Source of the DNA: an uncultured Psychroserpens sp.
Lineage (GTDB): Bacteria; Bacteroidota; Bacteroidia; Flavobacteriales; Flavobacteriaceae
NCBI GenBank assembly: GCA_905479815.1
Contig: CAJQOA010000098.1
Coordinates: forward strand, 1 to 43,007
Reading direction: 5' to 3'
DNA length: 43,007 nucleotides
Part shown: in pieces, positions 1 through 43,007 of the stretch
Position numbering within the stretch: the first letter of the stretch is position 1
How the letters are laid out: every line of letters starts with the position of its first letter
Notes under the pieces: model-generated
Told to the model about the DNA's origin: nothing
Database searches by the model: none
What the model saw: only the letters and a program-made list of their open reading frames with translations
Translations under genes and position numbers: made by a program

Positions 1-1179
1 TGGGAAGTATCCGGAACTCAGCCATTAGAACCAACTGCAGTAGATTGTTGGGATGATTATCAGTTTAATGATACAACATGTGCTTGGGAAAATCAAGGAA
101 CAGAACCAGTAGAGCCAACAACAGAATGTTGGGAAACGACATCGTTTAATACAGGAACGTGTTTATGGGAAGTATCTGGAACGCAACCATTAGAACCAAC
201 AGCAGTAGATTGTTGGGATGATTATCAATTTAATGATACAACATGTGCTTGGGAAAACCAAGGAACAGAACCAGTAGAACCAACAACAGAATGTTGGGAA
301 ACGACATCATTTAATACGGGAACGTGTTTATGGGAAGTATCCGGAACACAACCATTAGAGCCGACAGCAGTAAACTGTTGGGATAATTACCAGTTTAATG
401 ATACAACATGTGCATGGGAAAACCAAGGTACAGAGCCAGTTGAGCCAACAGGATTAGAATGTTGGGAAACGACATCATTTAATACAGGAACATGTTTATG
501 GGAAGTGTCTGGAACACAGCCATTAGAACCAACAGCGGTAGATTGTTGGGATGATTATCAATTTAATAATACAACGTGTGCTTGGGAAAACCAAGGAACA
601 GAACCAGTAGAACCCATAACAGAATGTTGGGAAACAACATCGTTTAATACAGGAACATGTTTATGGGAAGTATCAGGAACACAACCATTAGAACCAACAG
701 CAGTAGATTGTTGGGATGATTATCAATTTAATAATACAACATGTGCTTGGGAAAACCTAGGAACACAACCAGTAGAACCAACAGGATTAGAGTGTTGGGA
801 AACAACATCGTTTAATACTGGAACATGTTTGTGGGAAGTGTCTGGAACACAACCGTTAGAACCAACAGGTTTAGAATGTTGGGAAACGACATCATTTAAT
901 ACAGGAACGTGTTTATGGGAGGTATCTGGAACACAACCGTTAGAACCAACAGCAGTAGATTGTTGGGATGATTATCAATTTAATAATACAACGTGTACTT
1001 GGGAAAATCAAGGAACACAACCAGTAGAACCAACAGGATTAGAATGTTGGGAAACGACATCGTTTAATACAGGAACGTGTTTATGGGAAGTGTCTGGAAC
1101 ACAGCCATTAGAACCAACAGCGGTAGATTGTTGGGATGATTATCAATTTAATGATACAACATGTGCATGGGAGAATCAA
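1..1179 (+). repeat. Tandem in-frame 81/84-bp repeats encoding 27-28 aa modules [GTxPxEPTxx-C-W-x9-C-x-W-E-x-x], mostly alternating A/B types
   Basis: Direct reading: 7 A modules (GTQPLEPTAVDCWDDYQFNNTTCAWENQ) and 7 B modules (GTEPVEPTTECWETTSFNTGTCLWEVS, 27 or 28 aa); alternation broken once near 840-930 (B-B). Confidence 0.97.
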
Positions 1180-3477
1180 GGAACAGCTCCAATAGTACCA
1201 ACTAGTCTAAATGCAATATCTATATCAGATACTGCAGCAACAATTACTTGGAACGATTTAGCACCATTTGAATATGATTTAAGATATCGTGAAGTTGGAA
1301 GTCCAACTTGGATTGATATTCTAGATATTGCTGTAAATTCTCAGTCATTAACTGGTCTTACACCATTTACACAATATGAGGTTGAGGTTCGAAGTAAATG
1401 TTCAGCTACTGGAGTTTCAAGTTATTCAACAACTTTAACTTTTGTAACGATAGAAGCGAATAGTGATTATTGTAATTCTGCAAGTACTGATTCTTCTGAA
1501 GAATATATTAGTCGTGTTCAGTTAGCAGATATAGATAACACATCTGATTCTCAAAACTATTCTGATTTCACAGCTATTTCAACAGTATTGAGAAAAGGAA
1601 TAGCTCATACAATTACAATAACACCAACATGGACAGGTACTAATTATCCAGAAGCCTACTCTGTGTGGATTGATTATAATAAAGATGGAGATTTTGAAGA
1701 TGCCGATGAGCAAGTTGTTACTGTAGCTCCTAGTACTACTTCACCAGCAAGTGGTAGTTTTACTATACCAGCAAGTGCTTTAGATACAAAAACAAGAATG
1801 AGAGTATCTATGAAATGGAATGATATACCAGATCCATGTGAAACTTTTCAATATGGAGAGGTTGAAGATTATACGGTTATTATAGTGGGTTCTGGTGATT
1901 TAATCTATACGAGTAGTGCTTGGACTCCTTATGCACCATCACCTATAACAACTACAGATAATGCATTTGTTTTAGATGGAACGTATACTGTTACAGATGA
2001 TATTGAAATCAATAACATGAGTGTTTGTGTTGGAGCAGGAATCGTAGTTGAGAAAGCAAAAGCAATGAGGGTTAACGGAATTTTAAAGACAGCAGATAAT
2101 GTTGTATTGGAATCAGATTCTGATGAGTATTCAAGTCTGTTTGTTGAAAACTTTGTAGTAGGAACTGCTCAATATAAAAGACATGTCAATGCGGTAGCAA
2201 GTGTTGGAGGTAGTGATTTAATTGCACCACCAGTATATGGAGAATCGTTTATTGACTTTAGAGCAGCGAATCCAAATATTTTAAGTAACACAGCAAATAC
2301 ATTATTCCTGTTTGGACCATTTGATAAGGCAATAGATACTTATTTGTTATACACGAATACAGAGACTGCACCATTGCAAGCAGGTATAGGTTATAGAGCT
2401 GCATCTTCAGATGCAAGTACGTTTACCTTTACAGGTGATGTTAAAATAGGCGATATTAGTGTGGCAGTGGTTAATGATGGACCAACAAATCCAGAATGGA
2501 ACTTAGTTGGTAATCCTTATCCAGCATATCTTAGTTTGTCAGAATTCTTAGCAGCTAATAATCCTCAATTTGCGACGTTGACTTCTGGAATCTATGGTTA
2601 TGATGGTTTTGCCTCAGATGGATGGACGATTTGGAATCAAGCGTATTCAGATGCAAATCCTAATGCGTTAATTACACCAGGTCAAGGATTCTTAATAGCA
2701 TCAGCTACAAATAACGGTCAGGTTGAATTTACTGCGTCAATGAGACGTACAGGTAATGCTGATGATTTTATCGTAGGAAGGCAAGCTAGCCCAATCTCGC
2801 ATTTAAAATTAAAGTTAGATAATACATCAAATTCGTATCATACTGATTTCTATTTCACGGAAAATGCATCTCTAGGAGAAGATCCAAATTATGATTCTGG
2901 ATTGTTTGGTGATGCACCAACATTTGCCATGTACTCTCATTTAGTAGAAGAGAATGTTGGTACAAACTATGGTGTACAATCTATAGGTTCGACTAATTTA
3001 TCTGATGTGACGATACCTTTAGGTGTTAATATTTCCGAAGGACAACAAGCAACCATTAGTATTTCCGAAACGACACTTCCTGAAAATGTTGAGGTCTATT
3101 TAGAAGATAATTTAACTAATACATTTACGTTATTAAACACTTCAGATTATGTGTTTACAGCAAATACAGATCTTACAGGAACAGGACGTTTCTTTTTAAG
3201 TTTTGCTGAAGAAACGTTGAGTACAAGTTCAAGTAACTTAAATGATTTAAGTATATACACGACGACGCAGCCCGAAGCTTTATTTGTGAAAGGTCAACTA
3301 TTTGAAGATACGCAACTATCAATCTTTGATCTTCAAGGAAGATTAATTAAATCTATGGTTTTAAGTGCTAGTGAGACAAGTCATCGTATTGATGTGTCAT
3401 CATTTAATACAGGTGTTTATATGGTGTCTTTAAAAAATAGACTTCAAGAAAAAACTGAAAAAGTTGTAATTAAGTAA
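1..3477 (+). CDS. Partial CDS (5' end beyond window): secreted repeat adhesin-like protein; 14 complete Cys-Trp modules + FN3 + GEVED domain + T9SS type A sorting domain
   Basis: Frame 1 is open from base 1 (WEVSGTQPLEPTAVDCWDDYQFND...) to the TAA at 3475-3477. The listed GTG start at 505 lies inside a repeat. FN3-like segment PTSLNAISISDTAATITWN...YEVEVRSKC; GEVEDYTV motif; C-terminal IFDLQGRLIKS...GVYMVSLKN...KVVIK typical of Por secretion tails. Confidence 0.92.
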   Translation, partial: WEVSGTQPLEPTAVDCWDDYQFNDTTCAWENQGTEPVEPTTECWETTSFNTGTCLWEVSGTQPLEPTAVDCWDDYQFNDTTCAWENQGTEPVEPTTECWETTSFNTGTCLWEVSGTQPLEPTAVNCWDNYQFNDTTCAWENQGTEPVEPTGLECWETTSFNTGTCLWEVSGTQPLEPTAVDCWDDYQFNNTTCAWENQGTEPVEPITECWETTSFNTGTCLWEVSGTQPLEPTAVDCWDDYQFNNTTCAWENLGTQPVEPTGLECWETTSFNTGTCLWEVSGTQPLEPTGLECWETTSFNTGTCLWEVSGTQPLEPTAVDCWDDYQFNNTTCTWENQGTQPVEPTGLECWETTSFNTGTCLWEVSGTQPLEPTAVDCWDDYQFNDTTCAWENQGTAPIVPTSLNAISISDTAATITWNDLAPFEYDLRYREVGSPTWIDILDIAVNSQSLTGLTPFTQYEVEVRSKCSATGVSSYSTTLTFVTIEANSDYCNSASTDSSEEYISRVQLADIDNTSDSQNYSDFTAISTVLRKGIAHTITITPTWTGTNYPEAYSVWIDYNKDGDFEDADEQVVTVAPSTTSPASGSFTIPASALDTKTRMRVSMKWNDIPDPCETFQYGEVEDYTVIIVGSGDLIYTSSAWTPYAPSPITTTDNAFVLDGTYTVTDDIEINNMSVCVGAGIVVEKAKAMRVNGILKTADNVVLESDSDEYSSLFVENFVVGTAQYKRHVNAVASVGGSDLIAPPVYGESFIDFRAANPNILSNTANTLFLFGPFDKAIDTYLLYTNTETAPLQAGIGYRAASSDASTFTFTGDVKIGDISVAVVNDGPTNPEWNLVGNPYPAYLSLSEFLAANNPQFATLTSGIYGYDGFASDGWTIWNQAYSDANPNALITPGQGFLIASATNNGQVEFTASMRRTGNADDFIVGRQASPISHLKLKLDNTSNSYHTDFYFTENASLGEDPNYDSGLFGDAPTFAMYSHLVEENVGTNYGVQSIGSTNLSDVTIPLGVNISEGQQATISISETTLPENVEVYLEDNLTNTFTLLNTSDYVFTANTDLTGTGRFFLSFAEETLSTSSSNLNDLSIYTTTQPEALFVKGQLFEDTQLSIFDLQGRLIKSMVLSASETSHRIDVSSFNTGVYMVSLKNRLQEKTEKVVIK

Positions 3478-3515
3478 TAGCATAAATATGCTATAAAAAA
3501 TAGAATTGATTAGAG

Positions 3516-3550
3516 AATAAGTCCAAATTTTATATTTGGACTTATTTTTT
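3516..3550 (+). terminator. Rho-independent-type terminator after first giant gene
   Basis: AATAAGTCCAAA-TTTTATA-TTTGGACTTATT perfect 12-bp stem followed by T run. Confidence 0.85.
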
Positions 3551-3725
3551 GTTTATGATTCTTTATTGATCTGTAATTGTGACTATTACATGTGATAAGA
3601 GTCTAAAAATATAATTAATAGATATGAATTAATGCAAATGCACTGGTAGAAATAGGGAATTTCCTTTTATATCATAAAATTCAATATATTACGCAGGCTT
3701 TAATAGTATATCTCATACCTAATTT

Positions 3726-6700
3726 ATGAAACTAAATTATCTGTATTTAATTTTAGCAATGTTCTTTGCGAGTCAAATGAATGCTCAAACTCCAGGTGTT
3801 TCTATTTTCTATGAACAGTTCACAGGAGATACAAGAGAATATATCGAATACATTCCAGGGAATTTACCAATTATTATCTCAGCACCTCATGGAGGCGTGA
3901 AGCAATCTGGGAGTACTGTTGGTGGAACTTTCTATCCAGATAATGACAATACTTTGCCTGATAGAAATTGTGGTGGTACTAATGAACGAGATGATAATAC
4001 AGATATTTTAATTAGAGAAATTCAAGCAGAAATATTTGCACTTACAGGATGTTATGCACATGTTATTATAAATAATTTACACAGATCAAAATTAGATCCA
4101 AATCGAGAACAAACAGAAGCAACATGTGGAGATTCTGATGCCTTAGATCATTGGAATGGATGGCACAACTTTATTGATCAAGCAAGTACATCAGTAGAAA
4201 CAAATTGGGGAAAAGGGTTGTATATAGATTTACATGGCCAAAGTCATACGGTTCCAAGAATTGAGATAGGTTATAATATTACTGCAGGTGAATTAAATAC
4301 AGGAAATTTAAACAGTACAACTAATATTGATAGATCAACTATTAAAAATTTGGTTTCTAATAATTTGAATAGTCATACACATGAAGAGTTAATTAGAGGA
4401 GATAATAGTTTGGGTCAATTATTTCAAGAACAACCAGCTGTATTTTATAATGCCAATGTAAACCCACAATGTGGTGTTACTTCTGGTTATAGAGCTATTC
4501 CAAGTAATTCTAATTATGGTAGTAATACTTGTGATGATACTAGACCGTTTTCTAATGATTATTTCAACGGAGATTTTTATAACAACAGAAGACACGGTTC
4601 TGGAAATGGAAGTGGTACTGGTGCTGGTTCTAATGATGGAGGCGGAAACGTAGATGGCATCATGACTGAAGTCAATAGGCGTGTTCGAGATTTAGGAACA
4701 TATAATGGAAACGTCTATGATAGTAACCCTCAAACTTTAGTGCCTTTTGCTAAAGAGTATGCCGCAGTGGTTTTAGATTATATCGATATCCATTATAATG
4801 ATTTTGCAGCATTTACATATTCTTCAAATTCTTATGATGTTATTGATTCCGATCCATCACCTACAATTACAGGTCTCGCTGGAGGCACATTCTCAAGTAC
4901 AGCAGGTTTAGTCTTAAACGCTAGTACTGGCGTTATTGATTTATCAGCATCTTTACCTGGGAACTATGTTGTAACCTATACTGTTGGTTCTTGTGGCTAT
5001 TATAATGACACATTTAACATTTTAATTACAGGTCCTGATACAGTTGCCCCTTCAGCTCCAACTAATTTAGCAGCAAATAATATTGGATATACAACGGTCG
5101 ATTTAAGTTGGACAGCTTCAACAGATAATTTTGGAGTTACAGGTTATGATATATATCAAGATGGTGTTTTTTTAATAAATGTTGTTGGGACGTCACATCA
5201 AGTTACAGGCTTATCAGATTCTACTAATTATAGTTTTTACGTTATAGCTAGAGATGCTGCCAATAATAGTTCTGCGCAAAGCAATTCTGTTAGCATTACT
5301 ACATTAACTCCAGTACCATGTTCAGGAAGTTCTATAAGCACTTTTCCTTATTCCGAAAGTTTTGAAAACACTTTTGGTTTATGGACAAACGATACTGATG
5401 ATGACTTTGATTGGACTAATAAGCAAGAAGAAGGCGATGGGAATTCTACACCTTCTGGAAGTACTGGTCCATCATTAGCCTCAGATGGGAATTACTTTCT
5501 TTTTATTGAAGCATCTAATCCAAATTTCCCTAGTAAAGTAGCAAGACTAATTAGTCCATGTTTAGATTTTACAGGAAGAGAGAATGCAGTCTTAACATTT
5601 GATTATCATATGTTTGGTGGTTTTATTGGAGTATTAACTGTTGATGTTAGTATAGATAATGGTGCAACATATACAACTTTAACAGATTACACCTTAACAG
5701 GAGCTCAACAAACGGGTCATACAGATGCGTGGAAAACTCAAAATGTAGATTTATCCTTATATGATGGGCAATCCATAAAATTAAGATTTAGTGCAACAAC
5801 GAGTTCAGATGGAACAACAGGATGGCAAGGTGACATTTCATTAGATAATTTTGGAATAACATCAGATGCTGGAGGTTCAGCAGCTCCAGTTGCAGCATGT
5901 CAAAACATCAATGTACAACTAGATGCTTCAGGTAACGCAACCATAGTTGCTACAGATGTAGATGGTGGTTCAACAGATGATGTTGCCATTACTAACTACG
6001 CTATAGATATAGATACATTCAATTGTTCTAATATAGGAACACCTGTTGATGTGACATTAACGGTCACAGATGCAGACAGTCAAACAGATACTTGTGTTGC
6101 TACAATAACAGTTTTAGATCAAATTGATCCAGATTTTGTTAATGTGCCTACAAGTTTTACAGTGACCTGCGGAAACAATCAACCTACATGGACAGATCCT
6201 ACAGTTACAGATAATTGTGCAACGGGATTATCACCAACGAGAACAGATGGAACAAACCTCAATAGTGGTGATGTTTTTCCTATAGGGATGACAACCATTA
6301 GCTATTCTGTTAATGATGGAAATGGAAATACAACGACCACATCATTTATAATAGATGTAGTTCTTGATACAGAAAACCCAAACGCCATATGTCAAAATAT
6401 AGCTGTACAATTAGATGGTACTGGAAATGCGACGATTACTGCGTCTCAAATAAATAATGGATCCTCAGATAATTGTAGTGTAGCTTCTATAGTGGCATCT
6501 CAAACGACATTTACTTGTGCAAACGAAGGCGTTAATAATGTAACATTAACGGTTACAGATTCTAGCGGAAATGTTGATACGTGCACTGCAGTAGTAACTA
6601 TTACACTTCAGGATGTACCAGCTACGACAGAATGTTGGGAAACAGCTACATATAATAACACAACTTGTGTTTGGGAACTTAGTGGGACGCAACCTACAGA

Positions 6701-9257
6701 GCCAACTGCTACGAATTGTTGGGATGATTTCCAATTTAATGATACAACTTGTACATGGGAAAATCAAGGAACACAACCTGTTGAACCTACAGCAACGAAT
6801 TGTTGGGATGATTATCAGTTTGACAACGATGATATGTCGCCTACCTACTGTATATGGATAAATCAAGGGACACAACCAACTGAACCTACAGCAACGAATT
6901 GCTGGGATGACTTCCAATTTAATAATACAACATGTGCATGGGAAAACCAAGGTTCTGTGCCTATGGCTCCAACAGGATTGACTGCAGTTTCCATTACAAC
7001 AACAGGAGCTACTATAAATTGGGATGCGACACCTCCTTTAGATTATGATATAAGATACCGTCAACTTGGAAGTCCAGTTTGGATTGATATTCTTGACATA
7101 ACAAGTAATACACAAGCTTTAACAGGGTTGACAGGGTTGACACAATATGAAGTAGAGGTTAGAAGTAAATGTTCAGTTACAGCAACATCAAACTATTCTA
7201 CAGCTATTACGTTTACAACCTTAGACGACACTTCTAATTATTGTGATTCTGCTAGTACTGATGTAAGCGATGAATATATTAGTCGCGTAGAATTAAATAC
7301 AATTGATAATACTTCTACAGATCAATTTTATTCAGATTTCACAGGTATTTCAACGGTCCTTAGAAAAGGGACTCAATATACAATTTCTGTTACTCCAACT
7401 TGGACGGGTACGGTTTTCAACGAAGCCTATTCAGTATGGATTGATTATAATAATAATGGAGATTTTGAAGATGCAGGAGAGCAAGTCTTTATACAAGCAC
7501 CTACTCAAACGACACCAGTTAGTGGAAGTTTTACTATTCCTACTAATATTTCAGAAACAAAAACTAGAATGCGAGTCGCTATGAAATGGAATGATATACC
7601 AGATCCTTGTGAAACTTTTCAATATGGAGAGGTTGAAGATTACACTATAATTCTTGTAGGTTCTGGTGATTTGATTTATAGAAGTAGTGCTTGGACGCCT
7701 AATGCACCTTCTCCTACTACAAATACAGATAACGCCTTTGTTATAGATGGTACATATACTGTGACAGATGATATTCAAATAAATAACATGACCGTTTGTG
7801 ATGGAGCAGGTATCGTTATTGAAAAATCAAAATCATTAACAGTAAATGGAGAATTAAGAACCAGTGATAATGTTGTTTTAGAGTCAGATTCTAATGAATA
7901 TGCGAGTTTAATAGTTAATAATTTAATAGAAGGAATAGCGCAATATAAACGACATGTAAATAATACAGCAAGTGTAGGAGGTAATGATTTGATCGCACCA
8001 CCTGTTTATGGAGAATCATTCATGGATTTTAGAATGGGTAACCCTAATATTTTAAGCAATACCGCTAATACGTTATTCTTATTTGGACCTTTTGATAAAG
8101 CTACAGATACGTATTTGCTTTATACAGATACTGAAATCGCACCACTTAATTCTGGAGTAGGTTATAGAGCAGCGTCTACAGATGCAAGCACATTTACATT
8201 TACTGGTCGAGTGAAAATGGGAGAAATTAATACTCCTGTTGTTATTTCTGGGCCTACAAATGCCGAATGGAATTTAATAGGAAATCCGTATCCTTCGTAT
8301 ATTAAACTGTCAGACTTTTTAAGCGCAAACAACTCCAAGTTTGATAGCGAACGTTCTGGAATTTATGGTTATGATGGTAATACAGCAAATGGTTGGATGA
8401 TTTTGAATCAAGCGTATTCACTTGCAAATCCTAATGCTAAAATAACACCAGGTCAAGGCTTTTTAATTGCTTCAGGAGCTAGTCAAACACAGATTGATTT
8501 TACACCAGCAATGCGATCTATAGGTAATGATGATGATTTTATCGTCGGAAGACAATCGAATGATGTCCAAATTTCGCATTTAAAACTAAAGTTAGATAAC
8601 GCATCAAATTTTTATCATACCGATTTCTATTTTACAGAAAATGCGTCGTTAGGTTTAGATCCTAATTATGATTCTGGATTATTTGGAACAGCTCCTTCTC
8701 TTGCGATATATTCACATTTAGTTGAAGAGAATCAAGGCAGAAATTATGGTGTGCAATCTATAGGGTCTACCAATTTATCTGATGTGACGATACCTTTGGG
8801 TATTCACCTTTCCGAAGGACAACAAGCTACTATCAGTATTTTAGAAACAACACTTCCTGAAAATGTTGAGGTCTATTTAGAAGATAATTTAACCAATACA
8901 TTTACATTATTAAACACATCAGATTATGTCTTTACTGCCAACACAGATCTTATAGGAACAGGGCGTTTCTTTTTAAGTTTTGCAGAAAGTGCGTTGAGTA
9001 CAAATGTTAATGAATCTAATAGTATTGAGATTTTTACGACTACACAACCCAAAGCAATTTATGTAAAAGGGCAACTCTTTGAAGACACAGCATTGACTAT
9101 GTATGACATTCAAGGACGATTGGTAAAAACAGTAATTTTAGATGATTCTCAAACTGTAAATATAATAGATGTAGCGTCAATCTCAAGTGGTGTGTACATT
9201 GTAACTGTTAAAAATAATAATCAAGAAAAAACTCAAAAAGTTATCATAGGAGACTAA
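3726..9257 (+). CDS. Giant secreted protein: N-formylglutamate-amidohydrolase-like domain, FN3, MAM-like domain, HYR-like domains, 4 Cys-Trp modules, FN3, GEVED, T9SS type A sorting domain
   Basis: Signal peptide MKLNYLYLILAMFFASQMNAQ; ISAPHGG, NNLHRSKLDPNRE, YIDLHGQSH motifs; FN3 PSAPTNLAANNIGYTTVDLSWTAS; SFENTFGLWTND... MAM-like; GEVEDYTI; C-terminal MYDIQGRLVKT...GVYIVTVKN tail. Confidence 0.85.
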   Translation: MKLNYLYLILAMFFASQMNAQTPGVSIFYEQFTGDTREYIEYIPGNLPIIISAPHGGVKQSGSTVGGTFYPDNDNTLPDRNCGGTNERDDNTDILIREIQAEIFALTGCYAHVIINNLHRSKLDPNREQTEATCGDSDALDHWNGWHNFIDQASTSVETNWGKGLYIDLHGQSHTVPRIEIGYNITAGELNTGNLNSTTNIDRSTIKNLVSNNLNSHTHEELIRGDNSLGQLFQEQPAVFYNANVNPQCGVTSGYRAIPSNSNYGSNTCDDTRPFSNDYFNGDFYNNRRHGSGNGSGTGAGSNDGGGNVDGIMTEVNRRVRDLGTYNGNVYDSNPQTLVPFAKEYAAVVLDYIDIHYNDFAAFTYSSNSYDVIDSDPSPTITGLAGGTFSSTAGLVLNASTGVIDLSASLPGNYVVTYTVGSCGYYNDTFNILITGPDTVAPSAPTNLAANNIGYTTVDLSWTASTDNFGVTGYDIYQDGVFLINVVGTSHQVTGLSDSTNYSFYVIARDAANNSSAQSNSVSITTLTPVPCSGSSISTFPYSESFENTFGLWTNDTDDDFDWTNKQEEGDGNSTPSGSTGPSLASDGNYFLFIEASNPNFPSKVARLISPCLDFTGRENAVLTFDYHMFGGFIGVLTVDVSIDNGATYTTLTDYTLTGAQQTGHTDAWKTQNVDLSLYDGQSIKLRFSATTSSDGTTGWQGDISLDNFGITSDAGGSAAPVAACQNINVQLDASGNATIVATDVDGGSTDDVAITNYAIDIDTFNCSNIGTPVDVTLTVTDADSQTDTCVATITVLDQIDPDFVNVPTSFTVTCGNNQPTWTDPTVTDNCATGLSPTRTDGTNLNSGDVFPIGMTTISYSVNDGNGNTTTTSFIIDVVLDTENPNAICQNIAVQLDGTGNATITASQINNGSSDNCSVASIVASQTTFTCANEGVNNVTLTVTDSSGNVDTCTAVVTITLQDVPATTECWETATYNNTTCVWELSGTQPTEPTATNCWDDFQFNDTTCTWENQGTQPVEPTATNCWDDYQFDNDDMSPTYCIWINQGTQPTEPTATNCWDDFQFNNTTCAWENQGSVPMAPTGLTAVSITTTGATINWDATPPLDYDIRYRQLGSPVWIDILDITSNTQALTGLTGLTQYEVEVRSKCSVTATSNYSTAITFTTLDDTSNYCDSASTDVSDEYISRVELNTIDNTSTDQFYSDFTGISTVLRKGTQYTISVTPTWTGTVFNEAYSVWIDYNNNGDFEDAGEQVFIQAPTQTTPVSGSFTIPTNISETKTRMRVAMKWNDIPDPCETFQYGEVEDYTIILVGSGDLIYRSSAWTPNAPSPTTNTDNAFVIDGTYTVTDDIQINNMTVCDGAGIVIEKSKSLTVNGELRTSDNVVLESDSNEYASLIVNNLIEGIAQYKRHVNNTASVGGNDLIAPPVYGESFMDFRMGNPNILSNTANTLFLFGPFDKATDTYLLYTDTEIAPLNSGVGYRAASTDASTFTFTGRVKMGEINTPVVISGPTNAEWNLIGNPYPSYIKLSDFLSANNSKFDSERSGIYGYDGNTANGWMILNQAYSLANPNAKITPGQGFLIASGASQTQIDFTPAMRSIGNDDDFIVGRQSNDVQISHLKLKLDNASNFYHTDFYFTENASLGLDPNYDSGLFGTAPSLAIYSHLVEENQGRNYGVQSIGSTNLSDVTIPLGIHLSEGQQATISILETTLPENVEVYLEDNLTNTFTLLNTSDYVFTANTDLIGTGRFFLSFAESALSTNVNESNSIEIFTTTQPKAIYVKGQLFEDTALTMYDIQGRLVKTVILDDSQTVNIIDVASISSGVYIVTVKNNNQEKTQKVIIGD
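6616..6960 (+). repeat. Second, shorter array (4 modules) of the Cys-Trp repeat
   Basis: ECWETATYNNTTCVWELSGTQPTEPTATNCWDDFQFNDTTCTWENQGTQPVEPTATNCWDDYQFDNDDMSPTYCIWINQGTQPTEPTATNCWDDFQFNNTTCAWENQG. Confidence 0.93.
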
Positions 9258-9419
9258 TCAACAGCTATTTGTAGGTGTAATCTTACTCATTTTTACCGAT
9301 AATCAAATACATAATGGTATAGTCTTTAAGTTTTACAAAAAGGTCTTAATTTAATTGTTTCTATAAAATTTAGAATGACTAATAATACAAGTTGTTTTAA
9401 ATCAAATCCCCTTATAGCA

Positions 9420-12400
9420 ATGATTAAAAAACTAGTCTTACCAGTAATTGTCTTAATAATTATTACATCACTATTATTCATAATAAATAATAGTAATGAT
9501 GAATTAACAGTTGATCAACTTACAATAGATCAGCAAAGACAACAGCATAAAAATTACTTAGAAAATAGCCCTTTCACAGAGACATTGACTTGGAATAAGA
9601 AAAAGCGAAAGCTTAATGGGTTGCCTCCAAATCGTTATTTTGAGCAAATGTGGGAATTGTCAATCAATCCTGCCACAGGTAAGTTGGATGATGGCGAATT
9701 AACGATTTTAAGAGAACAAATTATTCAACAACGAGCTGGATCAAGAAATCCAGGAGGTGTAAATAATGCTTGGGTTGAGAGAGGTCCTAATAATATAGGA
9801 GGTAGAACACGTGTTATAATGTTTGATCCAAATGATGCATCAAATAATACAGTATATGCAGGAGGTGTAAGTGGTGGGCTTTGGATAAATACAAACATTA
9901 CTAGTGCAGCATCAACTTGGGTAAGAGTAGAGAATGTACCAGGTAACTTGTCTGTAACATCCATAACTGTTGATCCTAGAAATTCTAATATTTGGTACGT
10001 AGGTACAGGAGAACAATACACTGCAGGAGATGTTGTTGGAAATGGTGTGTATGTTACTACAGATGGTGGAACAACTTGGAATGCAATTAACATTCCGCCT
10101 GCAGATAATGGAGATATTAATTTTAGTGCAACTAATTTATTTTTGTCTGGATTATATTATGTTAACGATGTTTTAGCATGGGATAATGGCGTATCTACAG
10201 AATTATATGTTGCAGTTGGAGCAAATGTTTATGGTGATTCTTCAAGCCCTACAAACTGGCTAGGGTTACAATCTTCAGGGATTTATCGTTCTATAGATGG
10301 TGGTTCTAATTGGAATAGAATTCAATCTGCCAATATGCAACACATTTTTTCAGGAGAAACGTATTATTACATTCCTAATGATTTTGAAGTAGGTGCAGAT
10401 AATAGAATTTGGGTTGGAACAATAGGTTCAGCTCTTGGTGAAGGTGGAGGACGTGTATTTAGTTCTACAAATGGAAGTACTTGGACAGAAGCAGCAGCTT
10501 CTCCATTAACCGACTCAGACAGAGTAGAGTTAGAAACCTCTGCAACCAATGCTAATAAAATTTATGCATTAACTGAGGGTTTAACATCACCCGTTCATAT
10601 CTATGAAACAACAAATGCTTTTGCAAGTATTTCTTCTTTGAGTTTACCTAACGATGCAGATACTGATATCACTGCAAATGATTTTTGTAGAGGTCAAGCT
10701 TTCTATGATTTAGTAATTGAAGCAGATCCAGTAAACGATGATATATTTTATGTTGGTGGTATCGATTTATTTAAAACGACCAATGGAGGTGCATCTTATA
10801 CTCAATTATCACACTGGTATGGAGGCTTCGGTTTTCAACCTGTTCATGCCGATCAACATTCAATTGCCTTTGGAAATAATTCGTCTTCTGCAATGTTATA
10901 TGGAAATGATGGAGGCGTTTATTACTCTAATAACGCAGGCGGAAATATTAATGTAAGAAATAATGGTTACAACGTTACTCAATTTGTAAAAGCGGGTATA
11001 GGTCCTGATGGAAATGGTGATACTAACGGTATATTTTCAGCAGGAGCACAGGATAATGGTACGCAAGCTTTTAGAGACGGAAATACATCTCCTGGAGTAA
11101 ATTCTTCTGAAGAGTTAAGTGATGGTGACGGGTTTTACACATTTGTAGATAAAGATGGTGATTATATGATTGCCACTTATGTCTTTAATGTTATTTATAG
11201 ATTTGATTTACCATGGGATGGTGTAAGCCGAATAAATGGTGGAGCCACATCTTTAGCAAATAGTCAAACTACTGGAGATTTTGTAAATCAAATGAGTTAT
11301 GATGATGATGCTAATCGATTGTTAGCAAATAATTCAGCAGGAGGAAGTTTTTCAGTAAGAAGTATTAATGTAAATAATGCCTCAAGTGGAACACTTTCAA
11401 ATGGTGCCTTAACATCAAAACCAACGGCTTTTAGAGCCTCCCCTTTTACAACAAACACTTGGTATCTTGGAACTGCAGATGGAAGCTTACTGAGATTAAC
11501 TAACGTTACAAATTCTTCTGCGACTTGGACTGCAATAACAACTCCTTTTGTGGGATCTGTATCATCGGTAAGATTTGGAGAAACAGCAAATGATATTATT
11601 GTAACGATGCACAATTATGGAGTAACAAGTGTTTGGTATTCTTCTAATGCAGGAGTAAATTGGGTAAGTAAAGAAGGAAACCTTCCAAATATACCAGTTA
11701 GAGACTTTTTACTAAATCCATTATTACCTAATGAAGCTATTATTGCTACACAATTAGGTGTTTGGCAAACTATAGATTTTAATACGACTAGTCCATCATG
11801 GTCTCAAGCTTATAATGGTATGAGTGATGTAAGTGTAACGTCTCTTGATTATTGGGATGTAAGTGGAGATGACATAAACAATCAAGTGATTGCTTCTACT
11901 TATGGACGAGGTGTATTTACTGGAAGTTTTTCAGCATCAGTTCCAGATAGTGAAGCACCAACAGCGCCAACAAATTTAGTAGCGAGCAATATTACTGGTA
12001 ACTCGATTGATTTAAATTGGGATGCAGCAATAGACAATATTGGAGTCACCGAATACGACATATATCAAGATACAAATCTAATTGCAACAGCACCTTCAAC
12101 GTCATTACAAGTCACAGGATTAAACCCGTTAACGAGTTATGATTTTTATGTTATTGCTAAAGATGCAGCAGGAAATAGTTCACCTCAAAGCAATACTGTT
12201 ACAGCAACTACGATAGCAGCAGATACAGAAGATCCAACAACACCTTTAAATCTATTAGCAACTAACGTTACCGCGTCTTCAGTAGATTTAACATGGGAAG
12301 CTTCAAGTGATAATTATGGTAGTGTATCTTATGACATTTATCAAAATAATGTTTTTGTTATTAACGTCTCAACGATAACATTTCAAATCATAGGACTATT

Positions 12401-14522
12401 AGGAGATACGGTTTATAGTTTTAAAGTTATAGCTAAAGACACAGCAGGTAATGAATCTGAAGATAGTAATGAAGTCGCAATTTTAACACTACCTAATGAT
12501 TTAACGTATTGCATTTCAGAAAGTACAAACACAAACGATGAGTATATTAGTAGAGTGCAGTTAAATACAATTGATAATGTAACTGGACCAACATTTTATT
12601 CGGATTTTACAGGTTTGTCTACCACTTTAAGAAAAGGAACACAATATACAGTTTCTATAACACCAACATGGACAGGAACACTTTACAATGAAGGATATGG
12701 TGTTTGGATTGACTATAATAATGATGGTGATTTTGTAGATGCTGGAGAAGAGGTATTTACTGCAGCTCCTAGTCAAAATACTCCAGTGAGTGGTAGTTTT
12801 ATAATTCCTCAAAGTGCATCAGAAACTGATATGAGAATGCGAGTTACATTAAGATATAACCAAACACCTGGTCCTTGTGATGCATTTCAATATGGTGAAG
12901 TAGAAGATTATACAGTTAAAATCATAGGATCTGGAGATTTAATTTACAGCAATAATACTTGGACACCTTATGCGCCATCGCCAACTACAGGAACAGACAA
13001 TGCACTAGTTTTAGATGGAACATATAGCCTTACAGGAGATGTTCAACTTAATAATATAAGCGTAAATACAGGTGCTAATATGATTATTGAGAAAGCACAA
13101 TCACTTACACTAAATGGAAATTTAATAAGTAAGGATAATGTAGTTTTGGAGTCCGATTCTAACGAATATGCAAGTTTGATTGTCACTAATTTTGTCATCG
13201 GAAATGTGCAGTACAAAAGATATGTCAATACAACGGCAAGCTCTGGAGGTAACGATTTAATTGCACCTCCAGTTTTTGGAGAGCCATTTGTTGATTTTAG
13301 AACTAATAACCCCAATATTATAAGTAATACAAGCAACACCTTATTCTTATTTGGGCCGTTTGATAAAGTCACAGATACATATCTATTGTATTCAGATGTA
13401 GAAACAGCGCCAATGTTTGCTGGAACAGGATATCGATCAGCTTCAACAGATGCTAGTACGTTTACATTTACTGGATTAGTAAATACAAGAAGCGTGAGTG
13501 TTCCAATAGTTAACGATGGACCAAATAACCCAGAATGGAACTTGGTAGGGAATCCTTACCCATCTTACATAAAGCTATCAGATTTCTTAGCTGCTAATAA
13601 TGCGCAGTTTGATTTGCAAAGTGGTGGAATCTATGGTTATAATGGTAACAGTTGGACCATCTGGAATCAAGCCTATTTATTGTCCAATCCTAATACTATT
13701 ATTACACCAGGACAAGGGTTTTTGGTAGCCTCAGCAACCAATAACGGACAAATTACTTTCACGCCAACTATGCGAATTGCAGGTAGTGATGATGATTTTA
13801 TTGAAGGAAGACAAGGAACAAATTCTAACATAGAACATTTGCAATTAGAACTTAGTAATGCTATGGAAGGTAATTATAAAACAGATTTCTATTTTACAGA
13901 TAATGCAACTAATGGATTAGATTTTAATTACGATGCAAGTGTTTTTGGAAATCAAGCACCATCTAGTTTTGCATTATATTCTCATTTATTAGAAGAAAAT
14001 ATAGATGTTGATATGGCAATCCAGTCACTAGGTTTTGATGCGCTTACAAACGCAGTAATTCCTTTAGGTGTTCATGTAGAACAAGGGCAGCAAGTAACTA
14101 TTAGTATTACAGAAACAACCTTACCTTCTAATATTGAAGTGTATTTAGAAGACACGCAAAATAACACGTTTACACTATTAAATAACAGTGATTATACAAT
14201 CACACCAGCACAAGATTTGAACACGATTGGTCGCTTCTTCTTACGTTTTAATGAAGAGACGTTGAGTACAAATTTAAATGAAGAAAATGATTTAGAAATC
14301 TATACTACCTCGCAACCTAAAGTGATTTTTGTAAAAGGACAATTATTAGAAGATACAGCATTAACTATGTATGACATTCAAGGACGCGTAGTTAAAACGA
14401 TGACTTTAGATAGTTCACAAATTTTAAATAGAGTAGATGTCTCTTCTGTTTCAAAAGGCGTTTATATTGTGAGTTTGAAGAATGGATTACAAGAGAAAAC
14501 TGTAAAGGTTATTGTTAAGTAA
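9420..14522 (+). CDS. Giant secreted protein: sortilin/VPS10-like BNR propeller, two FN3 domains, GEVED domain, T9SS type A sorting domain
   Basis: ORF 9375..14522; internal ATG at 9420 (MIKKLVLPVIVLIIITSLLF) gives a better signal/TM start. Asp-box-like TTDGGTTWN, SIDGGSNWN; FN3 APTAPTNLVASNITGNSIDLNWDA; GEVEDYTVKI; tail MYDIQGRVVKTM...GVYIVSLKN. Confidence 0.87.
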   Translation: MIKKLVLPVIVLIIITSLLFIINNSNDELTVDQLTIDQQRQQHKNYLENSPFTETLTWNKKKRKLNGLPPNRYFEQMWELSINPATGKLDDGELTILREQIIQQRAGSRNPGGVNNAWVERGPNNIGGRTRVIMFDPNDASNNTVYAGGVSGGLWINTNITSAASTWVRVENVPGNLSVTSITVDPRNSNIWYVGTGEQYTAGDVVGNGVYVTTDGGTTWNAINIPPADNGDINFSATNLFLSGLYYVNDVLAWDNGVSTELYVAVGANVYGDSSSPTNWLGLQSSGIYRSIDGGSNWNRIQSANMQHIFSGETYYYIPNDFEVGADNRIWVGTIGSALGEGGGRVFSSTNGSTWTEAAASPLTDSDRVELETSATNANKIYALTEGLTSPVHIYETTNAFASISSLSLPNDADTDITANDFCRGQAFYDLVIEADPVNDDIFYVGGIDLFKTTNGGASYTQLSHWYGGFGFQPVHADQHSIAFGNNSSSAMLYGNDGGVYYSNNAGGNINVRNNGYNVTQFVKAGIGPDGNGDTNGIFSAGAQDNGTQAFRDGNTSPGVNSSEELSDGDGFYTFVDKDGDYMIATYVFNVIYRFDLPWDGVSRINGGATSLANSQTTGDFVNQMSYDDDANRLLANNSAGGSFSVRSINVNNASSGTLSNGALTSKPTAFRASPFTTNTWYLGTADGSLLRLTNVTNSSATWTAITTPFVGSVSSVRFGETANDIIVTMHNYGVTSVWYSSNAGVNWVSKEGNLPNIPVRDFLLNPLLPNEAIIATQLGVWQTIDFNTTSPSWSQAYNGMSDVSVTSLDYWDVSGDDINNQVIASTYGRGVFTGSFSASVPDSEAPTAPTNLVASNITGNSIDLNWDAAIDNIGVTEYDIYQDTNLIATAPSTSLQVTGLNPLTSYDFYVIAKDAAGNSSPQSNTVTATTIAADTEDPTTPLNLLATNVTASSVDLTWEASSDNYGSVSYDIYQNNVFVINVSTITFQIIGLLGDTVYSFKVIAKDTAGNESEDSNEVAILTLPNDLTYCISESTNTNDEYISRVQLNTIDNVTGPTFYSDFTGLSTTLRKGTQYTVSITPTWTGTLYNEGYGVWIDYNNDGDFVDAGEEVFTAAPSQNTPVSGSFIIPQSASETDMRMRVTLRYNQTPGPCDAFQYGEVEDYTVKIIGSGDLIYSNNTWTPYAPSPTTGTDNALVLDGTYSLTGDVQLNNISVNTGANMIIEKAQSLTLNGNLISKDNVVLESDSNEYASLIVTNFVIGNVQYKRYVNTTASSGGNDLIAPPVFGEPFVDFRTNNPNIISNTSNTLFLFGPFDKVTDTYLLYSDVETAPMFAGTGYRSASTDASTFTFTGLVNTRSVSVPIVNDGPNNPEWNLVGNPYPSYIKLSDFLAANNAQFDLQSGGIYGYNGNSWTIWNQAYLLSNPNTIITPGQGFLVASATNNGQITFTPTMRIAGSDDDFIEGRQGTNSNIEHLQLELSNAMEGNYKTDFYFTDNATNGLDFNYDASVFGNQAPSSFALYSHLLEENIDVDMAIQSLGFDALTNAVIPLGVHVEQGQQVTISITETTLPSNIEVYLEDTQNNTFTLLNNSDYTITPAQDLNTIGRFFLRFNEETLSTNLNEENDLEIYTTSQPKVIFVKGQLLEDTALTMYDIQGRVVKTMTLDSSQILNRVDVSSVSKGVYIVSLKNGLQEKTVKVIVK

Positions 14523-14541
14523 TTAGTATACATTAATGTTA

Positions 14542-15255
14542 CTAAACATGCACAATCTCATTATCATTCAATAATTTATCACCACGTAATCTCAAGAAAA
14601 CCTGAGCCACAGCAATCGTATCTTTTTCACAATAGATAATAATGCGATCTATTTCTTTTTCTTTATAATATACGCGATAGACTTCGCTACCATCAATATC
14701 GTCTTTTGGAGATGGGATTCCTAAAACGTTGGTCAGTAATTTTAAAGACGTATAGGTTTTGTAGTCTCCAAATTTCCAGAGCTCTAAAGTGTCTAGGTGA
14801 GGGACTTCCCATGGTTTTTTACCGAAGAGGTTTAACTTATAAGGTAATTCGATGTTGTGAATAATCATACGACGAGCAATGTATGGAAAATCAAATTCTT
14901 TACCATTGTGTGCACAAAGTAGATGTTTGTTGGAGCTAAAATGTGTGATTAAAATGTTTTTGAAATCTTCCAAGATCTTGACTTCATCACCATAAAAAGA
15001 AGTGACTCTAAAAGTTCTTACATCACCTTCCGTTTTAAAATAGCCAATTGAAATACAGACAATCTTTCCAAACTCAGCCCAAATGCCTGCGCGATCATAA
15101 AACTCTGCAGCAGTATATTCATCACGTCTTTGATATTTAGATTTTTGATCCCAAAGAGCTTGTTTCGTGTCGTCTAATTCAGAAAAATGTTCGGCCTCTG
15201 GAACAGTTTCAATGTCTAAGAATAGAATATTTTCTATATTTAATTTTGTGATCAT
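14542..15255 (-). CDS. Predicted 3'-5' exonuclease, PolB-related
   Basis: ILFLDIETVPE (DEDD ExoI), IGYF, LCAHNGKEFDFPYIARRM (ExoII-like), late YCEKDTIAVAQVF (ExoIII-like). Confidence 0.85.
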   Translation of the reverse strand: MITKLNIENILFLDIETVPEAEHFSELDDTKQALWDQKSKYQRRDEYTAAEFYDRAGIWAEFGKIVCISIGYFKTEGDVRTFRVTSFYGDEVKILEDFKNILITHFSSNKHLLCAHNGKEFDFPYIARRMIIHNIELPYKLNLFGKKPWEVPHLDTLELWKFGDYKTYTSLKLLTNVLGIPSPKDDIDGSEVYRVYYKEKEIDRIIIYCEKDTIAVAQVFLRLRGDKLLNDNEIVHV

Positions 15256-15303
15256 GCCTTTTCTGTTTTTATGATTAAACGGATTTTAGTTAAATGAAAT
15301 TTT

Positions 15304-16464
15304 TTAGTTAAGAGATTGACCTAACATTTTATAGCCTTCAGCAATGTAAGTTGAAATATCATCACTAAAGATATGTGTATTATTATCTGGTGATTTTTGA
15401 TATCCTAATCTTACAATAATAACGTTGTCTTCTGGCTGAACAATAACATATTGCCCTAGATGGCCTCGCATCATAAAAAAGTCTTTACCGTTTTGTTGTT
15501 TTAGCCACCAACCGTAACCATATTCAGGACTTGCAGGAAAACGAGGTTTGATAGACTTAGCTACAAATGAAGAATCAAGAACCTGTTGTCCATTCCACTT
15601 TCCGAAGTCTTTGTACAACTTTCCAAAACGCGCAAAATCTTTAGCGTTACTAGCAATACAACAGTAGGCTTTTACTAAATCATGATCTTCACTATCTACT
15701 TGCCATAAAGTTGAATTCTCAGCGCCTAATGGTTTCCAAAAACTGTTTTCAAAATAGTCATATAATTTTTTACCTGTCGCTTGTTCAATGACCATTGCTA
15801 GCATTTGAGTGTCACCACTCGCATATTTATAAGTTTGTCCAGGTTCATCCACGACTTTTAAACCATTCATTACTTTTGCTAAATCATCATCAAAATAAGC
15901 ACGTGTTGTAATTGATAATGGTGAATAATAGGCTTCATCCCAATTGGTGCCAGATGCCATAGATGATAAATCACCAACTGTCATTTTTGTAGCCTCACCT
16001 TCACAAAATGCAGGAAGAAAATCACAAACTGGTTGGTCTAAACTCTTAATATGACCTTCCATAATAGCTTTTCCTAATAATCCAGACACATAACTTTTTG
16101 CCATAGAAAAAGAATTTGATTTTGAATCTTCATCAAACCCATCATAGTATTTTTCAAACCAAATGCTATCATTTTTAATAATCACATAAGCTACAGTTCC
16201 CCAATCTTGATTTGATTTTTCTAGCTCTGGTGTAATCGTTATTGTATTATAATCTTTGTGATTATTCCAAGGCTGAGGAGTACCAGCTTCTATAGCTTGA
16301 TTATCAAACTTTTTGTAATCCTCGAGAAAAGCAGTAGTGTGACCTTTCAAGTAAATTGTTCTTACTGCTTTTATAAGATAATCTGTATCTGTAATATAGA
16401 GTACAGCAATGAGTAGAGCGAAAAATACGAGTAAGAATTTGAGGAATTTTTTAAGGAACTTCAT
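15304..16464 (-). CDS. Serine hydrolase of the beta-lactamase/class C family, membrane-anchored
   Basis: N-terminal TM FLKFLLVFFALLIAVLYI; SxxK motif NSFSMAKSYVSGLLG; YKYASGDTQML; C-terminal YGYGWWLK and MMRGHLGQ. Confidence 0.85.
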   Translation of the reverse strand: MKFLKKFLKFLLVFFALLIAVLYITDTDYLIKAVRTIYLKGHTTAFLEDYKKFDNQAIEAGTPQPWNNHKDYNTITITPELEKSNQDWGTVAYVIIKNDSIWFEKYYDGFDEDSKSNSFSMAKSYVSGLLGKAIMEGHIKSLDQPVCDFLPAFCEGEATKMTVGDLSSMASGTNWDEAYYSPLSITTRAYFDDDLAKVMNGLKVVDEPGQTYKYASGDTQMLAMVIEQATGKKLYDYFENSFWKPLGAENSTLWQVDSEDHDLVKAYCCIASNAKDFARFGKLYKDFGKWNGQQVLDSSFVAKSIKPRFPASPEYGYGWWLKQQNGKDFFMMRGHLGQYVIVQPEDNVIIVRLGYQKSPDNNTHIFSDDISTYIAEGYKMLGQSLN

Positions 16465-16474
16465 TCGTTATCTA

Positions 16475-16996
16475 TTAAGAGTTAGCGCGACGTTTTTTTA
16501 GTTTGTCTTTATAAAATTGTTTGTTTGCGACATATAGTGTTTTATTAAAAGTAGCAATAATATTCTGTTTGCCATCAACAAGAGACATTGTTTTAATAAT
16601 GTCCATTTCATTAGACTTGACGATGCTATCTTTTAAATATTTAATTTCTATTGCAGAAAAGATAAATTCACCATAAATTCTACTCTTAGCTGGTTTTTTG
16701 TAGTATGCTTCTACAGATTTGTCCCATACCACATAATCTTCACCTAAAATTTGCATTAACTGAATCATGTAAATAGGATCGGTAGCAGATAGCATACTGC
16801 CGCCAAAAATAGTACCAACAAAATTTCTGTTTTTCCAGTTAGGTTTCATTGAGATGGTTACTTTATGCAAATCGTCACTAACGTCTATAATTTTTGCAGT
16901 ACTTCTTCTATACATAGGTGACCAATTAAAGCCATATCTGTAAATAGTTGAAGGTTTAAAAAAGCGGGATAAGAATTTGGTTGCAACTTTGTACAT
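16475..16996 (-). CDS. DUF4442-like (hotdog/thioesterase-like) protein
   Basis: KVTISMKPNWKNRNFVGTIFGGSMLSATDPIYMIQLMQILG is typical of the DUF4442 family. Confidence 0.7.
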   Translation of the reverse strand: MYKVATKFLSRFFKPSTIYRYGFNWSPMYRRSTAKIIDVSDDLHKVTISMKPNWKNRNFVGTIFGGSMLSATDPIYMIQLMQILGEDYVVWDKSVEAYYKKPAKSRIYGEFIFSAIEIKYLKDSIVKSNEMDIIKTMSLVDGKQNIIATFNKTLYVANKQFYKDKLKKRRANS

Positions 16997-17469
16997 TAAA
17001 AAAGAGATTGTTGTTTGTAAGGACTCTCGTGTTCAATGAGCCATTTTTTTCTATGTAATCCACCTGCATAACCGGTTAAGCTCCCATCACTACCAATTAC
17101 GCGATGACATGGTACAATAATCCATATTGGGTTTTTACCGTTGGCATTGGCTACAGCTCTAATGGCTTTTACATCACCTAAACGTTTTGATAATTGTAAG
17201 TAGGATATGGTTCTCCCGTGAGGAATTTCTTGAAGAAGTTTCCAAATTACATTTTGAAAATCTGTGCCTTGCGGATTTAGTTTTAAATCAAAAGTTGTGC
17301 GATTTCCTTCAAAATATTCTCTAAGTTGGATAACACAATCTTCTAATTCTGTTGGAATAATGTCTGTTTCTTTTTCTTCTGAATTTAATACAGTCACTTG
17401 TGAAATACCATCATCATCACCAACAATTTTGGTATAACCTAAAGGGGATTTAATGATGCAAATTTCCAT
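16996..17469 (-). CDS. ogt: Methylated-DNA--protein-cysteine methyltransferase
   Basis: Active-site IIVPCHRVIGSDGSLTGYAGGLHRKKWLIEHE. Confidence 0.92.
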   Translation of the reverse strand: MEICIIKSPLGYTKIVGDDDGISQVTVLNSEEKETDIIPTELEDCVIQLREYFEGNRTTFDLKLNPQGTDFQNVIWKLLQEIPHGRTISYLQLSKRLGDVKAIRAVANANGKNPIWIIVPCHRVIGSDGSLTGYAGGLHRKKWLIEHESPYKQQSLF

Positions 17470-17472
17470 TGT

Positions 17473-18555
17473 TTATTCGTTATCTTCAGAAGAGTTTTCA
17501 TCTAGAATTCCTAACTTTTTTGCTCTTGCTTCCCAGCTTTTTCTGGCCATATGTTGCAAGTCAGATACATTATCGCTTTCATCCATAATCTCCAAACCTA
17601 GTAAGGTTTCAATGACATCTTCCATAGTTACTATGCCACTTACAGATCCATACTCATCAACAACCAAAGCCATGTGGTTTCTGCTTTGTACTAGTTGTTC
17701 AAATAGGCTTGGAATAGGTAAATTACGTTCTACAACAATGATGTGTCTTTTGAGTTCTGATAATTTTTTAGAACCGTTATCTAATGCCATTTCTTTAAAG
17801 ATTTCATCCTTTAAAACGAGCCCTTTAATATTATCAGGATCATCAACATAAATAGGAATTCTTGAAAATCTCAAATTCATATTTTTATTAAAAAAGTCTT
17901 CAACAGTTGTGCTCTCATCTTCAGATTTCATGACTGTTCTTGGTGTCATAATATCTTTGGCGAAAATCTCTTTAAAGTTTAATAAGTTTTTAATGATTTT
18001 ACTTTCATTTTCTTGAAATACACCTTCTTCTTGTGCCATATCTGCCATAACTAAAAAGCCTTCACGACTTAATACACTGCCATGACCTTTGCCTCCAATT
18101 AATTTCGTAGTCAATTGCATGAGCCATAATAATCCAGTCCATTTTAAAGGGAAGATCAAAACCTTTAAGGCTTTTGTTGTGAAGTTAGCTAAGCTTTTCC
18201 AGTAAGTTGCACCAATGGTTTTTGGGATGATTTCCGAAGCGACTAAAATTAAAATCGTCATTACTGCCGACACGATAAATACACCGTAACCGTCTCCGTT
18301 TCCATATAAGCCTTCTGCTTCTTTTCCTACTAAAATAGCACCAACAGTATGTGCAATTGTATTCAATGTAAGTATAGCAATCAATGGTCTATCTACATCT
18401 TTTTTTAATGCTTCTAAAGATGTCGCATAGCTTTTGCCTTCTTGCTTTCTTAAATTAATAAATGTTGGTGTAACACTTAAAAGCACAGCTTCTAAAATAG
18501 AACATAAGAAGGAGAAAAAGATGGAAATGATTCCGTAAAATATAAGTAAAGCCAT
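17473..18555 (-). CDS. CNNM/CBS domain (CorC/HlyC-type) membrane protein
   Basis: N-terminal TM domain with SEIIPKTIGATYW; CBS region DIMTPRTVMKSEDESTTVEDFF...VVDEYGSVSGIVTMEDVIETLLGLEI. Confidence 0.9.
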   Translation of the reverse strand: MALLIFYGIISIFFSFLCSILEAVLLSVTPTFINLRKQEGKSYATSLEALKKDVDRPLIAILTLNTIAHTVGAILVGKEAEGLYGNGDGYGVFIVSAVMTILILVASEIIPKTIGATYWKSLANFTTKALKVLIFPLKWTGLLWLMQLTTKLIGGKGHGSVLSREGFLVMADMAQEEGVFQENESKIIKNLLNFKEIFAKDIMTPRTVMKSEDESTTVEDFFNKNMNLRFSRIPIYVDDPDNIKGLVLKDEIFKEMALDNGSKKLSELKRHIIVVERNLPIPSLFEQLVQSRNHMALVVDEYGSVSGIVTMEDVIETLLGLEIMDESDNVSDLQHMARKSWEARAKKLGILDENSSEDNE

Positions 18556-18576
18556 TAAATAAAGTTATTTAATGGC
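18551..18576 (-). promoter_or_regulatory. 12-bp perfect inverted repeat (2-nt spacer) overlapping the CNNM/CBS start codon
   Basis: GCCATTAAATAA AG TTATTTAATGGC on + strand; start codon (cat, 18553-18555) lies in one arm. Confidence 0.75.
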
Positions 18577-18618
18577 TAATTTATAGAATATTATAGAATA
18601 TTCTTTTGATTGGTTGGG

Positions 18619-19251
18619 TTAATTACGTTTTGTATTGCGTTTAGCACGTTCCAAATCGCGTTGAGCGCGTTCCAAATCTCTTTGAGCACGTTCTAAATCA
18701 CGTTGAGCATGTTCGGTTTTTTTTGCATCTTCTTTTTTACGATCTGTACCAGATATGTAATACTTTAAATCATTTCCTAATTCTTGGATTTTATTTAAAA
18801 ACCCTTTTGAGGCGACATCAGTATCTAAATGCATGCGTAAATGACCTTTAGTGAGCTTACACTCAAAAACTTCATCTCCACTTTTACTATCAGACCATAG
18901 ATAGGTGTTACCGTTAATTTTTAAATTAGTTTTCCCTAAGGTCTTTAAGAGCATCGTTTTTACGCCAGCGTTTTTTGATTTATGAAAACTAGATCTAAAC
19001 TTGTAAGTATCATCAGAAATAGAAATTGATACTGAGCTGTTTGAGGTTTCATCATCATCATTATCTATTGAAATAGAATACGATGTCCCATTTGTTGTTG
19101 TCGTTTTTGGAGGTGTTGGAGGCTCTGGAGCCGATTGCGCATTTAATCCATACACTGAAAGAAAAGCAAATACAATTGCTAAGCTTAGTCCTTTTTTCAC
19201 ATCAATAATCTTGATGCTGTCTTGTCTGTTTTTTGATTTTGAAAAATTCAT
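18619..19251 (-). CDS. Secreted/periplasmic hypothetical protein with C-terminal AQRDLER heptad repeats
   Basis: Signal-like segment KGLSLAIVFAFLSVYGLNAQS; C-terminal EHAQRDLERAQRDLERAQRDLERAKRNTKRN; preceded by a TAnnTTTG-type box. Confidence 0.8.
   Translation of the reverse strand: MNFSKSKNRQDSIKIIDVKKGLSLAIVFAFLSVYGLNAQSAPEPPTPPKTTTTNGTSYSISIDNDDDETSNSSVSISISDDTYKFRSSFHKSKNAGVKTMLLKTLGKTNLKINGNTYLWSDSKSGDEVFECKLTKGHLRMHLDTDVASKGFLNKIQELGNDLKYYISGTDRKKEDAKKTEHAQRDLERAQRDLERAQRDLERAKRNTKRN
18644..18706 (-). repeat. Three 21-bp in-frame tandem repeats encoding heptad AQRDLER, plus partial fourth
   Basis: + strand gcacgttccaaatcgcgttga / gcgcgttccaaatctctttga / gcacgttctaaatcacgttga / gcatgttcgg. 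Confidence 0.93.
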
Positions 19252-19280
19252 AACTGTTCGATTTTAATGATTGTTTGATA

Positions 19281-19288
19281 CAAATGTA
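19281..19288 (-). promoter_or_regulatory. Bacteroidota -7 box TACATTTG for the 18619..19251 gene
   Basis: Matches TAnnTTTG on the minus strand, 30 bp upstream of the start at 19251. Confidence 0.65.
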
Positions 19289-19317
19289 GCGGACAGATTT
19301 GGGTTAAAAAAGAGAAT

Positions 19318-19347
19318 GCTAGGCGTTAACCTAGCATTAACCAAGCG
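19318..19347 (-). promoter_or_regulatory. Predicted response-regulator site: direct repeats GTTAACCTAG / ATTAACCAAG, 11-bp period
   Basis: + GCTAGGCGTTAACCTAGCATTAACCAAGCG; repeats at 19325-19334 and 19336-19345; 36 nt from the -7 box, same as the second site at 21738-21762. Confidence 0.7.
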
Positions 19348-19358
19348 TGATAATTTTA

Positions 19359-20045
19359 TTAACCTACCTTGAATTCTAAACCTACATTTCTAATACTTTC
19401 TATTGAAATTGAAGGGTCTAATTTAAAATATTTGCGAAGTCTACTAATGAATACATCCATACTTCTTCCGGAGAAAAAATCATCATTTTCCCATACAGCT
19501 TTTAAGATGTCTTCGCGTTTTAGGAGTTGATTTTTGTGATTGAAAAGATAGAGAATTAACTCGGCTTCTTTTTGTGTGAGTTGTTTTATGTAATCATTAC
19601 AAGATAATTCTTGTCGGTTAGTGTCGAAATTATAATTCCCAATAGTTATGACGTCTTCTTGAGGTAATTGACTTGCCGCTTTTTCGGTTCGCTTTAAAAT
19701 ATTATTAAGTCTTAGAACGAGCTCATCGGCTTCAAAAGGTTTTACGATATAGTCGTCTGCACCAAGCTTGAGGCCTTTTATTTTATCTTCTTTAAGCTTT
19801 CGAGCAGTAAGAAAAATGAAAGGTGTTTCAGGATTTATATCAATAACTTTTTCGGCTAAAGTAAAGCCATCCATTTTAGGCATCATGACATCAAAGACAC
19901 AAATATTAAAGGTTTCTTTTTTGAATAATTCTAAGGCTTCATTTCCGTCTTTTGCCCATGTAATTTTATATCCTGAGATTTCAAGATATTGTTTTAGAAT
20001 ATTTCCAAAGTCTAAATCATCTTCTGCTAAAAGAATACGTTTCAT
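19359..20045 (-). CDS. OmpR-family response regulator
   Basis: Receiver MKRILLAEDDLDFGNILKQYL...CVFDVMMPKMDGF...GADDYIVKPFEADEL; winged-helix LTQKEAELILYLF...ILKAVWENDDFFSGRSMDVFISRLRKYF. Confidence 0.95.
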   Translation of the reverse strand: MKRILLAEDDLDFGNILKQYLEISGYKITWAKDGNEALELFKKETFNICVFDVMMPKMDGFTLAEKVIDINPETPFIFLTARKLKEDKIKGLKLGADDYIVKPFEADELVLRLNNILKRTEKAASQLPQEDVITIGNYNFDTNRQELSCNDYIKQLTQKEAELILYLFNHKNQLLKREDILKAVWENDDFFSGRSMDVFISRLRKYFKLDPSISIESIRNVGLEFKVG

Positions 20046-20051
20046 GTGTTT

Positions 20052-21446
20052 TTAATTAAAAGGAATGGTTAAAGTAAATGTGGTGCCTTTACCGTTTTTG
20101 CTTTTTACATCTATGTGTCCGTTATGTGCTTTTATAATTTGATTGGTATAATATAAACCGAGCCCTAAACCTTTCACATCATGAATTTCTTTATTACCTG
20201 CTCGATAGAATTTATCGAATACTTGTTTTTGATCTTTATCTGAAATCCCGATTCCGTTATCTTTTATAGAAATTTGTAAATCGGTTTGACTATCAATATT
20301 ACAATCAATACTGATATCATCACCTGCATATTTTACAGCATTTTCAAGAATATTAAGTAAAGCTGTTGTTGTATAAAACTTATCTAGATTAATACTGTTT
20401 TTTGATCCTAAAAATTTGCGATTTAAAGTGATATTTTCTGTTTTAACTGATAATAAGAAATCATCTAAAATGGTATTAATGTATTGCTCAATATTTACAG
20501 ATTCTTTATGAAGTCTAATCTCGTTATAACCTAAACTATTGTTTAAGACTTGGTCTATTAATTTTTGTAAACGTTTGTTTTGACGCTCTATAGTATTAAT
20601 GGTATTATCAACAAGTTGAGGTTGTGTTTTGATATCTTCGTTCTTAAGCATTTTTGTCGCTAAAGTAAGCGTCGCTAATGGTGTTTTAAGTTCATGAGTA
20701 ATATTGTTGACAAAGTCTGTTTTGATATCTGCAATTCTCTTTTGAGTAATCAAACTTTTAATAGAATAGTAGAGTAAACCAATGACTATAGAAAATATAA
20801 GTAAAGACAATAGTAGTAGTCCTAGCATACGTTTAAAAACAATTTTTTTCCAACCAGCAATGTCCATTTCGTCTTGAGTTTGGAACATTAAATAAAACAA
20901 GATGTCTTTGTTTTCGCCATTTACTACTTTAGTTGATGTATGGTCAGTTTGCCACAATGTTGTACTTACTCCAATTGCATTTTCTTCGGAAATAGGATCA
21001 CCAAGAATGATTCTTTTTGGTGTTTTTGCGAAGTCAAAAACGGTATCGTTTTTTATAGAATCTAATAAGATAATTGCTTTTATTTTTTTGTGGAATTTAA
21101 TTCCGTACGGAATATTATTCTTGACTAATTCTTTTTGATATTCAGTACGATAGGTCTCGTTAATAGAATCTATAACTAATTGCAGGCCATCTAAAATATC
21201 TGAGCGTGTTGCTATATTAACTTTATAATCTGAAACAGTATTAAGAAAATTATCTTGCCATATATCTGACAACGAATCTAACGCAGGAGAGAAATCATCT
21301 ATTTGCGAAATGGAACGTCTGGTTTCGGTTATAAAAGCGTCTTTTTTTAGCTTATAAGTATTATTGATTAGATATCCCTGAATAATAGATAAGGCAATTA
21401 ACCCTACAATGGAAGCAATAATTAAAAGATTGATTTTTTTCTTCAT
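20052..21446 (-). CDS. Membrane sensor histidine kinase, paired with the OmpR-family regulator
   Basis: Two TMs (INLLIIASIVGLIALSIIQGY; LLLLSLLIFSIVIGLLYYSI); H-box NNITHELKTPLATL; N-box LLNILENAVKYA; G-boxes DNGIGIS and GLGLGLYYTNQII. Confidence 0.95.
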   Translation of the reverse strand: MKKKINLLIIASIVGLIALSIIQGYLINNTYKLKKDAFITETRRSISQIDDFSPALDSLSDIWQDNFLNTVSDYKVNIATRSDILDGLQLVIDSINETYRTEYQKELVKNNIPYGIKFHKKIKAIILLDSIKNDTVFDFAKTPKRIILGDPISEENAIGVSTTLWQTDHTSTKVVNGENKDILFYLMFQTQDEMDIAGWKKIVFKRMLGLLLLSLLIFSIVIGLLYYSIKSLITQKRIADIKTDFVNNITHELKTPLATLTLATKMLKNEDIKTQPQLVDNTINTIERQNKRLQKLIDQVLNNSLGYNEIRLHKESVNIEQYINTILDDFLLSVKTENITLNRKFLGSKNSINLDKFYTTTALLNILENAVKYAGDDISIDCNIDSQTDLQISIKDNGIGISDKDQKQVFDKFYRAGNKEIHDVKGLGLGLYYTNQIIKAHNGHIDVKSKNGKGTTFTLTIPFN

Positions 21447-21506
21447 GCGTTTTTATAGTTCGCTTAAAATTAAGAATCGAATTTGATAAAATAGAGCACA
21501 ACGTCT

Positions 21507-21530
21507 AAAAAAAGACATCATGCTCATGAT
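21507..21530 (-). terminator. Weak hairpin plus T-run between the small ORF and the kinase gene (possible attenuator)
   Basis: Minus strand ATCATGAGCATGATGTCTTTTTTT: short ATCAT/ATGAT stem then seven T. Confidence 0.35.
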
Positions 21531-21557
21531 TAAGATTGATTGATGAATTCATGTGTT

Positions 21558-21653
21558 TTACTTTATTGACCTGTAACGTCTTCTTGAATTCCAGTTGTGT
21601 GATTTAGTTGTTTGGTTTCGTTCTGTAATTAAATTGTTGTTTAAAGTTCTCAT
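21558..21653 (-). CDS. Candidate 31-aa basic small protein upstream of the kinase gene (not in ORF track)
   Basis: MRTLNNNLITERNQTTKSHNWNSRRRYRSIK-stop. Its ATG leader (AATCATTAAAATCAAAACATCATG) is homologous to that of the 18619..19251 gene (AATCATTAAAATCGAACAGTTATG). Confidence 0.5.
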   Translation of the reverse strand: MRTLNNNLITERNQTTKSHNWNSRRRYRSIK

Positions 21654-21697
21654 GATGTTTTGATTTTAATGATTGATGATATACTGTTTTGATATTA

Positions 21698-21705
21698 CAA
21701 ATCTA
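21698..21705 (-). promoter_or_regulatory. Bacteroidota -7 box TAGATTTG for small ORF/HK/RR transcript
   Basis: TAnnTTTG match on minus strand at the same offset from the GTTAACCTAG repeats as in the other promoter. Confidence 0.65.
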
Positions 21706-21737
21706 GAGTGAACATTTCAAAAAAAAGCAGAATTTGA

Positions 21738-21762
21738 CTAGGTTAACCTAGCGTTAACCTAG
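21738..21762 (-). promoter_or_regulatory. Predicted response-regulator site: tandem GTTAACCTAG, 11-bp period
   Basis: + CTAGGTTAACCTAGCGTTAACCTAG; exact repeats at 21742-21751 and 21753-21762. Confidence 0.72.
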
Positions 21763-22019
21763 TTGGCTGTGAAAAGTATAGGTAAAATAAGAGTTTATTG
21801 AAATAAGGAAAGTCTTGTTAACATTAAAGATCTTCTGAAATTTTGAAATCAATAGATTATTTTTGTAACTTTATGATAATTAAAGAAATACCTAATTATA
21901 GGTATTGTTTTACTCTCCCTATTTAAGAATTTAGTAGCATAATTAAATTAGCAATTATGGAAACTAATATTCAATTGCAATAACATTTAGATTTTGAATT
22001 TTTGATTTCATTTTAGAAA

Positions 22020-22523
22020 TTGAAAATTCATGAAATTTATTTTAAAAATAAATCAATTAAAGAAAGCATTATGGAAATATTTGAAACCTATAACAACAAT
22101 CAAAAAATAACAATAAAGATCACTGATGTAGAATCCATTGCGAAACAAATCGGGCCTACAGTTTTTGCACTTAAAAAGAAGAGTGACCCTATGGATTTTG
22201 AAATTTTAGATAATGATTCTAATTCTGCATCTTTAACAAAAGAGCAAGCAATACAACGCACAATTTTAGCTGCTAAATTTGTTTTTATTGTAGATATGAA
22301 TCAAGAGCCAAATAAACAGAAAGCCAAGGAACGAACCCTTATTCGATATAGTGTTTATGATCAAGACAATCGAAAAACCTATTATTCTACACTTGTAGAT
22401 TTTGAAAATGAGTTTAAAGATGTTTCTGCTGAACAGTTTTCAATTGAAAAGAATATCGAGATTGTTTTAAATGAAGATCAAAAGAATAACCATAGAGAAT
22501 TTGTAAAATCATTGAACCAATAA
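22020..22523 (+). CDS. Hypothetical protein, 167 aa (downstream ATG at 22071 possible)
   Basis: ORF only; 2-bp gap to the next gene suggests an operon. Confidence 0.65.
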   Translation: MKIHEIYFKNKSIKESIMEIFETYNNNQKITIKITDVESIAKQIGPTVFALKKKSDPMDFEILDNDSNSASLTKEQAIQRTILAAKFVFIVDMNQEPNKQKAKERTLIRYSVYDQDNRKTYYSTLVDFENEFKDVSAEQFSIEKNIEIVLNEDQKNNHREFVKSLNQ

Positions 22524-22525
22524 TT

Positions 22526-23737
22526 ATGAAAAGAGTTTTTATATTTTTGCTTACTCTGAGTGCATTAAATGCAAATGCACAAGAAGAAAACAAAGCATCT
22601 GTTAACGATTTTAATTTCGAAAGTAGTGCTAATCCTGCATTTACTATAATCGAAGAGACGCCAACAGCAATTAATACACCAGATAATATTAAGAGCCTAG
22701 CTCTTTATGTTTCTAATGGGTTTTCTAATGGGAATATTGCTTTAGAGACCAATCCATATTGGCTCATTCCTAATACTAAGGATAAATCTTACGAAGATTA
22801 TCGTGGGATTAAAAAAAACAGACACGGGAAAGATATTATTGATCCTTTTAAGGCATTACAGACCAATACTTCTTTTTCAATGGCCTTTACAAATAAAGAA
22901 TTTCAAGGGTTTGAAGAAGAAAAAAAAGTTGCAGCAATTGGTTTAAGAACCACGTTATTTCAATTATTTAGTAGAAAACAAACTGATAAAATTGTTAATG
23001 TTTTAAGTGATACAGGACAACCATATTCTGATGACGCGCTGAATAAATATAATGGTAACTTAGTTTTTACAAATGATATTGTAACGAGAGAAATGGCGGA
23101 CGAGTATGTCAAGAATAAAACAATACCACAAAGTTATATTGATACTGCTAATAAAGTTTTACAACAAAACCCAAATTATAAATCAATATATGAGGATGGT
23201 AAAGGTTTAGCTACGGCGTACTTTGATGAAATCACTGAACGAATTGTAAAGTTTTATTATAACCCGAAAAATATTAAGCCTATTTTAAGATTAGATGGGG
23301 CTATGGCATACAGTTTATTGTTTAAAGAAAATGAATTTAGTAGCAATACAGCAAAGCGTTTAGGAGGATGGATTACACTAGATTTGGCGCTTCCATTTAA
23401 TGATAAAAACTACTTCCATTTATACGCTATCAGTAGGTATATTGATAATGGTTTTAATATAGATGCTGAACAGAATTATTTTGACACAAGTTTTTGGGAT
23501 ATTGGTGGAAAACTTGAATTAGAACTAGGGAAGTTCAATTTATCATACGAATATTTACAACGTGATGGTGATGACGAACAATATAGATCTGTGGGTAATA
23601 TTACTTATCAAATCAATAAAAAAATGAGTTTAACAGGAGGTTTTGGTAAAGATTTTCCAGTAGGAGAAGATAATTTAGTTACTGTCATAGGTATAAATTG
23701 GGCATTAACCTCGGGAGAGTCGATATCCTCTAAATAA
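22526..23737 (+). CDS. Hypothetical exported protein, probable outer-membrane beta-barrel
   Basis: Signal MKRVFIFLLTLSALNANAQ; alternating beta pattern in the C-terminal half (GGWITLDLALPF, FHLYAISRYI, GGKLELELGKFNLSYEYL, MSLTGGFGKDF). Confidence 0.7.
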   Translation: MKRVFIFLLTLSALNANAQEENKASVNDFNFESSANPAFTIIEETPTAINTPDNIKSLALYVSNGFSNGNIALETNPYWLIPNTKDKSYEDYRGIKKNRHGKDIIDPFKALQTNTSFSMAFTNKEFQGFEEEKKVAAIGLRTTLFQLFSRKQTDKIVNVLSDTGQPYSDDALNKYNGNLVFTNDIVTREMADEYVKNKTIPQSYIDTANKVLQQNPNYKSIYEDGKGLATAYFDEITERIVKFYYNPKNIKPILRLDGAMAYSLLFKENEFSSNTAKRLGGWITLDLALPFNDKNYFHLYAISRYIDNGFNIDAEQNYFDTSFWDIGGKLELELGKFNLSYEYLQRDGDDEQYRSVGNITYQINKKMSLTGGFGKDFPVGEDNLVTVIGINWALTSGESISSK

Positions 23738-23746
23738 AGTAATTCA

Positions 23747-23788
23747 AAAAGGATTAGTTGCGGTGTTTTCCTATTAATCCTTTTAGTT
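23747..23788. terminator. Bidirectional terminator between convergent genes
   Basis: AAAAGGATTA (23747-23756) / TAATCCTTTT (23775-23784), flanked by A-rich and T-rich tracts. Confidence 0.7.
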
Positions 23789-23790
23789 TT

Positions 23791-24780
23791 TTAATATAAC
23801 AACTTCACAACATCCTTAGCAAAGTAACTCGCAATTACATCTGCTCCAGCGCGTTTAATGGCTGTAATTTGCTCCATCATAATAGCATCATGATCTAGCC
23901 AGCCTTTCTCGGCAGCAGCTTTAAGCATTGAGTATTCACCAGAAACTTGATACACAGCAACAGGTACGTCAACTTCGTTTTTAATTTCACGTACAATATC
24001 CAAATAGCACAATCCTGGTTTTACCATCACAATATCTGCGCCTTCATCAATGTCCATTTCCGTTTCTCTAATAGCTTCAAAACGATTAGCATAATCCATT
24101 TGATATGATTTTTTATCCTTAGGAATATCTTTAACATCTGCAGGAGCAGAATCTAAAGCATCACGAAAAGGACCATAAAAAGCAGAAGCATACTTTGCAG
24201 AGTAACTCATAATACCAGTATCTACAAACCCATCATCTTCAAGCGCTTCTCTAATGGCGAGAATACGTCCATCCATCATATCGCTTGGCGCAACAAAATC
24301 TGCTCCAGCCTGAGCATGAGACAGGCTCATTTCAGCTAAAACATCAACCGTATCGTCGTTAATTATTTTTCCGTTTTGAATAATTCCGTCATGTCCAAAA
24401 GAAGAGTAAGGGTCTAGCGCAACATCTGTCATGACTATCATTTGCGGACAAATATTTTTAACCGTTTTGATAGCGCGTTGCATGAGCCCGTTAGGATTTG
24501 TAGCCTCAGTTCCTTTATTATCTTTTAAGTTATCTGGAACTTTCACAAATAATAAAACAGATTTTAAACCCAGTTTCCATAATTCTTTAACCTCATGTTC
24601 CAATAAATCCAAGCTAAAACGATAATAGTTAGGCATAGAAGGAATTTCTTGTTTGATTCCTTTTCCTTCAACAATAAACAAAGGCACCAAAAAATCATTA
24701 GGAGAAATGATTGTTTCACGAACTAAGCTTCTTATAGATTCGTTGGTTCTTAATCTTCGGTTTCTTCTTAATGGATACAT
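23791..24780 (-). CDS. hemB: Delta-aminolevulinic acid dehydratase (porphobilinogen synthase)
   Basis: MYPLRRNRRLRTNESIRSLVRETIISPNDFLVPLFIVEG...MTDVALDPYSSFGHDGI...MVKPGLCYLDIVREIK. ORF extends to 24807; MYPLRR start at 24780 preferred. Confidence 0.95.
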   Translation of the reverse strand: MYPLRRNRRLRTNESIRSLVRETIISPNDFLVPLFIVEGKGIKQEIPSMPNYYRFSLDLLEHEVKELWKLGLKSVLLFVKVPDNLKDNKGTEATNPNGLMQRAIKTVKNICPQMIVMTDVALDPYSSFGHDGIIQNGKIINDDTVDVLAEMSLSHAQAGADFVAPSDMMDGRILAIREALEDDGFVDTGIMSYSAKYASAFYGPFRDALDSAPADVKDIPKDKKSYQMDYANRFEAIRETEMDIDEGADIVMVKPGLCYLDIVREIKNEVDVPVAVYQVSGEYSMLKAAAEKGWLDHDAIMMEQITAIKRAGADVIASYFAKDVVKLLY

Positions 24781-24834
24781 AGTTTTTCTTACTTTTATGG
24801 AATACAAAGTTAATGATTAAAACCCATTTTTATA

Positions 24835-27471
24835 TTGATTAAATCCTTAGATGCTTTATCATTTGTTTTTCCGTGGAGAAGCTATCAAGCAGAACTTTTA
24901 AAACACTTTAATAGTCATATTACTGATAACCATTTTCATGTCATTGCACCTCCTGGTTCTGGGAAAACAATTTTGGGTATTGAGATCTTAAGAAAATTGG
25001 ATAAAAAGACGTTAGTTCTTGCACCAACATTAACTATTAGAAACCAATGGGAAGAGCGATTACAATCTTTTTTTACCGAAACATCTAACTTTGAAGCGTT
25101 TTCGTTTGATATAAAATCACCAAGCGACATTACATTTTCCACCTATCAATCACTTCATGCGTTTTACAAAACGTTTGAAGATAAAGACGATTACTATCAG
25201 TTTTTTAAAACACATAATATTGGAACATTAGTATTGGACGAAGCACACCATTTAAAAAATGCGTGGTGGACTTGTTTAATGGATTTAAAACGTAATAGCG
25301 GTTTTTATACTGTTGCCCTCACAGCAACACCTCCTTATGATAGTAGCCAAGGAGAAGTGTCTAAATATTTTACACTGTGTGGAGACATTGATGACGAAAT
25401 TGCTGTACCAGATTTAGTGCGTGAGAGCGATTTATCACCACATCAAGATTTTGTGTATTTCTCAAAACCAGAAGATTTAGAAATTAATTTTATTGTAGAG
25501 TATAGACAGAAAATTGCGAGTTTTCATGATGAGATAATAAAAGATGAGCGGTTTATTTCGTTTTTAACTGAACACCGTTTTTATAAAAGCCCCAATTGGC
25601 ATTTAGATGAATTGTATGCAAATACTCAATATTTTTCTGCTATCTTAATCTTTTTAAATACGTGCGGATTTGAAGTAGATCATCAAAAACTAGAGGTTTT
25701 GGGTTTTGAAAAAAAGGAAATGATTCAGTTTCCAAAGCTAGACTTAAAATGGCTTGGTATTTTATTTCAGAATATATTAGTTACTGATCGAGAGCAACTC
25801 ATTGAAAAAGAAGCATACGTTTCTACACTAGAAAAAACATTAAGACGTCTTAATGTTTTTGAAAAGAATACAGTAGATTTTGTAGGTGAGCAATTGCTTT
25901 ATAAATCGTTATCTAATAGTCCTAGTAAACTAAAAAGTATTGTAAGCATTGTTAATGCTGAGCGCAACAGTTTGAAAACAGATTTAAACTGTGTGATTCT
26001 TACAGATTATATTCGTAAAGAATTTTTAAATATATCTTCAGGAACAATAGAAGACGTCAATAAAATTGGTGTTATACCTATTTTTCAATATGTACGAGAG
26101 TATTGTGAAAAACCAGAGGAATTAGCAGTGCTTTCTGGAAGTATTGTGATTATTCATGCATCTGTTTTAGATGCTTTTAAAACGTTAACCTCTCTTGATA
26201 ATTTTTCGTTTTCACCATTAGAAATTGATGCTAATTTTTTGATGATCGCATCTAAAGGAAAATCAAAACATACAATAGTTAGCATCATAACTCAACTTTT
26301 TGAAAACGGAATCATTAAAGTGCTAATAGGAACAAAATCTTTATTAGGTGAAGGTTGGGATGCGCCATCAATTAATAGTTTAATTCTGGCTTCTTTTATT
26401 GGCTCGTTTGTGTCATCTAATCAAATGCGTGGTCGAGCGATACGAAAGGATTTGGATTCGCCAGATAAAGCTGGAAACATCTGGCATTTGGCTTGTGTAG
26501 ATCCCTCAGATATTGATGGAGGTAAAGAGGTTGATACTCTAAAAAGACGTTTTGAAGCTTTTGTTGGCGTGACCAATACTAGCATTCCATTTATTTCTAA
26601 TGGTTTTGACCGTTTAAATATACCTGCCGAAATTTCTGTAGAATCTATTGAAACCTTAAATCAGGCCACACTTAAAAGAGCATCAAAACGTGATCTAACA
26701 TCAGAAAAATGGGAAAATGCCATAGGAAAAGGAACAAAACTAACGAAAGAGGTTAAGGTCTTAAAAACAGGTAATTTACCGTTTAAAAAACAAAATCAAA
26801 TCTATTATTTTGATGCACTTCGGTTTTTTGTAGCTGATCTGTTTTTTGCATTTATGTTGTTTTATGTTGAATTTGCCATTGAAAGCTTTAATCTCATAAT
26901 ACAAAGAGGCTTACTCTATTTCGTTTATGCGTTTTTAGCGGCTTTTGTAGCTGGGTTTGGTTACAAATTTTATAAAGCTTTAAAACTCTACTTGCGTCAT
27001 GGATATCTTCATAAAAAGATTAATAAAATTGGACTCGCAATTCTAGATACATTGAATGAATTGAATTATTTGACAAGCAATAGGAATAATATCTCAGTGA
27101 ACTCTTATAGGTTAGGAAAAGGAGATGTCGTTTGTAATTTGGTTGGAGCAAATGCGCTTGAAAATTCATTGTTCTCTAAAGCGCTAACTCAACTTTTAGA
27201 ACCTATTGATTCTCCTAGGTATTTGATTATTAAAACAAGCCCATTTAGAAAACGATTAGAGATAGAAAACTTTTATGCAGTACCCGAAATTTTTGGAGAT
27301 AAGAAAGAAAAAGCAATAGTCTTTAAAAAACATTGGAATCATTATTTAGGCAGAAATAAATTGGTCTATACTAGAAGTATTGAAGGGCGTAAATTACTTT
27401 TAAAAGCACGATTGTTTCATATTTATAACACCTTCAAAAAGGTGACTAAAGAGGTTCTTGTTTGGAAATAA
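24835..27471 (+). CDS. SF2 DEAD/DEAH-type helicase with C-terminal transmembrane segments; apparent TTG start
   Basis: Walker A APPGSGKTILGIEIL, DEAH VLDEAHHLKNAWW, TATPPYD, GTKSLLGEGWDAPSINSLIL, QMRGRAIRKD; hydrophobic FFVADLFFAFMLFYVEFAI and LLYFVYAFLAAFVAGFGY. Confidence 0.85.
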   Translation: MIKSLDALSFVFPWRSYQAELLKHFNSHITDNHFHVIAPPGSGKTILGIEILRKLDKKTLVLAPTLTIRNQWEERLQSFFTETSNFEAFSFDIKSPSDITFSTYQSLHAFYKTFEDKDDYYQFFKTHNIGTLVLDEAHHLKNAWWTCLMDLKRNSGFYTVALTATPPYDSSQGEVSKYFTLCGDIDDEIAVPDLVRESDLSPHQDFVYFSKPEDLEINFIVEYRQKIASFHDEIIKDERFISFLTEHRFYKSPNWHLDELYANTQYFSAILIFLNTCGFEVDHQKLEVLGFEKKEMIQFPKLDLKWLGILFQNILVTDREQLIEKEAYVSTLEKTLRRLNVFEKNTVDFVGEQLLYKSLSNSPSKLKSIVSIVNAERNSLKTDLNCVILTDYIRKEFLNISSGTIEDVNKIGVIPIFQYVREYCEKPEELAVLSGSIVIIHASVLDAFKTLTSLDNFSFSPLEIDANFLMIASKGKSKHTIVSIITQLFENGIIKVLIGTKSLLGEGWDAPSINSLILASFIGSFVSSNQMRGRAIRKDLDSPDKAGNIWHLACVDPSDIDGGKEVDTLKRRFEAFVGVTNTSIPFISNGFDRLNIPAEISVESIETLNQATLKRASKRDLTSEKWENAIGKGTKLTKEVKVLKTGNLPFKKQNQIYYFDALRFFVADLFFAFMLFYVEFAIESFNLIIQRGLLYFVYAFLAAFVAGFGYKFYKALKLYLRHGYLHKKINKIGLAILDTLNELNYLTSNRNNISVNSYRLGKGDVVCNLVGANALENSLFSKALTQLLEPIDSPRYLIIKTSPFRKRLEIENFYAVPEIFGDKKEKAIVFKKHWNHYLGRNKLVYTRSIEGRKLLLKARLFHIYNTFKKVTKEVLVWK

Positions 27472-27481
27472 TATTAACCAT

Positions 27482-27889
27482 CTATTTGTAATTATTTTGA
27501 CTAACTGTATGTAATCCTAAGTATTTCCAGTGGTTATTTTCTTTTATAAAAGCAGATTTTTCATGTATAACCTCTACTTTTTTAGCATTGTAAAAATAAG
27601 CATTAAACGTTACTGTGGCTTCCGTGTCGTTTTCTAAACCTTTGGTCGTTTCTAAGACCTCTAATTTTATCCATTGTACAGATTTTGCCCATTTAACAAT
27701 TTCTTTTTTTTCTGAAATTGGCCTAGTAGAACGATGGTGAGTTTGCATTAAATAATCACCATTAGCCAAGACAAATGCACTATATCTTGACCGCATTAAT
27801 TGTTCTGCTGTTTTTGTTTTTCCGTTATTTAAATGAAAAACTTCACAACAGGCGTTATAAGTTTTACTATTTCCGCAGTAACAATTCAT
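27482..27889 (-). CDS. YchJ-like SEC-C zinc-binding motif protein
   Basis: MNCYCGNSKTYNACCEVFH...TAEQLMRSRYSAFVLANGDYLMQTHH. ORF extends to 27904; start at 27889 avoids overlap with hemF. Confidence 0.8.
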   Translation of the reverse strand: MNCYCGNSKTYNACCEVFHLNNGKTKTAEQLMRSRYSAFVLANGDYLMQTHHRSTRPISEKKEIVKWAKSVQWIKLEVLETTKGLENDTEATVTFNAYFYNAKKVEVIHEKSAFIKENNHWKYLGLHTVSQNNYK

Positions 27890-27890
27890 A

Positions 27891-28793
27891 TTACACCCAC
27901 TCAATTGGGTTTTGTAAAACAGTTATTAGTTTCTCTTCTTCGCTACCAACTTCTGGATGATGATCATAAACCCATTGCACATGTGGTGGTAAACTCATCA
28001 ATATACTTTCGATACGACCATTCGTTTTTAAACCAAACAAGGTGCCTTTATCATGAACCAAGTTGAATTCTACATAACGACCACGTCTAATTTCTTGCCA
28101 ATCGCGTTGAGTTTTGTTGTACTCTAAGTTTTTACGTTGTTCTACAATTGGAACATAAGCTTCTAGAAAACTATCACCAACTTCGGTTACAAAATCATAC
28201 CAATTTTGCATGCTCATATCTTCGGAAGCTTTGCAATAATCAAAAAATAATCCACCAATACCGCGACCTTCATTTCTATGTGTATTGTAAAAGTATTCAT
28301 CACAACGCGCCTTGTATTTTGGATAGAACTCTGGATTATGTTTATCACAAGCTGTTTTACAAGTTTGATGAAAATGTTTTGCATCGTCTTCAAACAAGTA
28401 ATAAGGTGTTAAATCTTGTCCGCCTCCAAACCATTGGTCAACGATGTTACCATTTTTATCATACATTTCAAAATAACGCCAATTCGCATGAACGGTTGGC
28501 ACCATTGGATTTTTAGGATGAAGCACAAGGCTTAAACCACAAGCAAAAAAATCGGCATCTTCAACACCAAAGTACTTTTGCATTGAGTCTGGTAATTTCC
28601 CATGAACTCCCGAAATATTAACACCTCCTTTTTCAAAAACAGCACCATTTTCAATGATACGCGTTCTTCCGCCACCACCTTCTGGACGTTTCCATACATC
28701 TTCTTGAAAAGTGGCCTTACCATCAATATCTTGTAACTTTGAAGCTATAGTATCTTGTAATTCGTGGATGTATTTAAAGAATTTATCTTTCAT
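27891..28793 (-). CDS. hemF: Oxygen-dependent coproporphyrinogen III oxidase
   Basis: WKRPEGGGGRTRIIENGAVFEKGGVN, WRYFEMYDKNGN, WFGGGQDLTPYY, NEGRGIGGLFFDY, RRGRYVEFNLVHDKGTLFGLKTNGRIESILMSLPP. Confidence 0.97.
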   Translation of the reverse strand: MKDKFFKYIHELQDTIASKLQDIDGKATFQEDVWKRPEGGGGRTRIIENGAVFEKGGVNISGVHGKLPDSMQKYFGVEDADFFACGLSLVLHPKNPMVPTVHANWRYFEMYDKNGNIVDQWFGGGQDLTPYYLFEDDAKHFHQTCKTACDKHNPEFYPKYKARCDEYFYNTHRNEGRGIGGLFFDYCKASEDMSMQNWYDFVTEVGDSFLEAYVPIVEQRKNLEYNKTQRDWQEIRRGRYVEFNLVHDKGTLFGLKTNGRIESILMSLPPHVQWVYDHHPEVGSEEEKLITVLQNPIEWV

Positions 28794-28794
28794 T

Positions 28795-29142
28795 TTATAC
28801 CATTGATTTATTACAATAAGTTGCTTTTTCGAAATCGTTTATATTGATAGCAATAAAACCTACTGAAGGGAAAATTTGTTTAAGTCGAATTATAACTTGT
28901 TGCGAAAGTTTAGATTTTTGTTCAGTAGTTCTTCCTTCCATAATGTTAGCAAACACGTGAATAAAATCATCTTTTTTTCCTCCAACCAGATAGTTTTCTT
29001 TAAAAGGATTTAATCGTACTTTAATATCGCCTTTATCAAATAAATTAGATTTTTCTGCAGCTTCATGTACTGCTAAGAGTGTCTTTTCTGGAGCGTTTAA
29101 TTTTAAAATATTTTCAGAACAGTCTATTACAAAATGGGGCAT
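28795..29142 (-). CDS. CHMI-like (5-carboxymethyl-2-hydroxymuconate isomerase family, tautomerase superfamily) protein
   Basis: MPHFVIDCSENI start with Pro2; DIKVRLNPF...FIHVFANIMEGRTTEQKSKLSQ. Confidence 0.7.
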   Translation of the reverse strand: MPHFVIDCSENILKLNAPEKTLLAVHEAAEKSNLFDKGDIKVRLNPFKENYLVGGKKDDFIHVFANIMEGRTTEQKSKLSQQVIIRLKQIFPSVGFIAININDFEKATYCNKSMV

Positions 29143-29148
29143 AATAAT

Positions 29149-29682
29149 TTATTTATATAATTCATACAGCTCCATATCTAAAGGCGATTCGTTAGGAGGA
29201 GTGAATTCATTTTTTAAAGTTTTTTGCCATTCAAAGTTAGTCTTCAAAGCGACTTTAACACTAGAGATGTTGTCTTTATTTGCAATGATTTGTAACGTTT
29301 TAAGACCTAAAGTATCAAAAGCATAATGAGATAGAAGCTTAACTGTTTTAGACGTTAATCCTTGTCCTTCAAAAGTGTATCCTATGCAATAGGCGAACTC
29401 GCCTTGCTGTTTATCTAAATCTATTTCTTTAATATAAATAAGTCCTGCAAGTTCTCGAGTTTTAGAATGCTTTAAGGTGAATAAAAACTCCTCTTTAGCA
29501 CTAAAAGCTTTTAGCTTTTTCTCAACAAAAATCTGAGATAATGTTGGGTTTAAATTTGCGGCAAGAGTGCCAGGGAAATACCGTTTAAAACGATCTGCAT
29601 TGGCAACCATTAAATCACATATTTTCCAAGCATCACCTTCATGAATAGCATTAATTTCGAAATCATCAAACTGAGCAACCAT
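29149..29682 (-). CDS. GNAT-family N-acetyltransferase
   Basis: GEFAYCIGYTFEGQGLTSKTVKLLSHYAFDTLGLKTLQIIANKDNISSVKVALKTNF. Confidence 0.87.
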   Translation of the reverse strand: MVAQFDDFEINAIHEGDAWKICDLMVANADRFKRYFPGTLAANLNPTLSQIFVEKKLKAFSAKEEFLFTLKHSKTRELAGLIYIKEIDLDKQQGEFAYCIGYTFEGQGLTSKTVKLLSHYAFDTLGLKTLQIIANKDNISSVKVALKTNFEWQKTLKNEFTPPNESPLDMELYELYK

Positions 29683-30449
29683 TAGATTACGGGTTTTGTG
29701 TTATTTAAAAGATTGTCTTTTTTTAATAATTCAACCGTTTTAATCGATGCCGCAGTCACACTCATTGGTAAAACTAAAATGACACCTATAACTGGTATGA
29801 TAAGAAAAAGAATAAATATAAGACCATTACCAATAGCAATGCCTCGGTTTTTTCTGATAAATTGAACACTCTCACGATATTTAAAATGGCGTTCTAAAGT
29901 GTAATCCATATTACCAAAACCTGCATAATAGGCTTGAACTAAAAACAACAAAATTGTTGAAAATATATTCACAACAGGTATGAACTTTAGTAGTAATAGC
30001 GGTAGAGTAATTAATAATTCTTTTGCTAAGTTTCTAATGTTTATTCTAATCCCTCTCCAGAGTTGTTCTTTAAACGATGTGTTTCTATGATTGTGCCGTT
30101 CAACACCTGTTAAATGTGCTTCTATTTTTTCTGAAACCGGACTCATAAATGGTGCAGATAATGCCATTATGATGTGCTTATAAAGTATTAAGCCAATAGC
30201 AACGACTACGATTACTCCAATAAAAGTCGAGATCCAAGTAAAGGTGTCTTTTCCAAAATCCCAAGGCCAAACTTTAGCGATGAAATTTCCAATATTATCT
30301 GATAATCCGTATGCAGAAAGAGCAATTAAAGAAGCCGTAACGATACTAATGATTATTGGTATGAAAAAGTACTTCCAGAGTTTTAACTTCGATATTAAAG
30401 CTAATGCTCCAGTATATGCTTGTATGCCTTTTAAAATGTTTTTAATCAT
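29682..30449 (-). CDS. EI24/CysZ-like integral membrane protein
   Basis: Multi-TM protein with SAPFMSPVSEKIEAHLTG and AYYAGFGNMDYTLERH. Confidence 0.75.
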   Translation of the reverse strand: MIKNILKGIQAYTGALALISKLKLWKYFFIPIIISIVTASLIALSAYGLSDNIGNFIAKVWPWDFGKDTFTWISTFIGVIVVVAIGLILYKHIIMALSAPFMSPVSEKIEAHLTGVERHNHRNTSFKEQLWRGIRINIRNLAKELLITLPLLLLKFIPVVNIFSTILLFLVQAYYAGFGNMDYTLERHFKYRESVQFIRKNRGIAIGNGLIFILFLIIPVIGVILVLPMSVTAASIKTVELLKKDNLLNNTKPVI

Positions 30450-30467
30450 CTTTTAAATTTAAGACGG

Positions 30468-31493
30468 TTATGCTTTGTACTCTTTTACAGCATCAATAAA
30501 TGCTTTCGCATTTTCTAAAGGGATGTTAGGTAAAATTCCATGACCTAGATTTACAATATACTTATCTTTTCCGAAGTCATTAATCATTTGCGTTACCATT
30601 TTCTTGATCTCACTTGGAGGAGAAAATAATCGAGTAGGATCAAAGTTACCTTGTAACGTAATATTTCCACCAGTTAAATAACGTGCATTTCTTGCAGAAC
30701 ACGTCCAATCAACACCTAAAGCAGAAGCACCAGATTTTGCCATTTGATCTAATGCAAACCAGCATCCTTTTCCAAAAGCAATTACAGGAGCATCATCTTT
30801 TAATGCATCAATAATTTGTTGAATATATTGCCAAGAAAACTCTTGATAATCAACAGGAGATAACATGCCTCCCCAAGAATCAAATACTTGAACAGCATCA
30901 CAACCTGCTTTTACTTTTTCTTTTAAATACGCAATTGTTGTATCTGTGATTTTTTGTAATAATTGATGGGCAGCCATAGGGTTTGTAAAACAAAATTCTT
31001 TTGCTTTATCGAAGTTTTTAGAGCCTTGACCTTGTACACAATAACATAAAATCGTCCATGGTGAACCTGCAAAACCAATTAATGGAATGTCATCATTTAG
31101 TTTTTCTTTGGTCATCTTTATAGCATCATAAACATAACTTAAAGCGTCTTTTACATCAGGAACAATCACATTGTCTACGTCCTTTTGAGTACGCACAGGA
31201 TTAGGTAAATAAGGACCGAAATTTGGTTTCATTTGTACCTCTATATTCATGGCCTGTGGAATGACTAAAATATCGCAAAATAAAATAGCAGCATCCATTC
31301 CATATCTACGAATTGGTTGTACCGTAATTTCACTAGCTAATTCTGGTGTTTGACAACGCGTGAAGAAATCATATTTTGCCTTGATTTCCATAAATTCTGG
31401 AAGATAACGACCTGCTTGACGCATCATCCAAACTGGTGGGCGTTCAACTATTTCTCCTTTTAATGCTCTTAAAAATAAATCGTTTTTAATCAT
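30468..31493 (-). CDS. hemE: Uroporphyrinogen decarboxylase
   Basis: [74 protein letters not shown]. Confidence 0.97.
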
Positions 31494-31501
31494 ATTCTAT
31501 G

Positions 31502-31572
31502 GTCATTCCTGTGCAGACAGGAATCTATTTTATTATTAATCTAAAGTGAATTCCTGAGTTTACAGGAATGAC
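31502..31572. repeat. Palindromic REP-like doublet between hemE and hemCD
   Basis: 11-bp terminal inverted repeats GTCATTCCTGT...ACAGGAATGAC containing mini-hairpins CCTGTGCAGACAGG and CCTGAGTTTACAGG. Confidence 0.8.
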
Positions 31573-31574
31573 AG

Positions 31575-33149
31575 TTATTCGTAATGCTCGTTAACTAACT
31601 TCACAACACTTTCAACAGTAGGCATCTTTGCAACTCTAACATCTTTAAAATGCTTTTTAGCTTCTGTTGCTGTGGTGTCTCCAATACAAAATGCGATAAT
31701 ATTATCATCATTTTCTTGCTTGTAACTCTGTACAGTTGATGGGCTGTAAAACATAACGCCTTCAACAGTATCATCTATTTGTTTAGAATCATACTTTGTC
31801 TCGTAAGCAATAACTTCTTTAACCGCTATTTGGTTTTCATCTAAAATTGTTGGTAAATCGTCCAATCTTAAATTGCTACAAAAGTAAGTGACTTGAGTTC
31901 CATCAATATATTCAACTAGATGTTCTGCTAAAGCTTTTGCGTTGTTTTCAGTATGCTTGACTTTACCAATTTTACGTTCTACAAATCGTTTTGTTTTTCT
32001 ACCAACGCAATAGATGTTTTCAAACTTCAATTCTTCCGCAGAAAAATTTGTAAGCAACGCCTCAACTGCATTTTTACTAGTTACAATAACGTTTTTAGGC
32101 ATTGGTCGTAAAACAGTTTGTGTCATACGATTCATGCTTATTTTTATAAAATCAGAACTCTCACTAACCACATCATCACAAAACGCATGTTTTTGATCAT
32201 CGGTTAAGGTTTTGGTTGAAAAAATATTTGCTTTTTTAGCTGTCTTTTTAAGCGTATCCATGAGACGGTTTCCGCCTCGCTCAATAATATAATCGGCACA
32301 AAACTGTGCTAAGTCATGATGTGAACCTAAAGCTACAGTTCTCTGAACTTCTATTCTTTTAGTTCCGTCGAGACTTAATAATACACCTTGAAAATGAACC
32401 TCTTCATCTTTTATATATGCTAAAGCACCAATAGGAGCAGAGCATCCACCTTCTAAAAGGTTTAAGAATTTACGTTCTATTGCTGTTGAGATTTCTGATT
32501 CTTCGTGATTAATTTCTTTAAGAAGTGTTAGTGTTTCCTCATCTTCTTCTAAAGCGGTAATCATAATAGCACCTTGAGCAGGAGCAGGAACCATCCATTC
32601 TAGATTAAAACTTTCTTCTGGTTTTATATCTAAACGACCTAATCCAGCAGCAGCAAAAATGGCACCATTCCAATCACTATTTTCTAATTTTTCTAATCGC
32701 GAATTTACATTACCTCGTAAACCAACCATCGTATGTGTTGGGTAGCGATTTAACCATTGTGCTCTTCGGCGTAAACTGCCAGTTGCGATAATAGCTTCAC
32801 GTTGCGATAAAAATTCTTCATTGTCATTAAAAACCAAGCAGTCTCTTACGTTTCCACGTTTAATAACAGCAGCTTGTACGATCCCTTTTGGTAATATTGT
32901 TGGTACATCTTTAAGCGAATGTACAGCAATATCAATATGGCCATTAAGCATCGCAACGTCTAATGTTTTTGTAAAAACACCAGTGATTCCTAATTCGTAA
33001 ATGGGTTTATCAAGTACGATGTCTCCTGTGGATTTTACAGGCACTAAGACGGTTTTGTGTCCTAAATGTTCTAGTTGACTTTGTACAATTTTAGCTTGCC
33101 ATAGCGCTAATTGGCTATCACGTGTTCCTATTCTTATGAGTTTAGACAT
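31575..33149 (-). CDS. hemCD: Fused hydroxymethylbilane synthase - uroporphyrinogen-III synthase
   Basis: HemC: IGTRDSQLALWQAKIV, AVHSLKDVPT, ATGSLRRRAQW, LRGNVNSRLEKL, LEGGCSAPIGA; HemD-like C-terminus: VIVTSKNAVEALL...YCVGRKTKRF...GVMFYSPSTVQSY...FCIGDTTATEAKK. Confidence 0.93.
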   Translation of the reverse strand: MSKLIRIGTRDSQLALWQAKIVQSQLEHLGHKTVLVPVKSTGDIVLDKPIYELGITGVFTKTLDVAMLNGHIDIAVHSLKDVPTILPKGIVQAAVIKRGNVRDCLVFNDNEEFLSQREAIIATGSLRRRAQWLNRYPTHTMVGLRGNVNSRLEKLENSDWNGAIFAAAGLGRLDIKPEESFNLEWMVPAPAQGAIMITALEEDEETLTLLKEINHEESEISTAIERKFLNLLEGGCSAPIGALAYIKDEEVHFQGVLLSLDGTKRIEVQRTVALGSHHDLAQFCADYIIERGGNRLMDTLKKTAKKANIFSTKTLTDDQKHAFCDDVVSESSDFIKISMNRMTQTVLRPMPKNVIVTSKNAVEALLTNFSAEELKFENIYCVGRKTKRFVERKIGKVKHTENNAKALAEHLVEYIDGTQVTYFCSNLRLDDLPTILDENQIAVKEVIAYETKYDSKQIDDTVEGVMFYSPSTVQSYKQENDDNIIAFCIGDTTATEAKKHFKDVRVAKMPTVESVVKLVNEHYE

Positions 33150-34404
33150 TGTCTTTTGTTGCTTCGAGTTGAAACACTTTTTTTATGAGTTCTAGGCTAT
33201 CGTCTGTAGAAACATCATCGCCTTTTAAATGATGTGCAAAATGATTGGTGATTTTTTGGATGATTTTACTACTTATCAATTCGGCTTGTGCTTCATTGAA
33301 ATCACTCATCTTTTTGCGTTGTGTATCTAATTCTGCAGTAGCAAAATCAGTTAACTTATGTTTTAATGCTTTAATTGTTGGTGCAAACTTTCGTGTTGCT
33401 AACCACGCATTGAATTCGGTTTTGATATCTTCGATAATGCTTTCTGCAACAGGAATATGTTTTTTTCTGCGTTCTAAAGTTTCATCTGTAATTTGAGATA
33501 AATCATCTAAATGAACTAACGTTACATTGTCTAATTCGGTAACGTTTTCGTTCACGTTCTTCGGAATGGAAAGATCTAAAATTAATAAAGGCTTCGTCGT
33601 TTGTATGCAATGCTTATCTACCGTTGGGTTTTGGGCTCCTGTGGCAACGACTAAAATATCAGACGTATTAATTTCTTCTTGAAGTTGAGAATAATCCTTA
33701 ACCAATAAATTGAACTTACCTGCAATAGCTTCGGCTTTGTTTTTGGTTCTATTGATTAATGTGATATGTGGATTCTTAGTATGCTTTACTAAATTTTCAC
33801 ACGTATTTCTACCAATTTTACCTGTTCCAAAAAGTAAAATATTTTTTTCTGTAATGTTATCAATCGACTTCATGATATATTGAACAGAAGCAAATGATAC
33901 AGATGTTGCACCTGAAGAGATTTCAGTTTCAGTCTTAATTCGTTTTGACGCTTGAATCACAGAATTAACCAATCGTTCTAAAAAAGGATTGAATAGTTGA
34001 TGCTTTCTAGATAGTCTTGCACTTACTTTTAACTGACTAATAATTTCAAAATCTCCAAGAATCTGGCTATCTAAACCAGAACCTACACGAAACATATGAG
34101 AAATAGCATCTCTATTTTTATAAACGTAAGCCACTTTTTGAAACTCCTCAACAGTCCCTTTTGTGTTGTCACACAATAATTGGATGAGTTGAAATGGGTG
34201 TTCTGCGAAACCGTAGATTTCGGTTCTATTACATGTAGATGTAAGTATTAAGCTTTCAATACCATTTTGTTTGGCTTGCTCTAATACAGCAATCTTTGAA
34301 TTTTCATCCAAACTAAAATGACCACGAATTTCGGCATCTGCTTTTTTATAGCTTAGCCCAATTGCGTAAAATGTTGTGCCTCTCGACATGTTGTAGTGCT
34401 CCAT
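33142..34404 (-). CDS. hemA: Glutamyl-tRNA reductase
   Basis: LILTSTCNRTEIYGFAE, RVGSGLDSQILGDFEI, SSGATSVSFASV, LLFGTGKIGRNTCENL, TGAQNPTV. Start could be 34404 or 34389 (MSRG). Confidence 0.96.
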   Translation of the reverse strand: MEHYNMSRGTTFYAIGLSYKKADAEIRGHFSLDENSKIAVLEQAKQNGIESLILTSTCNRTEIYGFAEHPFQLIQLLCDNTKGTVEEFQKVAYVYKNRDAISHMFRVGSGLDSQILGDFEIISQLKVSARLSRKHQLFNPFLERLVNSVIQASKRIKTETEISSGATSVSFASVQYIMKSIDNITEKNILLFGTGKIGRNTCENLVKHTKNPHITLINRTKNKAEAIAGKFNLLVKDYSQLQEEINTSDILVVATGAQNPTVDKHCIQTTKPLLILDLSIPKNVNENVTELDNVTLVHLDDLSQITDETLERRKKHIPVAESIIEDIKTEFNAWLATRKFAPTIKALKHKLTDFATAELDTQRKKMSDFNEAQAELISSKIIQKITNHFAHHLKGDDVSTDDSLELIKKVFQLEATKDNV

Positions 34405-34416
34405 ACCTGATTTGGA

Positions 34417-34434
34417 AAGTTATCCGGATAACTT
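34417..34434 (-). promoter_or_regulatory. Perfect 18-bp palindrome immediately downstream of the predicted hemA -7 box
   Basis: AAGTTATCC|GGATAACTT; TACTTTTG (minus, 34441-34448) fits TAnnTTTG with TTG 21 nt upstream (34470-34472). Confidence 0.65.
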
Positions 34435-34613
34435 CGAAAGCAAAAGTAAAAATAGCAACCGATAAAAAACAACGCTAGAAGAACTTTAAGTATCGTTTGT
34501 GGTTTTTTACGATTATAAGTTCTTAAAACATGATAAAAGTCATATTTTTGCAGTCATATCAACGCTTTAAATCATATTAGTTTAGAACGAATCTAAATAA
34601 GCATAAAAAATTT

Positions 34614-35507
34614 ATGGATTTTTCAGACTCAAAAAATATCGCTAGAGGTTCATTCAGTGAGACAGAATTGGATGACGGATTTTTCGTACTCACCTATCAA
34701 AACGAAGAGGATGCTACGCAAACAGTTCAACGTGAGATTGATAGCAGTTTTATTCAATTCCATTTTTGTATCAAAGGTTCCAGTGAATTTATCTTTAATA
34801 ATGGCAACTATAGATTAAAAATTGAAGAGGAGAATTCTTTACTCTTGTACAACCCACAACGTGACTTACCTATACATCTAGAGGTGCATTCTAAATCTTG
34901 GTTGGTGACTGTTTTGGTTTCTATAAAGAAATTTCATGGTCTCTTTTCACAAGAAGCAGATTACATCACGTTTTTAAGTGTCGATAATAAAGACAAGAAA
35001 TATTATAAGGATGGTAAAATTTCGCCTTCTATGGCCATTGCACTTAATCAGATTATAAATTTTAATTTAAACTCGTCTATTAAAACGCTCTATTTTAAAG
35101 GTAAAGCCTTAGAGTTACTGAGCTTGTACTTTAATAGAAGTGAAGATGCAGATATTGAACAATGTCCGTTTTTAGTGGATGAAACCAACGTCATCAAAAT
35201 AAGAAAAGCCAAAGATATTATAATTGCTCGTATGGCAGAGCCACCAACTTTGCAAGAACTTAGTGAGGAAATAGGTCTCAGTCTTAAAAAACTTAAAGAA
35301 GGCTTTAAACAAATTTATGGCGATACTGTTTTTAGTTTCTTATTTGACTACAAAATGGAAGTTGCTCGTAAACTCCTCGAAGCTGGAGATCATAATGTCA
35401 ACGAGGTTGGACTTAAGGTTGGTTACAGTACATCGAGCCATTTTATTTCAGCATTTAAAAAGAAATATGGGACCACGCCAAAAAAATATTTGATGGCTTT
35501 GGGTTAA
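34614..35507 (+). CDS. AraC-family transcriptional regulator, divergent from hemA
   Basis: C-terminal HTH: EPPTLQELSEEIGLSLKKLKEGFKQIYGDTVFSFLFDYKMEVARKLLEAGDHNVNEVGLKVGYSTSSHFISAFKKKYGTTPKKYL. Confidence 0.93.
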   Translation: MDFSDSKNIARGSFSETELDDGFFVLTYQNEEDATQTVQREIDSSFIQFHFCIKGSSEFIFNNGNYRLKIEEENSLLLYNPQRDLPIHLEVHSKSWLVTVLVSIKKFHGLFSQEADYITFLSVDNKDKKYYKDGKISPSMAIALNQIINFNLNSSIKTLYFKGKALELLSLYFNRSEDADIEQCPFLVDETNVIKIRKAKDIIIARMAEPPTLQELSEEIGLSLKKLKEGFKQIYGDTVFSFLFDYKMEVARKLLEAGDHNVNEVGLKVGYSTSSHFISAFKKKYGTTPKKYLMALG

Positions 35508-35580
35508 AAGAATATTAACAACAATTAATTGAATACACAATTGCAAATACTGTCGTATTTTTGCAAAAACAAAACACACA

Positions 35581-36180
35581 ATGAAGAATATTATAACGTT
35601 ATTAATCGCACTATTAATTTCAGTATCAAGCTTTGCGCAATCACATAAAGATGAGGTGTCTAAAAACGCTCAAACCTATTATGATTATATGACTGCTCAA
35701 AATTTTGATGGTGTTTTAGATTATATGTATCCAAAAGTTTTTGAAATGGCGCCAAGAGCTCAAATGAAAGCAGGTATGGAGCAAATGTTTAATTCTCCAG
35801 ATATGAAGATTGAATTTATCTCAAATGAGGTATCTAAAGTCAGTGATAAAAAAGAAGTAGAAGGTGTAACGTATGCAGCTGTTTTTTATAATAGTAAAAT
35901 GAAAATGACGTTTTTATCTGAAAAAAATAAATCTGCAGAAGATCAAAAAGCATTCTTAGACTTTATGAAAATAACTATGGATAGTCAATTTGGTGAAAAT
36001 AATGTGATAGCAGATCAAACCGAGATGTCATTGGTGATTAATATGGATGCTAATATGTTTGCCATTAAAGATCCACAATATGATGGCTGGAAATTTATAG
36101 CAAATGATGATGCCATGAAACAATTGGTAGATTCAATTGTTCCAGAAAGTGTAAGAACAGCGTTGTTAAAACAAAACTAA
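35581..36180 (+). CDS. Exported hypothetical protein
   Basis: Signal peptide MKNIITLLIALLISVSSFAQ; upstream TATTTTTG-like box. Confidence 0.7.
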   Translation: MKNIITLLIALLISVSSFAQSHKDEVSKNAQTYYDYMTAQNFDGVLDYMYPKVFEMAPRAQMKAGMEQMFNSPDMKIEFISNEVSKVSDKKEVEGVTYAAVFYNSKMKMTFLSEKNKSAEDQKAFLDFMKITMDSQFGENNVIADQTEMSLVINMDANMFAIKDPQYDGWKFIANDDAMKQLVDSIVPESVRTALLKQN

Positions 36181-36275
36181 TCGTGTTATGAAACGAGCGT
36201 GTAAAAGCATTATCATCTAAGAGAATGATTAATTGCGAACAGCATGTGACAGTCAAAAACAATAAATATAAACAC

Positions 36276-36839
36276 ATGAAAAAATATCTTTTAATCATAT
36301 TCGTTGTAGGTTGTGCTTTAAATTTAAATGCTCAAGATGCGACTGTTGAGAAATCAATCTTTGGGATCCAAACTGGTTTTTTAGGCGTTTGGGTTCATAA
36401 CGAATCTCGACTTTCAAATGCTATTGCCTTAAGATCTGAATTAGGATTGGATGCAGGAATTTCTGGAGGTGATCTTTATGAAAATACGTCTACTTTTTTT
36501 GCGTCAGTGATTACATTAGAACCACGTTGGTATTATAATTTAGAAAAACGTAAAGCAAAATCTAGGCGTATAGATGGTAATAGCGGAAATTTTATCTCAA
36601 TTAAAACAAGCTACCATCCAGATTGGATTACAATTAATCTTCCAGATAATGTGATTTTTTTAAGTGATGTTTCAATAGTCCCAACGTGGGGAATAAGACG
36701 AAACATTGGGAAGCATTTTAATTACGAAACGGCTATTGGTGTTGGTTATATTCATGTGTTTGAAAAAGATAATGTCACAGTATTGAATGAGCCAGATGTA
36801 GCAGTCAATTTACATCTTAGAATAGGTTATAGATTTTAG
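36276..36839 (+). CDS. Exported hypothetical protein, likely outer-membrane barrel-like
   Basis: Internal ATG at 36276 gives signal peptide MKKYLLIIFVVGCALNLNAQ; ends in LHLRIGYRF (C-terminal Phe). Confidence 0.65.
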   Translation: MKKYLLIIFVVGCALNLNAQDATVEKSIFGIQTGFLGVWVHNESRLSNAIALRSELGLDAGISGGDLYENTSTFFASVITLEPRWYYNLEKRKAKSRRIDGNSGNFISIKTSYHPDWITINLPDNVIFLSDVSIVPTWGIRRNIGKHFNYETAIGVGYIHVFEKDNVTVLNEPDVAVNLHLRIGYRF

Positions 36840-36879
36840 ATTAAAAAATTTTAATTGCTAGTTGAAAAGAAAAATAAAT

Positions 36880-37923
36880 ATGAAAGGAGTTTTACTTGTT
36901 AATTTAGGGTCACCAGATAGTCCAGAGCCTAAAGACGTTAAAAAATATTTAGGCGAGTTTTTAATGGATGAGCGTGTGATTGATGTGCCTTTATGGGCAA
37001 GAACGTTACTTGTAAAAGGTATTGTTTTAAATACGCGTCCAAAACAATCGGCAAAGGCTTACAAAAAAATATGGTGGGATGAAGGGTCTCCTTTAATTGT
37101 ATTGTCTGAGCGTTTACAAGACGGTATCCAAAAAGAAACGACCGTTCCTGTTGCTTTAGGAATGCGTTATGGGAGTATGACCATGAAAAAAGGACTTCAA
37201 GAATTAGTCGATAAAGGCGTGGATGATATTTTTCTCATTCCGTTGTATCCGCAGTTTGCCATGGCAACTACCGAGACTATTTTAGTATTAGCAGAAGAGC
37301 TTAGAGCAGCACATTTTCCGCAGGTAAAAATAACAGACTTAAAACCATTTTATAACCATCCAAAGTATATTGAAGTGCTTTCAAACTCTATCGCTAAGCA
37401 TTTAGAAGGTAAAGATTACGAGCATTTATTATTCTCATACCATGGTGTTCCAGAGCGTCATATTAGAAAAAGTGATATTACAAATTCGCACTGTAAACCT
37501 AATGATAAGGAGAATTGTGTGTGTTGTAAAACACCGTCACCAGCACACGAATTTTGCTACAAACACCAATGTAAAGAAGTCACAAGATTGGTTGGTGAAA
37601 AACTAAATATGACAGAAGGTACGTTCTCAACATCCTTCCAATCACGTTTAGGTTTTGATCCATGGTTGCAACCCTATACAGATCGTACCATCGAGCGTAT
37701 GGGTAAAGAAGGCACCAAAAAAATGGCCATCGTTACACCAGCATTTGTGAGTGATTGTTTAGAAACGTTAGAGGAAATTGCTATGGAAGGTGAAGAAATT
37801 TTCCATGAAATGGGAGGTGAAGATTTCACAACTATTCCATGTTTAAATGATGATGCAGAATTTGTAGACATACTATCGCAATGGATTAACGATTGGGCAA
37901 AAGCTGAAACCGTTACTGCATAA
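36880..37923 (+). CDS. hemH: Ferrochelatase
   Basis: MKGVLLVNLGSPDSPEPKDVKKYLGEFLMD, PLYPQFAMATTET, LLFSYHGVPERH, FQSRLGFDPWLQPYTD, PAFVSDCLETLEEI. Confidence 0.95.
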   Translation: MKGVLLVNLGSPDSPEPKDVKKYLGEFLMDERVIDVPLWARTLLVKGIVLNTRPKQSAKAYKKIWWDEGSPLIVLSERLQDGIQKETTVPVALGMRYGSMTMKKGLQELVDKGVDDIFLIPLYPQFAMATTETILVLAEELRAAHFPQVKITDLKPFYNHPKYIEVLSNSIAKHLEGKDYEHLLFSYHGVPERHIRKSDITNSHCKPNDKENCVCCKTPSPAHEFCYKHQCKEVTRLVGEKLNMTEGTFSTSFQSRLGFDPWLQPYTDRTIERMGKEGTKKMAIVTPAFVSDCLETLEEIAMEGEEIFHEMGGEDFTTIPCLNDDAEFVDILSQWINDWAKAETVTA

Positions 37924-39275
37924 TGGCAAAAACATCCTCTAAAGATTTAGGAACGCAACCCATTGGTAAGTTGCTTATCAAGCAAGCGGTTCCTGCATCT
38001 ATAGGGATTTTAGTGATGTCGCTCAATATTTTGGTGGATACTATTTTCGTCGGAAATTGGATTGGTTCAACTGCCATCGCTGCCATAAATGTTGTGCTTC
38101 CAGTATCCTTTTTTATTGCTGCCTTAGGAATGGCAATTGGTGTTGGAGGATCTTCTATTATTTCTCGAGCATTGGGTGCAGATAACAAATCAAAAGCATT
38201 AAAAGTATTTGGAAATCAAGTGACACTTACATTTCTATTTACAATTTCATTTGCAGTTTCTGGGCTTTACTTTGTAGATACATTGATTCCTGCATTTGGA
38301 GGTAAAGGAAATATTTTTGATCCTGCAAAAACCTATTATGAAATCATCCTTTATGGTGTTCCTGTATTAGGGTTCGTCATGATGGGAAATACGGTTATTA
38401 GAGCAGAAGGGAGCCCTAAATTTGCTATGTATGCGATGTTAATTCCGTCAGTAGGTAATTTGGTTTTCGATTACATTTTTATCAATCTCATGGATTTTGG
38501 AATGGCAGGAGCAGCTTGGGCATCTACAGGATCTTATATTGTGTCATTCCTGTTTATTCTATGGTATTTTTTATCTAAAAATTCTGAATTAAAAATTAAT
38601 CTATCTCACTTTAAATTAGAGAAAACAATCATTTCAGAAATAGGGTCTCTTGGCTTCGTGACCTTGGCAAGACAAGCTGTGGTGAGTGTAACGTTCTTAT
38701 TGGTTAATAATGCTTTGTATGATTTTGGAGGAGAAACCTCAGTCACTGCATATGCTATAGTTGGTCGATTAAGTATGTTCGCCTTGTTTCCTATTTACGG
38801 GATTACCCAAGGATTTATTCCTATTGCAGGTTATAATTTTGGAGCAGATCAATATGATCGTGTAAAAGACGTCATTTTTACAGCTATAAAGTATGCAACC
38901 GTTATGGCAGCCATTGTGTTTATTTCATTAATGATTTTCCCAGAAGTGATTACCAAATGGTTTACTACAGATGTTGCTGTTGTAAATGTCACGCCAACTA
39001 ATATGCGTTGGGCTTTTGCTGCTGTGCCAATTTTAGCATTACAACTTATTGGTGCTGCTTATTTTCAGGCCGTTGGTAAAGCATTGCCAGCTTTAATATT
39101 AACCTTGACTAGACAAGCTATTTTCTTTATTCCGTTGATGTATATTATGCCTCTTTATTTTGGAGAATTAGGGATTTGGATGTCGTTTCCTATTTCAGAT
39201 GTGTTGTCAACCATCGTCACTGCTTTCTTTTTAAGACGTGAGATTAGGTTAAAATTGAATACCACTACTGCATAA
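37923..39275 (+). CDS. MATE-family efflux transporter
   Basis: Multi-TM; LNILVDTIFVGNWIGSTAIAAINVVLP, GGSSIISRALGA, TVIRAEGSPKFAMYAML, YGITQGFIPIAGYNFGA; start overlaps hemH stop (TAATG). Confidence 0.92.
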   Translation: MAKTSSKDLGTQPIGKLLIKQAVPASIGILVMSLNILVDTIFVGNWIGSTAIAAINVVLPVSFFIAALGMAIGVGGSSIISRALGADNKSKALKVFGNQVTLTFLFTISFAVSGLYFVDTLIPAFGGKGNIFDPAKTYYEIILYGVPVLGFVMMGNTVIRAEGSPKFAMYAMLIPSVGNLVFDYIFINLMDFGMAGAAWASTGSYIVSFLFILWYFLSKNSELKINLSHFKLEKTIISEIGSLGFVTLARQAVVSVTFLLVNNALYDFGGETSVTAYAIVGRLSMFALFPIYGITQGFIPIAGYNFGADQYDRVKDVIFTAIKYATVMAAIVFISLMIFPEVITKWFTTDVAVVNVTPTNMRWAFAAVPILALQLIGAAYFQAVGKALPALILTLTRQAIFFIPLMYIMPLYFGELGIWMSFPISDVLSTIVTAFFLRREIRLKLNTTTA

Positions 39276-39314
39276 TATTTTTTTATGCTTATTTTTAAGG
39301 GATCAATAAAACCA

Positions 39315-39395
39315 ACCAACACAATGAGACTTTTTACCACGCTTTTATGCCTTTTTCTCTTCGGAAATGTAACAACTTTAGATGCTCAATCTTTT
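39315..39395 (+). repeat. Direct repeat copy 1: exact 81-bp copy of the 5' end of the gene at 40044
   Basis: Identical to 40035-40115 (offset 720 bp); encodes MRLFTTLLCLFLFGNVTTLDAQSF before diverging into TAA. Confidence 0.97.
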
Positions 39396-39398
39396 TAA
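39324..39398 (+). pseudogene. Truncated 24-codon 5' fragment (signal peptide) of the sortilin-like gene
   Basis: MRLFTTLLCLFLFGNVTTLDAQSF-stop, same as codons 1-24 of the CDS at 40044. Confidence 0.85.
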
Positions 39399-39405
39399 GT
39401 AGTAA

Positions 39406-39900
39406 ATGAAAAAAAATATTAAATTATTAATAAATACATTAATAGTTCTATGCTGTTTTGGAACCTTTGTTTATTTTACAATTAGTGCAAATTATAAAAA
39501 TGGTAAAGAGATAACTAAATCGTTTCAAGATAAATTACAAGCTTCACAGTACTATTTTATTGGGATTGTTGAAAGTGTTCAAGAAATTGAAAGAGAGGGA
39601 GGATTTTTATGTATGAAGTTAGTAGAATTTAATAATGATTTTGATACACTTTTGTTTGACGATATAGTTGTTTCACAAGTAGACGAATCGGGGCACATAA
39701 AGCACATTGGATCAATAATTTTCACAAAATTAGATAGTAATGAAGTAATTCATGTCCAGTTTGGAGATGTAATTCAGTATAACGTTGATAATAACTTAAA
39801 ATATGAAGTGTATAGAAATAACGAATTGATTGCAAAGTTTGATGCTACCATTGGTAAAAGTAATTTCGAAAATAAACTTTTAGATTTTGAATGCTTCTGA
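39406..39900 (+). CDS. Hypothetical membrane-anchored/exported 164-aa protein
   Basis: N-terminal hydrophobic MKKNIKLLINTLIVLCCFGTFVYFTISANY; no family recognised. Confidence 0.7.
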   Translation: MKKNIKLLINTLIVLCCFGTFVYFTISANYKNGKEITKSFQDKLQASQYYFIGIVESVQEIEREGGFLCMKLVEFNNDFDTLLFDDIVVSQVDESGHIKHIGSIIFTKLDSNEVIHVQFGDVIQYNVDNNLKYEVYRNNELIAKFDATIGKSNFENKLLDFECF

Positions 39901-40034
39901 TGGCTTTCTTTGCCTTGTATTGTTTTGAAAAACTTGACATTTTTTTAATTACATATGAAACCCTAATAACGATAGCTAGCTTTTAAGAACAAATAATCTT
40001 TTTATGCTTATTTTTAGTGCACGTAATAATAACC

Positions 40035-40115
40035 ACCAACACAATGAGACTTTTTACCACGCTTTTATGCCTTTTTCTCTTCGGAAATGTAACAACTTTA
40101 GATGCTCAATCTTTT
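40035..40115 (+). repeat. Direct repeat copy 2 (start of the intact gene)
   Basis: Exact match to 39315-39395. Confidence 0.97.
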
Positions 40116-43007
40116 GAAGAATCACAATATGAAGCGCTAGAATATAGACTTCTAGGCCCTTTTCGAGGCGGAAGAAGTGCAGCAGTTACAGGTGTGCCCA
40201 ATAAACCTAACTTGTATTATTTTGGTTCTACAGGTGGAGGTATTTGGAAAACATTAGATGGTGGACGCTCATGGGAAAATATTTCTGATGGATTTTTCGG
40301 TGGAAGTATTGGTTCGATTTCCGTAGCAAAAAGTGATCCTAACGTGTTGTATGTTGGAGGAGGAGAAAAAACCGTTCGTGGTAATGTGTCTTCAGGTTAT
40401 GGGATTTGGAAAAGTGTAGATGCAGGGAAAACATGGACGTCTGCAGGACTAAAAAACTCACGCCATGTACCAAGAATTGCAGTAGATCCTACAGATCATA
40501 ATGTGGTATATGCTGGTGTCCTCGGAAATATCTACAAACCAACACAAGAACGTGGTGTGTATAAAAGTATAGATGGTGGTAAAACTTGGAAAAAAACACT
40601 CTTCGCTAATGAAAATGCAGGTGTGGTTGATTTATTAATAGACCCAACCAATCCAAGAATTTTATATGCGTCTACATGGAGAATACAGCGTACACCTTAC
40701 AGTTTAAGTTCTGGAGGCGACGGTTCTGCATTATGGAAAAGTACCGATAAAGGGGAGACGTGGACAGAAATTTCTACCAATAAAGGATTTCCAGAAGGTA
40801 CGCTTGGAATTATGGGAGTGACAGTGTCTCCTGTAAATAACCAACGTGTTTGGGCAATCATAGAAAATAAAGAAAAAGGTGGTTTGTATCGTAGTGATGA
40901 TGGAGGAGAGACCTGGAACCAAGTTAATAGTGAACGTAAACTAAGACAGCGCGCTTGGTATTATACACGATTATATGCAGATACTAAAGATGCAGATGTG
41001 GTGTATGTATTAAATGTACGTTACCATAAAAGTACCGATGGAGGAAAATCATTTGACACTTATAATGCACCTCATGGAGACCATCATGATTTATGGATTG
41101 CTCCAGAAGACCCAAACCGAATGATTATTGGAGATGATGGTGGTGCACAAGTCACTTATGATGGTGGAGAAACGTGGAGTACGTATCACAACCAACCAAC
41201 ATCGCAGTTTTATCGTGTGACTACAGATAATAGTTTCCCGTATCGTATTTATGCTGCGCAACAAGATAACTCAACGGTTAGAATTCCGCATAGAACAGAT
41301 GGACGATCCATTACAGAAGATGATTGGGAACGTACCGCAGGAGGAGAATCGGCACATATTGCTATTGATCCTGAGGATAATGATATTATTTATGGCGGAA
41401 GTTATGACGGTTTCTTAACCCGAAAAAATCATAAAACAGGTACGGTTAGAGCAATTAATGTTTGGCCAGATAACCCAATGGGTCATGGCGCAGAAGGTAT
41501 GAAATATCGTTTTCAATGGAATTTCCCAATTATATTTTCTAAACATAACCCAAATCGATTATATACGTTTTCACAACATGTTCATGTGACTGAAAATGAA
41601 GGTCAGAGTTGGAAAATTATTAGTCCGGATTTAACAAGAAACGATCCTGAAAAGCTGAAATCCTCTGGTGGACCAATTACTCAAGATAATACCTCAGTAG
41701 AATATTACTGCACCATTTTTGCAGCTCAAGAATCTCCAATTACTGAAGGTTTATTGTGGGTTGGTAGTGATGATGGTTTAATTCATGTCACTAAAGATGG
41801 TGGACAAAATTGGGAAAACGTGACACCAAAAGGGATGCCAGATTGGATGATGATTAATAGCATTGAGCCTAGTGCTTTTGATGCAGGAACGTGTTATGTC
41901 GCAGGAACAAAGTATAAAACAGGTGATTTTGCACCTTATTTGTATAAAACGACAGACTACGGAAAGTCTTGGAAAAAAATTACAGACGGCATCAACCCAG
42001 AACATTTCACAAGGGTCTTGAGAGAAGATCCAAAACAAAAAGGCTTATTGTATGCAGGAACAGAAACCGGGATGTACGTCTCTTTTAACGACGGAAAGAA
42101 TTGGAAACCGTTTCAGTTAAATCTACCTATTGTTCCAATAACAGACTTAACAATTAAAGACAATAATTTAATTGTTGCCACTCAAGGACGAAGCCTTTGG
42201 ATGATTGATGATTTAACTGTAATTCACCAGTTATTTGATAATGCTTCAGAAGAAAACAAGCTCTTTAAACCAAAGGATACTTATAGAATGCGTGGTGGAA
42301 GTAGAAGTGGAAGTAAAACGTCTGGAACTAATCATCCAAATGGCGTAATCACCTATTTTAATTTGAAGAGTTTTGACGATAAAAATGATGAGGTACAATT
42401 AACATATATGGACGCCAAAGGCGATACGATAAAAACGGTGAGCACAAAAAACAAGAAGAAAAATACGCTTGAAGTTAAGAAAGGCACTAATAAATATGTT
42501 TGGAGTATGTCTTATAAGGGTGCCGAGAAGTTAGACGGAATGGTTTTATGGTGGGCAAGTTTAGATGGACCACAAGCTATTCCTGGAACTTATAAAGTAA
42601 GTTTAAATATGAATGGTAAAGATATATCGCAACCTTTTACCATTTTAGCAGATCCAAGAGCAGAAAGTACTCAAGCTGATATGGAACAACAGTTTATTTT
42701 TATAAAGGATGTCAATAAAACCATGGATGATGCTCATAAATCTATTAAAAAAATTAGAAAAATAAAAAAGCAATTGACAGCTTTTGAAACACAATATAAA
42801 GACAATGAGGATTTAAAAGATCTATTAGAGAATGCAAAAAAACTTAAAGAAGATTTTACTGAAATTGAGGAAGCTTTATATCAAACGCAAAATAGAAGTG
42901 GTCAAGATCCATTGAATTTCCCAATTCGATTGACTAATAAATTAGGGCATTTAAATTCGTTAGTTGGTATGGGAGACTTTGCGCCAACAGATCAAGATAT
43001 TGCTGTA
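40044..43007 (+). CDS. Partial CDS (3' end beyond window): secreted sortilin/VPS10-like BNR-repeat protein, at least 988 aa
   Basis: ATG at 40044, open to window end. Signal peptide MRLFTTLLCLFLFGNVTTLDAQ; many Asp-boxes (TLDGGRSWEN, SVDAGKTWTS, SIDGGKTWKK, STDKGETWTE, SDDGGETWNQ, TYDGGETWST, TKDGGQNWEN, TTDYGKSWKK). Absent from ORF track. Confidence 0.93.
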   Translation, partial: MRLFTTLLCLFLFGNVTTLDAQSFEESQYEALEYRLLGPFRGGRSAAVTGVPNKPNLYYFGSTGGGIWKTLDGGRSWENISDGFFGGSIGSISVAKSDPNVLYVGGGEKTVRGNVSSGYGIWKSVDAGKTWTSAGLKNSRHVPRIAVDPTDHNVVYAGVLGNIYKPTQERGVYKSIDGGKTWKKTLFANENAGVVDLLIDPTNPRILYASTWRIQRTPYSLSSGGDGSALWKSTDKGETWTEISTNKGFPEGTLGIMGVTVSPVNNQRVWAIIENKEKGGLYRSDDGGETWNQVNSERKLRQRAWYYTRLYADTKDADVVYVLNVRYHKSTDGGKSFDTYNAPHGDHHDLWIAPEDPNRMIIGDDGGAQVTYDGGETWSTYHNQPTSQFYRVTTDNSFPYRIYAAQQDNSTVRIPHRTDGRSITEDDWERTAGGESAHIAIDPEDNDIIYGGSYDGFLTRKNHKTGTVRAINVWPDNPMGHGAEGMKYRFQWNFPIIFSKHNPNRLYTFSQHVHVTENEGQSWKIISPDLTRNDPEKLKSSGGPITQDNTSVEYYCTIFAAQESPITEGLLWVGSDDGLIHVTKDGGQNWENVTPKGMPDWMMINSIEPSAFDAGTCYVAGTKYKTGDFAPYLYKTTDYGKSWKKITDGINPEHFTRVLREDPKQKGLLYAGTETGMYVSFNDGKNWKPFQLNLPIVPITDLTIKDNNLIVATQGRSLWMIDDLTVIHQLFDNASEENKLFKPKDTYRMRGGSRSGSKTSGTNHPNGVITYFNLKSFDDKNDEVQLTYMDAKGDTIKTVSTKNKKKNTLEVKKGTNKYVWSMSYKGAEKLDGMVLWWASLDGPQAIPGTYKVSLNMNGKDISQPFTILADPRAESTQADMEQQFIFIKDVNKTMDDAHKSIKKIRKIKKQLTAFETQYKDNEDLKDLLENAKKLKEDFTEIEEALYQTQNRSGQDPLNFPIRLTNKLGHLNSLVGMGDFAPTDQDIAV

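Follow-up and report, generated by a model that had tools for sequence, protein, structure and literature searches.

The window analyzed here, a stretch of 43,007 nucleotides from a marine flavobacterium that represents a whole contig or its left part (G000:C98:1-43007, window base 1 being contig base 1), begins inside an array of two-cysteine/tryptophan modules belonging to a protein with a T9SS sorting domain. On balance, we lean toward reading this array as a stalk that belongs to a surface protein exported through T9SS, is made of stapled hairpins, bears an M14 peptidase head, and changes in length by recombination. Each module would fold as a small beta-hairpin with F7 facing W14, and the cysteine at the turn (C12) would be disulfide-bonded to the first cysteine (C1) of the following module, stapling the hairpins into a stiff, hard-to-stretch rod. 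The base of the protein would consist of the fn3, GEVED, and sorting domains, and the stalk would keep an M14 zinc carboxypeptidase head off the outer membrane, so that export via T9SS would display the peptidase on a stalk. Unequal recombination between modules would alter stalk length over evolutionary time, and purifying selection would preserve the module sequence. If the staple is right, tension would be borne by disulfides, and the stalk would withstand stretching and proteolysis. The proposal starts from direct observations, namely, the sequence, the order of domains, the conservation of the modules, the differences in copy number between species, and the bias toward synonymous changes.

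The array occupies positions 1 to 1209 of the forward strand, within an open reading frame of 1158 aa (P0001; positions 1 to 3477, forward strand) that lacks its 5' end at the contig edge and encodes the array, fn3, GEVED, a tail of the flavobacterial surface-protein type, and a T9SS type A sorting domain. A half module (WEVSGTQPLEP, positions 1 to 33) precedes 14 complete C-W-x9-C-x-W modules of 27 or 28 aa. The first Cys codon lies at position 46, where the first complete module starts, and the others start at positions 127, 211, 292, 376, 460, 544, 625, 709, 793, 877, 961, 1045, and 1129. Seven modules are of type A (CWDDYQFNDTTCAWENQGTEPVEP) and seven of type B (CWETTSFNTGTCLWEVSGTQPLEP), in the order ABABABABABBABA. 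Thus, the alternating array reported in the sequence-only reading was found again, with alternation holding overall except for one BB pair at 793/877; the span given there (1 to 1179) was right at its start, whereas the last module ends at about position 1209. The A copies share 90% DNA identity, and the B copies share 92% DNA and 100% protein identity. Tandem Repeats Finder recovered the same array independently at positions 1 to 1185, with periods of 84, 165, and 333. A degenerate module pattern gave 25 matches in the genome of the window, all of them in array genes, against 0 for the reversed control, which excludes a chance origin of the array. The half module and the coincidence of the window start with that of the contig agree with the earlier claim that the array runs beyond the left edge. 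Since the array is severed by the assembly end, 14 modules is a minimum.

Downstream of the array, and adjoining it, lies a fibronectin type III domain (fn3; positions 1198 to 1440, forward strand; aa 400 to 480), followed by a GEVED domain above the curated cut-off (positions 1657 to 1878, forward strand; aa 553 to 626) and the T9SS type A C-terminal sorting domain (Por_Secre_tail; positions 3304 to 3471, forward strand; aa 1102 to 1157). The latter scored 40.4 bits with PF18962 (cut-off, 27) and 35.3 bits with TIGR04183 (cut-off, 23), and a Por secretion tail over its curated cut-off is one mark of T9SS type A cargo. Together with the GEVED domain, and with the 67 type A tails present in the same genome, this bore out the initial view of P0001 as a secreted T9SS protein. 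P0001 belongs among the Bacteroidota T9SS surface proteins, which combine fn3, GEVED, HYR, or SprB repeats with a Por or CHU_C tail, since both GEVED and TIGR04183 exceeded their cut-offs; neither Pfam nor NCBIfam has a model dedicated to its C-W-x9-C-x-W module. Folded proteins are transported by T9SS (PMC9251779).

The next gene, P0002 (positions 3726 to 9257, forward strand; 1843 aa), encodes a signal peptide, fn3, MAM-like, and HYR domains, four modules (positions 6633 to 6983, forward strand), fn3, GEVED, and a T9SS tail. Its modules, one of which is longer by 5 residues at the hairpin turn, occupy the same position as the P0001 array, and the protein also gave a weak N-formylglutamate amidohydrolase-like match below the cut-off. 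A third gene, P0003, encodes GEVED and a T9SS tail without modules. A long C-terminal region is common to these three successive T9SS genes (window positions 1180 to 3477, 6900 to 9257, and 12500 to 14522). P0001 and P0002 share 75.7% DNA identity overall, with patches of 92 to 93% that suggest gene conversion.

The M14 domain is absent from the P0001 frame as sequenced, which starts at the contig edge, and the proposal of a peptidase head comes from orthology and gene order in another species. In L083, from another uncultured Psychroserpens species, the ortholog is a protein of 2802 aa with M14, fn3, MAM-like, and HYR domains, 23 modules, fn3, GEVED, and a tail. Its Peptidase_M14 domain (PF00246; E, 3.8e-41) lies N-terminal of the array, and its N terminus is signal peptide-like (MKKITYLVLLFMIVIQNSFA followed by Q), that of P0001 being beyond the contig edge. 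The L083 ortholog stands directly before the P0002 ortholog, as P0001 does before P0002 in the window. The lost N-terminal part of P0001 is thus most likely an M14 zinc carboxypeptidase.

A search of the same assembly for M14 found no domain other than that of contig C121. The M14-type gene there has 5 modules, and C121 is the only match in this genome to the N-terminal region of the L083 ortholog. The assignment of C121 and the window to a single gene was rejected: C121 has an array, fn3, and GEVED belonging to itself, and along the 809 bp that the two have in common its DNA is 87.9% identical, a difference of 12%. By this comparison, C121 represents a different gene copy or allele from P0001. 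Another contig of this genome, C110, carries an array of 8 modules in a different protein.

Regarding the fold, AlphaFold2 models were obtained for five modules plus fn3 (10 sequences; mean pLDDT, 91.8) and for six modules (66 sequences; mean pLDDT, 95.6). AlphaFold2 confidence may be inflated for repeats. Both models, built from different alignments, predicted one beta-hairpin per module, with strands at residues 4 to 8 and 13 to 17 in type B and at residues 5 to 8 and 13 to 16 in type A. In a B module such as CWETTSFNTGTCLWEVSGTQPLEPTAVD (positions 127 to 210, forward strand), the predicted turn spans residues 9 to 12, with C1 before strand 1 and C12 at the turn; CWDDYQFNDTTCAWENQGTEPVEPTTE (positions 211 to 291, forward strand) exemplifies type A. 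The pTM values of the models were only 0.56 to 0.61, so that the arrangement of the hairpins, the rod shape, and its stiffness are not established by them. The natural 5-residue insertion of the P0002 module falls exactly in the predicted turn. Over 1324 modules, W/Y2, F7, W14, G18, P21, and P24 are nearly invariant, and C1 and C12 were both retained in 1322, a count biased by a profile built from two-Cys modules. From the models, we infer a small beta-hairpin for the module, with the aromatics F7 and W14 paired across the strands.

The closure of each module by its own disulfide, as originally claimed, did not hold up in this hairpin. In a geometry test in which the hairpin was rebuilt from the secondary-structure string of the model, not from its atom coordinates, C1-C12 closure within one module was never obtained in 12 runs of 200,000 conformers each. 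Between modules, from C12 to the C1 of the next one, 54 to 161 clash-free closures were found per model among 400,000. Counts of cysteines flanking the arrays pointed the same way, on the premise that an exported protein with self-closed modules should have an even number of cysteines outside them. Among 71 proteins counted after the last module, 57 had an odd number, and among 77 counted before the first module, 58 did, which fits a pairing of the last C12 with a downstream cysteine and of the first C1 with an upstream one. When proteins were grouped into homology clusters by strict coverage clustering, the modal count was odd in 11 of 14 clusters downstream (p = 0.06) and in 16 of 24 upstream (p = 0.15), values that are suggestive only. 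In P0001, the downstream count is even (4) owing to one extra cysteine at aa 676, and its fn3 domain contains a single cysteine (aa 467) with which the C12 of the last module may pair. Taking parity and geometry together, the probable partner of C12 in one module is C1 in the following one, which would staple neighbors.

The same data bear on an alternative in which the modules are beads on a string, each with its own C1-C12 loop, the array being a flexible spacer. The presence of two cysteines per module would suit this explanation, as would L132, whose two-module groups stand between nearly Cys-free domains, so that same-module pairing fits at least as well there, and the module of L151, which stands alone. 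However, the modelled hairpin geometry forbids C1-C12, the cysteine counts outside the arrays are odd, and the exact conservation of the modules exceeds the needs of a passive spacer; moreover, near the single module of L151 there is an additional upstream cysteine, which is usable for between-module pairing. We therefore regard the beads as unlikely. Of the bead-like stalk proposed earlier, the stalk stands as the most likely role of the array, inferred here as well, but the module-wise closed loops do not.

The module family appears to be undescribed, as far as these searches reach. No family matched the module consistently in Pfam, NCBIfam, or PHROGs, none of the P0001 modules exceeded a Pfam cut-off, and a PDB sequence search with two module profiles returned nothing at E values up to 10. 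PSA_CBD (PF18341) scored 17.8 bits on the window array (cut-off, 27), with no single stretch passing, and the Pfam matches in other array members were inconsistent, being scattered over 110 different families. GcvP2_C, PSA_CBD, ArgoMid, and others were rejected as identities of the module, their recurring weak matches looking like chance scores added up over repeats. Literature searches on C-W-x9-C-x-W repeats, by topic and by peptide words, turned up no paper describing them among those covered. The sequence-only reading, which named no characterized function for such repeats and would have been contradicted by a well characterized domain family matching the module, is in concordance with the absence of a relative in Pfam, NCBIfam, and PDB.

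These searches also weigh on the possibility that the modules are multivalent ligand binders, recognizing glycan or chitin through exposed aromatics, with copy number setting avidity. Three conserved aromatics per module and a protein sequence that stays constant despite synonymous drift would be in agreement with such a role. Nevertheless, F7 and W14 face each other in the predicted hairpin and resemble a core pair, no carbohydrate-binding family scored above its cut-off, PSA_CBD included, and in many unrelated proteins the arrays occupy the middle of the chain, with the head on one side and the sorting domain on the other. Ligand binding seems less plausible than the beads, and the stalk remains our preferred reading.

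Comparison of the copies within the array showed that its protein sequence is not free to drift. The P0001 B modules are protein-identical over 24 residues, and all 15 changes between them are synonymous (0 nonsynonymous, against an expected nonsynonymous share of 0.76; p = 5.7e-10), and the A modules differ by 12 synonymous and 8 nonsynonymous changes (p = 6.6e-5). A synonymous bias was likewise present in nearly all other arrays. This excess among copies indicates that the protein sequence of the modules is held by selection. It also argues against a neutral expansion of slippage- or recombination-prone sequence, tolerated in large T9SS proteins. Such an origin would account for copy numbers from 3 to >100 and for assemblies that break inside arrays, but not for the synonymous excess in almost every array or for the nearly constant retention of both cysteines, and we consider it highly improbable.

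Protein identity among the B modules was 1.00 within the window versus 0.77 to those of L083, a pattern of concerted evolution. For the A modules, the respective values were 0.89 and 0.90, with no concerted signal. In the L083 array, a 7-module block occurs twice as a 588-bp duplication, the copies being 99.8% identical over 400 bp and including an exact repeat of 374 bp; in the window array, exact repeats reach 75 bp at most. Thus, the active unequal recombination put forward earlier is supported in part, by the copy-number differences and by the L083 duplication, but the window copies are not fresh, given the 15:0 ratio of their B modules. The arrays thus recombine, and that of the window is under selection and not freshly expanded.

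Of 25 examined genomes from the genus (that of the window counted), 23 had the module; it was also present in 32 of the 301 family-set genomes (~11%) and in 4 of the 396 phylum-set genomes. A scan of named genomes yielded 276 matching stretches, the best 80 of which were all in Bacteroidota, mostly in Flavobacteriaceae (Psychroserpens, Winogradskyella, Lacinutrix, Bizionia, Olleya, and Flavobacterium) but also in Saprospiraceae and others. The analysis thus names a widespread, undescribed Bacteroidota surface module. Array length ranged from 2 to 3 modules up to 121 in one ORF (L140) that runs off its contig. In the M14-type genes of the genus, 5, 6, 9, 13+, 14+, 23, and 57+ modules were counted, a variation between species, with one genome per species. 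Many contigs terminate within arrays, and the arrays account for assemblies breaking in these genes.

Several arrays showed further features. The Saprospiraceae arrays of L140 and L157 (121 and 85 modules) are broken by spacers of 74 to 75 residues. In L178 (G174:C1:270000-286000, from a single-contig genome), >90 modules with 99% DNA identity are split by frame changes into several ORFs; these changes may be sequencing error or real decay. Close to the end of its contig, L160 contains an array of >70 modules that occupies several reading frames and shows frameshifts. A second downstream context was found in L104, L110, L113, L114, and L176, where a DTDNDGYG-type putative metal-binding motif ends the array before the sorting domain; a MopE-like match in L141 relates to this motif.

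Among known systems, the array resembles the Periscope Proteins SasG, Rib, and Sgo_0707, whose domains fold individually and whose defining screen used repeats of >50 aa (PMC8201768, PMC9704523). As in those proteins, near-identical tandem repeats separate a putative functional domain at the N terminus from a surface/sorting domain at the C terminus, DNA repeats recombine with one another, and copy number varies, the variation here being between species. The window array consists of highly identical tandem repeats, a Periscope trait. Unlike Periscope repeats, its modules of 27 to 28 aa are below the >50-residue rule, which only an A+B pair (55 to 56 aa) passes, would be disulfide cross-linked if the pairing holds, and belong to a T9SS-exported protein of Bacteroidota. 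By analogy, the array may work like a Periscope stalk, and it is not classed as a Periscope Protein because of the repeat-length rule and because its copy-number variation was seen between species, with one genome each.

The best Foldseek PDB matches of the six-module model, five entries in all, belong to the heavy chain of the Entamoeba Gal/GalNAc lectin, at a level that is not significant (E, 6.7e-3; TM, 0.22). In the arm of the Entamoeba histolytica lectin, inter-domain disulfides rigidify a row of beta pseudo-domains of 20 to 35 residues (PMC12948311; PDB 9gjb and 9gjc). Both arm and array would be rows of small beta units with disulfide-joined neighbors, the joining being probable in the window modules. 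The pseudo-domain, which is eukaryotic, has three strands and four cysteines, with an extra intra-domain bond besides the inter-domain ones, whereas the window module has two strands and two cysteines and falls outside that definition. The lectin arm is therefore best viewed as a structural analogue of the array, not as a relative.

A broader proposal, which we advance tentatively and hold somewhat short of an even chance, is that these arrays amount to a new kind of bacterial stalk: two-cysteine beta-hairpins, each disulfide-linked to its neighbors instead of being closed on itself, would give a covalently continuous rod of 3 to >100 modules, adjusted by recombination, convergent with the amoebal adhesin arm, and spread across Bacteroidota and a protein of three viral contigs. 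A stapled rod, if true, would keep very long repeat proteins stiff outside the cell, with their surface reach tuned by recombination.

The viral contigs (L163 to L165, fragments classed as viral in IMG/VR) encode a 1334-aa protein with three modules (L163:2596-6597, also in L164 and L165), close to a gene matching a tail-fibre PHROG. In the third module of the L163 protein, the first cysteine is replaced by serine. No Terminase_6N was found in the three contigs, a negative that carries little information for fragments, tblastn of the phage-borne modules against a phage collection gave zero matches, and the viral fold library returned nothing beyond unspecific tail-fibre-like matches. The protein is an apparent case of a host surface module captured by a phage protein. 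Within the window, a separate short tandem repeat of a 21-bp unit (3.7 copies) is present at positions 18637 to 18714, inside a minus-strand ORF (18619 to 19251).
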